A DNA stretch of 64,000 nucleotides from Paracidovorax citrulli (GTDB taxonomy: Bacteria; Pseudomonadota; Gammaproteobacteria; Burkholderiales; Burkholderiaceae_C), in assembly GCF_900100305.1 (NCBI RefSeq), contig NZ_FNEY01000029.1, forward strand, positions 1 to 64,000, in the 5' to 3' direction. Under the pieces are notes generated by a model that searched no databases, was not told where the DNA came from, and worked only from the letters and a program-made list of their open reading frames with translations. The translations under genes were made by a program, and so were the position numbers. Position 1 is the stretch's first letter. Each line of letters opens with the position of its first letter. Of this stretch, positions 1 through 64,000 are shown piece by piece.

Positions 1-242
1 TGTTCGAACAGCTGGACCTGCTCGGGTGGGCAGGCCTGGGGGCTGCGGTGCGGGCGGGAGCTGCGGTCGAGCAAGCCATCGGGGCCTTCGTTGCGAAAGC
101 GGGCCATCCACTTGTAGCCGGTGCGCAGGCTCACGCCTGCGGCTTCGCTGGCTTGGCGCATCGTCCAGTTCTGCTGGAGCACTCTGTCGACCAGAAGGGC
201 TCGACCTGCGCGGGTCAATCGCGCATGCTTATGACTGTTCAT
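1..242 (-). CDS. IS481-family transposase, N-terminal part (truncated by window edge)
   Basis: About 80 codons are visible, starting at the ATG at 242 and running off position 1. The start MNSHKHARLTRAGRALL is very like the MNTHKHARLT start of IS481 transposase. The visible part is the helix-turn-helix DNA-binding region (RQASEAAGVSLRTGYKWMARFRNEG), followed by the DRSSRPHRSP linker typical of this family; the DDE catalytic core would lie left of the window. The reading frame is open throughout the visible part. Function, DNA binding and strand transfer for the element, is inferred from family membership. Confidence 0.85.
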   Translation of the reverse strand, partial: MNSHKHARLTRAGRALLVDRVLQQNWTMRQASEAAGVSLRTGYKWMARFRNEGPDGLLDRSSRPHRSPQACPPEQVQLFE

Positions 243-327
243 CCGGTGTCCTGTCCTGAGTTGCTGGGGCCTGGTAACCACAGCTTCCCAGGTCGGGCCT
301 GGATGAACAACCTATTGAGACATCACA
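1..327 (-). mobile_element. IS481-family insertion sequence, one end only
   Basis: This is the transposase-start end of an IS481-family element that continues off the left edge. The terminal sequence read leftwards from 327 starts TGTGATGTCTCAATAGGTTG, which closely resembles the ends of Bordetella IS481 as I remember them (TGTGAAGATTCAATAGGTTG). The element stops next to GCTAGC at 328-333; IS481 is known to favour and duplicate an NCTAGN target, so the junction fits the family. The other end, the second target copy and the rest of the transposase are outside the window, so it cannot be said whether the copy is intact. Confidence 0.85.
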
Positions 328-328
328 G

Positions 329-1240
329 CTAGCGGCCCGCCGCAGAGCTCGCGGCCCCGGCCGGAGCCTGCTGCGCGGGCGCCGATGGCGGAGCCGAAGC
401 GGGGGCGCCGGCATCCGCCGGATCGCGCGGAGCGAAGACGCGCTCCAGGCGCTGCGCCACGGGCCGCAGGGTGAGCTGCTCGCGCACCTGGTGGAAGAAC
501 ACCCCCACCAGCAGCACCAGCAGGAGCATGGTGGCGGCACCCTTGAGCGGCTGCGACAGGCTGCCCGGCTCGAGCTTCTCCGCCGCCTTGCTGAGCAGCC
601 CCATGCCAAGGTCGATCAGCATCAGCGTCATGAGCACCGGTCCCGCGATCTTGAGCACGGTCTGGGCGTAACCGGCGACCTCGTCGGGAAAGAACCGTTC
701 CGCCAGCACCGGCCAGCTGGGCATCATCCCCGTCAGAGGCCACCAGTCGTAGCTGTCGAACAGCAGCCCCACGAACACCATCATGCCGCCCAGCATGTAG
801 AAGCCCACGATCGCCAATTGCATGAGCAGGTTGCCCACCGGCGTGCTCTGCTGCCCGCTGAGCGGGTTGGTCTGCTGGATGTTGTTGTAGCCCGCCTGGT
901 TGTCGATCAGCATGCCCACGCCCTCGGCCGCCCAGAACACCACGGAGACGGCGAATCCGATCAGCATGCCGATCAGCGCCTCCTTGACCACCAGGGCGAT
1001 GAAGACCAGCGGACTCGTGGACTCGAGCAGCCCCAAGGGCTGGCCCCATGCCACGAAAGCCCCCAGCAGCAGCACCGTCCCATTGCGCACGCGCCCCAGC
1101 AGCAACTGGTCGTTGGTTGCCGGCAGCACCAGCATGGCCGCGTAGAAACGTGCGCAGCACAGCGCGAGCAATCCCAGCATGCCATGCAGGTCCCCGCCCA
1201 GCCGGACCAGCGCATATCCATTCTGCAGGTACTCTTCCAT
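329..1240 (-). CDS. hrcT: Type III secretion export apparatus protein HrcT (SctT/FliR family)
   Basis: Inner-membrane component of the export gate of the Hrp type III secretion system. The 303-residue protein has the strongly hydrophobic SctT/FliR pattern, with about six membrane segments (for example LLLGAFVAWGQPLGLL, LVFIALVVKEALIGMLIGFA, LLMQLAIVGFYMLGGMMVFV) and an alanine/proline-rich cytoplasmic tail. The start MEEYLQNGYALV at 1240 lies 4 bases after the stop of the upstream hrpB7-like gene, so the two are probably co-transcribed. The open frame extends further upstream but that part belongs to the other gene in another frame. The TAG stop (331-329) lies inside the GCTAGC target next to the IS481-like element; because the target is duplicated by this family, the original C-terminus is probably unchanged. 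Confidence 0.93.
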   Translation of the reverse strand: MEEYLQNGYALVRLGGDLHGMLGLLALCCARFYAAMLVLPATNDQLLLGRVRNGTVLLLGAFVAWGQPLGLLESTSPLVFIALVVKEALIGMLIGFAVSVVFWAAEGVGMLIDNQAGYNNIQQTNPLSGQQSTPVGNLLMQLAIVGFYMLGGMMVFVGLLFDSYDWWPLTGMMPSWPVLAERFFPDEVAGYAQTVLKIAGPVLMTLMLIDLGMGLLSKAAEKLEPGSLSQPLKGAATMLLLVLLVGVFFHQVREQLTLRPVAQRLERVFAPRDPADAGAPASAPPSAPAQQAPAGAASSAAGR

Positions 1241-1244
1241 CGCG

Positions 1245-1787
1245 TCAGGCCTCCACCGCCCTGGCCACCCCGGATCGCGCGCCGGTGCGCCGCCCCTGCC
1301 GCGCAGCGGCCAGCATGCGGGCCACGGCGGTTTCCTCGGCTTCCTCGTCCTGCGCGTCTTCCTGCGCACGCTCGGCGGCCGCAAGGGCCTGCTCGAGGCG
1401 CTCGCGCGTGGCCTCCAGTTGCCGCTGCGCGCGGCGCACCGCGCCTTCGCGCAACCGGACCTGCTCGCGGGCCGCTTCCACGCGCGCCTGCGCCTGCTCC
1501 GTATGGCGCCCGGCCTCGGCGCTCCGGCCCTGCGCCTCGGACACCAGCATCTGCAGGGTGATCGCATCGTTGGCCAGGAAGCGGCTGCCCGCCGACGTGG
1601 CGGACGCCAGCCGCTCGCGGCGCGCACGCTCGGCCTCGCGCACCTGCGCCTCTTCCGCCTGCGCGTGCGCAAGCGCGTCCTCTTCGCCCTTCAGCGCCTG
1701 GATGCTTTCCTGCAGGTCCGCCTCGGCCTGCTCCGTGCGGCGTGCCTTGAGGCGCACCAGCGTGCGCAGGCCCTTGATCGTGCTCAC
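1245..1787 (-). CDS. HrpB7-like / SctO-type coiled-coil protein of the type III secretion system
   Basis: An almost wholly helical, charged protein of about 180 residues, rich in Ala, Glu, Arg and Gln, with heptad-like repeats throughout (from about residue 10 to 165). This is the profile of the SctO stalk protein (HrpB7, YscO, FliJ), which links the ATPase to the export gate. Position supports the call: HrpB7 directly precedes HrcT in Xanthomonas and Ralstonia. The start chosen is the GTG at 1787 (VSTIKGLRTLVRLKARR); it overlaps another frame that ends at 1784. Sequence similarity in such coiled coils is weak evidence, so the specific name rests mainly on gene order. The ATPase gene hrcN, normally just upstream, is not present here. 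Confidence 0.65.
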   Translation of the reverse strand: MSTIKGLRTLVRLKARRTEQAEADLQESIQALKGEEDALAHAQAEEAQVREAERARRERLASATSAGSRFLANDAITLQMLVSEAQGRSAEAGRHTEQAQARVEAAREQVRLREGAVRRAQRQLEATRERLEQALAAAERAQEDAQDEEAEETAVARMLAAARQGRRTGARSGVARAVEA

Positions 1788-1925
1788 GAGTTCTCCATCG
1801 GCCGATCCACCTCGGCCTGCTGGCCAGCAGCCTCGGGCATGGCGGCCTCCGCCGCGCCGGCCGCTCCGAAGCCGCGCACCGGAATGCGAAAGCGCGCGGC
1901 GCCTGCCCACGCGCGCCGCCACCGC

Positions 1926-1987
1926 TTCGCGCGGGGCGGAACCGCTTCGCCCGGCACGGGGGGCCTCCGCCGCCGGACACCTAGATT
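1926..1987 (+). promoter_or_regulatory. PIP box and -10 element: HrpX-dependent promoter of the hrcU operon
   Basis: A perfect plant-inducible promoter box TTCGC (1926-1930), 15 bases, TTCGC (1946-1950) is followed after 31 bases by TAGATT (1982-1987). This matches the known rule TTCGC-N15-TTCGC-N30-32-YANNNT for promoters switched on by HrpX/HrpB-type AraC activators. It sits 41 bases before the hrcU start and points rightwards. The activator gene hrpX is in the same window at 10963. No matching box was found facing leftwards for the hrpB7-like/hrcT pair. Confidence 0.93.
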
Positions 1988-2027
1988 GGCGCATGCCGCG
2001 CATTCCGCGCCGGATCGATGGCACACC

Positions 2028-3086
2028 ATGTCGGAAAAAACCGAAGAGCCCACAGCCAAGAAACTCAAGGACGCCCGCAAGAAAGGGCAGACCGCCAAGA
2101 GCCAGGACCTGGTGGCGGGCGCCGTCCTGGGCGCCGCCCTGCTCGTGCTCACCGGCGCGGGCCCACTGCTCTACGACCACGTGCGCCGCATCGTCACCAC
2201 CGCGCTGGAGCAGGGCATGCGCGTGCACAGCACGCAGGAGCTGCTGGCGCTGCTGTCATCCATGGCGCTCGACGGCATGGCCGTGGCCTTCGGCATGCTG
2301 ATCGTCTCCGTGCTGGTGGCCGTGCTGGCCCTGCTCCCGCAGGTCGGCTTCATGATCACCTTCGAGCCGCTCACGCCCAAGTTCGAGAGCCTGAACCCCG
2401 CCGAAGGGCTCAAGAAGATGTTCAACGCGCGGGCGCTCGTCGAATTCGCCAAGTCCGTCTTCAAGGCCGTCATCCTCGGCGCCGTCCTGTGGCACATCGT
2501 GACCGGGCTGATACCCCTGCTCGTGGGCTCCGTCTATCTCACGCCCGAGGCCAGCGGCAAGATCGCCTGGAGCGCTCTGCTGCAACTCTTTTCCTTCGCG
2601 TTCCTCGTCTTCCTGGTGGTCGGCCCCCTCGACTTCGGCCTGCAGCACTGGCTCTTCATGCGGGACCAGCGCATGAGCAAGGACGACGTGAAGCGCGAGA
2701 ACAAGGACAGCGAAGGCGATCCGCACCTCAAGGGCCACCTCAAATCGCTGCGCGAGGAAATGGCGACATCGCCGCCGCAGGAACGGGTCCCGGGCGCCAC
2801 GGTGGTCGTCACCAACCCCACCCACTACGCCGTGGCGCTGCGCTACGAAGCCGGTGCGACCCCGCTGCCCATCGTCGTGGCCAAGGGCATGGACGAACAG
2901 GCGGCCGTCATCCGCGGCCTGGCCGCGCTGCACCACATCCCGCTCATCGCCAATCCGCCGCTGGCGCGTGCCCTGCACAAGCTGCCGCTGGACCAGCCCA
3001 TTCCCGAGGAACTGTTCGAGGCCGTCTCCGTCGTGCTGCGCTGGGTGGCCGAACTCGACCGGCTCGGCGGCGGCAGCCCGCGCTGA
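2028..3086 (+). CDS. hrcU: Type III secretion switch protein HrcU (SctU/FlhB family)
   Basis: Export-gate protein that switches substrate specificity by self-cleavage. The 352-residue protein begins MSEKTEEPTAKKLKDARKKG, a family signature, then has four membrane helices in roughly residues 30-210, and a cytoplasmic domain with the autocleavage motif Asn263-Pro264-Thr265-His266. N263/P264 is the same numbering as Yersinia YscU. It is the first gene after the PIP box and opens the rightward operon; the Shine-Dalgarno is weak. hrcV follows after 44 bases. The frame is open further upstream, but the ATG at 2028 gives the conserved N-terminus and falls correctly behind the promoter. Confidence 0.97.
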   Translation: MSEKTEEPTAKKLKDARKKGQTAKSQDLVAGAVLGAALLVLTGAGPLLYDHVRRIVTTALEQGMRVHSTQELLALLSSMALDGMAVAFGMLIVSVLVAVLALLPQVGFMITFEPLTPKFESLNPAEGLKKMFNARALVEFAKSVFKAVILGAVLWHIVTGLIPLLVGSVYLTPEASGKIAWSALLQLFSFAFLVFLVVGPLDFGLQHWLFMRDQRMSKDDVKRENKDSEGDPHLKGHLKSLREEMATSPPQERVPGATVVVTNPTHYAVALRYEAGATPLPIVVAKGMDEQAAVIRGLAALHHIPLIANPPLARALHKLPLDQPIPEELFEAVSVVLRWVAELDRLGGGSPR

Positions 3087-3130
3087 CGCCCTGCTTTCCA
3101 TTCCGTGCCCCGCTCCCCGAGGATCATTCC

Positions 3131-5194
3131 ATGGCCAAACGATTCGATTCCACCCTGGTCAACGACCTGACGATGGCCGGCTTTCTCGTCGGCGTGATCG
3201 CGCTGATGATCCTGCCGCTGCCCACCCTGCTGATCGACTCGCTGCTCGCGATCAACCTCAGCATCAGCGTGCTGCTGCTGATGACCACCCTGTTCATACC
3301 GGACGCGGTCTCGCTCTCCACCTTCCCATCGCTGCTGCTGTTCACCACGCTGTTCCGGCTGTCGCTGAACATCGCCTCGACCAAGGCCATCCTGCTGCAC
3401 GCCGACGCGGGCCACCTGATCGAGAGCTTCGGCCAGCTCGTGGTTGGCGGCAACCTCGTGGTGGGCATCGTGGTGTTCCTGGTGATCACCATCGTGCAGT
3501 TCATCGTCATCGCCAAGGGCTCGGAGCGCGTCGCCGAAGTCGGCGCGCGCTTCACGCTCGATGCGCTGCCCGGCAAGCAGATGAGCATCGACGCCGACCT
3601 GCGCGCCGGCCTGCTCACCGCCGACGAGGCCAAGGCCAAGCGCGCCCGGCTCAGCATGGAAAGCATGCTGCACGGTGGGATGGACGGCGCGATGAAGTTC
3701 GTCAAGGGCGACGCCATCGCGGGCCTCATCATCACGCTGGTCAACATCCTCGCCGGCATCGTGGTGGGCATCCTGTACCACAGCATGACCGCCGGGGAGG
3801 CGGCCAACCGCTTCGCCGTGCTGTCCATCGGCGATGCCATGGTCTCGCAGATTCCCGCGCTCTTCATCTGTATGGCCGCCGGTATCCTGACCACCCGCGT
3901 GGCCGACGAGCACCGCAAGAAGCCCACCTCCCTGGGCGAGGACATGACGGAGCAGCTCACGCGCAATACCCGCTCCATGTACCTCGCGGGGGCCCTCACC
4001 CTGGGCTTCGCGGCCATTCCGGGCTTTCCCGCCGTTCCGTTCTGCCTGCTGGCGGCGGGCCTCGTGGGCGGCGGCCAGTGGCTGTCGCGCAGGCGCAAGT
4101 CGGCCGCCCCGGGCAGCGCCAAGACCCACTCCAAACCCATCGCCTCCCTGCTGCGCGAAGGCGGCAAGGGCGAGGGCACGGCCATCCAGCACCGCGCGCC
4201 CGAGTTCGCCAAGCCGCTGTCCATCCGCCTGTCCGATCCGCTCGCCCGCCTGCTCAATGCCGAGCGGCTCGACCAGGCCCTGAACAAGGAACGCGAGGGA
4301 CTGCAGACGCGGCTGGGGCTGCCCTTCCCCGGCGCCGCGATGTGGGTCTGGGACGGCCTCGAGGACCTGCGCTTCGACATCCTCATCAACGACGTGCCCG
4401 TGGCCCAGCCCCGGTTGCCCGGCGACATGCTCCTGCTGCTGGACCCGCAGTCCCCCCTGGCCGCGCAGGCCCAGCGGCACGGCCCGCTGCTGGGCATGGA
4501 GGAATCGCTCTGGGTGCCCCAGACGGCCGTCCCGCCCGCCCAGCGCGCCGGGGCGTGCCTGGAGATCGAGCAGGTGATCGCCCGCGAGGTGGTGGAGATG
4601 CTCCAGCGCCATGCGCACCTCTTCATGGGCGTGCAGGAAGTGCAGTGGATCATCGAGCGCGCCACGCCGGAATACCCGGGGCTGGTGGCCGAAGTGCAGA
4701 AGGTCATGCCGCTGCAGCGCATGGCCGAGGTGCTGCGCCGCCTGCTGGAAGAGCAGGTGCCCATCCGCAACATCCGCAGCATCTTCGAGAGCCTCATCAC
4801 CTGGGCCCCCAAGGAAAAAGACCTGCTGCTGCTCACCGAATACGTGCGCTCCGACCTGGGCCGCTACCTCGCGCACGAGGCCGGCGGCGGCCAGCGGCAC
4901 ATCTCGGCCATCCTGCTCGCCCCGGAAATCGAGCAGGCGATCCGCGGCTGCATCAAGCCCACGCCCGCGGGCAACTACCTCGCCATGTCGCCGGACGATG
5001 CGCGCGACATCACCGACCGCATCGCGGCCGTCGCCCGCTCGTCGCCCGCCACCGGCGTGGCCCTGGTCACGTCCATGGACATCCGGCGCTACGTCAAGAA
5101 AATGATCGAAGGACGCATCGACTGGCTGCGCGTGTACTCCTTCCAGGAGCTGGGCAGCCTGATCGAGCTGCGGCCGATCGGCCGCGTTGCATAG
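3131..5194 (+). CDS. hrcV: Type III secretion major export gate protein HrcV (SctV/FlhA family)
   Basis: A 687-residue inner-membrane protein that forms the nonameric export gate. The N-terminal half has about eight membrane helices (LVGVIALMILPLPTLLIDSL and onward) and the FHIPEP-type conserved loop (RVAEVGARFTLDALPGKQMS, residues near 135-155); the C-terminal half is the soluble cytoplasmic ring domain ending in SLIELRPIGRVA. Length is standard for the family. The start at 3131 is preceded by GAGGA. It lies 44 bases after hrcU and its last bases overlap the region used to start hpaP, so the genes look translationally coupled. Confidence 0.97.
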   Translation: MAKRFDSTLVNDLTMAGFLVGVIALMILPLPTLLIDSLLAINLSISVLLLMTTLFIPDAVSLSTFPSLLLFTTLFRLSLNIASTKAILLHADAGHLIESFGQLVVGGNLVVGIVVFLVITIVQFIVIAKGSERVAEVGARFTLDALPGKQMSIDADLRAGLLTADEAKAKRARLSMESMLHGGMDGAMKFVKGDAIAGLIITLVNILAGIVVGILYHSMTAGEAANRFAVLSIGDAMVSQIPALFICMAAGILTTRVADEHRKKPTSLGEDMTEQLTRNTRSMYLAGALTLGFAAIPGFPAVPFCLLAAGLVGGGQWLSRRRKSAAPGSAKTHSKPIASLLREGGKGEGTAIQHRAPEFAKPLSIRLSDPLARLLNAERLDQALNKEREGLQTRLGLPFPGAAMWVWDGLEDLRFDILINDVPVAQPRLPGDMLLLLDPQSPLAAQAQRHGPLLGMEESLWVPQTAVPPAQRAGACLEIEQVIAREVVEMLQRHAHLFMGVQEVQWIIERATPEYPGLVAEVQKVMPLQRMAEVLRRLLEEQVPIRNIRSIFESLITWAPKEKDLLLLTEYVRSDLGRYLAHEAGGGQRHISAILLAPEIEQAIRGCIKPTPAGNYLAMSPDDARDITDRIAAVARSSPATGVALVTSMDIRRYVKKMIEGRIDWLRVYSFQELGSLIELRPIGRVA

Positions 5195-5204
5195 CAGGCA
5201 CGCC

Positions 5205-6104
5205 GTGCAACGCGACCTCCCGCCATTGCGCCAGGGCCTGGCCAGCGGCCGCGGCACGCCCGCGGGCGCCCTGCCGCCCGCGCCCGGCGCCGCGCTCAGG
5301 TTCCAGCGCCACCTGCTGGGCGATGCGGCCGAAGACATCCCGCCGGCCACCGGCTTTCTCGCGCCCGGGCGCCGTGCGCTCGCGAGCGACCCGCGGGACC
5401 CGCGGGACCCGCTTCCTGCCGCACCGCCGCCGTCGCGGGCCACGGCCGATCCCGCGCCCGGCACGGACGGCGATGCGCCACCGCCCGCCACGTCCGCCCC
5501 GCCCCCTCCCGTCGCCACGCCAGACCCTCCAGCCGCCTTCGGCATGCCGCGGGCCGGGGAAGCAGGCCTGCCGGCCGTCCCCGCCGCGCGACCGGACGAC
5601 GGCGCCTGCCAGGCCGGGCCCGAGGCATGGCCGCCGCCCGCCGGTCCGGCAACGGATGCCGCGGCGGTGCCCACGTGCCCTCCGCCCCCCGACCCGGTGC
5701 CGCCGCCCCCGCCCGCCTGCGGACGCCAGGACGGCGACGCATCCCGGCAACGGGGGCAGGATTCCGGAGCCGGGCCCTCGGCGGCTTCCGCCCCGGCGCG
5801 ACCGGCGGCGGCCGATGCGCCCGCCTGGCTGCAGGACACCGTGCAGCGCATCGCATGGCTGTGCGCCCAGGCGGATCCGGCCTTCCAGTCGTGGTCCGTC
5901 ACGGTGCCGATGGACCCCGCCGTGCTCCCGGAAAGCGAAGTGGCCCTCACCCTTTCGCCTTACGCGATGAGCCTTCGGTTCCGCACCCGGTCCTGCGAAT
6001 CGGCACGACTAATCTCCCTCCATCGCGATCCACTGCGTGCGCAGCTCGAGGCATTGGGCCCCGGGCAGCGCGGCATCGACATCGACCTGGAATCACCGCC
6101 GTGA
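5205..6104 (+). CDS. hpaP: HpaP-like type III secretion substrate specificity protein (SctP/T3S4 family)
   Basis: About 299 residues. The first two thirds are low-complexity and very rich in Pro, Ala and Arg, while the last 90 residues (from AWLQDTVQRIAWLCAQADP) are a compact domain ending LRAQLEALGPGQRGIDIDL, the pattern of the HpaP C-terminal T3S4 domain. Such proteins interact with HrcU and hold secretion to the right substrates at the right stage. Gene order hrcU-hrcV-hpaP-hrcQ matches Xanthomonas and supports the call. I prefer the GTG at 5205, which has AGCAGG upstream; a TTG at 5187 overlapping the hrcV stop is also possible. The stop overlaps the GTG of hrcQ. Confidence 0.75.
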   Translation: MQRDLPPLRQGLASGRGTPAGALPPAPGAALRFQRHLLGDAAEDIPPATGFLAPGRRALASDPRDPRDPLPAAPPPSRATADPAPGTDGDAPPPATSAPPPPVATPDPPAAFGMPRAGEAGLPAVPAARPDDGACQAGPEAWPPPAGPATDAAAVPTCPPPPDPVPPPPPACGRQDGDASRQRGQDSGAGPSAASAPARPAAADAPAWLQDTVQRIAWLCAQADPAFQSWSVTVPMDPAVLPESEVALTLSPYAMSLRFRTRSCESARLISLHRDPLRAQLEALGPGQRGIDIDLESPP

Positions 6105-7237
6105 ACGCACTTGCGCCCCACTCCGCCATCACCGCCGAACTGGCCGACCGCCTGCCGATCGTGCCCCCCGGCGAGGCGCATCTGGCGCGCATCGCCTTCG
6201 ACCGCCGCTTCGCCCGCTGGGCGGCCCGGCTCTGCAGCCAGCCGCCTGGCCGCGTGGCAGCCGCCGCGCCGGGCTGCCACCACGACGCGGTGTCGCTGGA
6301 TTTCTCGTGCGTGCATGGCCACCTGCAGGTTTCCGTGCCCCTGTCGGCCTGGCCGACGCTCGGCATGGCGGCCCGCCTGGCGGATGCCGCGCTGGCCCGC
6401 GAAGTGGCGGAAACCCTGATCGCCGCCCCCCTTGCCGCCGTGGCGCCAGTGCTGCCGGGGCTCGCACTGACCGGCGTGTCCGTGCGCACCGCCCTGCAGG
6501 CGCCGCTGGAATGGACCCAGGGCGCCCTGCGCATCGGCCTGCACGCCATCGACGGCGGCGTGGCGGATCGGCTGTGCGCCCACCTGGCGCATTCCGCGCA
6601 GGCCGACGGCGAGCCCCTGGCCGCGCTGCGGCTGCCGGGCACCGTCCGCCTCGCCACCCGCCGCCTCGCGCCCGCCGACCTCGCCAGCCTGGCTGCGGGC
6701 GACGTCGTCCTGTGCGGCACGCTCTCCGCGGGCCGGCGGCGCCTTTGCCATCTTTCCTTCGGACTGGGAACCACCATGCACATACCCGCAGAACTCGATC
6801 TCGACGATTCCGAAATCGCCCTCCACGCCGCGCCGCAGGCCGATGCCTTCGCGGAGCCGGCGGACGAAGACGGCGCGCCGGACGAATACGGCGCGCCGGA
6901 CCCGGCCGGCGCCGCCGAGGAAGCCGCGCCGTGTTCCGGCAGCGATGCCGAACCCGAGGCCACGCCGCTGCCGCTGACCGACATCGGCGGCATCCGCGTT
7001 CCCGTCGCCATCGAGATCGACACCGCGCGCATCCGGCTGGACGAACTCGCCGCGCTCGATGCCGGCGCCATCGTCCCGCTCGCCGTCGCCGCCCGCGACG
7101 CCACAGTCCGCCTGGTCTGCCACGGCCAGGTCGTGGGCACCGGCCGCCTGGTCGTCATCGGCGATCACCTGGGCGTGCGCATCGCGCACATGGCGGCGGC
7201 CGGCGCAGCGTCGCCCACGGCCACAGGCGCGCCATGA
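6101..7237 (+). CDS. hrcQ: Type III secretion C-ring protein HrcQ (SctQ/FliN family)
   Basis: A 378-residue cytoplasmic sorting-platform protein. The C-terminal 80 residues (LPLTDIGGIRVPVAIEIDTARIRLDELAAL ... VIGDHLGVRIAHM, read in pieces) form the FliN-like SpoA domain; a Glu/Asp/Pro-rich linker (about residues 235-295) with an EDGAPDEYGAPD repeat joins it to the N-terminal SctQ domain. The GTG start (6101) overlaps the hpaP stop as GTGA and the stop overlaps the hrcR start as ATGA, so translation is coupled across the three genes. In some systems hrcQ is split in two genes; here it is a single full-length gene. Confidence 0.92.
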   Translation: MNALAPHSAITAELADRLPIVPPGEAHLARIAFDRRFARWAARLCSQPPGRVAAAAPGCHHDAVSLDFSCVHGHLQVSVPLSAWPTLGMAARLADAALAREVAETLIAAPLAAVAPVLPGLALTGVSVRTALQAPLEWTQGALRIGLHAIDGGVADRLCAHLAHSAQADGEPLAALRLPGTVRLATRRLAPADLASLAAGDVVLCGTLSAGRRRLCHLSFGLGTTMHIPAELDLDDSEIALHAAPQADAFAEPADEDGAPDEYGAPDPAGAAEEAAPCSGSDAEPEATPLPLTDIGGIRVPVAIEIDTARIRLDELAALDAGAIVPLAVAARDATVRLVCHGQVVGTGRLVVIGDHLGVRIAHMAAAGAASPTATGAP

Positions 7238-7896
7238 CCCCGATCTCGGGACTCGATCCCGTCTCGCTGGCGCTGGCGCTGATGCTGCTGGCGGTGCTGC
7301 CGTTCGCCGCCATGATCGTCACGTCCTACACCAAGGTGGTGGTGGTCCTGGGCCTGCTGCGCAACGCGCTCGGCGTGCAGCAGGTGCCGCCCAACATGGT
7401 GCTCAACGGCATCGCCATCATCATTTCGGTGTACGTGATGGCGCCGGTCGCCATGGAGGCTTCCGACCGCATGCAGATGCTGCCGCCTTCCGCCCAAAGC
7501 TCCAACACCCAGCAGATGCTCGCTGCCGCCTCCGCCGCCCGTGAACCGTTCCGCAAGTTCCTGGACAAGCATGCCGACGCCGCCGAGAAAGCGTTCTTCC
7601 TCAAGTCGGCCCAGGCGCTCTGGCCCGAGGAACGCGCCCGGTCGCTGCAGGCCGACGACCTCGTCGTGCTGGCGCCCGCCTTCCTGCTCACCGAACTCAC
7701 GGCCGCCTTCCGCATCGGTTTCCTGCTGTACCTGGCCTTCATCATCGTGGAGCTGGTCATCGCCAACGTCCTGCTGGCCATGGGCCTGTCCCAGGTTTCC
7801 CCCACCAACGTCGCCATTCCCTTCAAGCTGCTGCTGTTCGTCGTGCTCGACGGATGGTCGCAGGTGATGCACGGACTGGTCATGACCTACCGCTGA
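7234..7896 (+). CDS. hrcR: Type III secretion export gate protein HrcR (SctR/FliP family)
   Basis: A 220-residue inner-membrane export-gate subunit. It has the FliP pattern: a hydrophobic N-terminal pair of helices with the conserved MIVTSYTKVVVVLGLLRNALG, a periplasmic middle segment (about residues 75-130) and two C-terminal helices with GFLLYLAFIIVELVIANVL and a FKLLLFVVLDGW finish. It assembles with HrcS and HrcT into the helical export gate. The start ATGA-overlaps the hrcQ stop, and hrcS follows after 16 bases. Confidence 0.97.
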   Translation: MTPISGLDPVSLALALMLLAVLPFAAMIVTSYTKVVVVLGLLRNALGVQQVPPNMVLNGIAIIISVYVMAPVAMEASDRMQMLPPSAQSSNTQQMLAAASAAREPFRKFLDKHADAAEKAFFLKSAQALWPEERARSLQADDLVVLAPAFLLTELTAAFRIGFLLYLAFIIVELVIANVLLAMGLSQVSPTNVAIPFKLLLFVVLDGWSQVMHGLVMTYR

Positions 7897-7912
7897 ACAC
7901 GCAGGGCACGCC

Positions 7913-8176
7913 ATGAACCACGACAACATCGTCCAGCTCACCTCCGAAGCACTCATGCTGTGCCTGCTGCTGTCGCTGCCGGCTGTGGCCGTCGCGGCGA
8001 TCGTGGGCCTGCTCGTGGCGCTGGTCCAGGCCGTCACCTCGCTGCAGGACCAGGCGATCTCGCAGGGCATCAAGCTGATCTGCGTGACGGTCACCGTCGC
8101 CGTGAGCGCGCCCTGGGTGGGCAGCACCGTGCTGCAGTTCTCGCAGCGGCTTCTCACGGCCGTCTTTTCGCCATGA
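7913..8176 (+). CDS. hrcS: Type III secretion export gate protein HrcS (SctS/FliQ family)
   Basis: A small 87-residue protein with two membrane helices, of standard FliQ length. The conserved segment LVALVQAVTSLQDQAISQGIK between the helices is characteristic of the family. It packs around HrcR and HrcT in the export gate. Its TGA stop overlaps the ATG of the following gene (ATGATG at 8173), again indicating coupled translation within the operon. Confidence 0.96.
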   Translation: MNHDNIVQLTSEALMLCLLLSLPAVAVAAIVGLLVALVQAVTSLQDQAISQGIKLICVTVTVAVSAPWVGSTVLQFSQRLLTAVFSP

Positions 8177-9147
8177 TGCTGAACCTGTTCTCGGTATTCC
8201 GCCTCAAGCAGCAGCGCAACCGCCAGCAGCTGCAGCAGCAGCTCATCAAGCGCGAGAACCTGCGCGAGCAGCTGCATGAAGAGGACGTGCACAAGCGGCA
8301 GCGTGCCGTGCTGCAGGGCCGATACGGCGATTACGTCTTCAAGACGCTGGGGCGCCCTCCGCCGCCTCCACCGCCCCGGCAGAGCCACCTGCCCGGCCAG
8401 GGCAGCGAACACGCGCCCGACGGGGAGCGCACGGTGCTGGACTTCCAGGCGGACTTCGAGCAGGCCAGCGAAACCGGCGAAGCCGTGCGCAGCGAGCGCA
8501 AGGGCCAGGATGAGGAAGGCAGCCGGGAGGCGCACGAGCACGGCATGGAAGGCGTCGCCGAGCACCGGCGCGACCTGGAAGAACTGGAGCAGTACTCGCA
8601 GGACATCTTCCTGCAGCCGGGCAGCGGCACGGCACAGCAGGACGGGCGCGAAAGCGGATCCGGCACCGGCGGGCAGTCCGGCGGCAGCCACCAGGGCGGC
8701 GAAGGCCGGGGCCATGGCGGTCAGTCGCAGGCCGGCGGCAGCGCGGCGAAGCTGCGCATGCAGGCCATGCTGGCGGACTTCGAGGTGGGAATGTCCAGCG
8801 AAGATCCCGTGGTGCAGGCCGATACGCTGGTGGCCGCGCTCGGATCGATCGTCTGGGCATCGCACGGGAACGGCCATCCCGTGCAGGCCATGCTGCTGGC
8901 GCGGATCGCAGAGCACCTGCGCCGCCAGAACGGAGGCAAGCCGCTCGCGACGGTCGCGGAAGTCCGGGAAGCGCTGCTGCGCGCCGGCCTGGATGTCGCG
9001 GGCAAACCGTCCGACCGCTTCGCGCTGCTGCCCCTGCAGCTCCTCAACTACAGCCGGCCCCGGACCACGTCCCAGCTCCGGCTGACCACGGAGCGGCTGG
9101 CGGGCGGTCCGGCATGGCTTCTGCCGCGCATGCCCGAACGATCATGA
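8173..9147 (+). CDS. hpaA: HpaA-like type III secretion control protein
   Basis: A hydrophilic 324-residue protein. Residues 10-50 are a basic, Gln/Arg-rich coiled coil, residues 62-68 are seven consecutive prolines, the middle (about 70-200) is rich in Gly, Ser, Glu and Gln, and a folded helical domain follows (AKLRMQAMLADFEVGMSSEDPVVQADTL onwards). In Xanthomonas hpaA follows hrcS and encodes a secreted control protein that is regulated by the chaperone HpaB; here the next gene is indeed hpaB-like, and the stop overlaps its start as ATGA. The name rests on gene order and general composition, not on clear sequence motifs, so it could be a different Hrp-associated secreted regulator. Confidence 0.55.
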   Translation: MMLNLFSVFRLKQQRNRQQLQQQLIKRENLREQLHEEDVHKRQRAVLQGRYGDYVFKTLGRPPPPPPPRQSHLPGQGSEHAPDGERTVLDFQADFEQASETGEAVRSERKGQDEEGSREAHEHGMEGVAEHRRDLEELEQYSQDIFLQPGSGTAQQDGRESGSGTGGQSGGSHQGGEGRGHGGQSQAGGSAAKLRMQAMLADFEVGMSSEDPVVQADTLVAALGSIVWASHGNGHPVQAMLLARIAEHLRRQNGGKPLATVAEVREALLRAGLDVAGKPSDRFALLPLQLLNYSRPRTTSQLRLTTERLAGGPAWLLPRMPERS

Positions 9148-9599
9148 GCTTCCAGCAGTACGAACAACTCGTCACCGACCTCTGCGGGGTCATCGACCTG
9201 CCCGACCCGCAGGCCGTGCTGGACCGGGGCTGGGTGGAGGTGGAGGGCTTCGAGGTCCAGATAGCGCACTACGAGAACGACGTGGCAGCGATGTACCTCA
9301 ACTTCCATTTCGGCATCGTCACGGCCGGCCGCACGCTGGCGGTCTACCGGCTCCTGCTGGAAGCCAACCTCACGGTCTATGCGCAGGACCAGGCGCAGGC
9401 CGGGATCAATCCGGACACCGGCGGCATCATCCTCATCGTGCGCGTGCCGATGACGCCCGACATCACGGGCACCTGGCTGGCCGAAACGCTCACGCACTAT
9501 GCAGAGCACGGCCGCTACTGGGGCGACAACATCCTGACCTCCACCGACGAGGCCTTTCTGGGAATCTGCTCCGGCGACTACCTGTGGATCAAGGTGTGA
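9144..9599 (+). CDS. hpaB: HpaB-like global type III secretion chaperone (CesT family)
   Basis: A small acidic 151-residue protein, the size and fold pattern of CesT-type chaperones: an N-terminal helix (SFQQYEQLVTDLCGVIDL), a central series of beta strands (VEVEGFEVQIAHYEN, AMYLNFHFGIV) and C-terminal helix and strand (TSTDEAFLGICSGDYLWIKV). In Xanthomonas HpaB binds many effectors and, with HpaA, controls their release. It overlaps hpaA by 4 bases and is the last gene of the PIP-driven operon; hrpG converges on it 62 bases later. The interval between them has a GC hairpin (9624-9637) without a T tract. Confidence 0.75.
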   Translation: MSFQQYEQLVTDLCGVIDLPDPQAVLDRGWVEVEGFEVQIAHYENDVAAMYLNFHFGIVTAGRTLAVYRLLLEANLTVYAQDQAQAGINPDTGGIILIVRVPMTPDITGTWLAETLTHYAEHGRYWGDNILTSTDEAFLGICSGDYLWIKV

Positions 9600-9661
9600 G
9601 CCTTTGAAGAGCCTGCAGCCCCAGGGGCTCGCGCCCCGGCGCCGCGGTGCCCCGCAGGGTC

Positions 9662-10462
9662 TCAACTGCCCAGGGGCGGCATGGAATGCATGGCGGGAAG
9701 GGACACCGGCATGGACATGGCAGCAGTCACCGCGGGACGCACGCGGGACACCTGCATGCTGGACGGCTGCGCGACGGGGCCGGCCCCCTCCGCGGTGGAC
9801 GAGATGAGGCGATAGCCCCGGCCGTACGCGGCCTGGACATGCAGGGCGCATCCGCACTGGCGCAGCTTCACGCGCAGCTTGTAGATGTGCTGCTCCAGCG
9901 TGCGCTTGTTGGATTCGACCGAACGGCCCCAGACCCTGGCCACGATGGTGGGAGAGGAAACCACCTGGTTGGGCCGCGAGAACAGCAGCCAGGCGAGTTC
10001 GCATTCGCGATGGGTGAGCTCGACCATCGTGCCGCGGTGGACGAAGCACTGGCGGGCCGGGTCCAGCTCGCAGCCATCCACCGTGATGGACCGCGCGGTT
10101 TCCAGCGCATAGGCCTCCACGTGCCCGCGCAGCCGCGCCTTCAGTTCGTCGTGCCCCACCCGGGAAAGATTGATGTAATCGACGGCACCGCACGCCAGGG
10201 CCGTGCCGAAGCCTGCCTGGAGTTCCGATCCGGCCACCAGCACCGGCACGTGGGTGGATATGCAGCTTCGGATCAGGCCCAGATCCTCGGCCAGCGTACC
10301 GCCGCAGTCTTCCAGGATGACCGCGTCGGGCGGATGCCGGCGGGCCTGCATCCGGAAGGCAGCGATGCTGACCTGCAAGATGGCTTGAATGCCTCCCCGA
10401 TTCAACAAATCCACAAGGAATTGATTCACCGCCGAACGGCGCGACAGCAATGCGACTCGCAT
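9662..10462 (-). CDS. hrpG: HrpG-type OmpR-family regulator of the hrp genes
   Basis: A 266-residue response-regulator-like protein with a C-terminal winged-helix DNA-binding domain (about residues 135-230; HRECELAWLLFSRPNQVVSS and the closing AAYGRGYRLIS). HrpG sits at the top of the hrp cascade in Xanthomonas, Ralstonia and Acidovorax and turns on hrpX. The receiver half is unusual: after the first strand (MRVALLSRRSA) the usual acidic pair is missing, and the position of the phospho-accepting Asp in the third strand is Glu51 followed by Asp52 (DAVILEDCGG); the usual conserved Lys before Pro is also absent. The start at 10462 has GGGG upstream; the open frame continues further but without conserved sequence. 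It is divergent from hrpX. Confidence 0.88.
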   Translation of the reverse strand: MRVALLSRRSAVNQFLVDLLNRGGIQAILQVSIAAFRMQARRHPPDAVILEDCGGTLAEDLGLIRSCISTHVPVLVAGSELQAGFGTALACGAVDYINLSRVGHDELKARLRGHVEAYALETARSITVDGCELDPARQCFVHRGTMVELTHRECELAWLLFSRPNQVVSSPTIVARVWGRSVESNKRTLEQHIYKLRVKLRQCGCALHVQAAYGRGYRLISSTAEGAGPVAQPSSMQVSRVRPAVTAAMSMPVSLPAMHSMPPLGS

Positions 10463-10962
10463 GATTTCCCCATACGCAAACGTTTTCGTTGATCTAGCTA
10501 CGACTGTGACAGCCGTATGTCCCCCACCAAGACATTCACAATTTTTGCACCTCATTGCAAATGCCTGTGCGTGAGTGGCGACAGACGCAAGCTTAGTTCA
10601 TTCCAGACGGCGCCGGGTCATTTATCGTCTGTAAGACGTCGATAGGAATATGCAATTTCTTGCATGTTTTTGTATCAATGCCCCGGGCAACACTGCATTT
10701 TGTTAATGCCAGGACAGAACCCTGTCAAGGATGCACTTGCATATTTAATTTCCGATACCAATAACTTTCCTATATGGCTCATGGGGGGGGACGCCGTCCA
10801 TGCCCCGCATGCGGGGAGATGGTGCTCGCTTCGGTTCGGCATGCCTGAGGTGGGCAAATTTGAGGATTTGGAAAACCTAGGTGAGATTTGCCCCCGGCAG
10901 GATTCCTAGCATCGGTCGTCATCCAAACCACATGGGGCGCGGCGGGGGCCGCGACGATCGAA
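10463..10962. promoter_or_regulatory. Divergent hrpG-hrpX control region, AT-rich, with inverted repeats
   Basis: A 500-bp stretch without a credible gene between two master regulators. It is clearly richer in A and T than its surroundings. Symmetrical sequences visible are ATGCAA-N4-TTGCAT (10650-10665), the perfect palindrome CCCCGCATGCGGGG (10803-10816), and GGGCAAAT-N26-ATTTGCCC (10852-10893) close to the hrpX start. These are candidate operators or hairpins. Promoters for both genes must lie here, but I could not fix -35/-10 pairs with confidence, and no PIP box is present. A 81-codon open frame (10664-10909) is not supported as a gene. Confidence 0.6.
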
Positions 10963-12369
10963 ATGCTCCTCTCTCTGCTTTCTCTCTCCTCCCAACGCAT
11001 CGGCGACGGCGCCCAGGCGCTCACGCAAATGCTCCAGAACCTGCAGGTCAAGGAGGCCGCGGCCATGGGACGCAGGCGGCTGGAGCGCGGCCAGTCCCGC
11101 GATGCGAGCCCCGTGGAAGAAGGCGCCCTGCTCGGTCGCACCCTGCTGCTGATCGGACAGGAGGAGCTTGCCAGCGACGTTTTCCACCAGCAGCTCAAGG
11201 CCTACGACGCGGTATCGCGCGCCATGGTGCGCTGGCATTCCGCGCTGGACCAGGCCTGGATGTTCCTGCACCTGCGCAAGCCCGCCCGGGCAGCCGCCTG
11301 CTGGGCGCTCGTGGCCAATGACCACGACGCCCCCGCCCCGCTGCGCGTGGAAGCCTGCTGCGGACTCGCGCTGTCGCTGCAGGCCCAGGGACAGCATGCC
11401 TCGGCACTGGTGGCGGCCCAGCGGGCACAGGCGCTGTGCGAATCGGGGGAATCCTCCCGCCTTGCGCTCCACGCCGCAGCCATCCGGCTCGAGGTCCTCT
11501 CCCGCGTCGAACTGCTGCACAGCGAAGAACTGTCGGACCACGCCTTCGCCGAAGCGGCCCAGGAACTGGGCCGGGAGCGCATGTCCGGCGAAACGCTCGC
11601 CTCCGAACTGCGTGCACTGGAGTCCGGCCCGGACACACCCGCACTGATGCGCGCCCGCCTCGCATACCTGGCAGGCATGCACGCCGCCCATCCTGCCGCC
11701 CGCCAGGAAGCCGTGGCCGCCTTCGGGCGCTGGCTGCGCCAGCACGGCCTCGCCGGCATCGACGCGGAAGCCCGGGTCGAGGGCTGCCTCGCCCTGCTGG
11801 CGGGCCGCGCCGTTCCCGCGGCCCGCGAAGCGATCATGCCGCTGGCCGGGGGCGAGCGCGAGATCGAGCACCACCCCCTGGCCTCGGACATCCAGTACTG
11901 CCTGTCGAAAATTCACATGAGCGAAGGCCGCCTCGGCGAGTCGCTGCGGCAGTACAAGCGCCATGTGGCGCAGGCCATGCGCGTGGTGCACCACGCGGCC
12001 CTGCAGCGGATGGACGCGCCCGCCGCCAACGCCCCCCAGGACACCGTGGGCCTGCGCCTGCCCCCGCGCTACCGCGCCGCCTACCGGTACATCATCGAGA
12101 ACCTGCACGACCCCAACCTCTCGGTGCGCGAGATCGCCGGCCGGCTCGGCGTCACCGAGCGCGCGCTGCAGCTGGCGTTCCGCAACCACCTGGGCATGAC
12201 CCCCGCGGAACTGATCCGGCGCGAACGCGTGCGGCGCATCGAGGGCGAGATGGAAGAGGCCAGCGCCACGGGCGGCCGCGTCCACATGCTGGACGTCGCC
12301 TCCCGCTGGGGCATCAGCAACCGCTCCACCCTGGCGAATGCCTTCAAGCTGTCGTCGATGCGGCACTGA
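10963..12369 (+). CDS. hrpX: HrpX-type AraC-family transcriptional activator of hrp genes
   Basis: A 468-residue activator, close to the 476 residues of Xanthomonas HrpX. The long N-terminal region is alpha-helical with repeat-like helices (TPR-like, for example LGRTLLLIGQEELASDVFHQQ), and the last 100 residues form the double helix-turn-helix AraC DNA-binding domain (YRAAYRYIIENLHDPNLSVREIAGRLGVTERALQLAF, given here only to show the motif order, then LGMTPAELIRRERVRRIE). It is expected to bind the PIP box at 1926-1950. The ATG at 10963 (MLLSLLSLSSQRIGDG) gives an N-terminus like that of HrpB/HrpX; a TTG at 10888 is an alternative. Translated: the domain motif is quoted in two short runs, ENLHDPNLSVREIAGRLG and ERALQLAFRNHLGMTP. 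Confidence 0.9.
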   Translation: MLLSLLSLSSQRIGDGAQALTQMLQNLQVKEAAAMGRRRLERGQSRDASPVEEGALLGRTLLLIGQEELASDVFHQQLKAYDAVSRAMVRWHSALDQAWMFLHLRKPARAAACWALVANDHDAPAPLRVEACCGLALSLQAQGQHASALVAAQRAQALCESGESSRLALHAAAIRLEVLSRVELLHSEELSDHAFAEAAQELGRERMSGETLASELRALESGPDTPALMRARLAYLAGMHAAHPAARQEAVAAFGRWLRQHGLAGIDAEARVEGCLALLAGRAVPAAREAIMPLAGGEREIEHHPLASDIQYCLSKIHMSEGRLGESLRQYKRHVAQAMRVVHHAALQRMDAPAANAPQDTVGLRLPPRYRAAYRYIIENLHDPNLSVREIAGRLGVTERALQLAFRNHLGMTPAELIRRERVRRIEGEMEEASATGGRVHMLDVASRWGISNRSTLANAFKLSSMRH

Positions 12370-12414
12370 GCGCCGCGCGCCCGGCCCGGGCGTGCCGGCG
12401 GGCAGAAGGCGCGG

Positions 12415-12768
12415 TCAGGCCGGCCTGCCGTCCGCACCGTCGCCCGACTTCTCGCCCGCGGCGACCATCCGGTCGAACTCGCGGTGCTCGTAGGCGATGT
12501 AGGCTTCCATCATGCCGCGGTAGATCGCCTCGATCACGTCGGGCTCGCCGCCCTCGGCCAGCGCGCGCTCGCGCACGCGCCGCACGATGAATTCGATGCG
12601 CCCTTCGTCGCGCACCTGGGAGGCATCGCGCTTGTTGCGCGCCGCCTGGGTCATGTAGCCGCCCCGCTCCACCAGCAGCGGCACGAGGATGTCGTCGAGC
12701 GCATCGATGCGCTCGCGCACCTCCGCCATGCTGCTGCAACTGCGGGTCTTTTCGATGGCGCGGGTCAT
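12415..12768 (-). CDS. Monofunctional chorismate mutase, AroQ class
   Basis: A 117-residue all-helical protein converting chorismate to prephenate. The AroQ residues are visible: Arg in VRERIDALD, Lys in the NKRDA segment, the R/E pair in RIEFIVRRVRE and a C-terminal YRGMMEAYIAYE helix. The ATG at 12768 overlaps the trpE stop (ATGA), so it is coupled to trpE, placing both enzymes that use chorismate in one transcript. An isochorismate pyruvate lyase (PchB) has the same fold and cannot be excluded by eye. A start at the internal methionine before AEVRERID is also possible. Confidence 0.8.
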   Translation of the reverse strand: MTRAIEKTRSCSSMAEVRERIDALDDILVPLLVERGGYMTQAARNKRDASQVRDEGRIEFIVRRVRERALAEGGEPDVIEAIYRGMMEAYIAYEHREFDRMVAAGEKSGDGADGRPA

Positions 12769-14264
12769 TCCAGTCCTTCTTCGACGAGTTCGGCCGCGCG
12801 CAGCAGGGCGCGGGCCTTGTGCTCCGTTTCCTTCCATTCCAGCTCGGGGACCGAGTCCGCCACCACGCCGGCCGCGGCCTGCACGTAGAGCGTCCCGTCC
12901 TTCACGATCCCGGTGCGGATGGCGATGGCCACGTCCATGTCGCCTGCGTAGCTGAGGTAGCCGCAGGCGCCGCCGTACAGCCCCCGCTTGGTGGGCTCGA
13001 GCCGGTCGATGAGCTCCATCGCATGCACCTTGGGCGCGCCGGTGAGCGTGCCGGCGGGGAAGGTCGCCTTGAGCACGTCCATGCTCGTCATGCCTTCGTT
13101 CAGCAGGCCTTCCACATTGCTCACGATGTGCATCACGTGGCTGTAGCGCTCCACCGCGAAGGCCTCCGTCACCTTCACCGTGCCGGTGCGGGCGATGCGC
13201 CCGATGTCGTTGCGCGCCAGGTCGATGAGCATCACGTGCTCGGCACGCTCCTTGGGGTCGTTCACCAGCTCGTTTTCGGCCGCCTTGTCCTTCTCGGGCG
13301 TGGCGCCGCGCGGGCGCGTGCCGGCCAGCGGGCGGATGGTGATCTTCTGGCCCTCGTCCGTGCGCTCCTGGCGCACCAGGATCTCCGGGCTCGCCCCCAC
13401 CACGTGGCAGTCGCCGAAGTGGTAGTAGTACATGTAGGGCGAAGGATTGAGCGAGCGCAGCGCGCGGTAGAGCGACAGCGGCGACTCGGTGTAGCGCTTG
13501 TGGATGCGCTGGCCCACCTGCACCTGCATGAAGTCGCCCGCGGCGATGAGCTCCTTGGCCCGCTCCACGGCCGCCAGGTAGTCGGCCTTGGCGAAGTCGC
13601 GCTGCGGCGGGTGGCTCTCCGTCGGCTTGACCACGGGGGCGGCCACCGAGTACTTGAGCTGCTCCTTCAGTTCGCGCAGGCGCTTCTTGCCGCGGGCGTA
13701 GGCCTCGGGCTGCGCCGGGTCCGCATAGACGATCAGGTAGAGCTTGCCAGAGAGATTGTCGATGACGGCTACCTCCTCGCACTGCAGCAGCAGGATGTCC
13801 GGCATGCCCAGCGTGTCGGGCGGGCAGCTCGCTTCCAGCTTCTTCTCGATGTAGCGCACCGCGTCGTAGCCGAAATAGCCCGCCAGGCCGCCGCAGAAGC
13901 GCGGCAGGCCGGGTCGCAGCGCCACCTTGAAGCGCTTCTGGTAGTCGGCGATGAAATCCAGGGGATTGCCGTGGCCGGTTTCCACCACCTGCCCGTCGGT
14001 CACCACTTCCGTGCGCGCCTGGGCGCCGAAGCCGCTGGCGCGCAGCAGCGTGCGTGCCGGCAGGCCGATGAAGCTGTAGCGCCCGAAGCGCTCGCCGCCC
14101 ACCACGGATTCCAGCAGGAAGCTGTAGCGGCCGCCGTCGCGGGCATGGGCCAGCTTGAGGTAGAGGGACAGGGGGGTTTCCAGGTCCGCGAAGGCCTCCG
14201 CGATGAGCGGAATGCGGTTGTAGCCTTCGCAGGCCAGGCTTTTGAATTCGAGTTCGGTGATCAC
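12765..14264 (-). CDS. trpE: Anthranilate synthase component I
   Basis: A 499-residue enzyme that makes anthranilate from chorismate, the first step of tryptophan synthesis. The N-terminal feedback motif LLESV is present in RYSFLLESVVGGERFGRYSF, and the C-terminal chorismate-binding domain shows IRPLAGTRPRG, HVMLIDLARNDIGRI and the closing GGACGYLSYAGDMDVAIAIR segments. The start is the GTG at 14264 (VITELEFKSLACEG); no other start gives the conserved N-terminus. The glutamine amidotransferase trpG is not in the window on this side. A short upstream frame with Trp codons may regulate it. Confidence 0.96.
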   Translation of the reverse strand: MITELEFKSLACEGYNRIPLIAEAFADLETPLSLYLKLAHARDGGRYSFLLESVVGGERFGRYSFIGLPARTLLRASGFGAQARTEVVTDGQVVETGHGNPLDFIADYQKRFKVALRPGLPRFCGGLAGYFGYDAVRYIEKKLEASCPPDTLGMPDILLLQCEEVAVIDNLSGKLYLIVYADPAQPEAYARGKKRLRELKEQLKYSVAAPVVKPTESHPPQRDFAKADYLAAVERAKELIAAGDFMQVQVGQRIHKRYTESPLSLYRALRSLNPSPYMYYYHFGDCHVVGASPEILVRQERTDEGQKITIRPLAGTRPRGATPEKDKAAENELVNDPKERAEHVMLIDLARNDIGRIARTGTVKVTEAFAVERYSHVMHIVSNVEGLLNEGMTSMDVLKATFPAGTLTGAPKVHAMELIDRLEPTKRGLYGGACGYLSYAGDMDVAIAIRTGIVKDGTLYVQAAAGVVADSVPELEWKETEHKARALLRAAELVEEGLE

Positions 14265-14397
14265 GGGAGATCGCTCCAGATCGGCCGGCCCGCCGCAGGC
14301 AGTCGTTGCGCCCGCGGCCGGTGCCGCGCCAGGTTCATTGCGTTCGGCCCCGCAGGGGCCACGGAGGACACGCCGGGATCGCGGGGCCCGGGTGCGG

Positions 14398-14481
14398 TCA
14401 GCGGTTCGGTGCGGCAGGCTTGCGCCAGGGCCAGGCTCCCCGGCCGCTGCGACCTGTGATGACCACGTGGTGAATGAACAT
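14398..14481 (-). CDS. Candidate trp leader peptide upstream of trpE
   Basis: A 27-codon open frame, 133 bases before trpE on the same strand, encodes a peptide containing Trp-Pro-Trp (TGG CCC TGG) after GRSGRGA. A perfect hairpin GGCCCC-GCA-GGGGCC (14346-14360) lies between it and trpE. Trp-codon leader peptides commonly control trpE by attenuation in proteobacteria. Two Trp codons in 27 is suggestive only, no T tract follows the hairpin, and the Shine-Dalgarno is not obvious, so this stays a candidate. A classical attenuator would need competing hairpins, which were not resolved here. Confidence 0.4.
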   Translation of the reverse strand: MFIHHVVITGRSGRGAWPWRKPAAPNR

Positions 14482-14585
14482 GGGCGCAAAGTGTAGCAAA
14501 GCGGCCTGCGCGAAAACCCTGTTGCGCTGCCCGCGGCAAGGCGCCGAGAATAAAAAGAACGATCGTGCTTTTTTAGGGAGTCGCC

Positions 14586-15185
14586 ATGACACTTCGGCAA
14601 CGCGGCCTCGCCTGGGCGCTCGCCGGGCTCATCGCCTGCGGCGCCGCGCCCGCGGGCGCGCAGACCGCCGCCACCGTGGCCGGCGTGGCCTTCGAGCCGC
14701 GGGTCACGCTGGCGGACGTTCCCCTGGCGCTCAACGGCGCGGGCGTGCGCTACAAGGCCGTCTTCAAGGTCTATGCGGCCGGGCTGTACCTGGAGCGCCA
14801 CGCCGCCACGCTGCGGGACGTGGTGGCGCTGCCCGGCCCCAAGCGGCTGTCCGTCGCCATGCTGCGCGACATCGACTCGACGGAGCTGGGCAAGCTGTTC
14901 GCGCGCGGCATCGAGGACAACCTGGACAAGGCGGCGTTTTCCCGCCTCGCGCCGGGCGTGCTGCGCATGGGCGAGATCTTCGCCGCGCACCGCCGGCTGG
15001 CGGCCGGCGACCGCTTCACCGTGGACTGGCTGCCCGGCACCGGCACGGTCATCACCGTGAAAGGCGTGCCGCAGGGCGAACCTTTCCACGAGCCCGAATT
15101 CTTCGGGGCGCTGATGGCCATCTGGCTCGGTCCGCAGCCCGCGGACTGGAAGCTCAAGGACGCGCTGCTCGGCAAGGCCGGCTGA
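14586..15185 (+). CDS. Periplasmic chalcone isomerase-like protein
   Basis: A 199-residue protein with a clear signal peptide (positively charged start, hydrophobic core, cleavage near APAGAQTAA, about residue 24). The mature part matches the bacterial chalcone-isomerase-like domain: VRYKAVFKVYAAGLYLE, LSVAMLRDIDSTELGKLF and a final HEPEFFGALMAIWLG. Bacterial members are secreted or periplasmic and have no established isomerase activity. The start has AGGGAG upstream. The gene stands alone, divergent from trpE and convergent with gph. Confidence 0.8.
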   Translation: MTLRQRGLAWALAGLIACGAAPAGAQTAATVAGVAFEPRVTLADVPLALNGAGVRYKAVFKVYAAGLYLERHAATLRDVVALPGPKRLSVAMLRDIDSTELGKLFARGIEDNLDKAAFSRLAPGVLRMGEIFAAHRRLAAGDRFTVDWLPGTGTVITVKGVPQGEPFHEPEFFGALMAIWLGPQPADWKLKDALLGKAG

Positions 15186-15209
15186 ACACCGGCCCGCCGC
15201 GGCGCGGCC

Positions 15210-15917
15210 TCAGCCCGCGCACAGCGACTGCAGGCTGTCCACGTGCGCGTCCGCGTCCACCTGCCGCGCGGGCTGGCCGTGGTTGTAGCCATAGGTCACC
15301 AGCACCACGGGGCAGCCGGCGGCGCGGGCCGCGCGCGCATCGTTGACGGAGTCCCCGATGGCCAGGGTCCGGGCGGGCGCCGTTCCCAGGGCCTCGCAGG
15401 CCTTGAGCAGCGGCAGCGGATCGGGTTTCTTGCGCTCGAACGCGTCCCCGCCGAAGACGTGGTCGAAGAAGCCGTCCAGCCCCTTGGCCCGCAGCAGGGG
15501 CACGGCGAAGGCTCCGGGCTTGTTGGTGACGCAGGCCAGCCGCAGCCCCGCGGCGCGCAGGGCCTGCAGCCCCTCGGCCACGCCCTCGTAAACGCGCGAA
15601 TGGCTGCCGTTGATCGCCAGGTAGTGCCGCCCGTAGGCCTCCCATGCCTGCGGATAGTGCGCTTCCACCGCTGCGGCGCGGCGCTGCGGCTCCATCGGCT
15701 GCAGCACATGGTCCAGCACCGAGCGCAGCAGGTGCTCCGTGCCCTTGCCCACCATGCGCTCGATCTCCGCCGCGTCGATGCCCGGCAGGGACAGGTCGCC
15801 GAGCATGCGCCGCAGCGCCTCCGCGAAATCGCCCAGGGTGTCCACCATGGTGCCGTCCAGGTCCACGATCGCCGCATCGGCGCGCGCCACCAGCGCCGCC
15901 GGGGAACATTCCAGCAT
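15210..15917 (-). CDS. gph: Phosphoglycolate phosphatase, HAD family
   Basis: A 235-residue HAD hydrolase. The nucleophile motif is DLDGTMVDT, the second motif is the Thr of CVTNKP, and the last is GDSVNDARAARAAG, the full catalytic set; the cap domain contains the GKGTEHLLRSVL segment typical of Gph. It removes phosphate from 2-phosphoglycolate arising from DNA repair or oxygenation. The ATG at 15917 has a strong GGAGG upstream, which decides the start although the frame is open further. In related bacteria gph lies between rpe and trpE; here rpe is close by (16805) with one gene between. Confidence 0.92.
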   Translation of the reverse strand: MLECSPAALVARADAAIVDLDGTMVDTLGDFAEALRRMLGDLSLPGIDAAEIERMVGKGTEHLLRSVLDHVLQPMEPQRRAAAVEAHYPQAWEAYGRHYLAINGSHSRVYEGVAEGLQALRAAGLRLACVTNKPGAFAVPLLRAKGLDGFFDHVFGGDAFERKKPDPLPLLKACEALGTAPARTLAIGDSVNDARAARAAGCPVVLVTYGYNHGQPARQVDADAHVDSLQSLCAG

Positions 15918-16092
15918 GTCCCATCCTCCAAAGTGCCGCCAAGCCCGCCGCGGCGGTGCGTGAATAAGGTCCCGTCCGGCGATCCGGCGCCGGCGGGGCT
16001 GCCGGGAGTGTAGGCCGTGCGCCAACGGCCACAGCGATTGTCTGGTCCGTCCGACAAGGCCCGTGCACCGCAGCGGCTACGCTGGCTCGACC

Positions 16093-16116
16093 GTTTCCGC
16101 CGCACGGTGCGGAAAC
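16093..16116. repeat. Perfect 8-bp inverted repeat upstream of a secreted protein gene
   Basis: GTTTCCGC (16093-16100), 8 bases, GCGGAAAC (16109-16116). It lies 58 bases before the start of the secreted protein at 16174, in the only intergenic space there. It could be an operator for that gene or a hairpin; no T tract follows, so a terminator is unlikely. Confidence 0.5.
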
Positions 16117-16173
16117 AGTGACCCCACGCCGTCCGTCCGCGGCCGGCCCCACCGACACATGGAGGTTCTTGAT

Positions 16174-16758
16174 ATGCCGAATCGCTTTGCCATCGCACCC
16201 CGCATCCTGTCCGCCGCCTGCCTGATCGCGGCCTGCGCCGCCGCCCAGGCCGCTCCCGGGGATGCCGCCAGCGCCCGTGAGCGCTACCAGCAGGACCGCC
16301 AGGCCTGCATGAGCGGCAATACCGGGCAGAGCCGCGAAACCTGCCTGAAGGAAGCCGGCGCCGCGCTGCAGGCGGCCCGCTCCGGCCAGCTCGGCGCCCA
16401 GGACGCCACGGATGGCTACAGCCGCAACGCACTCCAGCGCTGCGAAGTGTTCAAGAATCCCGTGGACCGCGAAGCCTGCGCGGCACGCGTGCGCTCCGGC
16501 ACCCAGGACGGCTCCGTGGCCGGCGGCGGCATCCTGAGGGAAGCCACCATCCAGGTGCCCGCGGCCCCGCAATCCGGCGCAGCCGCCATGCCGGCGCCCC
16601 AGGGCGATGCCACCGGCGCCATGGCGCCCCAGGGACGCCCGCACCCGCACGGCAAGCCCCATGCGCACCCGATGCCGGGCGCGCCCAAGGCCCCGCCGCC
16701 GGCTCCCATGCCCCAGCCGATGACGCAACCTGCGCCCCAGCCGATGCCCCAGCGATAA
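16174..16758 (+). CDS. Secreted proline-rich hypothetical protein
   Basis: A 194-residue protein with a signal peptide (MPNRFAIAPRILSAACLIAACAAAQA, shown to the end of the hydrophobic core in two parts: residues 1-14 basic/hydrophobic, 15-26 Ala/Cys-rich). The mature domain has four conserved-looking cysteines (RQACMSG, ETCLKEA, QRCEVFK, REACAAR) that probably form two disulphides, then a long Pro/His/Met/Gln-rich tail with repeated PMPQP units. GGAGG precedes the ATG. The cysteine domain resembles small envelope proteins of unknown function in Comamonadaceae; the Pro/His-rich tail could bind metals. Function is not known. Confidence 0.75.
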   Translation: MPNRFAIAPRILSAACLIAACAAAQAAPGDAASARERYQQDRQACMSGNTGQSRETCLKEAGAALQAARSGQLGAQDATDGYSRNALQRCEVFKNPVDREACAARVRSGTQDGSVAGGGILREATIQVPAAPQSGAAAMPAPQGDATGAMAPQGRPHPHGKPHAHPMPGAPKAPPPAPMPQPMTQPAPQPMPQR

Positions 16759-16804
16759 GGGACCGCACGCCGGGCCGGCCCTGCGGCCCGGGTGCCAGCG
16801 CGCC

Positions 16805-17485
16805 TCAGCCGAGCTGGGCGCGCATCGCGTCGATCACGGCGCGATAGTCGGGCTTGCCGAAGATCGCGCTGCCCGCAACGAACGTATCGGCACCGGCGTC
16901 CGCCACGCGGCGGATGTTGTCCACCTTCACCCCTCCGTCCACCTCCAGGCGGATGTCCTTGCCGCAGGCGTCGATGCGGCGGCGCAGGGCCTCGATCTTG
17001 CGCAGCGCCGAATCGATGAAGCTCTGGCCGCCGAAGCCCGGGTTCACGCTCATCACGAGGATCAGGTCGATGTCGTCGATCACCCAGTCCAGCACGTCGA
17101 GCGGGGCCGCCGGGTTGAACACCAGGCCCGCCTTGATGCCCTTGGAGGTGATCGCCTGGATGCTGCGGTGCACGTGCGCGGACGCATCCGGATGGAAGCT
17201 GATGTAGTCCGCTCCCGCCTCCGCGAAGGCCGCGGCCAGGGCGTCCACGGGCTGCACCATCAGGTGCACGTCGATCGGCGCGGGCCGGCCGTCGGGCGTG
17301 ACGGCATGGGGCTTGAGCGCCTGGCACACCATCGGGCCGAAGGTGAGGTTGGGCACGTAGTGGTTGTCCATCACGTCGAAGTGCACCCAGTCGGCGCCGG
17401 AGGCGATGACATTCTTCACTTCCTCGCCCAGGCGGGCGAAATCGGCGGACAGGATCGAGGGGGCGATGCGGAATTGGCGGGTCAT
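16805..17485 (-). CDS. rpe: Ribulose-phosphate 3-epimerase
   Basis: A 226-residue TIM-barrel enzyme interconverting ribulose 5-phosphate and xylulose 5-phosphate. Recognisable motifs are [17 protein letters not shown] at the N-terminus, [17 protein letters not shown] with metal-binding His and Asp, IDVHLMV, the [13 protein letters not shown] loop and the final [10 protein letters not shown]. Length and start are standard. It is divergent from apaG, as in many Burkholderiales. Confidence 0.97.
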
Positions 17486-17608
17486 GGCCCGGATTGTCGC
17501 AGCAGAGGCGCCGCGGCACGCCTTCCTCAGGGCTCCTGCGCCGGGTCACGGCGCCCGCCGACGCAACGGCCGAGCCGCCCGGCCCCGGAAGCCCTAATAA
17601 TCGCGCCC

Positions 17609-18019
17609 ATGCCGAAGTACCAGTTCCGGGCCGAAGTCCAGCCCGAATACCTTCCCGACCAGTCCGCGCCCGAAGACGGCGTCTACAGCTTCGCCTACAC
17701 GGTCACCGTGACCAACACCGGCGACGTGCCAGCGCAGCTCATCGCGCGGCACTGGACGATCAGCGACGCCCGCGGCCACACCGAGGAGGTCAAGGGCCTG
17801 GGCGTGGTCGGCCAGCAGCCGCTGCTGCGCCCGGGCGAGGCGTTCCAGTACACCAGCGGATGCCGGCTGCGCACGCCCAGCGGCAGCATGCACGGCAGCT
17901 ACTTCTGCGTGGCGGAGGACGGTGAGCGCTTCGATTGCGCCATCCCCCTGTTCGTGCTGGAAGCCCTCTCCGGCGGCCCCGCCGGAAGCACGCCCCTGTC
18001 CGGCCGGGTGCTGCATTGA
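17609..18019 (+). CDS. apaG: ApaG protein (Co2+/Mg2+ efflux protein family)
   Basis: A 136-residue beta-sandwich protein of the ApaG/DUF525 family. Conserved motifs are FAYTVTVTNTGDVPAQLIARHW, HTEEVKGLGVVGQQPLLRPG, and SGCRLRTPSGSMHGSYFC, given here as the visible family landmarks in order. Members are small soluble proteins linked to metal resistance in Salmonella; the biochemical role is uncertain. The start gives the usual N-terminal length. Its stop overlaps the likely TTG start of the next gene. Confidence 0.95.
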   Translation: MPKYQFRAEVQPEYLPDQSAPEDGVYSFAYTVTVTNTGDVPAQLIARHWTISDARGHTEEVKGLGVVGQQPLLRPGEAFQYTSGCRLRTPSGSMHGSYFCVAEDGERFDCAIPLFVLEALSGGPAGSTPLSGRVLH

Positions 18020-20007
18020 CCCGGCAGACCGCGCCGCAGCCCGGGACGCTGCTGGCCGACCTGGATCCCTCCGCCCCGCTGGCGCGGCGGCACCTCTGGC
18101 TCATCGAGTGCCTGGCCTGGGTGCGCGGCAACTGCCGCTCCCCCGAGGAAGCCGTCGCCCGCCTGGCGCGCCTCGTGGAAGCCGCGGAAAGCGACGCCGG
18201 CGCGCGGACCCGGCTGCAGGCATGGTGGAGCGCCCTGGTCGGGACGGTGGACATCACCACGCTCCTGGCCGATTTCGGGTTCGCGCCGCGCACCGCGCTC
18301 GCGAGCGAGGTGGCGGAACGGCTGCGCTACAAGCTCCTGCCCGGCAGCCCGGAGACGATCGACGCCTCCGAGCTGTTCATGCTGGCGCTGCCCCACGAAT
18401 TCGACGCCCAGTGGCTGGCCTTGCTGGACGAGGCGCTGCTCGCGCGGCTGCTGGCCTTGCTGGTGCCGGCCGCGGACGGTGGCGGCGCCACGCGCTGGCA
18501 GCACTCGCTGCTGGACGCCATCACCTACTGCGCGGGCCAGATCCTCTCCACCGGGTTCGCGCCCGAGCTGCGGCTGCGCATGAGCGACTCCGCCCGCGAC
18601 GCGCAGCCGTTCCATGCGTTGATCCGCGACGTGGAGAGCCTGCGGGTCGAGGTCCTGCACCAGCTGCGCACCACCGACCGGCTGGACGAGGCGGTGCTGC
18701 GCCTGCGCGAACGCCTGGAAGCCTGCCGCGCCGCCGCGGCCACGGTGTATTCGCATTTCGAGGACAACGGCATTTCGGTGGGGCTGGTCTTCCGCCTGCG
18801 GCAGTTGCGCGAACGCATCCTGCGGGTGCGCGACCTGCTCGATTGCCTGCTGTCGCCCGAGCCGGCCGCCAGCGCCGCACGCCTCATGGCGCGGCTCGTG
18901 ACCGTGGGCCGGGAGCGGCGCAGCCTGCGGGCGCTGATCGCTTCCAACTCCTCGCTGCTCGCGGCCAAGGTGGCCGAGCGCAGCGCGGAGACCGGCGAGC
19001 ACTACATCACGCGCACCGGCGCCGAATACCGCGCGATGGTGGCCAAGGCGGCGGGCGGCGGATTCGTCATGGCGTTCACCACGCTCATGAAGTTCGGCAT
19101 CGTCGCGCTGGCCCTGTCGTCCTTCTGGAGCGGCTTCTGGGCCGGCATGAACTACGCGGTGAGCTTCGTGCTCGTCATGCTGCTGCACTGCACGGTCGCC
19201 ACCAAGCAGCCGGCGATGACCGCGCCGGCCATGGCCGCGAAACTCAAGGAACTGCAGACGACCGAGGCCGTGGAGTCCTTCGTGGACGAGGTCACCCACC
19301 TGGTGCGCTCGCAGGTGGCCGCCATCCTGGGCAACGTGCTCGTGGTCTTCCCCACCGTCGCGGGCCTGACCCTCGCCATCGCCTGGGCGACCGGCAGCCC
19401 GGCCATCGACCGGGCGGAAGCGCGGCACGTGCTGCAGTCGCTGCAACTGGCGGGGCCTTCGCTGCTGTACGCGGCCTTCACCGGGGTGCTGCTGTTCGCC
19501 TCCAGCATCATCGCGGGCTGGGCCGAGAACTGGTTCGTGCTGCACCGGCTCGATTCGGCCCTGCGCTACAACCCGCGCATCACCGCGCTGCTGGGCCGCG
19601 AGCGCGCCGCGCGCTGGGCCCGGTTCTGGCGCGAGAACCTCTCGGGCTTCGCGGCGAACGTGTCGCTGGGCTTCATGCTCGGGCTCGTGCCGGCATTCTC
19701 GGCATTCTTCGGCCTGGGGCTGGACGTGCGCCACGTCACGCTATCGACCGGGCAACTGGGCGCCGCGCTCACCGCGCTGGGCACTTCCGCACTGCACCAG
19801 CCCGCCTTCTGGTGGGCGGCCGCGACGCTGCCCTTCATCGGCGCGCTCAACGTGGGTGTGAGCTTCTATCTCGCCTTCCGGCTCGCGCTGCGCGCCCACA
19901 ACGTCACCCGCGTGGACCGCGCCCGGCTCACCACCGCGCTGCGCGCGCGCCTGCGGCACGCCCCGCTGCAGTTCTTCGTGCCCCGGCGCATGGCACAGCG
20001 GGCCTGA
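18016..20007 (+). CDS. Gcr-type membrane protein annotated as site-specific recombinase
   Basis: A 663-residue protein of the Gcr family (pfam SpecificRecomb), named after a gonococcal gene once tied to recombination. The C-terminal half has several membrane segments (GIVALALSSFWSGFWAGMNY, FVLVMLLHCTV, ILGNVLVVFPTVAGLTLAIA, LLYAAFTGVLLFASSIIAGW), and there is no recognisable tyrosine or serine recombinase active site, so the recombinase name should be treated with caution. The start is probably the TTG at 18016, which overlaps the apaG stop by one base pair set (ATTGAC); no ATG or GTG is well placed. It seems to be in an operon with apaG. Confidence 0.75.
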   Translation: MTRQTAPQPGTLLADLDPSAPLARRHLWLIECLAWVRGNCRSPEEAVARLARLVEAAESDAGARTRLQAWWSALVGTVDITTLLADFGFAPRTALASEVAERLRYKLLPGSPETIDASELFMLALPHEFDAQWLALLDEALLARLLALLVPAADGGGATRWQHSLLDAITYCAGQILSTGFAPELRLRMSDSARDAQPFHALIRDVESLRVEVLHQLRTTDRLDEAVLRLRERLEACRAAAATVYSHFEDNGISVGLVFRLRQLRERILRVRDLLDCLLSPEPAASAARLMARLVTVGRERRSLRALIASNSSLLAAKVAERSAETGEHYITRTGAEYRAMVAKAAGGGFVMAFTTLMKFGIVALALSSFWSGFWAGMNYAVSFVLVMLLHCTVATKQPAMTAPAMAAKLKELQTTEAVESFVDEVTHLVRSQVAAILGNVLVVFPTVAGLTLAIAWATGSPAIDRAEARHVLQSLQLAGPSLLYAAFTGVLLFASSIIAGWAENWFVLHRLDSALRYNPRITALLGRERAARWARFWRENLSGFAANVSLGFMLGLVPAFSAFFGLGLDVRHVTLSTGQLGAALTALGTSALHQPAFWWAAATLPFIGALNVGVSFYLAFRLALRAHNVTRVDRARLTTALRARLRHAPLQFFVPRRMAQRA

Positions 20008-20150
20008 GACCGGGGCCGCCCGGGTACCCCTTTTCCGGGAGTGCCCGTCCTACAGCGCCCTCCCGGATCAGCAGGTACATTCGGTCGGCCCCGGCCGGGG
20101 GACGCGCGGCCTCCCCGCGCGGATCGGGCGGGAATGCAAGGATCAGAACG

Positions 20151-21410
20151 ATGGATGAAATCATGGGTTTTTGGGCGCAATGGCTGCGCCCATCGGCCGG
20201 GCTCCCGACGGTGCAGTGGTCCCTGCTGCTGGCCGTCGCGGCGGTTTCGGGCTATCTCTTCCAGCGCCACATCGGCCTGCCCAAGGTGGTGGGCTACACG
20301 CTCGTCGGCACCATCGCCGGGCTGCTGGGCTTCAGCGGCGCCGTCTGGCCCCTGCAGGGCATCAGCCTGTTCCTGCTGGAGCTGGGCATCGCCATCGTGC
20401 TGTTCGAGGCGGGCGGGCGCATCCCGCTGCGGTGGTTCCGGCACAACCCGATGGTGCTCGTGCAGAGCATCATCGAATCGGCGCTGACCTATTTCGCTGT
20501 GTACTACGCCATGCTCTGGCTGGACGTGCCCCAGCGCGCCGCGGGCCCGCTGGCGCTGGTGGCCCTGGCGGCGTCGCCCGCCGTGCTCACGCGCGTGGTG
20601 GCCGACACCCGCGCCGCCGGCCCGGTGACGGACCGCGCCATCGTCCTGGCCACGCTCTCCACCCTCTACGCGCTCACCCTGGGCAGCGCCACCGCGGAAC
20701 TGATCAACCGTCCCGCCGCCCGCCTCATGGACACCGTGTACCCCGTCATGGTGGTGCTGGGCGTCTCGATCATCGTCGGCGCGGTGCTCGCCCTGGTCCT
20801 GCGCATGGCCCTGCGCTTCATGAGCCCGACGAGCGAGAACACCGCCTTCCTGCTGCTCACGCTGATCGCCGCCGGGACCGCCGTGGCCGCGCACATGGGA
20901 GGTTCCGCGCCGCTCGCCGCGCTGCTGGCCGGCATGCTGCTCAAGCAGCTCAACCCGCGCCCGTGGACCTGGCCCCGCCAGCTCGGCACCGCCGCCTCGC
21001 TGCTCACCATGCTGATGTTCGTGCTGGTGTCCACCGTCGCCGCGCAGGCCGACTGGAGCGGTCCCGTGGCCGGCCTGGTGCTGGCCCTCATCGTGGCGCG
21101 CCTGGTGGCCAAGGCCCTGGGCGTGGCCCTGGGCAACGTGGGCAGCGGCGCCAGCTGGCGCCAGGCCCTGTGGGTGGGCTGCGCGATGACGCCGATGTCG
21201 TCGATCGCACTGCTGATCGCCTCGCAGTTCGTGGTGGCCTCCGCTTCCACCGGGCAGCTCATCGCGCGCGTCGCCCTGCCCACCATCCTGCTCATGGAAG
21301 TGCTGGGCGCCGTGATCGCCACGGTGGCCATCTACCGCGCCGGAGAGAGTTCGAAACCCTGGGCGCCCCAGACACGCGCCGCCAACGCAGAGCGGGAGCA
21401 GCAGCCATGA
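20151..21410 (+). CDS. CPA2-family monovalent cation/proton antiporter (Kef-like)
   Basis: A 419-residue integral membrane protein with about 12 helices and no C-terminal TrkA nucleotide-binding domain. It begins with an [19 protein letters not shown] segment, has the [20 protein letters not shown] motif typical of CPA2 exchangers, and a [17 protein letters not shown] discontinuous-helix region. It probably exchanges Na+ or K+ for protons. The stop overlaps the start of the downstream ligase gene (ATGA), suggesting a two-gene operon. The ion specificity cannot be read from sequence. Confidence 0.85.
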
Positions 21411-22531
21411 GCCTCGAAGCCTTCCACCATTCCGAGCCGCTGACGCTCGGCGTCGAGCTCGAGCTGCAGCTCGTCAACACGCACAACTACGATCTCGCGC
21501 CCTACGCCGAGGACATGCTGCGCCTCATGGCCAGGCAGCCCCTGCCCGGCAGCGTGGTGCCGGAGATGACCAACAGCATGATCGAGGTCTCGACGGGCAT
21601 CTGCCATTCGGGCAGCGAAGTGCTGGGCCAGCTCACGCAGATCCGCGACGCGCTGGTCAGGAGCGCCGACAAGCTCAACATCGCCGTCGTGGGCGGCGGC
21701 ACCCACCCGTTCCAGCAATGGCACGAGCGCCGCATCTACGACAAGCCCCGCTTCCAGGAACTGTCGCAGCTCTACGGCTACCTCTCCAAGCAGTTCACCA
21801 TCTTCGGCCAGCACGTCCATATCGGCTGCCCGGACGCGGATGCCGCGCTGCTCATGCTGCACCGCATGTCGCGCTACATCCCGCACTTCATCGCGCTGTC
21901 GGCCTCCAGCCCCTACGTGCAGGGCCAGGACACGGCCTTCGATTCGGCGCGGCTGAACTCCGTGTTCGCCTTTCCGCTGTCGGGCCGTGCCCCCATGGTG
22001 CTGACCTGGAAGGACTTCGAGGCCTACTTCGACAAGATGACGCGCACCGGCGTCGTCAAGAGCATGAAGGACTTCTACTGGGACATCCGGCCCAAGCCCG
22101 AGTTCGGCACGATCGAGATCCGCGTGTTCGACACGCCGCTCACCATCGAGCGCGCCGCCGCGCTGTCGGCCTTCGTGCAGTCGCTGGGAGCGTGGTTCCT
22201 GGCCGAGCAACCCTTCACGCCCAGCGAGGACGACTACCTCGTCTATACCTACAACCGCTTCCAGGCCTGCCGCTTCGGCATGCAGGCGGTGTACGTCGAT
22301 CCGGCCACCGGCGAGCACATGCCGCTGCGCGACCACATCCTGCAGACCATCGACCACATCGCGCGCCACGCCACGGTCACCGGGGCCTCCGGCGCGCTGC
22401 ACCTGCTGCGCAGCGAAGCCGCGGCCGGCCAGAACGACGCACGCTGGCTGCGCGACCGCCAGCGCGACGAACAGTTGCTGGGCGAAGTGAGCCGCCAGGC
22501 CGCGCTGCGGTTCCGGGGCGCGCCGGCGTAG
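21407..22531 (+). CDS. YbdK-type carboxylate-amine ligase (glutamate-cysteine ligase family 2)
   Basis: A 374-residue ATP-dependent ligase of the GCS2 superfamily. Family landmarks are [70 protein letters not shown] and the closing [19 protein letters not shown]. coli YbdK has weak glutamate-cysteine ligase activity; the native product is unknown. It overlaps the antiporter gene by 4 bases, which may mean the product matters to ion or redox stress, but that is inference. Confidence 0.9.
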
Positions 22532-22563
22532 TACCCGCCGGCGGCCCGCCGGGCGGCGGGAGC

Positions 22564-24996
22564 TCAACCCGCCGAGGCGGCGGGCATCCCGGCGGCTTTC
22601 TCGCGCACGCGCGCCGCCTGCATTTCGGTGGCCAGCAACGTGCCACGCACCGCGGTGGCGCGTGCACGCGCATGCTTGAGGCAGTACCGGGCGAACTGCA
22701 GGGAGGTGTCCTCGCGGGCATGGGCGGTGCCGGTCTCGCACAGCAGGAACTGCTGCCGCAGGGACTGCATCATCAGCGATGCCCCCGGCGCGGAAGCCGC
22801 ATTTCCGCCCAGGCTGGCCTGCAGCGATTTCCACTGCAGCCATTGGGCTTCGTCGTCGGCGCGGGCCTTGCGGAGCTCGGCGGCCAGATCGGCCTGCGTC
22901 ATGGGAGACGAACCGTCCCGCGCAGCGCCGTCGGCTCCGGCCAGCGCATCTTCCAGTGCCTTCAACGGCTCGCGCGCAGCCAGCTTGCACTGCAGGTAGT
23001 CCACCTGGAGTTCGGCCACGGAACGCATGAAATCCACTTGCGCCTGCCTCGACGCGGGGTCATCGAGCCATTGGGCGAGTGCCGTCGAGGTCAGGCGGTC
23101 CGTCCGGTCCGCATAGGCCTGCCGCGCCTTCTGGCGTGCCTCGCGGGGCTTGTGGCCGGTCAGCAGGGACTTGCCATAGGCCATTCCGCCGCGCACCAGG
23201 GCACTGGCCTCGCGCGCGGTGGAATGTTTGCGCGAAGGGGCCGCGGGCGGGGCCTCGTCGGTGGACCGGCCCTTGTCACGATAGTGTTTCTTCCGGTCCG
23301 TGGCGGCTTTCTGCAGAAAGTCGCCCAGCACCTTTTCCCGGCCATCGGTGGCGGCATAGAGCGCGCTGCGCAGCTTGAATCCGGCCGGCTCGGCGGGCTC
23401 CGCATCGGAAGCAGCTTCGGACACCGTGGATGCGAAGCTGGACCGCGCGGAGTGGAACTCCGACCCTCCATCGGCCTGCAGTTCCGGCCCCTGCGCGGCG
23501 GCTGCCGGGTGCTCGCCCGGCACGGGCGCGGCCTGCAGGAGGTCGGCCATCGCGAGAAAGGCTCGGTCGATGCCCACCGCGTCTCCGCGTTCATAGTCGC
23601 GGTAGCGCTTGAGCTTGCCATGCGTGAGAAAGAACTGGTGAGATCCCACGCCCATCGTCACGGCGCCCACCAGCCCCGCGCTGATCAGCAGCGCGAGCCC
23701 CACGGGCCCGGCGGCACTGGCCCCCGCGATCGCCGCGATCCCCACGCCCACCTTGGCGGCCGTGCTCGCCGTGTAGGTCACGCCGCCCGCGACGAAACCC
23801 TTGTTCCAGTTGTTGAAGCCGCTCACGAAGCGCTTGCGCTGGTCGAACTTGGTCTTCAGGAAGTCGTGATAGCGCTGTGCATCGGGGCCGAGACGCTGGG
23901 CGTCCACGCCCGCGAGGAATTCGCTGACGCGCGAGAAATCGGCGCGGAACCGTTTCTTCTCGGCGCGCGACTGGTGCAGGAAGACCCCGCCCACCACCGA
24001 CGCCATCACGCTCGCCGCCGGGCCCAGGACATAGGCGCCCGCGATGGTGGCCGCCGACGCCGCGCCCGCGGCTGCCGCACTGTGGGCGACCAGGCCGCCA
24101 GCGTTGGCACTGCCGGCGCCGATCGCCAGGCCCGCGTGCACCGAGGTCTCCACCGCCGTCTTCGCGAAGATGAGGCTGGCCGATGTGAGCGTCGATGCGG
24201 CCACGCGGCCGTCGTGGCGGTTGAGATGCTGCTGGTAGGACACGTCGTCGATGGCCTGGTCGATCGCGTGCGACTGGGCGCGGCCCGCGGGATGCGCCGG
24301 GTCATCGTTCAGCACGGGGGCCAGCGTATCGCGGCGCTGCTGCAGCGCCTCCTTTTGGTGGCGAAGCTCCTCGCGCTGCTCGGCGACCTCGCGCAGCTCC
24401 CGGTAGCCGGCATGGATCGCCATGGCCGACAGCGGCAGCATCGCCCCGCCCAGGCCGAGCGTGGTCGCGAGGTCGCTCACACCGCTGGGCGTGCCCTCTT
24501 CGGTGAAGGCATGCATCGGGCCATGGTGCTCGCCTGCCCCGTGGACTTCGCCATGGTGGGTCGCGGATTCGGTGCCGGCGCCATGCTCCGCGGCAGGCTG
24601 GTCGGACCCGTGGGCGGGAGGATGGCCTTCCACGCCGCCGGAAGAGGCGCCGTCACCGGGGGCTTCGGCGCCGCCCTCGGGCTTGCCTCCTCCATTCGCC
24701 AACTCGCTGGCTTCTTCGGACACGCCATGCAGCGGGTCGGTGAAGTACTTGGCGGCAGCCACGAGGTTCGACCCCGCCTCTTCCGCATCGACGATCGCGA
24801 AGGATGCCAGCTCCGGGTGGCCTTGCGGTTCGGGCACGTGCCCTGGAAGGCTCCGGGCCTGCCGCAGGGAGGCCAGGCCCAGCGGCCAGCCCGCTGAAGT
24901 GGTTTTCGCCGGTCTTTCCGGCATGGGAGCCCTGCGGGATCCAGGACGATCGGTCCGGGGTACGGACGGCGGGGCGGCATGTGTTTGTACTCTCAT
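22564..24996 (-). CDS. Large unknown protein with coiled coil and two hydrophobic blocks; candidate secreted effector or translocator
   Basis: An 810-residue protein that I do not recognise. Residues 1-50 are rich in Arg, Pro and Ser with no signal peptide; residues 100-165 are a Gly/His/Glu low-complexity stretch; 176-196 is a hydrophobic helix; 198-226 is a charged coiled coil; 265-340 and 403-452 are two long Ala/Gly-rich hydrophobic blocks separated by a basic segment; the remainder is helical with charged repeats. Long hydrophobic hairpins beside coiled coils resemble type III translocators and some membrane-targeted effectors, which would fit the Hrp system here. Against this, there is no convincing PIP box upstream. 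The start may be the ATG at 24996 (no Shine-Dalgarno) or the ATG at 24924 (AGGG upstream). It is a single gene between convergent and divergent housekeeping genes, on the opposite strand. Confidence 0.6.
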   Translation of the reverse strand: MRVQTHAAPPSVPRTDRPGSRRAPMPERPAKTTSAGWPLGLASLRQARSLPGHVPEPQGHPELASFAIVDAEEAGSNLVAAAKYFTDPLHGVSEEASELANGGGKPEGGAEAPGDGASSGGVEGHPPAHGSDQPAAEHGAGTESATHHGEVHGAGEHHGPMHAFTEEGTPSGVSDLATTLGLGGAMLPLSAMAIHAGYRELREVAEQREELRHQKEALQQRRDTLAPVLNDDPAHPAGRAQSHAIDQAIDDVSYQQHLNRHDGRVAASTLTSASLIFAKTAVETSVHAGLAIGAGSANAGGLVAHSAAAAGAASAATIAGAYVLGPAASVMASVVGGVFLHQSRAEKKRFRADFSRVSEFLAGVDAQRLGPDAQRYHDFLKTKFDQRKRFVSGFNNWNKGFVAGGVTYTASTAAKVGVGIAAIAGASAAGPVGLALLISAGLVGAVTMGVGSHQFFLTHGKLKRYRDYERGDAVGIDRAFLAMADLLQAAPVPGEHPAAAAQGPELQADGGSEFHSARSSFASTVSEAASDAEPAEPAGFKLRSALYAATDGREKVLGDFLQKAATDRKKHYRDKGRSTDEAPPAAPSRKHSTAREASALVRGGMAYGKSLLTGHKPREARQKARQAYADRTDRLTSTALAQWLDDPASRQAQVDFMRSVAELQVDYLQCKLAAREPLKALEDALAGADGAARDGSSPMTQADLAAELRKARADDEAQWLQWKSLQASLGGNAASAPGASLMMQSLRQQFLLCETGTAHAREDTSLQFARYCLKHARARATAVRGTLLATEMQAARVREKAAGMPAASAG

Positions 24997-25122
24997 ACGT
25001 TGAATGAAGAGCAGAAGGCACGAAGCTTCCGCCCCCCGCCGCAGGGGCGCGCGCACGGACAGGAACATCCGGACAGGAAACCGAAGCCCGCGCCGCCCGG
25101 CGGCTGCGCGTATGCTCGGCCC

Positions 25123-26103
25123 ATGGGTGAATTCGATCTGATCGCGCGCTATTTCCGCCGCCCCGTGCGCCGCGCGGCCCTGGGCGTGGGCGACGACTGC
25201 GCGCTGCTTGCGCCGGCCGCCGGCATGCAGCTCGCGGTGTCCAGCGACATGCTGGTGGAAGGCCGGCACTTCTTCGCCGATGTCTACCCCGCGCACCTGG
25301 GCCACAAGGCCCTGGCGGTGAACCTGTCGGATCTCGCGGCCTGCGGCGCGCGCCCTCTGGCCTTCACGCTGGCGCTGGCGCTGCCCCGCGCCGACGAGGC
25401 CTGGCTGCAGGGCTTCTCGGAAGGCCTGCTGGCCCTGGCAGGCGAACATGGCTGCGAACTGGTGGGCGGGGACACCACGCAAGGCCCGCTCAACATCTGC
25501 ATCACGGTGTTCGGCGAAGTGCCCGCGGGCCAGGCCCTGCTGCGCAGCGGCGCCCGCCCGGGCGACGACCTGTGGGTGAGCGGCCACCTGGGCGATGCGC
25601 GGCTGGCACTGGATGCGCTGCTGGGAGAAATGCCCGTGCAGTTGCCGCCGCAGCTGCTGGCGCAGGCGCGCGAACGCCTGGAGCGCCCCACGCCGCGGGT
25701 GGCGCTGGGGCAGGCATTGCGCGGCGTGGCCAGCAGCGCCATCGACGTGAGCGACGGGCTCGTGGGCGACCTCGGCCACATCCTGCAGGCCTCGGGCGTG
25801 GGCGCGCGCATCAACACGTCGCTCGCCCCGCAGCTCATGGCGGCCTGCGCCGGGCATGCCCCCGGGCAACTGCCCTGCGGCCGGGAAAACCTGCTGCGCT
25901 GCGTGCTGGCCGGGGGCGACGATTACGAACTGCTGTTCACAGCCCCCCCCGGCCGGCGCGCGCAGGTCGAGGCCGCGGCCCGCCAGGGGGGAACGCGCGC
26001 CACCTGCATCGGCGCCATCGAGGCCGAGCCCGGCCTGCGGCTGCTCGACGCGCAGGGCCAGCAAATGGACGCGCAATACCTGGCCTTCGACCACTTCCGC
26101 TGA
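25123..26103 (+). CDS. thiL: Thiamine-monophosphate kinase
   Basis: A 326-residue PurM-like enzyme that phosphorylates thiamine monophosphate to thiamine diphosphate, the last step of the cofactor pathway. Motifs include FDLIARYF at the start, GVGDDCALL, SSDMLVEGRHF, LAVNLSDLAACGA, LVGGDTTQGPLNI and the C-terminal IDVSDGLVGDLGHIL and GGDDYELLFTA. It is followed by the muiA-like gene and then pgpA and pncC; thiL-pgpA-pncC is a common gene order, here interrupted by one gene. Confidence 0.96.
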   Translation: MGEFDLIARYFRRPVRRAALGVGDDCALLAPAAGMQLAVSSDMLVEGRHFFADVYPAHLGHKALAVNLSDLAACGARPLAFTLALALPRADEAWLQGFSEGLLALAGEHGCELVGGDTTQGPLNICITVFGEVPAGQALLRSGARPGDDLWVSGHLGDARLALDALLGEMPVQLPPQLLAQARERLERPTPRVALGQALRGVASSAIDVSDGLVGDLGHILQASGVGARINTSLAPQLMAACAGHAPGQLPCGRENLLRCVLAGGDDYELLFTAPPGRRAQVEAAARQGGTRATCIGAIEAEPGLRLLDAQGQQMDAQYLAFDHFR

Positions 26104-26169
26104 ACGCGCGCGGCAGAGGCGCTGCTAGCATTGCCCTCCCCCAGTCCTACCCAGAGAGAAGGAGCGCGG

Positions 26170-27930
26170 ATGTCCTCTGCATGCCCGGGCACGGCCCATT
26201 CCACGCTTTCCACGCTTTCCGCGCCACCCGTCCCGCCCCCGCGGCGCGCGCGCCGCGCGGCTGCCGCCTGCCTGTGGCTTGCGGCGGCCGGCATGGCCAG
26301 CGCGCAGGAGCGCCCCTCCGTGGTGGCCTCGCGCATCACGCAGGTGACGGTGGCGCCGGGCGTCGCCACGATCGAGCGCAGCGCGCGCATCGCCGCGGGC
26401 GCGCGCAGCGCCACCTTCGCCTGCCTGCCCGCCAGCCTGGATCCGGACAGCCTGCAGATCAGCGCGGATGCCGGCGTGCGCGTGGGCGAATTCAAGGTCA
26501 CCACCGAAGACCGCGACGTGGCGGCCGACTGCGCGAGCCCGCTGGACGACCGCGTCCGGGCGCTCGAAGACCAGATCGCGGGTGTGCAGGCCGAGATCGC
26601 GGCGCTGCGGCGCGCGGACCGGTACCTCGACCACCTGGCCGGCGGCACCAGCGCCGACGGCGCCCCGCGGGACGGCCAGGGCGGCCCGCCGGCGGCCGCG
26701 GCCACCGTGGCGCCGGCCGTTCTCCCCGCCCAGATACCGGCCACCGCCGAAGCGCTGCGCAAGACATCGGCCGACACCCTCGTGCGCCTGCAGCCGCTGC
26801 TGCGCAGGCAGGAAGCGCTGGAGCGCGACCTGAAGCCGCTGCGTGCCGAACGCGACCGCACGGCGGGCGGGCCACGCGCCAAGGTGGTCTCCGTGGCCGT
26901 GAACCTCGCCACCGACCGGGATGCCGGCCTGCGCCTGTCCTACCAGGTGCGCGGCCCGGGCTGGCAGCCGGCCTACCGCGCGCGGCTGGACACCGCCACG
27001 GGCGCGGTGGTGCTCGAGCGGCTGGCCGTCGTGGCCCAGCGCAGTGGCGAAGACTGGAACGACGTGCGGCTCGTGCTCACCACCCAGGCCCCCGCGCGGG
27101 CCACGGCAGGGCCGCGGCCCGGCACCTGGACGGTGGACGTGGCGCCGCCGCCGGAGCCGCAGTACCGCCTCGCCCGGCTGCCGGCCGCGATGGCGATGGC
27201 GGCGCCCGCGCCGGCCCCCATGGCGGAATCCGCCGACGCCGGGGAAGAGCCCCTGCCCCGCTTCGACGTCGTCGCCCTGGCCGGCAGCTACGCGACGCGC
27301 TTCGAGGTGCCGCGGCGCCTGAGCGTGCCCGCGAGCGGGCAGCGCACCACGCTGCTGCTGGGCACGCACGACGCCGGGGCCCGCCTCGTCACGCGCACCG
27401 TGCCCGCGCAGCGCGAAACCGCCTACCTGGTGGCGGAGATCGCGCCGCCCGCCGGCGTGTGGCCGGCCGGGGCCGTCGGCCTGTACCGCGATGGCGCCTT
27501 CGTGGGCCAGGGCCGGCTGGACTTCGCCTCGGCCACGGATGCGGGGGCCCCCGGCGGGCGCACGGTGCCGCTGTGGTTCGGCCCGGACGATCTCGTGCAA
27601 GTGCACGCCGAGTCGCCCCTTGAAACCACGGGCACCGCCGGCTTCACGGGCGCCGCCGTGGAGCGCCGCACCCAGCTCGCCTACCGCGTCGAGAACCGCC
27701 ATACCACCCCGATCACGCTCCAGGTGATCGACACAGCCCCCGTGTCGCGCGACGCGAAGATCGAGGTCGAATCCCGCTACGCGCCGTCCCCGCTCACCAC
27801 CGCCTGGGAGGGCACGGCCGGCATCGTCGCCTGGCAGCAGCCCCTGGCGCCGGGCGCCGGGGCGCGCTTCACGGCGGAGCACGTGGTGCGCCACGGCAAG
27901 GACGTGGAACTGAACGAGAACCGCCGATGA
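26170..27930 (+). CDS. DUF4139 / mucoidy inhibitor MuiA-family protein
   Basis: A 586-residue protein with an N-terminal signal or anchor segment (RRAAAACLWLAAAGMASAQ, cleavage near ASAQE) and the two-part MuiA architecture: an N-terminal DUF4140 domain (VTVAPGVATIERSARIAAG), a coiled-coil linker (DRVRALEDQIAGVQAEIAAL) and the C-terminal DUF4139 beta-rich domain (YQVRGPGWQPAYRARLD, ending in RVENRHTTPITLQVIDTAPVS). Function is unknown in bacteria. I chose the ATG at 26170 for its GAAGGAG upstream; an earlier in-frame start exists at 26131. It overlaps pgpA by 4 bases, so it probably belongs to the thiL-pgpA-pncC operon. Confidence 0.8.
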   Translation: MSSACPGTAHSTLSTLSAPPVPPPRRARRAAAACLWLAAAGMASAQERPSVVASRITQVTVAPGVATIERSARIAAGARSATFACLPASLDPDSLQISADAGVRVGEFKVTTEDRDVAADCASPLDDRVRALEDQIAGVQAEIAALRRADRYLDHLAGGTSADGAPRDGQGGPPAAAATVAPAVLPAQIPATAEALRKTSADTLVRLQPLLRRQEALERDLKPLRAERDRTAGGPRAKVVSVAVNLATDRDAGLRLSYQVRGPGWQPAYRARLDTATGAVVLERLAVVAQRSGEDWNDVRLVLTTQAPARATAGPRPGTWTVDVAPPPEPQYRLARLPAAMAMAAPAPAPMAESADAGEEPLPRFDVVALAGSYATRFEVPRRLSVPASGQRTTLLLGTHDAGARLVTRTVPAQRETAYLVAEIAPPAGVWPAGAVGLYRDGAFVGQGRLDFASATDAGAPGGRTVPLWFGPDDLVQVHAESPLETTGTAGFTGAAVERRTQLAYRVENRHTTPITLQVIDTAPVSRDAKIEVESRYAPSPLTTAWEGTAGIVAWQQPLAPGAGARFTAEHVVRHGKDVELNENRR

Positions 27931-28469
27931 ACGCCTTGCCTCCCCAGCCCGCGGCCGGAGCGGCCGCGGCCCCCCGCAGGGCCAGCGCCGCCTTCATGCG
28001 GTCCCACCCGGCGCACTGGATCGCCCTGGGCTTCGGCGCAGGCCTCTCGCCGCGCGCGCCCGGCACCGTGGGTACGGCCTGGGCGTGGCTGGCCTATCTG
28101 CTGCTGCAGCAGTGGCTGTCCCCCCTGCAGATCGGCGGGCTCATCCTGGCCGGCACGCTCGTGGGCTGGTGGGCCTGCACCACCACCGCCCGCCACCTGC
28201 GCGTGGCCGACCCGGGATGCGTGGTGTGGGACGAGATCGTGGCGTTCTGGTGCGTGCTCTGGCTGGCAATGCCCATGGGCTTCTGGGGCCAGTGCGCGGC
28301 GTTCGCGCTGTTCCGCTTTTTCGATGCCGCCAAGCCCGGGCCCGTGGCCTGGGCGGACCAGCTGTTCAAAGGCTTCGGCTGGCGCGGCGGCTGGGGCATC
28401 CTCTTCGACGACTTCGTGGCAGCGTTCTGCGCGCTGTTCGTGATTGCACTCTGGAGGGTGCTGTGGTGA
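27927..28469 (+). CDS. pgpA: Phosphatidylglycerophosphatase A
   Basis: A 180-residue membrane protein that dephosphorylates phosphatidylglycerol phosphate in the inner membrane. It has the family landmarks GFGAGLSPRAPGTVGT, DPGCVVWDEIVAFW and FRFFDAAKPGPVAWADQL, with four membrane segments. The ATG overlaps the stop of the preceding gene (ATGA) and its own stop overlaps the GTG of pncC. Confidence 0.96.
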   Translation: MNALPPQPAAGAAAAPRRASAAFMRSHPAHWIALGFGAGLSPRAPGTVGTAWAWLAYLLLQQWLSPLQIGGLILAGTLVGWWACTTTARHLRVADPGCVVWDEIVAFWCVLWLAMPMGFWGQCAAFALFRFFDAAKPGPVAWADQLFKGFGWRGGWGILFDDFVAAFCALFVIALWRVLW

Positions 28470-28936
28470 GCGGCGACATCGCCCTCCTCGCACAGGCGCT
28501 CCCGGCCCGCGGCTGGATGCTGGCCACGGCCGAAAGCTGCACCGGCGGCATGATCGCCGGCGCATGCACCGACCTGGCCGGCTCGAGCCGATGGTTCGAG
28601 CGCGGCTTCGTCACCTACTCCAATGCCGCCAAGACGGAACTGCTGGGCGTGGCCGCCGCGCTCATCGACACGCACGGCGCCGTGAGCGAAGCCGTGGCCC
28701 GCGCCATGGCGGAAGGCGCCGTGCGCCACTCCCGCGCGCAGGCGGCGCTGTCCGTGACCGGCGTGGCCGGCCCTGAAGGCGGCAGTACCGCCAAGCCCGT
28801 GGGCACCGTCTGGTTCGGCTGGCACGTGGGCGGCACGACGCACAGTGAAATGCGCCGCTTCCCGGGCGACCGGGCCGCCGTGCGCTCGGCCGCCCGCGAC
28901 CATGCGATCGCGGGGCTCGCAAGGCTGCTGCGCTGA
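28466..28936 (+). CDS. pncC: Nicotinamide-nucleotide amidase (CinA C-terminal family)
   Basis: A 156-residue stand-alone CinA C-terminal domain, which deamidates nicotinamide mononucleotide to the acid form for NAD recycling. Motifs are LATAESCTGGMIAG with the catalytic Ser and Lys region, FVTYSNAAKTELLGV and SVTGVAGPEGGSTAKPVGTVW. The GTG start at 28466 overlaps the pgpA stop and has GGAGGG upstream. No N-terminal MoCF domain is present, consistent with PncC rather than full CinA. Confidence 0.93.
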   Translation: MSGDIALLAQALPARGWMLATAESCTGGMIAGACTDLAGSSRWFERGFVTYSNAAKTELLGVAAALIDTHGAVSEAVARAMAEGAVRHSRAQAALSVTGVAGPEGGSTAKPVGTVWFGWHVGGTTHSEMRRFPGDRAAVRSAARDHAIAGLARLLR

Positions 28937-29208
28937 CCGCCCGCGGCCCGGGTTCATCCGGTGCCTGTCGCCCTTCTGCACGCTTCCTTCTATCTCCCTT
29001 GGCGAACCGCCTGCGGCTACGCCGGGCCGGGCACGCCTGCGCGCCCTGCGCAAAGAATGCGTGTCTATCTCGTCAGCAAATGATGAATGCGACGCATGTC
29101 TGTAGTCCAATAACGCGAAATTCGTGAATTCCGAAAAATAATGAGCAAATATTTCAGATAGGATCCAAACTCAAAGAGCAAAGACGACTACTTTCCCTGG
29201 AGGTATCC

Positions 29209-31002
29209 ATGGCCGCCCGCTCCCTGACCGTTTCACAGCGCCTGCTTATCGCTTTCGGCCTGGTGATCGCCATCTTCGTCGCCGTGGCCGCCACCGCGCT
29301 CGTCAGCAGCCGCAGCCTCGCGGAAGCCGAATCGTGGAATGAACACACCTACCAGGTGCTCGACCGCTCCAACGCGCTGCTCAGGAGCATGATCAACATG
29401 GAAACCGGTGCGCGCGGCTTCCTGCTCAGTGGGGACGAAAAGCACCTGGAGCCATGGAACGGCGGCGCCCGGGAATTCAACGAGGCGTTTGCCGACATCA
29501 AGGGCATGACGGCCGACAATCCCGTGCAGCAGCAGCGCCTGGAGGCCATGAAGGCCCGGGAAACCGAATTCGCATCCGTGCTGTCCGGGCTCATCCAGGC
29601 GCGGCGTGAAGTCACCGCGGGCAGCAGGACCCTGCAGGATTTACTGCCCCAGTTCGGCCAGGGCAAGGACAAGGCCGCCATGGACGCCTTCCGGGCGCTG
29701 CAGAAGGAACTGGACCAGGCGGAATCGGGCCTGCTGGCCGAACGCAAGGCGGGAGCCGACCGGATGCGCGGCATCAATACCGCCGTGATCCTGGCCGGGT
29801 CGGCGCTGGCCGTGGCACTGGCCGGCGCACTGGGCATCTGGGTCACGCGCTCCATCACGCGCCAGCTCGGCGGCGAACCGGACTACGCGACCGGCATCGT
29901 GCGGCAGATCGCCCAGGGCAACCTGGCCGTGGAAGTGGACACCCGCGCCGGAGACCGGTCCAGCCTGCTGGCCGGCATGAAGGACATGCGCGATCAGTTG
30001 GCCCGCGTGGTCGGGCAGGTGCGGCAGAGCAGCGATTCCATCGCCACGGGCAGCACGCAGATCGCCACCGGCAACGCCGACCTGAGCCAGCGCACCGAGG
30101 AACAGGCGTCCAACCTCCAGCAGACGGCCGCTTCCATGGAGCAGTTGACGGCCACCGTGAAGCACAACGGCGACACCGCCCGCCAGGCCACGCAACTGGC
30201 GAATTCCGCCAGCGAGGTCGCGGAGCGCGGCGGCACGGTGATGGGCCAGGTGGTGAGCACCATGGGCGCCATCACCGATTCCAGCCGCAGGATTTCGGAC
30301 ATCATCGGCGTCATCGACGGCATCGCGTTCCAGACCAACATCCTCGCGCTCAACGCGGCGGTGGAGGCGGCACGTGCCGGCGAGCAGGGCCGCGGCTTCG
30401 CGGTGGTGGCGAGCGAGGTGCGCGGCCTCGCCCAGCGCAGCGCCGATGCCGCCAAGGAAATCAAGGCCCTCATCTCCACCAGCGTGGAGAAGGTGGAGGC
30501 CGGCAGCCAGCAGGTCGAGGAGGCCGGCCGGACCATGTCCGACATCGTCACCCAGGTCAAGCGCGTGAACGACCTGATCAGCGAAATCAGCGCCGCCACC
30601 CAGGAACAGACGCAGGGCATCGGCCAGGTGAGCGAAGCGGTGAGCCAGCTCGACCAGGTGACGCAGCAGAACGCCGCGCTGGTCGAGGAAAGCGCCGCCG
30701 CCGCGGACAGCCTCCGGGCACAGGCCGGCAGGCTCGTGGATGCGGTGAGCCAGTTCCGCCTCCACCACGACCAGGGCCTGCCAGCCCCGGCACCGGTCCC
30801 CGTGGCCGCACCGCGCGCCGTCGCGGCACCGGCGACGGCGGGCACCCTGCCTGCCGCCAGGCCGGCCCCGGCCCGGGTGCCTGCCCCGCCGCGCGCACCG
30901 GCCCTGGCAGCCCGCCGACCCGCGCCCGTGCCCACGAAGGCCCCCGCGCCTTCGCTGGCCCTGGCGGGCAGCTCGGGCGAGGACGACTGGACGAGCTTCT
31001 GA
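29209..31002 (+). CDS. Methyl-accepting chemotaxis protein with CHASE3-type sensor domain
   Basis: A 597-residue chemoreceptor: an N-terminal membrane helix (residues 12-32), a periplasmic helical sensor with the CHASE3 signature [21 protein letters not shown], a second membrane helix (about 190-210), HAMP, and a long signalling domain with the hairpin tip [20 protein letters not shown]. The Pro/Ala-rich tail ends in DWTSF, which fits the xWxxF pentapeptide that tethers the CheR/CheB adaptation enzymes. GGAGG precedes the ATG. It stands alone, after an AT-rich 270-base gap, and converges tightly on the SulP gene. The ligand cannot be predicted. Confidence 0.95.
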
Positions 31003-31005
31003 CGG

Positions 31006-32487
31006 TCAGGGACCGCCCACGCGCTCCACGAGGCCGGCGCTGGCCTCGTTCAAACCGGCCACCTCCACGGAGCAGCCGTGGTGCCGCAGCCGCTGCACCA
31101 CCTTGTCCAGCGCGGCCACGGCGGTCACGTCCCAGAAGTGCGCGCGCGAGACATCGATGCGCACCGGGCGGCCTTCGGCGGCCAGGATGTCGAAGGCGTC
31201 GATGAACGCATCGGCCGAAGCGAAGAACACCTGGCCCGCCACGCGCCAGGTGCGCAGGCCGGTGGCCTGGTCGTCCTCTGCGCGGACATCGAGCAGGCGC
31301 GCCACCTTGAAGGCGAAGAACACGCCGCTCAGCACCACCCCCACGGCCACACCGGCCGCCAGGTTGTGCGTGCCGAGCGTCACCGCCACGGTGGCCAGCA
31401 TCACGGCGCTGGAAGTCCGGGGGTGGCGCACCAGGGTGCGCAGCGAGGCCCAGTCGAACGTGGAAGCTGACACCATCACCATGATCGCCACCAGCGCGAT
31501 CACCGGCACGCGCGACACCCAGTCCTTGAGCGCCACCATCAGCACCAGCAGGAACACGCCCGCGAACAGGGTGGACAGGCGCCCGCGGCCTCCATATTTC
31601 ACGTTGCCCACCGCCTGGCCGATCATTCCACAGCCTGCGATGCCGCCCGTCAGGCTGGCGGCGATGTTCGCCAGCCCCAGCGCGGCGCATTCGCGGTTCT
31701 TGTCGCTGGGCGTGTCGGTCATCTCGTCCACCACCGCGGCCGTGAGCACGGATTCGAGCAGGCCCACGAAGGCGATCGCAAGCGCCGGCAACGCGATGAT
31801 GCGCAGCGTCTCCAGCGTGAACGGCACGCCGGGCAACGCGAAGGCGGGCAGAGCATCGGGCAGCGTGCCGAGATCGGCCACGGTGGGCAGCGGCAGGCCC
31901 GCCGCGGAGGCCAGCGCCGTGAGCGCCACGACGCAGACCAGCGGCGACGGAATGGCGGTGAGCGCGCGCCAGCCCAGCCACGCGCCCAGGCGCGGCAGGC
32001 CGTAGATGACGGCCAGGCCCAGCGCCAGCATGCCCCAGGTGGCCGGACCGGCATCCTGCAGGTGCGGCAACTGGGCCGAGAAGATCAGCACGGCCAGCGC
32101 GTTCACGAAGCCCGTGCGCACCGAGCTGGAAACGAAGCGCACCAGCACCCCCATGCGCAGCAGGCCGAAGGCCACCTGCACCGCCCCGGCCAGCAGCCCC
32201 GCGGCGAACAGGTAGCCCACGCCATGGGACTGCACCAGCGGCGCGGCCACCAGCGCCACCGACCCGGCCGCCGCCGACACCATGGCCGGACGCCCGCCCG
32301 CGAAGGCGATCACGATGCTGATGACGAACGAGGCGAAGAGCCCCACGGACGGATCGACGCCCGCAACGAACGAAAACGCGATCACCTCGGGAATGAGCGC
32401 GAACGTGGCGACCGCGCCCGCCAGCAGTTCACGCGGAATGCTGGGCGCCCACTCCGCGCGCAGGCGGGTCAGGAAAGAAGAAGTCAT
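31006..32487 (-). CDS. SulP-family anion transporter with STAS domain
   Basis: A 493-residue protein with about ten to fourteen membrane helices and a short C-terminal STAS domain (RIDVSRAHFWDVTAVAALDKVVQRLRHHG, shown in two parts: VSRAHFWDVTAVAALD and KVVQRLRHHG). Landmarks are the ALIPEVIAFSFVAGVDPSVGLF helix and GGIAGCGMIGQAVGNVKYGG. SulP proteins carry sulphate, bicarbonate, chloride or dicarboxylates; this shorter bacterial type is often a Na+/HCO3- or fumarate-type carrier, but the substrate is not readable here. The ATG at 32487 is chosen because sequence upstream is not conserved-looking. It ends 3 bases from the preceding convergent gene. Confidence 0.88.
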   Translation of the reverse strand: MTSSFLTRLRAEWAPSIPRELLAGAVATFALIPEVIAFSFVAGVDPSVGLFASFVISIVIAFAGGRPAMVSAAAGSVALVAAPLVQSHGVGYLFAAGLLAGAVQVAFGLLRMGVLVRFVSSSVRTGFVNALAVLIFSAQLPHLQDAGPATWGMLALGLAVIYGLPRLGAWLGWRALTAIPSPLVCVVALTALASAAGLPLPTVADLGTLPDALPAFALPGVPFTLETLRIIALPALAIAFVGLLESVLTAAVVDEMTDTPSDKNRECAALGLANIAASLTGGIAGCGMIGQAVGNVKYGGRGRLSTLFAGVFLLVLMVALKDWVSRVPVIALVAIMVMVSASTFDWASLRTLVRHPRTSSAVMLATVAVTLGTHNLAAGVAVGVVLSGVFFAFKVARLLDVRAEDDQATGLRTWRVAGQVFFASADAFIDAFDILAAEGRPVRIDVSRAHFWDVTAVAALDKVVQRLRHHGCSVEVAGLNEASAGLVERVGGP

Positions 32488-32563
32488 GTAAATCCAGAGC
32501 GATGCCAGTGAGCGCGGCCCCGCCAGCGGCCACCGCGCAAGGGCCGCCCCGCCGCGCCGGTGG

Positions 32564-32628
32564 CGTCCCCCTTCCCGCATCGCATCGCGATGCGAGAGAA
32601 GGGGGAAGGCGCGCAGCGCCTCAGGGGG
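32564..32628 (-). repeat. Double-hairpin extragenic repeat, copy 1
   Basis: Read on the minus strand this is CCCCCTGAGGCGCTGCGCGCC, TTCCCCCTTCTCTCGC, an inner hairpin, and GGGAAGGGGGACG. It has the same design as 47785-47852: a short GGCG-type hairpin, then a long stem formed by CCCCCTTC...GAAGGGGG. It sits just downstream of the stop of the SEC-C gene at 32635. Both copies follow a gene end, so they may act as terminators or mRNA stabilisers and may be members of a genomic repeat family. Confidence 0.7.
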
Positions 32629-32634
32629 TTGTGC

Positions 32635-33471
32635 TCAGTTTCCGCAGCACTTCTTGTATTTCTTGCCGCTGCCGCAGCTGCACGGATCGTTGCGGCCCGG
32701 CGTGTCCGCGCGGCGCACCGATTCGACGCGCGGGCCCATGCTCTTCCAGAGCTGGCGCAGGTCATAGACCGCCCAGATCGCCTCGCCGAACACTTCCAGC
32801 CGGTCCTCGCTCACGCTGGGCGGACCATCCTCCGCATACATGTTGTGCTCGGGGCGCCCGGTGTCGTCCTCGGTCAGCGCGACGATGTGGTCGAGCGCGC
32901 CGTCCAGCCACTGCGCGGCCTCCTTGTCGCGCGGCGCGGCCCACTCCTCGGGCCAGTTCTCCACGGCGAACATGAAGCCCAGCGCCCAGACCTGACCGAA
33001 CGAAGGCACGTCCTGGCCAGCCATCTCGGCGCGCTCCTCCTCGGGCAGGCAGGCGATCGCGCCGCGCATGTCCATCACCTCGGGCTGGAAGGCCCGGTCG
33101 TCCTCCAGCGACTCCACCGTGTCCTCGAGCTGGCCCGCCACCTCGTTCCAGCGGCGCATCCACAACTCGACGAAGCGGGCCTGCTGCGCATCGTCCTGGA
33201 AGGCCGGCAGTCGCGGCAGCGCCTCCCCTTCGGCCACGATGTCCATCGGACCGCCGTCGTCCAGCAGCATGGGCAGGTATTCGGCCGGCGCGATGGCGCG
33301 GCGCGTGCAGACGAGGGCCGTGAGGAAGCCGTCGCAGAATTCCCACTGCGGGATTTCCTCGGCGCGCGAACGCAGGTCGTCGAGCAGTGCGTCCAGCTCA
33401 TCGAGGTCGTCGTTGCTGAGCGCGGGAACGGCGCCAGAGGCATCGGCGGCGGGGGCGTGGGGATCGGTCAT
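32635..33471 (-). CDS. UPF0149 (YgfB/YecA-like) protein with C-terminal SEC-C zinc motif
   Basis: A 278-residue acidic protein. The YecA/UPF0149 helical domain ([26 protein letters not shown], and [12 protein letters not shown]) is followed by a C-terminal SEC-C motif, [15 protein letters not shown], that binds zinc as in SecA. Proteins of this design are thought to work with SecA or the ribosome, but the role is not established. The open frame reaches further upstream; the ATG at 33471 starts the domain naturally. It is divergent from the kinase-like gene. Confidence 0.88.
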
Positions 33472-33664
33472 CGGGGGGCTCCTGGCCGGCGCGCACGCGC
33501 GGGCAGGCCGTATTTTGAAGAAGATGGGGAAAAAGGCGGACAGCGGCGGGCCGGCCCATCGCTCTATGATGCCGCCGCGGCGGACAGGATTGCCCGCCTT
33601 GCGCATTCCAAGGCGGCGAGTGTAGCCGCGCCCCCTGACGCCCCTGTTTCCCCTCGTCCAGTCC

Positions 33665-34522
33665 ATGCCCGCCTTTCCGCCAGATCCGGCGCCACCGACC
33701 GCCCCTGCATGTCCTGCGCACCGCTCCGCGCGCCCCGACTGGGACGCCTTCCTGCGCGAGCGGCTGCCCTCGCAGGTGCATGCGGTGGAGAGCCACATCG
33801 CGGCCGACGGAACGCGCGTGTGGCTCAAGCGCGCAGCGCCCGTGCGCGGGCCCGGCCGGCACCGGGCCATGGCCCTGCTCGCCGGCATGCTGGGCCTGCC
33901 CGTGCTGCGCCCCGTGCCCACGCCGGGCGGGGCCGAAGGCATCGCCACCGAGGTACGGCGACTGCGCGCCTTCTCGGCCCTGGGGCTGCGCGTGCCCGAG
34001 GTGCTGGCCTATAGCGCCGAAGGCCTGCTCACCCTGGACCTGGGCCGGCCGGAGGTGGATACGCATTCCCTGGGCAACGAAATAGAACACCACCTCGGGG
34101 ACGGCCCGGAGACGGTGCTCGCACTCTGGCGCCAGGGCCTCGCGGCGATCGCGCAGGTGCATGCGCGCGGCACCTGCCTCAGCCAGGCCTTCGCGCGCAA
34201 CCTCGTGCGCTGCCCGGACGGCGTGGTGGGCTACCTGGACTTCGAGGACGACCCGGCCGCCACGCTGCCACTGCCCGTCTGCCAGGCGCGCGATCTCCTG
34301 TGCTACGCCCATTCCACCGCGCTCTACCTGCGCGCATCGGACGCGCTGGCCCCGGCACGTGCCGAAGTCGCCGCATGGACGGCCGCCCATGGCCCCGAAT
34401 TCCGGCAAACCATGGCCCAGGCGCTGCGCCGCCTCGCCTGGCTGCGCCGCCTCCCCCAGGACCGCCGCTGGGGCCGCGACGTGCAGCGCATACGCGCCGC
34501 CTACGACCTGCTCGCGCCGTAG
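33665..34522 (+). CDS. BUD32/Kdo-kinase-like small kinase
   Basis: A 285-residue protein of the bacterial small-kinase superfamily (BUD32, RIO, LPS/Kdo kinases). Visible features are an ATP-binding region with [11 protein letters not shown] (Lys), a glutamate in [21 protein letters not shown], a catalytic loop in [21 protein letters not shown] and the metal-binding DFEDDP. Members phosphorylate lipopolysaccharide sugars or proteins. The substrate is not readable, though KdkA-type Kdo phosphorylation is one possibility. The open frame begins with ATG at 33665 and no clear Shine-Dalgarno; a slightly later start is possible. Confidence 0.75.
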
Positions 34523-34660
34523 CACCGCGATCGCGCGCGGTGGCGCGGCAGGTCGGGGGCGTTTCCGTAATGTCCCGTGGGCGGCGTCCGACAGGCCACG
34601 GCCGAAGCCCCCGCATATCGTGCGGGCAAGCGCTCCCGCCCCGTTCCGCCATCGCCCCGC

Positions 34661-36583
34661 ATGCCTTCATCCGCCACCGCCGCTGCGCCGCTGCCCACCG
34701 CGGCCGAACCCGATCCGAAGGCCGCTGCCGGCGCACGGGCTCCGACCCTCTCCCTGGCCGCCTGGCGGCAATTCATGGCCGTCGCCAAGCCCTACTGGCT
34801 GGGCGACCGCAAGGTCGCGGCCTGGTCGCTGTTGGGCCTGCTGATCCTGCTCATGCTGCTGGAAACGCACCTGGCCGTGCGCCTCATCGACCGCACGGGG
34901 GAGATGACCTCCGCGCTGGCCGCACAGGACCGCGGCCGCTTCTGGGACGCGGTGCGCACCTGCCTCATCGTGCTGGCCTTCGCCGTGCCGGTGTATGCCT
35001 TCTACTACTACATGCGCGATGCATTCGCGAACCACTGGCGCCGGTGGCTGACACACCGCTTCCTGGACGGCTACCTCGGCCGCCGCCGCTACTACGAGTT
35101 GAATGCAGAAGGCACGGTGGACAACCCCGACCAGCGCATCAGCGAGGACATCAACAGCTTCACCGGCCGCTCCACGCATTTCCTGCTGATCTTCATCGGC
35201 GCCATGATGCAGCTGGTGGCGTTCAGCGCGGTGCTGTGGTCCATCTCGCAGGCGCTGGTCGCATTCCTGGCGGTCTATGCGCTCGTGGGCACGGTGGTGG
35301 CGCTCTACGTGTTCGGCGCCCCACTCATCCGGCTGAACTTCTGGCAGCTGCGGCGCGAGGCGGACTTCCGCTTCGGGCTCATGCGCCTGCGGGAGAACGC
35401 CGAATCCATCGCGTTCTACCGCGGCGAGGCGCAGGAGCGCGCCCAGCTCGATCACAGTTTCCAGGCCGTATTCAACAACTACGCCCGCCTCATCAAGCGC
35501 CAGCGCTCGCTGAACCTCTTCCAGCGGGCCTTCAGCCAGCTCACCCTGGTCATTCCCAGCATCATCCTGGCCGACGCCGTGCTCTCTGGCGACATGGAAG
35601 TGGGCCGCGCCATACAGGCCGGCGGCGCGTTCGCGGCGGTGCTGGCCTCGGTGTCGCTGATCGTGGACAACTTCGAAAACCTGAGCCGCTTCGTCGCGGG
35701 CATCGGCCGGCTCGACACCCTGCGCCAGGCCCTGGAAGCGCCCGCGGACCGCAGGACGCCCGAGCCCATGGAGCCGGAGGCCGCCGCGGCCGCACGCCGG
35801 CAGCTCCGCGAACAACGCCGCGAGCAGCGCCGTGCGCGCCGGCGGGGCGGAGTCCCGTCCGCCACCGCGGCGGCTCCGGTGGCCGCGCTGTCGCCGCAGG
35901 CGTGCGGCGAAATCGAGGCCCGGGAGGGCGAGCGTTTCGCCGTCGAAGGGCTGGACCTCTACACGCCCCGCTTCGCGCGCCTGCTGGTGCGCGATCTCTC
36001 CCTGGACCTGCAGCCGGGCGATGCGCTGCTCATCACCGGTGCCAGCGGCTGCGGCAAAAGCTCGCTGCTGCGCGCACTGGCCGGCCTGTGGCGCGACGGC
36101 CGGGGCGTGGTGCACCACCCGCCGATGGACAGCGTGTTCTTCCTGCCGCAGCGGCCCTACATGCAGCCGGGCACGCTGCGCAGCCAGATGATCTACCCCG
36201 CCCGCGACACCGATCTTGCGGATGAGCAGTTGCTGGAGGTACTCAACGCCGTGCAGTTGCCCGACCTCGCCGGCCGCGTCGGGGGCCTGGACGCCGTGCG
36301 CGACTGGGAAAAGGAGCTGTCCATCGGCGAGCAGCAGCGGCTGGCCTTCGCGCGGGTCCTGGTGCGGCAGCCCCGCACCGTCATCCTCGACGAGGCCACC
36401 AGCGCGCTGGACAGCGCCAACGAGGCCGCCCTCTACGAGCGCGTGCGCGCCAGCGGGGCATCGGTCATCAGCATCGCGCACCGGCCGGCCGTGCTGGCAC
36501 ACCATACCCACGTGCTGGTGCTCACGGGCGACGGCGGCTGGTCCCTGCATCCCGCGGAGGGTTTCCAGTTCGACGAGGGCTGA
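34661..36583 (+). CDS. SbmA/YddA-like ABC transporter with fused ATPase
   Basis: A 640-residue half-transporter. The N-terminal membrane domain (about residues 35-330) belongs to the SbmA/BacA family (YYYMRDAFANHWRRWLTHRFLDGYL, shown by its core HWRRWLTHRFLDGYL, and NPDQRISEDINSFTGRS), and the C-terminal domain is a complete ABC ATPase: Walker A GASGCGKSS, signature LSIGEQQR and Walker B TVILDEATSALD. Related proteins export or import peptides or vitamin B12-like compounds. The linker holds a very basic run (about residues 370-400). The ATG at 34661 is chosen; an in-frame GTG at 34577 would add 28 residues. Confidence 0.9.
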   Translation: MPSSATAAAPLPTAAEPDPKAAAGARAPTLSLAAWRQFMAVAKPYWLGDRKVAAWSLLGLLILLMLLETHLAVRLIDRTGEMTSALAAQDRGRFWDAVRTCLIVLAFAVPVYAFYYYMRDAFANHWRRWLTHRFLDGYLGRRRYYELNAEGTVDNPDQRISEDINSFTGRSTHFLLIFIGAMMQLVAFSAVLWSISQALVAFLAVYALVGTVVALYVFGAPLIRLNFWQLRREADFRFGLMRLRENAESIAFYRGEAQERAQLDHSFQAVFNNYARLIKRQRSLNLFQRAFSQLTLVIPSIILADAVLSGDMEVGRAIQAGGAFAAVLASVSLIVDNFENLSRFVAGIGRLDTLRQALEAPADRRTPEPMEPEAAAAARRQLREQRREQRRARRRGGVPSATAAAPVAALSPQACGEIEAREGERFAVEGLDLYTPRFARLLVRDLSLDLQPGDALLITGASGCGKSSLLRALAGLWRDGRGVVHHPPMDSVFFLPQRPYMQPGTLRSQMIYPARDTDLADEQLLEVLNAVQLPDLAGRVGGLDAVRDWEKELSIGEQQRLAFARVLVRQPRTVILDEATSALDSANEAALYERVRASGASVISIAHRPAVLAHHTHVLVLTGDGGWSLHPAEGFQFDEG

Positions 36584-36599
36584 AACGCCGGTGCCGCGT

Positions 36600-37082
36600 T
36601 CAGGCGGCTTCCGGCTGCACGGCCTCCAGCACCAGGGCCGTGGCCACGTGCGCGTCCATGTTCAGGAGCCGCTTGCGCATGCAGAGCACGGCCTTGTCCT
36701 TCGACAGCAGGATGGCGCGGTGGGCCGCCGCCAGGTCGATGAACTTCTGGTCGTCCGCGTCCTTGCAGACATAGGCCACGCGCGGCGCGATCTCCACCAG
36801 GCGCGCCTGGGCATCGAACGCCGCGAGCACCCGCGCGGCGTCCACCCGGTAGAAGTCCATGCGCTCCACGATGTGCGCGTAGGCCAGCACGCGCTCGAGC
36901 TCGTCGCGCATGACCTGCGTGGCGATCCACGCCAGCCGGCCCTGGGCCAGCAATTGCCGCAGCGGCCCCGTGCGCGGATCGGAAAAGATCAGCAGGTCCA
37001 GGGCCACGTTGGTGTCCACCACCACGCAGCGCACCGGTTCACCCTCCGCGGCCCGCGCGGGCAGGCACAGTTCAACCGGCAT
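36600..37082 (-). CDS. PIN-domain protein (putative ribonuclease)
   Basis: A 160-residue single-domain PIN nuclease of the COG1569 type. The acidic catalytic residues fit: Asp in VVVDTNVALDLL, Glu in DELERVLAY and the Asp pair in CKDADDQKFIDLAAAH. Such proteins may be toxins of toxin-antitoxin pairs or RNA-processing enzymes. No antitoxin gene is adjacent: the upstream neighbour is an rRNA methylase whose end it overlaps by 11 bases, which suggests a housekeeping or RNA-related role rather than a free-standing toxin. The start could be an upstream methionine at 37127, deeper inside the methylase. Confidence 0.85.
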   Translation of the reverse strand: MPVELCLPARAAEGEPVRCVVVDTNVALDLLIFSDPRTGPLRQLLAQGRLAWIATQVMRDELERVLAYAHIVERMDFYRVDAARVLAAFDAQARLVEIAPRVAYVCKDADDQKFIDLAAAHRAILLSKDKAVLCMRKRLLNMDAHVATALVLEAVQPEAA

Positions 37083-38397
37083 GGTTCCGGCCCGCGTCCG
37101 CCGCGCTTCCGGGGCCGGCAGGCGCATCCGCCGGCGGCGGCGCCGCGCCCTCCGCCCGGGGGCGCACGGCGCCCTGCACCATGTCGAAGCGGAACAGCCG
37201 GCATTCGATCGGCCCGTTCCACATCGGTACGCGGCGCGACTCCTTCAGCCGCATCTTGCCGGGCAGCTTCAGGTCGGGCGTGAGCATCCAGGCCTGCCAG
37301 CCCGCGTAGTGCTTCTTCCAGTGCGCGGCGAGCTGCAGGAAGAAATCCCCGCCATCCTCGGTCTGCGCGGTCTCCCGGCCGGCGCGCTCGACCACGCCCA
37401 TGCGCTCCCGCGCGCTGCGCCCCGCCGTGCCGGCCGCGGCGATGCGCTCGCCGTAGGGCGGGTTGAGCAGCATCACGCCGGGCCGGTCGCCGGGCGGCAT
37501 GCGCTGCAGCGCGTCTCCGCCACGCAACTGCACCGCCTGGGCGACGCCCGCGCGCTCGGCATTGCGCTGCGCGAAATCCACCATGCGGTGCGACACGTCG
37601 CTGCCGAACACCGGCACGGCGGCCGGCACGATGCCGTCCTGCGCTTCCTCTCGCAGCGCATTCCAGACGTGCGCCTGGAAGGGCAGCAGTTTCTCGAAGG
37701 CGAAGCGCCGGCGCAGGCCGGGGGGAATGCGGCAGGCCATCTGCGCGGCCTCGATGGCGATCGTGCCGCTGCCGCAGCAGGGGTCGTACAGCGGCACGGG
37801 CGCGTCGCCCAGCGGGTCCCAGCCGCTGGCGGCGATCATGGCCGCGGCGAGCGTTTCCTTGAGCGGCGCATCCCCCTTGTCCTCCCGCCAGCCGCGCTTG
37901 AAGAGCGGCTCGCCCGAGGTGTCGATATAGACCGTGGCCTGGTCCGTGGTGAGGTGCAGATGGATGCGCACGTCCGGCCGCTGCGTGTCCACGTCGGGCC
38001 GCACGCCGCCGGCTTTCGCGCGGAAACGGTCGGCGACCGCGTCCTTCACCCGCAGTGCCGCGAAATTCAGGCTCTGGAGCGGGCTGTGCTGGGCAGTGAC
38101 ATCGATACGGAAGCTTTGGCGCGGAGTGAACCAGATCTCCCAGGCGATCCCGGACGCGATGGCGTAGAGATCGTTCTCGGAGCGGTACATCCGCTCGGCC
38201 AGGTGCACCAGCACCCGTTGCGCGAGGCGGCTGTGAAGGTTCAGCCGCAGCGCCTCGCGCCACGACGCGCGGGCCATCACGCCGCCGCGCCCCGTGAGCA
38301 GGTCGTGGCCCGTCAGGCCGGTGATGCCATGGACCTCGTCGGCCAGGAAGCCTTCCACGCCGGCGGCGCAAGGCAGAAAGATTTGCAATGAATTCAT
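37072..38397 (-). CDS. RlmL/YpsC-like 23S rRNA guanine-N2 methyltransferase
   Basis: A 441-residue enzyme with an N-terminal THUMP domain (FLPCAAGVEGFLADEV to about residue 170) and a class I methylase domain with the motif LYDPCCGSGTIAIEAAQMA and the catalytic NPPY (MLLNPPYGERI). This is the RlmL N-terminal half or YpsC type, which methylates G2445 of 23S rRNA; the second (RlmK) half of the E. coli fusion is missing. A Pro/Ala-rich C-terminal tail extends past the domain. Downstream it overlaps the PIN gene. Confidence 0.88.
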   Translation of the reverse strand: MNSLQIFLPCAAGVEGFLADEVHGITGLTGHDLLTGRGGVMARASWREALRLNLHSRLAQRVLVHLAERMYRSENDLYAIASGIAWEIWFTPRQSFRIDVTAQHSPLQSLNFAALRVKDAVADRFRAKAGGVRPDVDTQRPDVRIHLHLTTDQATVYIDTSGEPLFKRGWREDKGDAPLKETLAAAMIAASGWDPLGDAPVPLYDPCCGSGTIAIEAAQMACRIPPGLRRRFAFEKLLPFQAHVWNALREEAQDGIVPAAVPVFGSDVSHRMVDFAQRNAERAGVAQAVQLRGGDALQRMPPGDRPGVMLLNPPYGERIAAAGTAGRSARERMGVVERAGRETAQTEDGGDFFLQLAAHWKKHYAGWQAWMLTPDLKLPGKMRLKESRRVPMWNGPIECRLFRFDMVQGAVRPRAEGAAPPPADAPAGPGSAADAGRNHAG

Positions 38398-38552
38398 AAC
38401 GCAGGCGAGAGGATACGCCTTGCCGCCAATGCAATCCCCCGCCTTTATTTTTCCACCATGCAGAACAAATGTTTCATTCTGTTGATAAAGTTCAGCAATA
38501 AACGATAACCGGCGATCCCCCTGCCACAGGCCGTCCCCCCTGGAGTCCGTCG

Positions 38553-40409
38553 ATGTTCCATAGCCTTCGCGCCCGCCTCATCGGGATCTGCATCGCCATC
38601 ACCGCCCTGTCGCTCATCGCGCTGGCGCTGGCCACCTTCTTCGTCGTGCGCGGCAATACGCTTTCAGGCCTGGACGAACGCATCGGCCAGCTCACGCGCC
38701 TGCATGCCGGCGAGATCACCACTTGGGTGAAGGAAAAGCAGCGCATCGCCAGTTCCATCCGGATCGCGGCCACGCAGCCGGACCCGATCCCGTTCCTGCA
38801 GGCCGCGAAACAGGCCGGCGCGCTGGACGATGCCTACCTGGTCCATGCGGACAAGCGGATCGCCTTCCTGCACCCGGTGCCCGACGGCTACGACGGTACG
38901 TCCCGCGGCTGGTACAAGCAGGCCATGCAGGCCGGCGGCCCCATCGTGACGCCGGCCTACATCGGTGCCAGCTCCGGCAAGCTCCTCATCACCTTCGCCG
39001 AGCCCTGGGGCCCGGCCGGGCAGCTCTCCGGCGTCGTGGCTGCCGACATGCTGCTGGAGACCGTCGGCCGCATGGTGACCGCCATCCAGCCCACATCCAG
39101 GAGCTTCGCCATGCTCGTCGATGAGCAGGGCCGCCTGCTCGCACAGGCGGATCCCCAGCTGGCCCTCAACCCGGTTTCCGCGCTCGCTTCCGGCATCGAC
39201 GCCGCGCTGCTGCAGCGGCTCGCGGCGGACGGGGGCCATGCGGAAGTGGCCGCCAAGGGCGCGGACCAGATGCTTTACGCCGCGAAGGTGGAAGGCACGC
39301 CCTGGATCCTGGCCATCGCCATCGACCGCGCCGAAGCCACCCGCCCCGTGCGCGAACTCCTCAACGTCGCCGTCGCCATCACCGTGCTGTGCATGCTCGC
39401 CGCCGTCGGCCTGCTCACCTACGCCGTCAGCCGCCAGCTGCGCCGCCTCGCCGTCGTGCGCGACGCCCTGGAGGACATCGCCTCCGGCGAAGGCGACCTC
39501 ACCCGCCGCCTCGACACCCACGGCAGCGACGAGCTCACCCAGATCTCCCGCGCCTTCAACCACTTCGTGGACAAGATCGCCGCCGTCCTCGTGCGCATCC
39601 GCGCCTCCTCCGAAGCCGTGCGCCTGGCCACCAGCGAGATCGCCAGCGGCAACCAGGACCTCTCCGGCCGCACCGAGCAGCAGGCCAGCTCCCTGGAGGA
39701 GACCGCCGCCGCCATGGAACAGCTCACCGCCACCGTCCAGCAGAACGCCGAGAACGCCCGCCAGGCCAACCACCTGGCCGCCAACGCTTCGCAGATCGCC
39801 GCCCACGGCGGCACCGTCGTCGGCCAGGTCGTGCAGACCATGGGCGGCATCGATGCCTCCTCGCGCAAGATCGTGGACATCATCGGCGTCATCGATTCCA
39901 TCGCCTTCCAGACCAACATCCTCGCCCTCAACGCCGCCGTCGAGGCCGCACGCGCCGGCGAGCAGGGCCGGGGTTTCGCCGTCGTCGCCTCCGAGGTCCG
40001 CACCCTCGCGCAGCGATCGGCCACCGCCGCCAAGGAGATCAAGTCCCTCATCGACGACTCCGTGCAGCAGGTCAACGCCGGCAGCCGCCTCGTGCAGGAC
40101 GCCGGCTCCACCATGCAGGAGGTCGTCGAGAGCGTGCAGCGCGTCACCGCCATCGTCGCCGAGATCAGCAGCGCCAGCCAGGAGCAGAGCACCGGCATCG
40201 CCGAGATCGGCAGCGCCGTCAGCCAGATGGACCAGAGCACCCAGCAGAACGCCGCTCTCGTCGAGCAGGCCACCGCCGCCGCCCAGTCGCTGCAGCAGCA
40301 GGCCCACCAGCTCGCCGATGCCGTCGCCGGCTTCAGGCTCGAGGCCCATGGCTCCGCCACCCACGCGCCACGCCATCCGGCGCTCGGCGCGCCTGCCGGA
40401 CGCGCCTGA
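38553..40409 (+). CDS. Methyl-accepting chemotaxis protein with dCache-type sensor domain
   Basis: A 618-residue chemoreceptor: first membrane helix at residues 10-30, periplasmic double-Cache (dCache_1) sensor with [20 protein letters not shown] and TFAEPWG, second helix near residue 275-295, HAMP, then a signalling domain containing [20 protein letters not shown]. dCache receptors usually sense amino acids or other small ligands directly. The tail lacks the xWxxF tether. From about 39350 onwards the codon choice changes (almost only GCC, GTC, CTC), unlike the sensor half. Upstream lies a TAAAGTTC...CGATAA sequence that resembles a flagellar sigma-28 promoter but the spacing is 4 bases short. 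Confidence 0.95.
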
Positions 40410-40466
40410 AAAGGTACTCGCGGCCGTGGCTGGCGCGGCAGGCGCCGTGGCGGCGATGATGGAGGC

Positions 40467-41012
40467 ATGATGACCTCCCCATCCACTCCACCCTCCCCCG
40501 CCACGGCCAGCGCGCGCCGCGCGCCCCTGTCGTTCCACACCTGGCTGGCCCTCGCGGGCTGGCTGCTGCTGTGCTTCATCGCCGCAGGCACCGGCAGCGT
40601 GGCCTCGGTGCAGGCACCGCAGTTCTATGCGCAGCTGGTGCAGCCGCCGTGGGCTCCGCCCCCCGGCGTCTTCGGCCCCGTCTGGAGCGTGCTCTACACC
40701 CTCATGGGCATCGCCGCCTGGCTGGTCTGGCGCGAGCCCGCGGGCAAGGCGCGGCGGCAGGCGCTCGCGCTGTTCTGCGCCCAGCTGGCGCTCAACGCGC
40801 TCTGGAGCTGGCTGTTCTTCCAGTGGCACCGGGGTGCCTGGGCCCTGGCGGACATCGCCCTGCTGGGTATCTGCGTGGCCGCCACGTTCGTGGCCTTCCT
40901 GCGCCTGCGGACGCTGGCGGGGCTTCTGCTGCTGCCCTACCTGGCCTGGATCAGTTTCGCCGGAGCCCTCAACTACACCCTCTGGCGCATGAATCCTGGC
41001 CTGCTCGGCTGA
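40467..41012 (+). CDS. tspO: TspO/MBR-family tryptophan-rich sensory protein
   Basis: A 181-residue membrane protein with five helices and the family signature VQPPWAPPPGVFGPVWSVLY followed by WxWxW-like helices (LNALWSWLFFQWHRG) and a closing YLAWISFAGALNYTLW. TspO binds porphyrins or heme-related compounds and in some bacteria controls tetrapyrrole or photosynthesis genes; the ligand here is not known. The start gives an unusually long N-terminal Ser/Pro-rich tail of about 25 residues, so a later start is possible. Confidence 0.92.
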   Translation: MMTSPSTPPSPATASARRAPLSFHTWLALAGWLLLCFIAAGTGSVASVQAPQFYAQLVQPPWAPPPGVFGPVWSVLYTLMGIAAWLVWREPAGKARRQALALFCAQLALNALWSWLFFQWHRGAWALADIALLGICVAATFVAFLRLRTLAGLLLLPYLAWISFAGALNYTLWRMNPGLLG

Positions 41013-41036
41013 ATGCCGCCCCTCGGCGGCCGGCCT

Positions 41037-42626
41037 TTACAGCGCCTTGCGCAGGTTGGCCGGTGCGATCTTCAGCGCCTCGCGGTATTTCGCCACCGTG
41101 CGGCGCGCGCATTCGATGCCCTGCTCCTTGAGCATCTCCGCGATCTGGCTGTCCGACAGCGGCTTGGCCGGGCTCTCCGACGCGACGAACTGCTTGATCA
41201 GCGCACGCACGGCCGTGCTCGACGCATTGCCGCCCGTTTCCGTGCCCAGGCCCGAGCCGAAGAAATACTTCAGCTCGTAGGTACCCTGGGGCGTGGCCAT
41301 GTACTTGGCCGTGGTCACCCGGCTGATCGTCGATTCGTGCAGCCCCAGCTCGTCGGCGATGTCGCGCAGCACGAGCGGCCGCATGGCCAGCTCGCCATGC
41401 ACGAAGAAGTTCTTCTGCCGGTCCACGATGGCGCGCGAGACGCGCAGGATGGTGTCGAACCGCTGCTGGATGTTCTTGATGAACCAACGCGCTTCCTGCA
41501 GCCGCTGCTGCAGCGCCTGGTGCCCCTCGCCGCCGCGGTTGCCGCGCAGCGCCCCGGCATAGATGTCGTGCACGCGCAGCCGCGGCATGACATCCGGGTT
41601 GAGCTGCACGGTGAACGCATGCGCGGCCCCGCGGCCACTGCTCTTCTTCACGATCACGTCGGGCACGATGATGTTGCGCTCGACCTGCGCGAAAGCCCGG
41701 CCCGGCCGGGGCTCCAGCCGCGCGATGAGCGCCATCGCCGCGCGCGTGCACTCCTCGCCGGCACCGCAACCCTGCGCGAGCCGGCGCACGTCGCGCCGCG
41801 CCAGCATCTCCAGCGGCTGATTGCAGATGCGCAGCGCCGCCTGCAGCACTTCGGGCTCCGCGTCGCCATCTTCCTGCAGGGCCCGCAGCTGCAGCGCCAG
41901 GCATTCGCTCAGGCCGCGCGCGCCCACGCCCACGGGCTCCAGGCTCTGCAGCAGCCGCAGCGCCACCGTGAAGCGATGCACCAGTTCCTCCACCTGCTCG
42001 GGGTCTTCCTCGCCCGCGAGGGCCACGGCCAGTGCCTCCAGCGATTCGTCGAGGTAGCCGTCGTCGTTCAGCGATTCGATCAGGAAGCGCAGCGCCGCGC
42101 GGTCCACCTCCGACAGGCGCAGCGACAGCGCCTGCCGGTGCAGGTAATCGGTGAGCGACTCGTGCTCGCGCGCGAGTTCGGTCGCGTCCGTGTCGTCTTC
42201 GTCCCCCAGCTGGTTGCGCGTGCGCGCGGGCGCCTCGCCGCCCCACTCGCCGTCGTCGGGCGCCATCTCGACGGTGCCGTCGCCCTCCCAGTCCGGCGCA
42301 TCGGGAGCTTCCGGCGCCTCCGATCCTTCGGATGCGCCCTCGCCCGGCGCCGAGGCCGCCGTCTCCACCGCCCCGCTGGCCGGCGAATAGAGGGACTCCT
42401 CCGCCCCGCGGTCGGCGTCGCTCACCGGCGCATCCGCCTGCAGCAGCCCGAACTCCTCGCGCGGTGCCTCGTCCGGGTTGCGCTCCAGGAAGGGGTTCTC
42501 GTCGAGCATCTGCTCGACTTCCTGCGACAGCTCCAGCGTGGACAGCTGCAGCAGCCGGATCGATTGCTGCAGTTGCGGCGTCAGCGCCAGATGCTGCGAG
42601 ATGCGCAGCGACAGTCCCGGCTTCAT
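41037..42626 (-). CDS. rpoN: RNA polymerase sigma-54 factor
   Basis: A 529-residue sigma factor. The N-terminal activator-interacting region (LRISQHLALTPQLQQSIRLLQ), an acidic linker (about residues 75-135), the core-binding domain and the helix-turn-helix are followed by the RpoN box ARRTVAKYREALKIAPANLR that contacts the -24 element. The ATG at 42626 overlaps the lptB stop (TGATG). Order lptA-lptB-rpoN is a common proteobacterial operon and links envelope transport to nitrogen and stress regulation only by transcription. Confidence 0.97.
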   Translation of the reverse strand: MKPGLSLRISQHLALTPQLQQSIRLLQLSTLELSQEVEQMLDENPFLERNPDEAPREEFGLLQADAPVSDADRGAEESLYSPASGAVETAASAPGEGASEGSEAPEAPDAPDWEGDGTVEMAPDDGEWGGEAPARTRNQLGDEDDTDATELAREHESLTDYLHRQALSLRLSEVDRAALRFLIESLNDDGYLDESLEALAVALAGEEDPEQVEELVHRFTVALRLLQSLEPVGVGARGLSECLALQLRALQEDGDAEPEVLQAALRICNQPLEMLARRDVRRLAQGCGAGEECTRAAMALIARLEPRPGRAFAQVERNIIVPDVIVKKSSGRGAAHAFTVQLNPDVMPRLRVHDIYAGALRGNRGGEGHQALQQRLQEARWFIKNIQQRFDTILRVSRAIVDRQKNFFVHGELAMRPLVLRDIADELGLHESTISRVTTAKYMATPQGTYELKYFFGSGLGTETGGNASSTAVRALIKQFVASESPAKPLSDSQIAEMLKEQGIECARRTVAKYREALKIAPANLRKAL

Positions 42627-43423
42627 CACATGCGGAAGTGTTCGCCGAGGTACACGCGGCGCACTTCTGCGTTGTCCACGATCTCCGAGGGAGTACCCTG
42701 CGCGAGCACCCGACCGTCGCTGATGATGAAGGCGTGGTCGCAGATGCCCAGCGTCTCGCGCACGTTGTGGTCGGTGATGAGCACGCCGATGCCGCGTGCC
42801 TTCAGGAAGCCGATGATGCGCTGGATCTCGATCACCGCGATAGGGTCGATGCCCGCGAACGGCTCGTCCAGCAGGATGAACCGCGGCTGCGTGGCCAGCG
42901 CGCGCGCGATCTCCACGCGGCGGCGCTCGCCGCCCGAGAGCGCGAGCGCGGGCGAGGCGCGCAGGTGGTCCACCCGCAGCTCCTGCAGCAGCGCGGTGAG
43001 GCGCTCCTCGATCTCCGCGCGTGACAGCGGCCGGCCGTCGTCGTCGCGCTGCAGCTCCAGCACGGCGCGCACGTTCTCCTCCACGGAAAGCTTGCGGAAG
43101 ATCGAGGCCTCCTGCGGCAGGTACGACAGCCCCAGGCGCGAGCGCCGGTGGATCGGCATGTTCGCCACCGACTGCCCGTCGATGCGGATATCGCCGCCGT
43201 CGCTGCGCACCAGACCCACGATCATGTAGAACGACGTGGTCTTGCCCGCGCCGTTCGGGCCGAGCAGGCCGACGACCTCGCCCTTCTGCACGACCATGGA
43301 AACGTCCTTGACCACCTTGCGGGTGCCGTAGGACTTCTCGAGATGCATCGCCTCCAGGCGGCTCGGCGCGTCCGACGCCGGTGCCGCCGCGGCGCCCGGT
43401 GGGTGGGAAGCCGCCATGCTCAC
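42626..43423 (-). CDS. lptB: LPS export ABC transporter ATPase LptB
   Basis: A 265-residue cytoplasmic ATPase that powers extraction of lipopolysaccharide from the inner membrane. It has Walker [10 protein letters not shown], the Q-loop, signature [15 protein letters not shown], Walker [17 protein letters not shown] and the final H loop. The GTG at 43423 overlaps the lptA stop (GTGA), and an ATG lies six bases in; both are plausible starts. rpoN follows with a one-base overlap. Confidence 0.96.
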
Positions 43424-44070
43424 TTCGCCCCGCTGCCCAGTTCGTTGCTGCGGCGCAGCGCGGGCGCGGCCCCCGGCGCGGGCGCCGCGGCGGGGGCCGA
43501 AGCGGACTCCTTGGGCGAGAGCACCGCGCGCACGCGCCCGCCGGGCGTGCCGGACGACGCGGCGCCCCCGGGCGCGGTTTTCTGGCCGTCCACGGTGAAG
43601 ATGTCGGTGGTGTTGTTGTAGACGATCAGCGCGCCGGCCATCTCGTCGGTGAGGGTGGACTCCCGGTAGCGGCGCAGCTCCGCGCGCCGGATCAGCCGCA
43701 CCAGGTCGGCCCGTCCGTCGTACTCGATCACCTCGCCTTCGCCCTCGACGAACTCGTCCGGGGCGCCCGGCGCGGTGTCGCGCTTCTGGCGGAAGAAAGC
43801 CCGCTTGCCGGGCTCGGCCGTCATCGTGCCGTACTGGAACCCGTCGGGGTCCTGGCGCACGTCCAGCCGGGTGCCGCGCAGCACGATGGTGCCCTTGGTC
43901 ACCACCACGCGTCCGGTGAACACGCTTGTCTGCTTGAGCTCATCGTGGCGCAGTGCGTCGGCCTCGATGTTCATCGGCTTGTTGCGATCGGCTTTTTCGG
44001 CCTGGGCCGGCCCCACGGCGAATGCCATGGACGCCAGCAGAAGAAGGGTGGGGAGGAGTCTGGGTCTCAT
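43420..44070 (-). CDS. lptA: LPS transport periplasmic protein LptA
   Basis: A 216-residue periplasmic protein that bridges the inner and outer membrane LPS machinery. A signal peptide ([20 protein letters not shown], cleaved before EKADRNKP) is followed by the OstA beta-jellyroll: [61 protein letters not shown]. The C-terminal tail is rich in Pro, Ala and Ser. The ATG at 44070 is chosen; an in-frame GTG nine bases upstream is also possible. It is the first gene of the lptA-lptB-rpoN unit. Confidence 0.95.
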
Positions 44071-44130
44071 AGAGGGCACGAATCTTGCAAAGATTGTAGT
44101 CCTCCGCTGCGGCAGCGCAGCCGCCGGAAA

Positions 44131-44153
44131 GGAAAAGCCCGCCGGAGCGGGCT
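44131..44153 (-). terminator. Intrinsic terminator of dsbA
   Basis: On the minus strand AGCCCGC-TCCG-GCGGGCT (44153-44136) is followed by TTTTCC. A 7-bp perfect GC-rich stem with a short loop and a T run, 40 bases after the dsbA stop, is a standard Rho-independent terminator. Confidence 0.85.
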
Positions 44154-44189
44154 CGTGCGGGGCGGAGGGCGGAGCCCCGGCAGGGATGG

Positions 44190-44846
44190 TCAGCCCTTGC
44201 GAGCCACGCCCGCCAGGTATTCCACGACCTGCAGCACGTTCTGCATGCTGCCGGCCATGGTGCCGTCGGTGTAGAACCGGCCGGCCACCCCCATGGCGGG
44301 CACGCCTTCGACGCCGTACGCATCCTGCAGCTGGGCGGCCTTGCGCAGCTGGTTGGAGACGGTGAAGGAGTTGTACACCTCCTTGAACTTGGCCACGTCC
44401 AGGCCCTGCTTGCCGATCCAGTCGAAGATCTGGTCATCCTTGTTGAGCGGCACCTTCTCCACGTGCACGGCGCGGAACACCTTGGCGTGCACCTCGGGCA
44501 GCTTGCCCATGCCTTCCAGGGCGAAATACAGCTTCTGCTGCGCGGCGAAGCTGGAATTGAAGGCCACCGGAACGCGCCGGACCACCAGGTCCTTCGGAGC
44601 GGACTTGATCCAGGCCTCGAGCGTGGGCTCGAAGGCGTTGCAGTGCGGGCAGCTGTACCAGAAGAACTCGATGACCTCGACCTTGCCGGCGGGTGCATCG
44701 GTGGGTGCCGGCTTGGCCAGGCGGGTGTAGTCCTTGCCCTCCTTGAACTGGCGCGCCTGCGCGAAGGCGGGCGTGGCCACCGGCAGCGTGACGGCGGAAG
44801 CGGCCACGGCGGTGGCGGCGGAGAGGGAGAACTCGCGGCGTTTCAT
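44190..44846 (-). CDS. dsbA: Thiol:disulfide interchange protein DsbA
   Basis: A 218-residue periplasmic oxidase that forms disulphide bonds in secreted proteins. A twin-arginine-like or Sec signal (MKRREFSLSAATAVAASA, cleaved near PAFAQARQ) precedes the thioredoxin fold with Cys66-Pro-His-Cys69 in FFWYSCPHCNAFEP and the cis-Pro loop VEGVPAMGVAGRF. DsbA is needed for many virulence factors including type III components. The start at 44846 gives the signal peptide; an earlier in-frame start would add four residues. It stands alone between lptA and the SPOR gene. Confidence 0.95.
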   Translation of the reverse strand: MKRREFSLSAATAVAASAVTLPVATPAFAQARQFKEGKDYTRLAKPAPTDAPAGKVEVIEFFWYSCPHCNAFEPTLEAWIKSAPKDLVVRRVPVAFNSSFAAQQKLYFALEGMGKLPEVHAKVFRAVHVEKVPLNKDDQIFDWIGKQGLDVAKFKEVYNSFTVSNQLRKAAQLQDAYGVEGVPAMGVAGRFYTDGTMAGSMQNVLQVVEYLAGVARKG

Positions 44847-44915
44847 GGAAAAGGGCACTCCTGGTTACGGTATCTGGAGGATTGGGAGCCGCGCAGGGCG
44901 GCAAAGTTCAGTGGC

Positions 44916-45563
44916 TCAGTGCTGCACGCGCACCAGCGCGGACTCCACACCGGCGCCGTCCAGCTTCTCCTTGAGCATCTCGGCATCGTCGCGCTTGGTG
45001 AACGGGCCCACGCGCACGCGGAACACCGTCCGGCCGTTCTGCTCGCGCTCGCTCACGCGGGCCTCCCAGCCCAGCATGGCGAGCTTGGCGCGTTGCGCGT
45101 CGGCATCGGCCTGCGTGCGGAAGGCGCCGGCCTGCACGAAGTAGTCGAAAGGCTCGGCGCCGGCCGCGGCGCGCGCACGCGCCAGGTCGCCCAGCGGATC
45201 GGCCGACGAGGCACCGGCGGTCGGCTTGCTCGCGCCGGCACGCGGCGTGGAAGCGGCCGCCACCGCGGCGGATGCGGGGGTGCTGGCCGGGGCCGGCACG
45301 ACGCCCGCCACGGCCGGCGTGCTGGCCGCCGGCGTGGCGGGGCGAGCCGGGTTCTTGCCGTACAGGGGCGAATTCGGATCCCAGTTCTTGTTGCGCTGGG
45401 ACTCGAGGGCATCCTGGTCGGAGCCGCGCGCCCCGCCCTTGTTGAGGAACGGCACGGGCACCTTGGTCACGTACACCGCCACGGCGAGCGCGACGCCCAG
45501 CCCCACGACGATCCCCAGGATGAAGCCGACGGCCGAGCCGCCGCGTTGCTGCTTCTTGGTCAT
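44916..45563 (-). CDS. SPOR-domain cell division protein, FtsN-like
   Basis: A 215-residue protein with a short cytoplasmic start, one membrane helix (GFILGIVVGLGVALAVAVYV, residues 12-31), an Ala/Pro/Ser-rich periplasmic linker and a C-terminal SPOR domain (FDYFVQAGAFRTQADADAQRAKLAMLG, shown by VQAGAFRTQADADAQRA, and VFRVRVGPFTKRDDAE) that binds denuded peptidoglycan at the septum. This is FtsN architecture; sequence outside the SPOR domain is too variable to be certain. It overlaps or nearly abuts argS, whose stop is 6 bases upstream, so both are probably co-transcribed, as in many Betaproteobacteria. Confidence 0.9.
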   Translation of the reverse strand: MTKKQQRGGSAVGFILGIVVGLGVALAVAVYVTKVPVPFLNKGGARGSDQDALESQRNKNWDPNSPLYGKNPARPATPAASTPAVAGVVPAPASTPASAAVAAASTPRAGASKPTAGASSADPLGDLARARAAAGAEPFDYFVQAGAFRTQADADAQRAKLAMLGWEARVSEREQNGRTVFRVRVGPFTKRDDAEMLKEKLDGAGVESALVRVQH

Positions 45564-45568
45564 ATGGT

Positions 45569-47278
45569 TCACATTCTCGCGGGCGCGTCCACGCCCAGCA
45601 CCTTCAGGCCATTGTGCAATACCTGCGCCGTGGCGGCGACCAGCGCGAGGCGGGCGAGCTTGACGGCCTCGTCGTCCACGAGGATGCGCTCGGCGTCGTA
45701 ATAGCTGTGGTAGCTGGCGGCCAGGTCGCGCAGGTAGAAGGTCACATCGTGCGGGGCCTCGCCCTCGGCGGCGGCCGTCAGCATCTCCGGGTACTTGGCG
45801 AGCTGCAGCATGAGGGCCTGGGCCTGCGGGCCCTCCAGGGCAGACAGATCCACGTCCTTGAGCGAAGCGACATCGCCGCCGCCGGCCTCTGCCCAAGCCC
45901 GCAGCACCGACTGGATGCGCGCATGCGCGTACTGCACGTAATAGACCGGGTTGTCGTTGTTCTGCGCCACCGCCAGATCGACGTCGAAGGTGTACTCCGT
46001 GTCGGGCTTGCGCGAGAGCAGGAAGAAGCGCACCGCGTCCTTGCTGGTCCATTCGATCAGGTCGCGCAGCGTCACGTAGCTGCCCGCGCGCTTGCTGATC
46101 TTGACCTCTTCCCCGCCCTTGACCACGCGCACCATGGTGTGCAGCACGTAGTCGGGGTAGCCCTGCGGAATGCCCACGTCGGCCGCCTGCAGGCCGGCGC
46201 GCACGCGCGCGATGGTGCCGTGGTGGTCCGTGCCCTGGATGTTCACGACCTTGGCGAAGCCGCGTTCCCATTTGGCGATGTGGTAGGCCACGTCGGGCAC
46301 GAAGTACGTGTACGTGCCGTCCTTCTTGCGCATCACGCGGTCCTTGTCGTCCCCGTAGTCGGTGGACTTGAGCCACAGCGCGCCGTCCTGCTCGTAGGTG
46401 TGGCCCTTCTCGACCAGGCGGTTCACGGTGGCCTCGACGCGGCCCGAGGTGTAGAGGCTGGACTCCAGGTAGTACTGGTCGAAATGCAGGTTGAACGCCT
46501 GCAGGTCCTTGTCCTGCTCGTTGCGCAGGTAGGCCACGGCGAACTGGCGGATGTTGTCGTAATCCTCGACGTCGCCGTTGGCGGTGAATTCGCGGTCGTC
46601 CGCCTTCACGGTCTTCTTCGCCAGGAAGTCGTTCGCGATGTCCTGGATGTAGTCGCCGTTGTAGAACGCCTTGGAGGCCGGGTTCTCCGGATCGGTGGGC
46701 CAGCACTCGTCGCCGGGCTTGAAGCCCCTGGCGCGCAGCTGCGTGCTCTTGGTGAGCGTGTCGATCTGCACGCCCGCGTCGTTGTAGTAGAACTCGCGGT
46801 GCACGCTCCAGCCCTGGGTGCTGAAGAGGTTGCAGATCGCATCGCCCAGGGCGGCCTGGCGGCCGTGGCCCACGTGCAGCGGCCCCGTGGGATTGGCGGA
46901 GACGAACTCCACCAGCACGCGCTGGCCGTTGTCCTTCTGGTAGCCGAACCGGTCGCCGGCGGACAGCACCTCGCGCACGATCTCCTGCTTGGCGGCGGCT
47001 TTGAGGCGGATGTTCAGGAAGCCGGGGCCGGCGATCTCGATGGCATCGACCCAGCGCGCGAAGGCCGGCGTGGCCTCCAGCGCGGCCTTGAGCTGTTCGC
47101 CCAGTGCGCGCGGATTGAGCTTGAGCGGCTTGGCCAGCTGCATGGCGGCGGTGCATGCGAAATCACCGTGCGCGGCCACCTTGGGGGATTCGAAAGCGGC
47201 GCGCCCGGCGGAGCCGGGCGAGAGTTTTTCCAGCTCGCCGGCCAGCGCCGCGAGCAATTCCTGTTTGACGGAGAGCAT
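45569..47278 (-). CDS. argS: Arginyl-tRNA synthetase
   Basis: A 569-residue class I aminoacyl-tRNA synthetase. It shows the HIGH-type motif in [16 protein letters not shown] and the second signature as [12 protein letters not shown] in place of KMSKS, plus the C-terminal DALR anticodon-binding domain with the final [20 protein letters not shown]. It charges tRNA-Arg. The N-terminal additional domain ([16 protein letters not shown]) is typical of ArgS. Length is standard for this lineage. Confidence 0.97.
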
Positions 47279-47400
47279 GCGCGGATTCTACGGGCCGGCC
47301 CGTCATCCGCCCGGCGACCAGCGGCGTTAAGCTGGACAGTCCCGTCCTTCGGCAACGGAGGCCGGGGCGCCAACCCCTACATCACCCGCAGGAGCATTAC

Positions 47401-47781
47401 ATGAAGAAGCTGCTTTCGATGATGGCCGCAGCCGGCCTGGCCCTCTCCTTCGCGACGGCCCACGCCGCCGACACGCCCGCCGCGTCCGCCCCCGCCGCGT
47501 CCGCCCCCGCCGCGGCCATGGCGTCCGCACCGGCGTCCACACCCGGCGCGGCATCCGCCAAGGCCCACACCGCGCAGCAGGGCAAGATGACCACCTGCAA
47601 CGCCGAGGCCAAGGACAAGAAGGGCGACGAGCGCAAGGCCTTCATGAAGGAGTGCCTCTCGGCCAAGAAGCCCGCCACCCAGCAGGACAAGATGAAGACC
47701 TGCAACGCCGATGCGAAGACCAAGGCGCTCAAGGGTGACGAGCGCAAGGCGTTCATGAAGGAATGCCTGAGTAATAAGTGA
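47401..47781 (+). CDS. PsiF-family periplasmic protein with two PsiF repeats
   Basis: A 126-residue protein with a signal peptide (MKKLLSMMAAAGLALSFATA, cleaved after HAADTP), an Ala/Pro/Ser linker and two copies of the PsiF repeat (QQGKMTTCNAEAKDKKGDER...FMKECLS and QQDKMKTCNADAKTKALKGDER...FMKECLS), each with a conserved Cys. PsiF is a phosphate-starvation-inducible protein of unknown function in enterobacteria. GGAGCATTAC precedes the ATG. It stands alone and is followed by a hairpin-rich repeat. Confidence 0.85.
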   Translation: MKKLLSMMAAAGLALSFATAHAADTPAASAPAASAPAAAMASAPASTPGAASAKAHTAQQGKMTTCNAEAKDKKGDERKAFMKECLSAKKPATQQDKMKTCNADAKTKALKGDERKAFMKECLSNK

Positions 47782-47784
47782 CAT

Positions 47785-47852
47785 CCCCCTGAGGCGGCTG
47801 CGCCGCCTTTCCCCCTTCTCTCGCCGCGCTGCGCGCGGCGGGAAGGGGGACG
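47785..47852 (+). repeat. Double-hairpin extragenic repeat, copy 2, probable terminator
   Basis: The element reads CCCCCTGAGGCGGCTGCGCC, TTTCCCCCTTCTCTCGCC, an inner hairpin and GGGAAGGGGGACG. The first hairpin AGGCGGC-TGC-GCCGCCT (47792-47808) directly after the psiF-like stop could end transcription, followed by a long stem CCCCCTTC...GAAGGGGG. It is the same family as 32564-32628, where it also follows a gene end. The two differ in the inner hairpins but keep the CCCCCT, GAGG and CCCTTCTCTCGC blocks. Confidence 0.75.
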
Positions 47853-48100
47853 ATGCCGGTGGCCCGGCAAAGCCGGTTCCACGGCATCTGCTGGCATGGC
47901 CTGCTCCGCGGCCTTCTGAATCTTTGGGGGTGAAGGCCACTGGCGAAGCATGCTGGAGAGGTTAGGTTTTGCCCCCTTATGCCTGTGCTCTGTGCCTGAT
48001 TGGCGCCGGCATTGGATACACAAACGTCTGCTAGGCCGTTCGCTGACCGCCTCACCTGGATCGCGCCCGGAAGCCATCATGGCCTCCGGGCGCATTTCTT
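47853..48100 (+). ncRNA. Possible small RNA or leader ending at a strong terminator
   Basis: Between the repeat and the next gene there is no convincing protein-coding frame. At 48063-48093 a 13-bp stem with one mismatch (GCGCCCGGAAGCC / GGCCTCCGGGCGC, loop ATCAT) is followed by ATTTCTTTT: a strong Rho-independent terminator acting on the plus strand. A plus-strand terminator here has no obvious upstream gene apart from the psiF-like one 280 bases away, so a separate small RNA or a long 3' UTR is possible. No promoter or known RNA family was recognised. Confidence 0.3.
48063..48100 (+). terminator. Strong plus-strand intrinsic terminator
   Basis: Stem GCGCCCGGAAGCC / GGCCTCCGGGCGC with a five-base loop, then ATTTCTTTT. 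It lies 3' to the psiF-like gene on its strand and just past the stop of the leftward DUF2214 gene; the T tract is only on the plus strand. Confidence 0.8.
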
Positions 48101-48556
48101 TTATCGGGCGCCGACGCCCCGGGCGAGGAAGACGGCGAGGAGCGGGATCACGGCCAGCAGGTGGGCTTCGATCATGACGAGGCGGCGCGTGCTGCGGATG
48201 GCGGCGTCGTCGGGCAGTGCGCCGGTGGCGCGCAGGGCCTTGCGCCAGCGCAGGAAGCGCATCGTGGGGGCGATGGACAGCAGGCCGATCACCACGAACA
48301 GGGTGACCTTGGCGTGCAGCAGCGGTTGCGACCAGTACCACCCCGCGCCCTTCATGCCCCAGGCCACGCGGGCCAGGCCCGTGGCCAGGACGGCCAGGGC
48401 CGAGAGGCCGTAGATCAGGTCCACGCGCGCGAGGCGCTCCACGACGGCGGCATTCATCCACTCCTTGCGGCAGAGCGCGGCCTCGCTCGCGAGGAAGACG
48501 GCCATGGTCAGGATGGCCAGGAAATGGGCATAGGCCAGCAGGGCTTCGGTGGTCAC
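48101..48556 (-). CDS. DUF2214-family membrane protein
   Basis: A 151-residue protein with four membrane helices (AYAHFLAILTMAVFLASEAAL, LIYGLSALAVLATGLARVAWG, VTLFVVIGLLSIAPTM, IEAHLLAVIPLLAVFLARG). The opening AYAHFLAI and the WSQPLLHAKVTLFV segment are typical of DUF2214/CopD-related small membrane proteins of unknown role. The GTG at 48556 with AAGGA upstream gives the conserved start; an ATG at 48589 is an alternative. Confidence 0.75.
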   Translation of the reverse strand: MTTEALLAYAHFLAILTMAVFLASEAALCRKEWMNAAVVERLARVDLIYGLSALAVLATGLARVAWGMKGAGWYWSQPLLHAKVTLFVVIGLLSIAPTMRFLRWRKALRATGALPDDAAIRSTRRLVMIEAHLLAVIPLLAVFLARGVGAR

Positions 48557-48626
48557 GCGGCGATCCTTTGCATCGAAGGGGTGGCGCATGGTAGCGCGCC
48601 CCGCCCTGCGCCACCCCGGCGCGGGC

Positions 48627-51197
48627 CTACTTCTGCGCAGGCAGCGCGTAGGCGCGCACGCTGTCGCCGGGCTTGGTGCCCGTGGAGCCGTGCCCCCCGG
48701 CCACGACGACCACATATTGCCGGCCGTCTTCCCCCGTATAGCTCATCGGCGTGGCCTGCCCGCCCGCGGGCAGGCGGTCCTGCCAGAGGATGCGGCCATC
48801 GTTCAGGTCGTAGGCGCGCACGTAGTTGTCCAGCGCGCCCGAGTAGAAAGCCACGCCGCCTCCGGTGAGCATCGGCCCGCCGATGCCCGGCACGCCCATG
48901 CGGAAGGGCAGGGGCAGCGGCGAGAGATCCCGCACCGTGCCGTTGCGGTGCTTCCAGGCGACTTCGCCCGTGCGCAGGTCCACGCCGGCCACATAGCCCC
49001 AGGGCGGCGCCTGGCAAGGCAGGCCGATGGGCGACGTGAACGGCTTCATCGATGCGGCGAAAGGCGCGCCGAAGTTCTCGTTCAGCGCCGGCAGGCTGCC
49101 CTTTGGCGGCCCGCCCTCCTGCACGAGCAGGCTGGTGTCGTCCTTGCGCGGCACCAGTCTGGAGACGAACGCGAGGTAGGTCGGCGTGGTGAAGGCCACC
49201 TGCCGCTGCGGATCGACCGCGATGCCGCCCCAGTTGAAGACGCCGAAATTGCCCGGATAGATGATGCTGCCCTGCTCCGACGGCGGCGTGAAGCGGCCTT
49301 CGTAGCGCAGCCGGTGGAAGGCGATGCGGCAGGCGAGCTGGTCGAACATCGTGCCGCCCCACATGTCGCGCTCGGTGAGCGGCGGCGGGTCGAACGACAG
49401 GGCCGACTTCGGCTGCGTGGGCGCCGTGCGGTCGCCCTTCGCGGCGCCCTGCGGCGCGGGATGCTCCGTCACCGGCAGGATCGGCGTGCCGGTGCGCCGG
49501 TCGAGCACGAACAGCTCGCCCTGCTTGGTGGGCTGCACCAGCGCCGGCACGGTTTGCCCGCCCACCTGCAGGTCGATGAGCGTGGGCTGCGAAGGCACGT
49601 CGTAGTCCCACAGGTCATGGTGCACGGTCTGGAAGTGCCAGCGCACCTTGCCGCTGTCCAGGTCCAGCGCGACGACGGAAGAGGAATATTTCTCCACCGC
49701 CGGGCTGCGGTTGCCGCCCCACTGGTCGGGTGGCTGGTTGCCCATGGGCACGTACACCATGCCGAGTGCTTCATCGACGCTGGAGATCGACCAGCTGTTG
49801 GGGGAATTGGGCGTGTAGGTGCGGCCGGGCGGCAGGGGCGCGGTGTCGTCGGGGTTGCCGGAATCCCAGTTCCACACCAGCGCGCCGGAGTCGATGTCGA
49901 AGGCACGGATCACGCCCGACTGCTCCTTCACCGAGGCGTTGTCCAGCACCGTGCCGCCCACGATCACGAGGCGCTGCGTGACCACCACGGGAGACGTCGA
50001 ATAGTAGGCGCCGGGGCGCAGGTTGGGCATGCGCTGCCACAGGTCGATCTGGCCCGTGCCGCCGCCGAAGTTGGTGCATACGGCACCGCTTTCGGGGTTG
50101 AGCGCGATCACGCGCCCATCGGCCGTGGGCATGAAGAGCTTGGCGCGGCAGGCGGCGTCGGTGGGGCCGTTGCGGGCCGCGATGGGCGGCTGGCGCTGGT
50201 CCGCCGCCTGCGTGGCAGGTGCGGCCGGCTGCGTGGTGGTGGGAGAGGCATGGGGCGCCGGCTCGGTGCGCTCGCCGCCCGCAGCGGCTCCCGCCACGGC
50301 GTTGAGCGCCGCGGGCGACGCATCGGCGACGGGGTCGCGCGGCGGCTGGTACGACAGCCCCCGGCAGGTCAGGTGCTGCAGGGCCAGCTTGCCCTCGATC
50401 TGCGGGTCGTAGCGCCAGAGCTGCCTGCCGGTGGTGGCGTCGAGCGCGATCACCGACTGGTGCGGCGTGCACAGGAACAGGCGGTTGCCGATCTTCAGCG
50501 GCGTGACCTCGTAGGTGGTCTCTTCCGGGTCACCCTCCTTGCCGCGCACGTCGCCCGTGCGGAACTCCCAGGCCATCTTCAGCTGCGAGGCGTTGTCGGG
50601 CGTGATCTGTGCCAGGGGAGAGAAACGCTGGCCATGGCCGGTGCGGCCGTAGGCATGCCATTCGCCGTCGGGCAGCGTGGGCGCGGCCTGGGCCGGGGCG
50701 GGCACGGATTCGCCCGCCAGCCTGCCGGCCAGCTCATGCGGCGCGGTGAACCAGGATGCCACCGCCAGCACGGCGGAAAGGAGAAGAGCCAGCCCCAGCG
50801 CCATGCGCGGCATGCGCAGCGAGGAAGACCGGGCCGGTGCATCGCCGGGAAGGCCCGGCTGGATCGGCGCGGGCCCACGCAGCAGGGACCGGCGCATCCA
50901 TGGCGTCGCCAGCCAGAGGCCGAGCACGAAGAGCACATCCAGACGCGCGGCCAGCGGCCACCAGTCCACGCCCACCTCCCAGACCGCCCAGGCCGTGGAG
51001 CCCAGCAGGAGCGCGGCGTACACCCAGAGGCCCGCCGCGGAGCGACGCGCGAGGAGCACGCCCGAAGCCAGCAGCGCGAGCCCGGCGATGAGGTAATAGG
51101 GACTGCCGCCCAGCGAAACGAGCCATCCGCCCGCACCTGCAACGAGAACGCCTGTGATGCCGACGAGAACGCCGGTAATGCGTGCGAGGCCTGCCAT
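48627..51197 (-). CDS. gcd: Membrane-bound PQQ-dependent glucose dehydrogenase
   Basis: An 856-residue quinoprotein that oxidises glucose in the periplasm and passes electrons to ubiquinone. Five membrane helices fill residues 8-150; the rest is an eight-bladed beta-propeller with tryptophan docking motifs (GEWHAYGRTGHGQRFSPL, WEFRTGDVRG, ALNPESGAVC, AFDIDSGALVWNWDSGNPDD, GTPILPVTEH and the final WQDRLPAGGQATPMSY). No PQQ synthesis genes are in the window. The ATG at 51197 is behind AAGGA; an earlier in-frame start would add 12 residues. Confidence 0.95.
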   Translation of the reverse strand: MAGLARITGVLVGITGVLVAGAGGWLVSLGGSPYYLIAGLALLASGVLLARRSAAGLWVYAALLLGSTAWAVWEVGVDWWPLAARLDVLFVLGLWLATPWMRRSLLRGPAPIQPGLPGDAPARSSSLRMPRMALGLALLLSAVLAVASWFTAPHELAGRLAGESVPAPAQAAPTLPDGEWHAYGRTGHGQRFSPLAQITPDNASQLKMAWEFRTGDVRGKEGDPEETTYEVTPLKIGNRLFLCTPHQSVIALDATTGRQLWRYDPQIEGKLALQHLTCRGLSYQPPRDPVADASPAALNAVAGAAAGGERTEPAPHASPTTTQPAAPATQAADQRQPPIAARNGPTDAACRAKLFMPTADGRVIALNPESGAVCTNFGGGTGQIDLWQRMPNLRPGAYYSTSPVVVTQRLVIVGGTVLDNASVKEQSGVIRAFDIDSGALVWNWDSGNPDDTAPLPPGRTYTPNSPNSWSISSVDEALGMVYVPMGNQPPDQWGGNRSPAVEKYSSSVVALDLDSGKVRWHFQTVHHDLWDYDVPSQPTLIDLQVGGQTVPALVQPTKQGELFVLDRRTGTPILPVTEHPAPQGAAKGDRTAPTQPKSALSFDPPPLTERDMWGGTMFDQLACRIAFHRLRYEGRFTPPSEQGSIIYPGNFGVFNWGGIAVDPQRQVAFTTPTYLAFVSRLVPRKDDTSLLVQEGGPPKGSLPALNENFGAPFAASMKPFTSPIGLPCQAPPWGYVAGVDLRTGEVAWKHRNGTVRDLSPLPLPFRMGVPGIGGPMLTGGGVAFYSGALDNYVRAYDLNDGRILWQDRLPAGGQATPMSYTGEDGRQYVVVVAGGHGSTGTKPGDSVRAYALPAQK

Positions 51198-51368
51198 GGT
51201 GGTTTTTCCTTGTGTCCATGCCCGGCCGGCCATCGGCGCAGCAATGCAGCGGATGGAAAAAAGGAACGGCCCGGAGGGACGAATCTAGGCGGGCCCGCCG
51301 TGCATGCTCCGTCGGCGCGCGGCCTGCACGCCTGTGGGGCATGGCCTACATCACGCGTGCTGCAAGGC

Positions 51369-51983
51369 TCAGCGCGCGCCGAACTCCTGCCGCACCCAGT
51401 CGTCGATGAGGCCTTTCTCGTACCGCAGCGGATCGGTCCCACCGCGTGCGGCCCGCTCCATGAACGCGGGGTCGCGCAGCTCGCGGCGCCCCGACTGCAA
51501 CACCGAACCGTCGGCGGCCAGCCGCTTGAATTCGAGCACGATACGCGGCGGATAGACGTCGCGCACGATGCGCACCTGCCCTGCCTGCGGGCCGCGCCAG
51601 GGTTCGAAACCGCCGGCACGCTGCACATCGGTGATCCGCACTTCCAGCCGCTGGCCCTCGGGCAGCGCTGCGGCCGCGGTTTCCGACAGGTACAGGCAGA
51701 GCGCGTCCACCCAGGCACGGCGGGCCTGCTCCGTGTCATGGACCCCGCGGCGGGCGTCGCTGAAACCGGCCGGATCGGCATAGGTCACGCTGACGATGCC
51801 GGGCGGCGGCGAGCCCTTGGCCCGGGAAGATGCCGCGGCGGTGTCCCGCGCGGGCGCCGGCGCAGTGCCGGGCGCACCCGCGCAGCCGGCCATCAGGCCG
51901 GCCAGCGCCAGGGCGGCGGACACCCGGCCCGGAGCGGGGCGGCGCAAAACATCGGGAAGCGGGGCATGGAGTCGGTGTGTCAT
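51369..51983 (-). CDS. DUF3016 lipoprotein-like secreted protein
   Basis: A 204-residue protein with an N-terminal signal ending in a lipobox-like LMAGCAGAP (Cys about residue 34), then an Ala/Pro-rich linker and the DUF3016 domain (VSVTYADPAGFSDARRG, LYLSETAAAALPEGQRLEVRITDVQRAG, shown by LPEGQRLEVRITDVQRAGG, and YPPRIVLEFKRLAADGSV). Function is unknown. Its ATG overlaps the stop of the upstream lysR gene (ATGA), so the two are co-transcribed. Confidence 0.75.
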   Translation of the reverse strand: MTHRLHAPLPDVLRRPAPGRVSAALALAGLMAGCAGAPGTAPAPARDTAAASSRAKGSPPPGIVSVTYADPAGFSDARRGVHDTEQARRAWVDALCLYLSETAAAALPEGQRLEVRITDVQRAGGFEPWRGPQAGQVRIVRDVYPPRIVLEFKRLAADGSVLQSGRRELRDPAFMERAARGGTDPLRYEKGLIDDWVRQEFGAR

Positions 51984-52966
51984 GGCGAAGGAGGAGACGG
52001 GAGGACGGGAGCGGTGAGCGCATGCGCGGCGCGGCGCCAGAACGCCGGCTGCGCATAGTGGTGCTTGAGGTAGTCGATCCACAGCCGCACGCGCAGCGGC
52101 AGGTGGCGGGCATGGGGAAAGACCACGTAGATACCGTTGGGCGGCGCGGCGAAATCCTCCAGCACGGCCACCAGCCGGCCGGCGGCGATCTCGGCCTCCA
52201 CCTCCCAGGTGCTGCGCCACGCGATGCCCCAGCCCCCCAGGCACCAGTCGTGCAGCACCTGCCCGTCGGAACAATCGAGGGGGCCGGTGGGCTTGACATG
52301 CACCACGTCGCCGGGCACGCCGCCCGGGTCCGCAGCGGGCATGCGGAAGGCCCAGCCGCGCGTCTGCGACGCGTCGCTCGACAGCATCAGGCAGGCGTGC
52401 CGCGCGAGTTCGGACGGGTGCTTCGGCGTGCCGTGGCGCTCCAGGTAGGCGGGCGTGGCCACGCAGAGCCTGCGGTTGTCGGCGATGCGCACGCTCACCA
52501 GCGAGGAATCGGGCAGGTCGCCCACGCGCACGGCGCAATCGAACCCCTCCCCCGCCAGGTCCACCACGCGGTCGCTGAGGTTGAGGGAAATGCGCACGTC
52601 GGGATGCAGGTCGCGGAACAGCGGCACCAGCGGCGCCACGTGGCGCCGCCCGAACCCCGCGGGCGCGGTGATGCGCAGATGCCCGGTGGCCCGGGCCCCG
52701 CCGACCGACACGCTGGCCTCTGCCTCTGCCACGTCGGCCAGCAGGCGCTGGCAATCCTCCAGGAAGGCGCTGCCCTCGTGCGTGAGGCTGATGCGCCGCG
52801 TGGTGCGCACCATGAGCTTCACGCCCAGATGCTCCTCCAGGGCATCCAGGCGCCGCCCCATGATGGCAGGCGCCACGCCCTCGGCGCGCGCCGCGGCGGT
52901 GAGGCTGCCGCGCGTCGCCACCGACACGAACGACTCGAAGGCCTTGAGCTTGTCCATGGGCTGCAA
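51980..52966 (-). CDS. LysR-family transcriptional regulator
   Basis: A 328-residue LysR regulator: an N-terminal winged helix-turn-helix (DKLKAFESFVSVATRGSLTAAARAEGVAPA in short form: FVSVATRGSLTAAARAEG) and a C-terminal effector-binding domain (LRITAPAGFGRRHVAPL, RLCVATPAYLERHG, GWGIAWRST). LysR genes are often divergent from their target; here the neighbour on the other side is glcB across a 198-base gap, and downstream is the DUF3016 gene it overlaps by four bases. The ligand is not readable. Confidence 0.9.
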   Translation of the reverse strand: MQPMDKLKAFESFVSVATRGSLTAAARAEGVAPAIMGRRLDALEEHLGVKLMVRTTRRISLTHEGSAFLEDCQRLLADVAEAEASVSVGGARATGHLRITAPAGFGRRHVAPLVPLFRDLHPDVRISLNLSDRVVDLAGEGFDCAVRVGDLPDSSLVSVRIADNRRLCVATPAYLERHGTPKHPSELARHACLMLSSDASQTRGWAFRMPAADPGGVPGDVVHVKPTGPLDCSDGQVLHDWCLGGWGIAWRSTWEVEAEIAAGRLVAVLEDFAAPPNGIYVVFPHARHLPLRVRLWIDYLKHHYAQPAFWRRAAHALTAPVLPSPPSP

Positions 52967-53164
52967 TTATGGGCAGCTGTAACCGCCGGACACACGGATG
53001 TTGCACGCCAAGGAGCCGGCCACCCTGCGCGGATTCATGCAAAAAAGTCACGGGTTCTGCAATTCGCGGGTGGTTTATGCGGATAAAAAATTCAAATACA
53101 GTGGCTCCATCGGGGGATTTCCCCCCCGCGTACCTCCTTGTTTCACCCGCCCAATCCACCCACC

Positions 53165-55378
53165 ATGACCGATCGCACCTCCGTCCACGGCCTGCAAGTG
53201 GCCACGCTTCTGCACCGATTCATCGAAGAGCGCGTGCTGCCCGGCACGGGCGTCGATGCCGCCGCGTTCTGGTCCGGCTTCGATGCCATCGTGCGGGACC
53301 TGGCTCCGCGCAACATCGCCCTGCTGGCCGAGCGCGACCGCCTGCAATCCGAACTGGACACCTGGCACAAGGCCCACCCCGGCCCGGTCACCGACATGGC
53401 GGGCTACCGCGCCTTCCTGGAGAAGATCGGCTACCTCGTGCCGCAACCCGCAGGCGTGCAGGCCACCACCGCCAACGTGGACGACGAACTCGCCATCCAG
53501 GCCGGCCCGCAGCTCGTGGTGCCGATCCTGAACGCACGCTACGCGCTCAACGCCGCCAACGCGCGCTGGGGCAGCCTGTACGACGCGCTCTATGGCACCG
53601 ACGTGATTTCCGAAGAGGGCGGCGCCGAAAAGGGCAAGGGCTACAACCCGGTGCGCGGAGCCAGGGTGATCGCCTTCGCGCGCAACGTGCTGGACACCAG
53701 CGCCCCGCTCGCCGCCGGCTCGCACAAGGATGCGAAGGCCTACCGCGTCGAAGGCGGCCGCCTGGCCGTGGAGCTGCAGGACGGCTCGGCCACGGGCCTG
53801 AAGGACGCGGCCCAGTTCGTGGGCTACCAGGGCGATGCCGCCGCACCGTCGTCCGTGCTGCTGCGCCACAACGGGCTGCACCTGGACATCCGGATCGACC
53901 GCTCCACGCCCATCGGCAAGACCGATCCCGCCGGCGTGAGCGACCTGGTGCTGGAAGCGGCCCTCTCCACCATCCTCGACCTCGAAGACTCCGTCGCCGC
54001 CGTCGATGCCGAGGACAAGGTGGCCGGCTATGCCAACTGGCTGGGCATCCTGCAGGGCACGCTGACCGAATCCTTCGCCAAGGGCGGCCAGACCGTCACG
54101 CGGGGCCTGAACGCCGACCGCATCTACACCGCGCCCGGGGGCAGCGGCGAAGTGCGCCTGCACGGCCGCTCGCTCATGTTCCTGCGCAACGTGGGCCACC
54201 TGATGACCAACCCGGCCGTGCTGTGGACCGATGCGCAGGGCGCGCAGCGCGAGATCCCGGAAGGCATCCTGGACGCGGTGGTCACCACCGCCATCGCGCT
54301 GCACGACCTGCAGGGCAAGGGCCAGGGCGGCATCCGCAACTCGCGCAAGGGCAGCGTCTATATCGTCAAGCCCAAGATGCACGGCCCGGCCGAAGTGGCC
54401 TTCGCCAGCGAACTCTTCGCCCGCGTGGAACGCCTGCTGGGCCTGCCGGAGAACACCGTCAAGCTGGGCATCATGGACGAAGAGCGCCGCACCAGCGTGA
54501 ACCTGAAGGCCTGCATCGCCGCCGCGTCGGCCCGGGTGGCCTTCATCAACACCGGCTTCCTGGACCGCACCGGCGACGAGATGCACACCGCCATGCAGGC
54601 CGGGCCCATGGTGCGCAAGGGCGACATGAAGGCCAGCGCCTGGATCCAGGCCTACGAGAAGAACAACGTGCTGGTGGGCCTGTCGTGCGGCCTGCGCGGC
54701 AAGGCGCAGATCGGCAAGGGCATGTGGGCCATGCCCGACATGATGAAGGCCATGCTGGAGCAGAAGATCGCCCACCCCAGGGCCGGCGCCAACACCGCCT
54801 GGGTGCCCAGCCCCACGGGCGCCACGCTGCACGCCCTGCATTACCACCAGGTCAACGTGGCCGAGGTGCAGAAGGAGCTGGAAAAGACCAGCGCCGATGC
54901 CGAACGCGACAACCTGCTCACCGGCCTGCTGACCATTCCCGTCGCCGCCAACCCGCAATGGACCGACGCCGAGAAGCAGCAGGAGCTGGACAACAACGCC
55001 CAGGGCATCCTCGGCTACGTGGTGCGCTGGATCGACCAGGGCGTGGGCTGCTCCAAGGTGCCCGACATCCACGACGTGGGCCTGATGGAAGACCGCGCCA
55101 CGCTGCGCATCAGCAGCCAGCACATCGCCAACTGGCTGCTGCATGGCGTGGTGACCGAGGACCAGGTGCGGAAAACCTTCGAGCGCATGGCCGCCGTGGT
55201 GGACCAGCAGAACGCGGGTGATCCGGCCTACCGGAAGATGGCCGGCCGCTTTGCCGAGTCTGCCGCTTACCAGGCCGCCTGCGACCTGGTGTTCAAGGGC
55301 GTGGAGCAGCCCAGCGGCTATACCGAGCCGCTGCTGCACGCCTGGCGGCTGAAGGTGAAGGCCGGCGCGGCACGCTGA
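53165..55378 (+). CDS. glcB: Malate synthase G
   Basis: A 737-residue enzyme of the glyoxylate shunt (glyoxylate plus acetyl-CoA to malate), in its single-polypeptide G form. Recognisable segments are [13 protein letters not shown] near residue 130, [60 protein letters not shown] with the catalytic acid, and the final [14 protein letters not shown]. The start has no strong Shine-Dalgarno but is preceded by a promoter-like AT-rich stretch with ATAAAAAATTC. It is followed by a good terminator. Confidence 0.96.
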
Positions 55379-55399
55379 TCCGCCTCCGCGCTGCCCGAA

Positions 55400-55423
55400 G
55401 GCACCCGAGAGGGTGCCTTTTTT
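55400..55423 (+). terminator. Intrinsic terminator of glcB
   Basis: A perfect 7-bp stem GGCACCC (55400-55406) and GGGTGCC (55411-55417) with loop GAGA, followed by six T. It lies 22 bases after the glcB stop. Confidence 0.95.
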
Positions 55424-55452
55424 CGTGGCGAAAAACCCTCGCCAACCACGGT

Positions 55453-55512
55453 CACCCTGGCGGCCTCGCAGGGTGCAAAATAAACATCAAGTTACAATCA
55501 GGGTTTACCCTG
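55453..55512. repeat. Two inverted repeats sharing one half-site upstream of a chemoreceptor gene
   Basis: CACCCTG (55453-55459) and CAGGGTG (55469-55475) form one inverted repeat; CAGGGT (55499-55504), TT, ACCCTG (55507-55512) form a second, tighter one just 9 bases before the ATG of the chemoreceptor at 55522. The repeated half-site CAGGGT/ACCCTG suggests a protein-binding operator overlapping the start of the gene, or a hairpin hiding the start codon. No clear Shine-Dalgarno is visible between the repeat and the ATG. Confidence 0.45.
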
Positions 55513-55521
55513 AAACAACCC

Positions 55522-57099
55522 ATGAAATTCCAAGATTTATCCATTGGAAAGCGTCTGGCGCTGGCCTTCGGCCTGCTGACGTTTTTCATCGTGGGCATGC
55601 TGGCCGTCGGCTCGTGGCGGCTGCAGTCCGTCGCTCAGGACACCGCCGCGATGATGAACCTGCCCCTGGCGAAGGAGCGGCTGATCTCGGATTGGTACCG
55701 CACCATCTACACCAACGTATCGCGCCATGCCCTGGTCGCACGCAGCAGCGACACGGCCCTGGCCGGCCGGTTCACGCAGGAAAACGCGGCGGCCTCCCGC
55801 CAATCGACGGAGCAGCAGCAGCAACTGGCCCAACTCATCTCCGGCCCTGAAGAACAGGCGCTCTTCGACCGGGCCGGCGTGCTGCGCAAGCAGTTCGTCA
55901 CCGCACGCGACGCGATCTACCGGGCCAAGGTCGAGGGTCGGTCGGACGACGCCCAGCGTATCCTGGACACCGAGTTCACTCCGTCCGGCAAGGGCTACCT
56001 GGATGCGCTGCAGGCCTTGCTGGACTTCCAGCGCAAGCAGATCAACGAAGCCGCCGCCTCGGTGCACAGCAACTACGAAAGCGGCCGCGACGCGCTGATC
56101 CTGCTGGGCCTGCTGGCCACCGCGGCGGCCGTGGCGCTGGCTATCGGCATCACGCGCAGCGTGACACGGCCCCTGCACCGCGCCGTGTCGGTGGCGGAGT
56201 CCGTGGCCGGCGGCGACCTGACGGTGCGCTCCGGCAGCGCGGCGCGCGACGAGATGGGCCAGTTGCTGCGCGCCCTGGACGCCATGGCCGCCCGATTGCG
56301 CGACACCGTCGGCCAGGTGCGCCGCGGCGCGGACGGCATCGCCCTCGCCTCCAGCGAGATCGCCACCGGCAACCTGGACCTGTCCAGCCGCACCGAAGAG
56401 CAGGCCAGCGCACTGCAGCAGACCGCCGCGTCGATGGAACAGATGACCGCCACGGTCCGGCAGAACGCGGACAACGCCGCGCAGGCCGACCAGCTGGCGC
56501 GCTCCGCGTCCGAGATGGCGGTGCGCGGCGGCGAGGTGGTCGGCAACGTCGTGACGACGATGGGCGGCATCCACAGCGCTTCGCGCAAGATCGTGGACAT
56601 CATCGGCGTGATCGACTCCATCGCGTTCCAGACCAACATCCTGGCGCTCAACGCCGCCGTCGAGGCCGCGCGGGCCGGCGAGCAGGGCCGCGGCTTCGCC
56701 GTGGTGGCCAGCGAGGTGCGCACGCTGGCGCAGCGCAGCGCCACCGCCGCGAAGGAGATCAAGGCCCTCATCGACGATTCCGTCAACCAGGTGGACGCGG
56801 GCAACCGGCTGGTGGAAGAAGCCGGCACGGTGATCCGCGACGTGGTGGCCGGCGTGCGCCGCGTGACCGACATCGTGGCCGAAATCAGCGCCGCCAGCCA
56901 GGAACAGACCAGCGGGCTGGAACAGGTGAACCGGGCCATCGCGCAGATGGACCAGGTCACCCAGCAGAACGCCGCGCTGGTGGAAGAAGCGGCGGCCGCC
57001 ACGGGTTCGCTGGAAGCACAGGCTTCGCAACTGGTGCAGGCGGTGGCGGTCTTCCGCCTGGCCGAAGCGGGAACGGCACTGCCGCGGCTGGCCGCCTGA
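55522..57099 (+). CDS. Methyl-accepting chemotaxis protein with four-helix-bundle sensor
   Basis: A 525-residue chemoreceptor: membrane helix at residues 12-32, a four-helix-bundle (4HB_MCP) periplasmic sensor containing [21 protein letters not shown] and [15 protein letters not shown], a second helix near 185-210, HAMP, and a signalling domain with [20 protein letters not shown]. The tail lacks a xWxxF tether. It belongs to the same Tar-like class as many Comamonadaceae receptors. The ligand is not readable. Confidence 0.94.
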
Positions 57100-57162
57100 A
57101 AGCCCCATTGCTGCGCTATCGATAGCAGCGGGCGCTGTCCTTCATGGGCCTACACTGGCCCC

Positions 57163-57402
57163 ATGCCCGACGCCGCCCCGCTTCCGGACCCTGCCCGCTG
57201 CCCCCTGTGCGGCCAGAGCAACCAATGCGCCATCGAGGCCGGGCGGCCGGCCGCCAGCTGCTGGTGCATGGGTGCCCTGGTGAGCCCCACCGCCCTCGCC
57301 GCCGTGCCGGACCCAGCGCGCGGCATGGCCTGCCTCTGCCCTCGCTGCGCAGCCGGCGTCCAGCCCTCACCGGACACCGCCGGGGCCATGCCACCGATAT
57401 GA
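57163..57402 (+). CDS. Cysteine-rich CWC-family small protein
   Basis: A 79-residue protein with a zinc-type cysteine pattern: CPLCGQSNQCA, the name-giving CWC in ASCWCMGALVS, and a C-terminal CLCPRCAAG. This is the cysteine-rich CWC family, usually about 60-80 residues and of unknown function. The open frame starts at ATG 57163 with weak upstream signal. It lies close to the next small gene and may be co-transcribed with it. Confidence 0.75.
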   Translation: MPDAAPLPDPARCPLCGQSNQCAIEAGRPAASCWCMGALVSPTALAAVPDPARGMACLCPRCAAGVQPSPDTAGAMPPI

Positions 57403-57440
57403 TCGAAGGCTGTTTTCTTCGCCATTCAAAGGAATCCCCC

Positions 57441-57629
57441 ATGCCCACGTACCACATCGAAATGATGGAAGGCCGCACCGTCGAGCAGAAAAAGAAGCTC
57501 GTGGAGGAAATCACCCGTGTCTCCGTCGAGATCCTCGGCGGCTCGCCCGAATCGGTGGACATCCTCATCACCGACGTGAAGCGCGAGAACTGGGCCACGG
57601 GGGGCAAGCTCTGGTCCGAGAGGCAGTGA
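57441..57629 (+). CDS. 4-oxalocrotonate tautomerase-family enzyme
   Basis: A 62-residue tautomerase of standard 4-OT size. After removal of Met, Pro is the N-terminal catalytic residue (PTYHIEMMEGRTVEQKK), and the hydrophobic SVDILITDVKRENWATGG segment completes the barrel. Members convert 2-hydroxymuconate or related compounds; the substrate here is unknown. AAAGGA precedes the ATG. Together with the preceding CWC gene it may form a small unit. Confidence 0.85.
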   Translation: MPTYHIEMMEGRTVEQKKKLVEEITRVSVEILGGSPESVDILITDVKRENWATGGKLWSERQ

Positions 57630-57741
57630 CCATCTCCCCGAGCGGCTGCGCGGCGGGGCGGCCCCGGCGCGGCGTCTGCTGGCGGGGGCCGCGCCTGCCG
57701 CACAGCGTGGTGCGCCGGCCAGCCCCGTTCCGGGGCATGGC

Positions 57742-59190
57742 ATGACGGGTTCCGCGGCGCTGCTGCGCGAGCGCTACGGCGAACGCTACCGGTGGCTGCT
57801 GCTGCTCTCGGTCATGGTCGGCACCATGGCGTCGATCATGTCCTCCACCATCGTGAACGTGGCGATCCCGGACATGAGCCACCACTTCACGCTGGGGCAG
57901 GCGCGGGCCCAGTGGGTCACCTCGGGCTTCATGGTGGCCACCACCGTGGCCATGCTCACCACGCCCTGGCTGCTGGCGCGCTACGGCTACCGGGCCACCT
58001 ACGTGGGCGCCATGGTGCTGCTGCTGGTGGGCGGCATCGGCGGCGGCGTCGCCGGCCAGTACGAATGGGTGCTGCTGGCCCGCGTGCTCGAGGGCCTGGC
58101 GGCCGGGGTGGTGCAGCCCATCCCGGCGGTGATCATCCTGCATGCGTTCCAGCCGCACGAGCAGGGCCGCGCCAGCGGCATCTTCGGCATGGGCGTGGTG
58201 CTGGCGCCCGCCATCGGCCCGAGCGTCGGCGGCCTGCTCGTGGACTGGTTCGGCTGGCGCTCCATCTTCTTCATGGTGGTGCCGTTCTGCATCGCCTCCC
58301 TCGCCCTCGCGTACAGGTACGTGCCGGTCAGCAGTCCGGGCGGCGTGGCCGCGGACCGCTCCGGCGCCTCGCTCGACTCGGCCGGCCTGCTGCTCGGCGC
58401 GGTGGGCACGCTGTGCCTGCTCAACGGGCTGGTATCGCTGCGCGACGGCCCCGCATTCACGTCGGCCGCCCTGCTCCTGGCCGCGCTCGCTGCCCTGGCC
58501 GCGTTCATCGCCTGGGAACGCCGCATGCTGGCACGCCAGGGCAGGCCGCTGATGGACCTGCGGCTGTTCGAGGTGCGGCAGTTCGCCATGGGCAGCATCG
58601 TGGCGTTCATCTACGGCACCGCGCTTTTCGGGTCCACCTACCTGCTGCCGGTGTTCCTGCAACTGGGCCTGCAAATGTCGGCATCGCACGTCGGCACGCT
58701 GATGCTGCCGGCGGGCATCGTGCTGGCGATCACCATTCCCCTGGTCGGGCGCATGGCCGACCGCCAGCCCACGCACCTGCTCGTGGGCACCGGACTGGCT
58801 TTGCTGGCGCTGTCCTTCGGCCTGATGGCGTTCGTGGAACTGCACACCGCCCTGTGGCTGCTGGTGGCGTTCGCGGTGCTGGGCCGCATCGGCCTGGGCT
58901 TCATCCTGCCGTCCCTCAACCTGGGCGCGATGCGGCCGCTGCCCAAGCCGCTCATCGCGCAGGGCTCGAGCGCCATCAGCTTCGTGCGCATGCTCGGCGG
59001 CGCGGCCGGGGTGAGCCTGTGCGGCATCGTGCTCGAATGGCGCATCGCCGCGCACGGCGATTCGCTGCAGAATGCGGTCAGCAGCCCGGAACGCATCGCC
59101 GCTTTCGGTGATACCTTCCTCCTGCTCACCGGGCTGTGCCTGCTGGCCCTGGTGGCAGCCTGGCAGTTGCGCCCGCCGCGCGAAGGCTGA
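57742..59190 (+). CDS. DHA2-type MFS drug efflux transporter
   Basis: A 482-residue major facilitator protein with 14 membrane helices, of the DHA2 (EmrB/QacA) type. The opening motif MASIMSSTIVNVAIPDMSHHF and the antiporter motif C-like GPSVGGLLVDWFGWRSIFFM (residues near 165-185) are visible. Such pumps export multidrug compounds or fatty acids. It is alone, with no obvious TetR gene or adaptor beside it. An in-frame ATG a few codons upstream is possible. Confidence 0.88.
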   Translation: MTGSAALLRERYGERYRWLLLLSVMVGTMASIMSSTIVNVAIPDMSHHFTLGQARAQWVTSGFMVATTVAMLTTPWLLARYGYRATYVGAMVLLLVGGIGGGVAGQYEWVLLARVLEGLAAGVVQPIPAVIILHAFQPHEQGRASGIFGMGVVLAPAIGPSVGGLLVDWFGWRSIFFMVVPFCIASLALAYRYVPVSSPGGVAADRSGASLDSAGLLLGAVGTLCLLNGLVSLRDGPAFTSAALLLAALAALAAFIAWERRMLARQGRPLMDLRLFEVRQFAMGSIVAFIYGTALFGSTYLLPVFLQLGLQMSASHVGTLMLPAGIVLAITIPLVGRMADRQPTHLLVGTGLALLALSFGLMAFVELHTALWLLVAFAVLGRIGLGFILPSLNLGAMRPLPKPLIAQGSSAISFVRMLGGAAGVSLCGIVLEWRIAAHGDSLQNAVSSPERIAAFGDTFLLLTGLCLLALVAAWQLRPPREG

Positions 59191-59276
59191 CCGCCGCCAC
59201 GGCGAAGGCCCCCGCTCCGCGGGCCCCGCCGCCAGGCAGCAGCCCCTCCGATATTTCTCTGCCTCCTCCATCGACC

Positions 59277-60044
59277 ATGTGCCAGTTGCTCGGAATGAAC
59301 GCCAACACGCCCACCGACGTGACCTTCAGCTTCACGGGGTTCGCGCAGCGCGGCGGCAGGACGGGCGACCACTCCGACGGCTGGGGCATCGCCTTCTTCG
59401 AGGACAAGGGCCTGCGGCATTTCGTGGACCACGAACGGGCCGCGGATTCGCCGATCGCGGAACTGATACGCCGCTATCCCATCCGCAGCCGCAACGTCAT
59501 CGCGCACATCCGCAAGGCCACCCAGGGCAGCGTGGCCCTGCAGAACTGCCACCCGTTCGTGCGCGAACTCTGGGGCCGCTACTGGGTGTTCGCGCACAAC
59601 GGCGACCTGAAGGACTTTCGTCCCCGCCTGCATTCGCACTTCCATCCCGTCGGCGCCACCGACAGCGAGCACGCGTTCTGCTGGATCATGCAGGAGCTCT
59701 CCAAATCCCATGCCGACGTGCCCAGCGTGCAGGAACTCACCCTCACCCTGCGAGAACTGGCGGCGCGCATCGCGCCGCATGGCACCTTCAACTTCCTGCT
59801 GTCCAACGGGCAGGCCCTCTGGGCCCATGCATCCACCCACCTCTGCTACATCGAGCGCCGGCATCCGTTCTCGCAGGCCTGCCTGTGCGACGAGGACCTG
59901 AGCGTGGACTTCTCGGCCCACACCACGCCGCACGACCGCGTGGCGGTGGTGGTGACGGCGCCCCTGACCAGCGACGAAGTCTGGACGCCGTTCCGCAGCG
60001 GCGAACTCAAGGTGTTCGTGGACGGCGCCTGCCAGGCCTTCTGA
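59277..60044 (+). CDS. Class II glutamine amidotransferase (YafJ-like)
   Basis: A 255-residue enzyme whose second residue is the N-terminal nucleophile Cys (MCQLLGMNANTPTDVTFSF), with the glutamine-binding HSDGWGIAFFEDKG, IAHIRKATQGSVALQNCHPF and FAHNGDLKDF motifs typical of the Ntn-hydrolase class II domain. No synthetase partner domain is present, so it probably acts as a free-standing or accessory amidotransferase. The start leaves Cys at position 2 as required for activity. Confidence 0.9.
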   Translation: MCQLLGMNANTPTDVTFSFTGFAQRGGRTGDHSDGWGIAFFEDKGLRHFVDHERAADSPIAELIRRYPIRSRNVIAHIRKATQGSVALQNCHPFVRELWGRYWVFAHNGDLKDFRPRLHSHFHPVGATDSEHAFCWIMQELSKSHADVPSVQELTLTLRELAARIAPHGTFNFLLSNGQALWAHASTHLCYIERRHPFSQACLCDEDLSVDFSAHTTPHDRVAVVVTAPLTSDEVWTPFRSGELKVFVDGACQAF

Positions 60045-60071
60045 CCCTGGGCAGGCGGCGCCCCGCGCGCT

Positions 60072-60236
60072 TCAGCCCAGCGGCTTCCACACCGGCGGTT
60101 CGGGATCGGGAAAGCAGGGCGCGTGGCCTCCCGGCCGCAGCATGGCCTCGCGCTGCCGACGCCGCTTGATCTCACGGGGCTTGGCAGCGGCACGGCCCGC
60201 AGCAGCGTCGGAACAATGGCGATGGGACCTGGACAT
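60072..60236 (-). CDS. Small basic hypothetical protein
   Basis: A 54-residue protein missed by length filters. The ATG at 60236 has a strong Shine-Dalgarno GGAGG six bases upstream, which is unusual for a chance frame. The sequence is basic in the middle (REIKRRRQREAMLR) and ends in FPDPEPPVWKPLG, with no membrane segment. It lies on the opposite strand to its neighbours, between the amidotransferase and the next gene. Homologues of a similar size and ending are plausible in Comamonadaceae but not verified. Confidence 0.6.
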   Translation of the reverse strand: MSRSHRHCSDAAAGRAAAKPREIKRRRQREAMLRPGGHAPCFPDPEPPVWKPLG

Positions 60237-60610
60237 GGGACCTCCGTCTTTTCAGCTTGGAACCCCATTGGCGCACCGGAGCCGGACGCCCGTCCGTCGG
60301 ACGGTGGCGCATCCGCCGACCCGACGGGGCCCACGGCCGTGCCATCCAGACGCCATCGGGGCCGGGAGGCATTCATGCACGCAGGCCCGGTCTGCCGTGC
60401 CGGGCGGCGAACGTCCGGAACATCGCCGCGGCGCGGCGGCAATTGATGCAAGTCAAGGTGCTTTTCCCCTGTAGGACAGGCACTGCGCCTTCGCTGACAC
60501 GGCTTCGCTCCGCAGGCCGGCGTGGTGGGCCGGGTACGGGCAATACAACAGTTCCAGCGGGCGGATGGCCCGCGGCGATCACCCGATCCACCAAACCCAA
60601 GGAGAACATC
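60237..60610. promoter_or_regulatory. Intergenic region with an FNR/Anr-like box at 60443-60456
   Basis: This 374-base gap has no credible gene. It contains TTGATGCAAGTCAA (60443-60456), which matches the FNR/Anr consensus TTGAT-N4-ATCAA at nine of ten positions. The gene at 60611 lies 154 bases downstream, and a TAGGAC at 60472-60477 could be its -10; the small gene at 60236 lies on the other side. A pair of TTCGC sequences nearby is not a PIP box because the spacing is 9, not 15. Confidence 0.55.
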
Positions 60611-60982
60611 ATGCAACCCGACAAGACCACGCCCCCGCCGGCCAGCGTCGGCCCTTCCGCAGACGGCATCCCCGTGGAACACCGGCCGGGCTACGGCGTC
60701 CCTTCACAGGATCCGCGGCCCGCGGCGCAGGTCCCCCTCACGCCCGAGGAAGCCGAGCGCGAGGCCGGATCGGTCCTCGCCGGAGGCGGCGTCATGGCCG
60801 GGGCCGCGACGGGCGCAGCCGTGGGCGGGGCCGTGGCAGGCCCCATCGGCGTGGTGGTCGGGGTGGCCGTGGGAGGAGTCGCCGGCGCGGTGGGCGGCGC
60901 GGTCGCCGGCAAGGCCGCCGCCACGGACCCGCGGGACCTTCCACCACCCGCAGCGCGAGACACCCGGTCAGGCGAACGGTGA
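60611..60982 (+). CDS. Glycine-zipper small membrane protein
   Basis: A 123-residue protein with a polar Pro-rich N-terminus (MQPDKTTPPPASVGPSADG), then a long Gly/Ala/Val-rich membrane block (GGGVMAGAATGAAVGGAVAG and IGVVVGVAVGGVAGAVGG) with glycine-zipper spacing, then a short polar tail. Such proteins often self-associate in membranes and are common near stress genes. GGAGAACATC precedes the ATG. The FNR/Anr-like site 154 bases upstream suggests oxygen-responsive control, but that is inference. Confidence 0.6.
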   Translation: MQPDKTTPPPASVGPSADGIPVEHRPGYGVPSQDPRPAAQVPLTPEEAEREAGSVLAGGGVMAGAATGAAVGGAVAGPIGVVVGVAVGGVAGAVGGAVAGKAAATDPRDLPPPAARDTRSGER

Positions 60983-61087
60983 CAGCGCCCGGGCACAGGC
61001 CGAGCCCCTGGCACCTGCCGGCGCGGGAGCACCATCCGGGCCATGGTCCGGACGCTTCACGACGAGGGGAAATGGAAAAGGGAATTC

Positions 61088-61134
61088 TGGCGCGGCTGGC
61101 GGGGATCGAACCCACGACCCTTGGCTTCGGAGGC
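61088..61134 (-). other. att site: 3' half of a tRNA-Arg(CCG) gene at an integration junction
   Basis: Read on the minus strand this is the 3' half of a tRNA: anticodon loop CTCCGAA (CCG), then GCCAA, a variable region, T-arm GTGGG-TTCGATC-CCCGC, acceptor strand and CCA at 61088-61090. The 5' half is absent: the sequence before the anticodon loop (TGGGC instead of TTGGC) does not pair and there is no D-arm. A tyrosine recombinase gene starts about 100 bases inside. This is the expected left junction of an element inserted in the anticodon loop of a tRNA gene, with the intact gene at the other end. The core may be 47 bases. Confidence 0.8.
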
Positions 61135-61183
61135 CCAAACTATCGGTTTATGAATCAAATAGATAGCGAATTTTTTTGAATTC

Positions 61184-61202
61184 TTGGCACAGTTTTGGCA
61201 CA
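61184..61202 (+). repeat. Tandem TTGGCACA direct repeat before the integrase
   Basis: TTGGCACA occurs at 61184-61191 and again at 61195-61202, an 11-base period, one helical turn. It lies between the att site and the integrase start. Such closely spaced short repeats are typical of arm-type binding sites of a tyrosine recombinase or of its regulator. Confidence 0.6.
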
Positions 61203-61234
61203 CTACAAAAAAAGTAGCAACCAGACCAGCCAAG

Positions 61235-62233
61235 ATGCCGACCATTCGCAAAAAGGGCGATCACCAATGGCACGCGCAAATCCGTAAGCGCGGCTACCCC
61301 AGCCAGACCCGCACCTTCACCACCCGCGCCGACGCCGAACGCTGGGCCACCATCGTGGAATCGGAAATGGAACGGGGCATGTTCGTCTCCCGCACAGAGG
61401 CCGAAGCCACCCTGGTCAGCGACGCGGTGGAACGCTATCGGCGGGAAGTGCTGCCGTCCAAGCGCGGCAAGGCCGCGGACGAATCCCGGCTCAAAACGCT
61501 GCTCAGGTACTTCGGAAGCTACAAGCTCGCAGCCCTCACCTCGACGCTGATCGCTCAGTTCAGAGATGAGCGATTGACCGCAGTCGGCCCCCAATCCGTC
61601 ATTCACGAGATCAACCTGCTCAATCGCGTGCTGAAAGCTGCGGTGATGGATTGGGGCATCGCCCTGCCTCATGGCCTTCCCACTACGAACGTCCGCAAGC
61701 CCGCGAAGCCAAAGGGACGGGAGCGCCGCGTTAGCCAAGAGGAAATTGCCGCCATCGTTGCGCACAGCAGCTCCAGCGAGTTGTCCGTCGCTATCACCGT
61801 AGCAGTCGAAACAGGCATGCGCCGGGGCGAGCTGGCCGCGCTCACCTGGAGCAATGTGGACCTGATCAAACGTACTGCGCATATTCCCCTGACGAAGACA
61901 GATGCCCCGCGTACGGTGCCGCTCTCTTCGACGGCTGTTGCAGCCTTGCAGCGTCTGCTGCCCCCTCATACCGAGGTCATCGGAAAAGACCGGCGAGTGT
62001 TCGCCATGCAGGCCGCGTCCATGCAGCAGGCATTGGAGCGTGCCTGCCAGGCGCATCGCGCGGACATCCACAACCTACGGTTTCATGATCTGCGCCACGA
62101 GGCAACCAGCCGCTTCTTCGAGAAGGGGTTGAGCATGATGGAGGTGGCGGCTATCACCGGACACAAGACGTTGGAGATGCTCAAGCGGTACACCCATCTC
62201 AGAGCGGAGGACTTGGCAAAGCGGCTGGGGTAA
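61235..62233 (+). CDS. Tyrosine recombinase (integrase) of the integrated element
   Basis: A 332-residue integrase. The N-terminal arm-binding domain (about residues 1-60) and SAM-like core-binding domain precede the catalytic domain with R196 in TGMRRGEL, H284-x-x-R287 in HDLRH, H310 in TGHKTLEML and nucleophile Y319 in KRYTH, all present. It will catalyse excision and integration at the tRNA-Arg site. No Shine-Dalgarno is visible; a longer frame begins at 61184 but would use the direct repeat as coding sequence. A cargo operon with lower GC follows. Confidence 0.9.
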   Translation: MPTIRKKGDHQWHAQIRKRGYPSQTRTFTTRADAERWATIVESEMERGMFVSRTEAEATLVSDAVERYRREVLPSKRGKAADESRLKTLLRYFGSYKLAALTSTLIAQFRDERLTAVGPQSVIHEINLLNRVLKAAVMDWGIALPHGLPTTNVRKPAKPKGRERRVSQEEIAAIVAHSSSSELSVAITVAVETGMRRGELAALTWSNVDLIKRTAHIPLTKTDAPRTVPLSSTAVAALQRLLPPHTEVIGKDRRVFAMQAASMQQALERACQAHRADIHNLRFHDLRHEATSRFFEKGLSMMEVAAITGHKTLEMLKRYTHLRAEDLAKRLG

Positions 62234-62307
62234 GGCTCATCCGTCAATCTCGCTGCCTTGCAAGCTGCACAGGGTGAATCTGAATAACAGTTATATGAGA
62301 GATAAAA

Positions 62308-63201
62308 TCAATAGAAGCCGAGCAGCCAAAAGGCGAAAAGCAATACTCCGACGGCGAGGAATAAAAGCACGCCTTTAATCATTGGCAATCCGCCAAGTAC
62401 CGACACAAGCCATGAAGGAGTTGGACGTTTTGAGTCCCATGGCGACGGAATTACCAGCCCGTGCGCTATGAAAGGCCTCCAGAAATTCTCAAAATGCTCG
62501 TCTGTAAAAAAGTCGCTATGCCCGTAATCAAAAAAACGATCCGTGACACGGGCCGTTTTAAATCCAAAAGACCCGCTTTCCCCGTACCCCCATGTTGCCA
62601 CACGCGCGAAAACAGGCCAAATATCCCGCGTCCCCACTTCGTTGACACATGTTTTATCCGTAAATTCGTGTGGCAACTGATCCCACCGAAAGGCTGCAGG
62701 AATAATTGACCCACAAAGCAATAGTCTTTGAATTCGGATATCAGGGGCGTCTTTGAGAATCTTTGATATGACGTAGGTACCAAAGCTGTGGGCCATTACG
62801 ACCAGTTCACAACCTGGATTCAGCCTCTGCAAGTCGCGAAGTTCGCGAGTAACTCGATCTACCGCATGACCGCGACAAGGGCCAAGAAATCTTATAACAT
62901 CTTTATATCGATATCCGATGGGCACGACCTTGATTGCACCAGGCACATCCAGGGCGGCACGAGCCTTTTCTTGCCATCCTGCGGCGGTACGGATGCCGTG
63001 AAGTAGAGCGACCACAGTTAATTTGGCCGCCGCTGCCGCAATATCCAAGCCTGAACAATATAGATCAAAACCCGCCTCAAGAAGCGCATGATGCTCTTTA
63101 GGATGCGCAGCCTTATAGCCTCGAAAAGCACTCAACATCTCTTTATCCGAGATGCCCGAAAGAAATTCCTTGAGCTTGCCAAGTAAGTCTTCTGGCTTCA
63201 T
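62308..63201 (-). CDS. Alpha/beta hydrolase with C-terminal membrane anchor, island cargo
   Basis: A 297-residue protein. An N-terminal helical region (1-60) is followed by a hydrolase core with the oxyanion segment VVALLHGIRT, nucleophile Ser139 in VVMAHSFGTYVI, and a candidate catalytic His228 in YGHSDFF. A C-terminal membrane helix (IKGVLLFLAVGVLLFAFWLLG, residues 275-295, shown in part: VLLFLAVGVLLFAF) ends the protein. It may hydrolyse a lipid or small-molecule ester at the membrane. It is the last gene of a leftward operon: its ATG overlaps the stop of the preceding gene (ATGA). GC is visibly lower than in the backbone. Confidence 0.7.
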   Translation of the reverse strand: MKPEDLLGKLKEFLSGISDKEMLSAFRGYKAAHPKEHHALLEAGFDLYCSGLDIAAAAAKLTVVALLHGIRTAAGWQEKARAALDVPGAIKVVPIGYRYKDVIRFLGPCRGHAVDRVTRELRDLQRLNPGCELVVMAHSFGTYVISKILKDAPDIRIQRLLLCGSIIPAAFRWDQLPHEFTDKTCVNEVGTRDIWPVFARVATWGYGESGSFGFKTARVTDRFFDYGHSDFFTDEHFENFWRPFIAHGLVIPSPWDSKRPTPSWLVSVLGGLPMIKGVLLFLAVGVLLFAFWLLGFY

Positions 63202-63569
63202 GGCGACTCGGCAACATAATATGTACGGAGGACATCCGGCGTGACCTCCATCCACATATCGCGGTGGTGATCATGCAATCGGTTTGGCACCTCATCTATT
63301 GACGAGTATTCAGCGACACCGCCCCCTGCGGGTGACTCAACAACGATGACTCTCCGTAGAATATGCTCCGACAGTAGCAGCGAAATCAGCATAGCGAGCT
63401 CATGACTTGAGTCGATCTCGCTGATTTTTTGAAGGTACCGGGGTTCCAGCCGAATTTTCCCCAAACGCTGCTGTGTTGCGGCATCCTCCAAATACCTTTC
63501 TACCAAGCGCAGTGCCTTGGTAGCAGAAGGAACTTGTTCAGTTATTTTCGAGAACTTGGTGGAGAACAA
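63198..63569 (-). CDS. Unknown island cargo protein (123 residues)
   Basis: A protein with no recognised domain. It is charged and helical in the first half (MFSTKFSKITEQVPSATKAL, LVERYLEDAATQQRLGKIRLE) and ends with strand-like segments (ILRRVIVVESPAGGGVAEYS). Its stop overlaps the hydrolase start, and its likely start overlaps the end of the upstream gene by 32 bases, so the three genes are coupled. The overlap length makes a later internal start possible. Confidence 0.5.
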   Translation of the reverse strand: MFSTKFSKITEQVPSATKALRLVERYLEDAATQQRLGKIRLEPRYLQKISEIDSSHELAMLISLLLSEHILRRVIVVESPAGGGVAEYSSIDEVPNRLHDHHRDMWMEVTPDVLRTYYVAESP

Positions 63570-64000
63570 ATTCGTACTCCTCTTCAGTTATCGCAGCGGT
63601 AACAGCAAATTCATTGTCTTCACCATTGAGAAGCACATGAATTTCCTTCAAAACCTCTTCTCCGTCTGCAATCTTGAAGTACACATTCGAATCAGCACAA
63701 TATGTGGTATCTGCGTCGAATTCAGCCAAGCTCTTTGCAATGCGTTCGCTATCCGCCAAATCATCAGCATTTACAGCAGTATTGGCACGAAGTGTCATCC
63801 CTTCATCGTCGCGGAGGGTATAAGTAGAGAACTTCACCAAACTCTGCAGTTCGACTCTTTTCTCCCAGAGATTTTTCTTAAGGCTACTTAAAGATACCTC
63901 TTTGAACTCGGTGCGCGGAAAAATTGATCGCAACCGGTAGAAAAACTGACCCAAGTCATCTTTGTACTTAGTTGAGTTATCGCGAGAAGCGATTCGAACC
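63538..64000 (-). CDS. Unknown island cargo protein, C-terminal part (5' end beyond window)
   Basis: The reading frame is open to the right edge (the last visible residues upstream are VRIASRDNSTKYKDDLGQFF), so this is the C-terminal 153 codons of a longer protein. The visible part contains a basic stretch (RLRSIFPRTEFKEV), a strand-rich middle (TYTLRDDEGMTLRANTAVNADDL) and an acidic end (ITEEEYEFVLHQVLENN). No family is recognised. It overlaps the next gene, and its low GC matches the hydrolase operon. Confidence 0.5.
   Translation of the reverse strand, partial: VRIASRDNSTKYKDDLGQFFYRLRSIFPRTEFKEVSLSSLKKNLWEKRVELQSLVKFSTYTLRDDEGMTLRANTAVNADDLADSERIAKSLAEFDADTTYCADSNVYFKIADGEEVLKEIHVLLNGEDNEFAVTAAITEEEYEFVLHQVLENN

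Follow-up and report, generated by a model that had tools for sequence, protein, structure and literature searches.

The last 3 kb of the stretch of Paracidovorax citrulli DNA analysed here (64,000 nucleotides, in the following the window) raise the question of what is encoded by three overlapping genes, which lie behind an integrase gene and a partial tRNA gene. Below, the genes are called P1, P2 and P3 in the order of their transcription. We propose, with moderate confidence and on sequence evidence, that they constitute a mobile conflict module, most probably a defence of the carrier against phages or competing mobile elements. Among the papers listed by literature searches by idea and by accession, which covered few subscription papers and no bioRxiv preprints, none was seen to describe the trio.

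An integrative element at tRNA-Arg(CCG)

The first-pass annotation of the window had reported a tRNA 3′ half ending in CCA and, next to it, a complete tyrosine recombinase. Both descriptions held. The tRNA fragment showed 94% identity across 62 bp to contig C59 of the same genome, on which ARAGORN called an intact tRNA-Arg(CCG); the fragment still has its anticodon loop and an encoded CCA, and no tRNA was called by ARAGORN on the 64-kb window. The adjoining integrase gene is complete. Its product matched the Pfam family Phage_integrase (1.3e-28) and phrog_1 (9.6e-64), and the catalytic residues R196, H284, R287, H310 and Y319, numbered from the likely start codon, were all found (Table 1).

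Table 1. Features at the right end of the window
Feature	Position	Strand	Basis
tRNA-Arg(CCG) 3′ fragment, copy of the attachment site	61080..61141	-	CCA end at the low-coordinate side
Tyrosine recombinase/integrase	61184..62233	+	PF00589 and phrog_1; likely start ATG 61235
P3, alpha/beta serine hydrolase, proposed effector	62308..63201	-	Triad S139, D193, H228 and hydropathy
P2, 123 aa, TTG start, suspected winged-helix adaptor	63198..63569	-	Homologues in 11/11 split loci
P1, proposed sensor/regulator, C-terminal 153 residues in the window	63538..64000	-	Whole in contig C57

The final 3 kb of the window represent one end of an integrated element. Contig C57 continues for 4,239 bp beyond the window end, and past the trio it contains a gene for an RHH_1 ribbon-helix-helix protein (4.3e-6), a small gene without any family above the cut-off, whose product reads as membrane-bound, and trbL (TIGR02783, 2.4e-65). 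The latter gene is broken: it merges into a multicopy sequence found at 17 places in the genome including the query, and there C57 ends. Rightward extension, which had been expected to lead to the intact tRNA and to the rest of the cargo, hence supplied more element DNA (RHH_1, trbL), while the intact tRNA turned up on C59. On this contig a RepA_C gene (1.9e-16) comes after it; C59, too, terminates in multicopy sequence. The two ends of the element thus sit on separate contigs. In four relatives (L008, L009, L011 and L015, the right-flank alignment of the last ending 265 bp short) both chromosomal flanks were found at the tRNA, from which we conclude that the site is unoccupied there. Rather than ordinary chromosome, which the annotation had named as the opposite case, we encountered what marks an integrative element at a tRNA gene: an integrase with a tRNA 3′ copy, an intact tRNA-Arg, further element DNA and an empty site in relatives.

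The best explanation is a foreign integrative element at the 3′ end of tRNA-Arg(CCG), in which conjugation and replication genes survive as remnants. It shares the integrase at a tRNA, the RepA_C gene and TrbL with the trb-type integrative conjugative elements (ICEs), but differs from them by trbL running into multicopy sequence and by the result for VirB4, for which a single model (TIGR00929) matched 8 of 14 control genomes and gave 0 matches in the P. citrulli genome. A functional ICE was dropped as a candidate on these grounds. The broken trbL and the missing VirB4 match make a decayed integrative or conjugative element probable, though genes may hide in assembly gaps.

The operon and its predicted proteins

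All three genes reside on the minus strand and are transcribed leftward, with overlaps of 32 bp (P1/P2) and 4 bp (P2/P3). Their GC content is 0.48-0.51 compared with 0.70 in window positions 1-61000, which bears out the overlapping leftward operon of lower GC seen earlier. The first protein, formerly described as cut by the window, is whole in C57, as is the entire operon (P1, 354 aa; P2, 123 aa; P3, 297 aa). P1 has this length if counted from an ATG 602 bp past the window end and comprises 363 aa from an upstream TTG; its relatives range from 330 to about 365 aa. P1 and P2, both labelled as unknown in the annotation, were not matched significantly by anything in Pfam, PADLOC, NCBIfam or PHROGs (best E 0.045). 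P3 was unmatched by the PADLOC models, and all that the four libraries yielded for it were Pfam hydrolase matches below the cut-off (best 0.0023). The three proteins thus lack well-known unrelated homologues, which had been named as a case against the trio.

P3 possesses a nucleophile elbow and a Ser-Asp-His triad in the correct order, as required of an alpha/beta serine hydrolase. The residues H68, G69, S139, D193 and H228 are invariant in 20 of the 20 loci that contain a hydrolase (see below). Hydropathy disclosed a C-terminal hydrophobic segment (residues 278-296), which agrees with the membrane-anchored alpha/beta hydrolase predicted before, and another, weaker stretch (49-67), with the consequence that more than one topology of P3 is possible. 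A C-terminal segment was present in five of six split and eight of eight fused hydrolases, covering 14 of the 20 hydrolases; that of L039 has none at the cut-off. The position of the segment close to the C-terminus suggests a cytoplasmic enzyme. With a wider P3 profile weak matches were obtained to a 'transmembrane protein' (0.012), an alpha/beta hydrolase (0.19) and lipases (0.52). The PDB sequence search returned nothing at E 1 for P3 of P. citrulli and nothing at E 0.01 for the fused hydrolases.

P2 is suspected to be a winged-helix adaptor. A wider P2 profile matched weakly a NirD-like protein (0.037) and DsvD (0.94), both of which we take to be winged-helix proteins. Among 299 genomes of the phylum the P2 profile detected the P. 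citrulli genome only.

For P1, AlphaFold2 was run on 13 sequences with that of L038 first. The predicted model (mean pLDDT 87.2, pTM 0.82) shows four N-terminal helices, which precede a beta-rich body that includes two long strands and a C-terminal part of mixed structure. A PDB sequence search with P1 gave no match at E 1.

Distribution and conservation of the trio

P1 is rare in genome samples around P. citrulli. Including the genome under study, it occurred in 3/399 genomes of the order sample (with G275 and G352), 2/399 of the family sample (with G1114) and 1/398 of the phylum sample. When genome_contigs (84,980 species) was scanned for a P1 motif, 34 stretches matched, 13 of which were confirmed (L038-L050; the P1 frame of L049 was assigned by hand). 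L040 comes from a Castellaniella and L042 from Duganella levis. L046 and G352 agree exactly in P1 and in the length of the contig and were counted as a single locus. The P1 of L046 used as query led to two plasmid records (L031 and L032), and a motif search with alignment A6 to three viral contigs (L064-L066). Together with the loci of P. citrulli, G275 and G1114, these make up 21 P1 loci from several phyla. The P. citrulli P1 itself matched none of 72,556 plasmid records and, as a single sequence, 21 stretches of viral contigs, 0 of them confirmed; the P1 of L038 found nothing among the plasmid records and 50,697 phage records.

L43, E85, Q90, H91, L94 and R187 of P1 are invariant in all 21 loci, G88 and V92 in 20. 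As 16 of the 21 loci were searched for with the motif E-x2-G-x-Q-H-V-x-L around E85-L94 as the seed, its conservation there exists by construction, and L43 and R187 are the sole residues not tied to the search. For the same reason P1 relatives without the motif were missed.

The partner genes were not part of the search, since the loci were collected via P1. Behind P1, all 21 loci have either P2 or a hydrolase whose N-terminal region stands where P2 would be: 11 loci contain P2 as a gene of its own (split loci), and the N-terminal region takes its position in the other 10 (fused loci). This region may be the equivalent of P2, to which its position and a weak profile match point; the probability was 28.7% with a P2 profile of seven sequences and fell to 16.5% with eleven, and it was 1.4% for P2 against the whole fused hydrolase. 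Recurrence of the trio in other genomes had been proposed as a check, and a hydrolase came after P1 in 20 of the 21 loci. Distances of P1 and P3 were correlated over 20 loci (Mantel r 0.95, P 0.0001), a value partly due to the split/fused divide; within the ten split and the ten fused loci r was 0.54 (P 0.0009) and 0.96 (P 0.0001), respectively. P1 and P3 diverge in parallel, as would a unit of inheritance.

The one exception is L041, where the slot of P3 is filled by a protein of 185 aa that has several hydrophobic segments. Against a profile of the N-termini of six P3 sequences it scored 9.5 bits, while the best of 1,000 shuffles reached 5.1; in absolute terms the score is low (E 0.065). We count L041 as a replacement of the proposed effector by a multi-helix membrane protein.

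Genomic settings and what they argue for

Nine of the 21 loci have a mobile setting: seven belong to integrative elements, to a prophage or to viral contigs, and two are on plasmids. The boundaries of G275 are formed by a perfect 58-bp repeat from ssrA, those of G1114 by a 126-bp repeat at 95%, each with an integrase named by reading the sequence. In the prophage locus L040, which also has tail genes, phage neck genes lie on one side of the trio and the tape-measure gene on the other. Three viral contigs provide further mobile settings: L064, L065 and L066, the last with a tRNA-Ser on one side of the trio and an integrase (named by reading) on the other. Genes resembling lysis genes or an integrase were read near the trio in L064-L066, and an acyltransferase-like gene in L065.

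Proximity to known defence genes, which it had been advised to check, was seen in five of the 21 loci as a raw count. The module is placed between hsdS and hsdR in L038 and immediately after hsdS in L044. On plasmid L032 it lies 238 bp after BilB-BilC-BilD and is near a GajB-like helicase. In L039 a gene for a TOTE primase follows at a distance of 4.6 kb, and L050 is close to a gene matching LmuA (6.7e-22) and RTasMBL (1.4e-16). Two pooled PADLOC scans, of 66 and 68 neighbour proteins, revealed more defence families among the best 25 of 157 and the best 25 of 252 families, which are given per pool and not per single locus. In a HATPase search the large partner gene of L037 showed a match below the cut-off (2.4e-5), whereas its counterpart in L029 had no match at E 0.001.

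The main rival to a defence role is addiction. P3 would be a membrane toxin that P1, P2 or both neutralise, as in toxin-antitoxin modules, and loss of the element would kill the cell. The position of the trio near an attachment end of the element in P. citrulli, G275, G1114 and L066 is in line with this, as are the overlapping genes and a hydrolase that is potentially toxic. On the other hand, P1 is large with its 330 to about 365 aa, L038 and L044 have type I restriction genes around or next to them, and no antitoxin family of the four libraries matched P1 or P2. We regard addiction as rather unlikely.

Still less probable is lysogenic conversion or superinfection exclusion, by which P3 would constitutively alter envelope lipids or surface esters and so block related phages. 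The prophage and the viral contigs with their lysis-like or integrase-like neighbours would suit such a function, and so would the acyltransferase-like gene of L065. However, a constitutive enzyme would presumably not need two conserved partners, and the segment near the C-terminus of P3 suggests that the enzyme faces the cytoplasm.

For eight loci (L041-L043, L045-L049) neither a mobile nor a defence setting could be assigned, and several of them read as ordinary chromosome. A metabolic esterase operon without any conflict role, for which the housekeeping-like genes read around several loci speak, is nevertheless improbable in view of the rare and patchy occurrence of P1, the nine loci on mobile elements or plasmids and the replaced hydrolase of L041.

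Discussion

Mobility, the partial proximity to defence genes, a conserved hydrolase with a C-terminal segment and its replacement in L041 fit a controlled membrane-acting conflict system, and we infer that the cargo has a role in defence. Whether the trio is an undescribed immune system of several phyla, rare and often mobile, is in our judgement an even question. Such a system would combine a P1 sensor family with a small adaptor that unleashes interchangeable membrane-acting effectors, namely a membrane-tethered lipase-like hydrolase in most loci and, in one lineage or more, a multi-helix membrane protein. In the mechanism that we propose for the conflict module, P1, with its helical N-terminal domain and beta-rich body, would sense a signal linked to infection, and P2 would connect it to P3. 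The C-terminal segment of this serine hydrolase might anchor it in the inner membrane, where it would stay inactive until triggered. It would then attack membrane lipid or a different acyl ester, whereupon the infected cell would be stopped or killed.

Among known systems, Lamassu (LmuABC; ABC three-component) resembles the trio by an effector, a small middle protein and a third protein in one operon, and an alpha/beta hydrolase belongs to the LmuA effector domains (PMC10586767). Unlike in Lamassu, an SMC/ABC ATPase (LmuB) was not recognised in P1 or P2, for which Pfam, PADLOC and NCBIfam gave nothing significant; identity with Lamassu was therefore dropped. EAD-coupled NTP-dependent conflict systems join variable effectors to a constant core, sometimes via small adaptor domains (PMC7159879), and the trio is similar in its variable effectors; it differs in that Pfam recognised neither an NTPase nor an EAD. 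The likeness to Bil (L032) and type I restriction-modification (L038, L044) consists in being neighbours of the module. CBASS-like genes (L028) and Gabija (L030) neighbour related hydrolases. None of the PADLOC models of these four systems matched P1, P2 or P3, and a CD-NTase, which CBASS has in its operon, was not found among them by PADLOC.

If the immune-system reading is right, P1 would represent a sensor family new to the libraries searched, found via its position in a mobile element and not by homology, and the use of alpha/beta hydrolases as effectors would extend to more systems. Experiments on effector control would find a ready design in the split and fused forms together with the effector replacement.

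Relatives of the P3 hydrolase

On a Klebsiella plasmid (L030), a relative of the serine hydrolase P3 is flanked by Gabija GajA/GajB and an OloB gene, and its N-terminus reads in sequence like a nucleotidyltransferase. The neighbourhood of another relative, on Bradyrhizobium plasmid p1 (L028), is CBASS-like: one gene away lie genes for a SAVED-domain protein and a short CD-NTase comprising the N-terminal part only. At two further loci (L029 and L037), operons of three genes encode one large and one small protein together with a P3-like hydrolase that carries an N-terminal extension. The hydrolase gene of L037 is annotated as a response regulator, and its large partner gave a HATPase match below the cut-off.

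Coordinates of the features discussed
Locus	Positions	Feature
L020	8145-8239	contig end
L021	13601-13937	contig end
L021	4759-10135	chromosomal flank on the side of the intact tRNA
L028	5965-9777	P3 relative and neighbours
L029	1531-6705	three-gene operon
L030	907-9389	P3 relative and neighbours
L037	1774-6729	three-gene operon

Contig ends and integration site

The sequences at the contig ends in L020 and L021 each occur at 17 places in the genome, the queries counted, on many other contigs; insertion sequences at which the assembly breaks off are the probable explanation. On the intact-tRNA side, the chromosomal flank holds genes whose sequences read like those for an efflux pump of the RND type and the TetR-type regulator belonging to it. 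In two related genomes, a second copy of tRNA-Arg(CCG) was located approximately 12 kb (L022, G004:C13) and 6.8 kb (L023, G011:C36) from the intact one, in each case with an integrase-like match in between. The tRNA-Arg(CCG) site looks like an integration hotspot.
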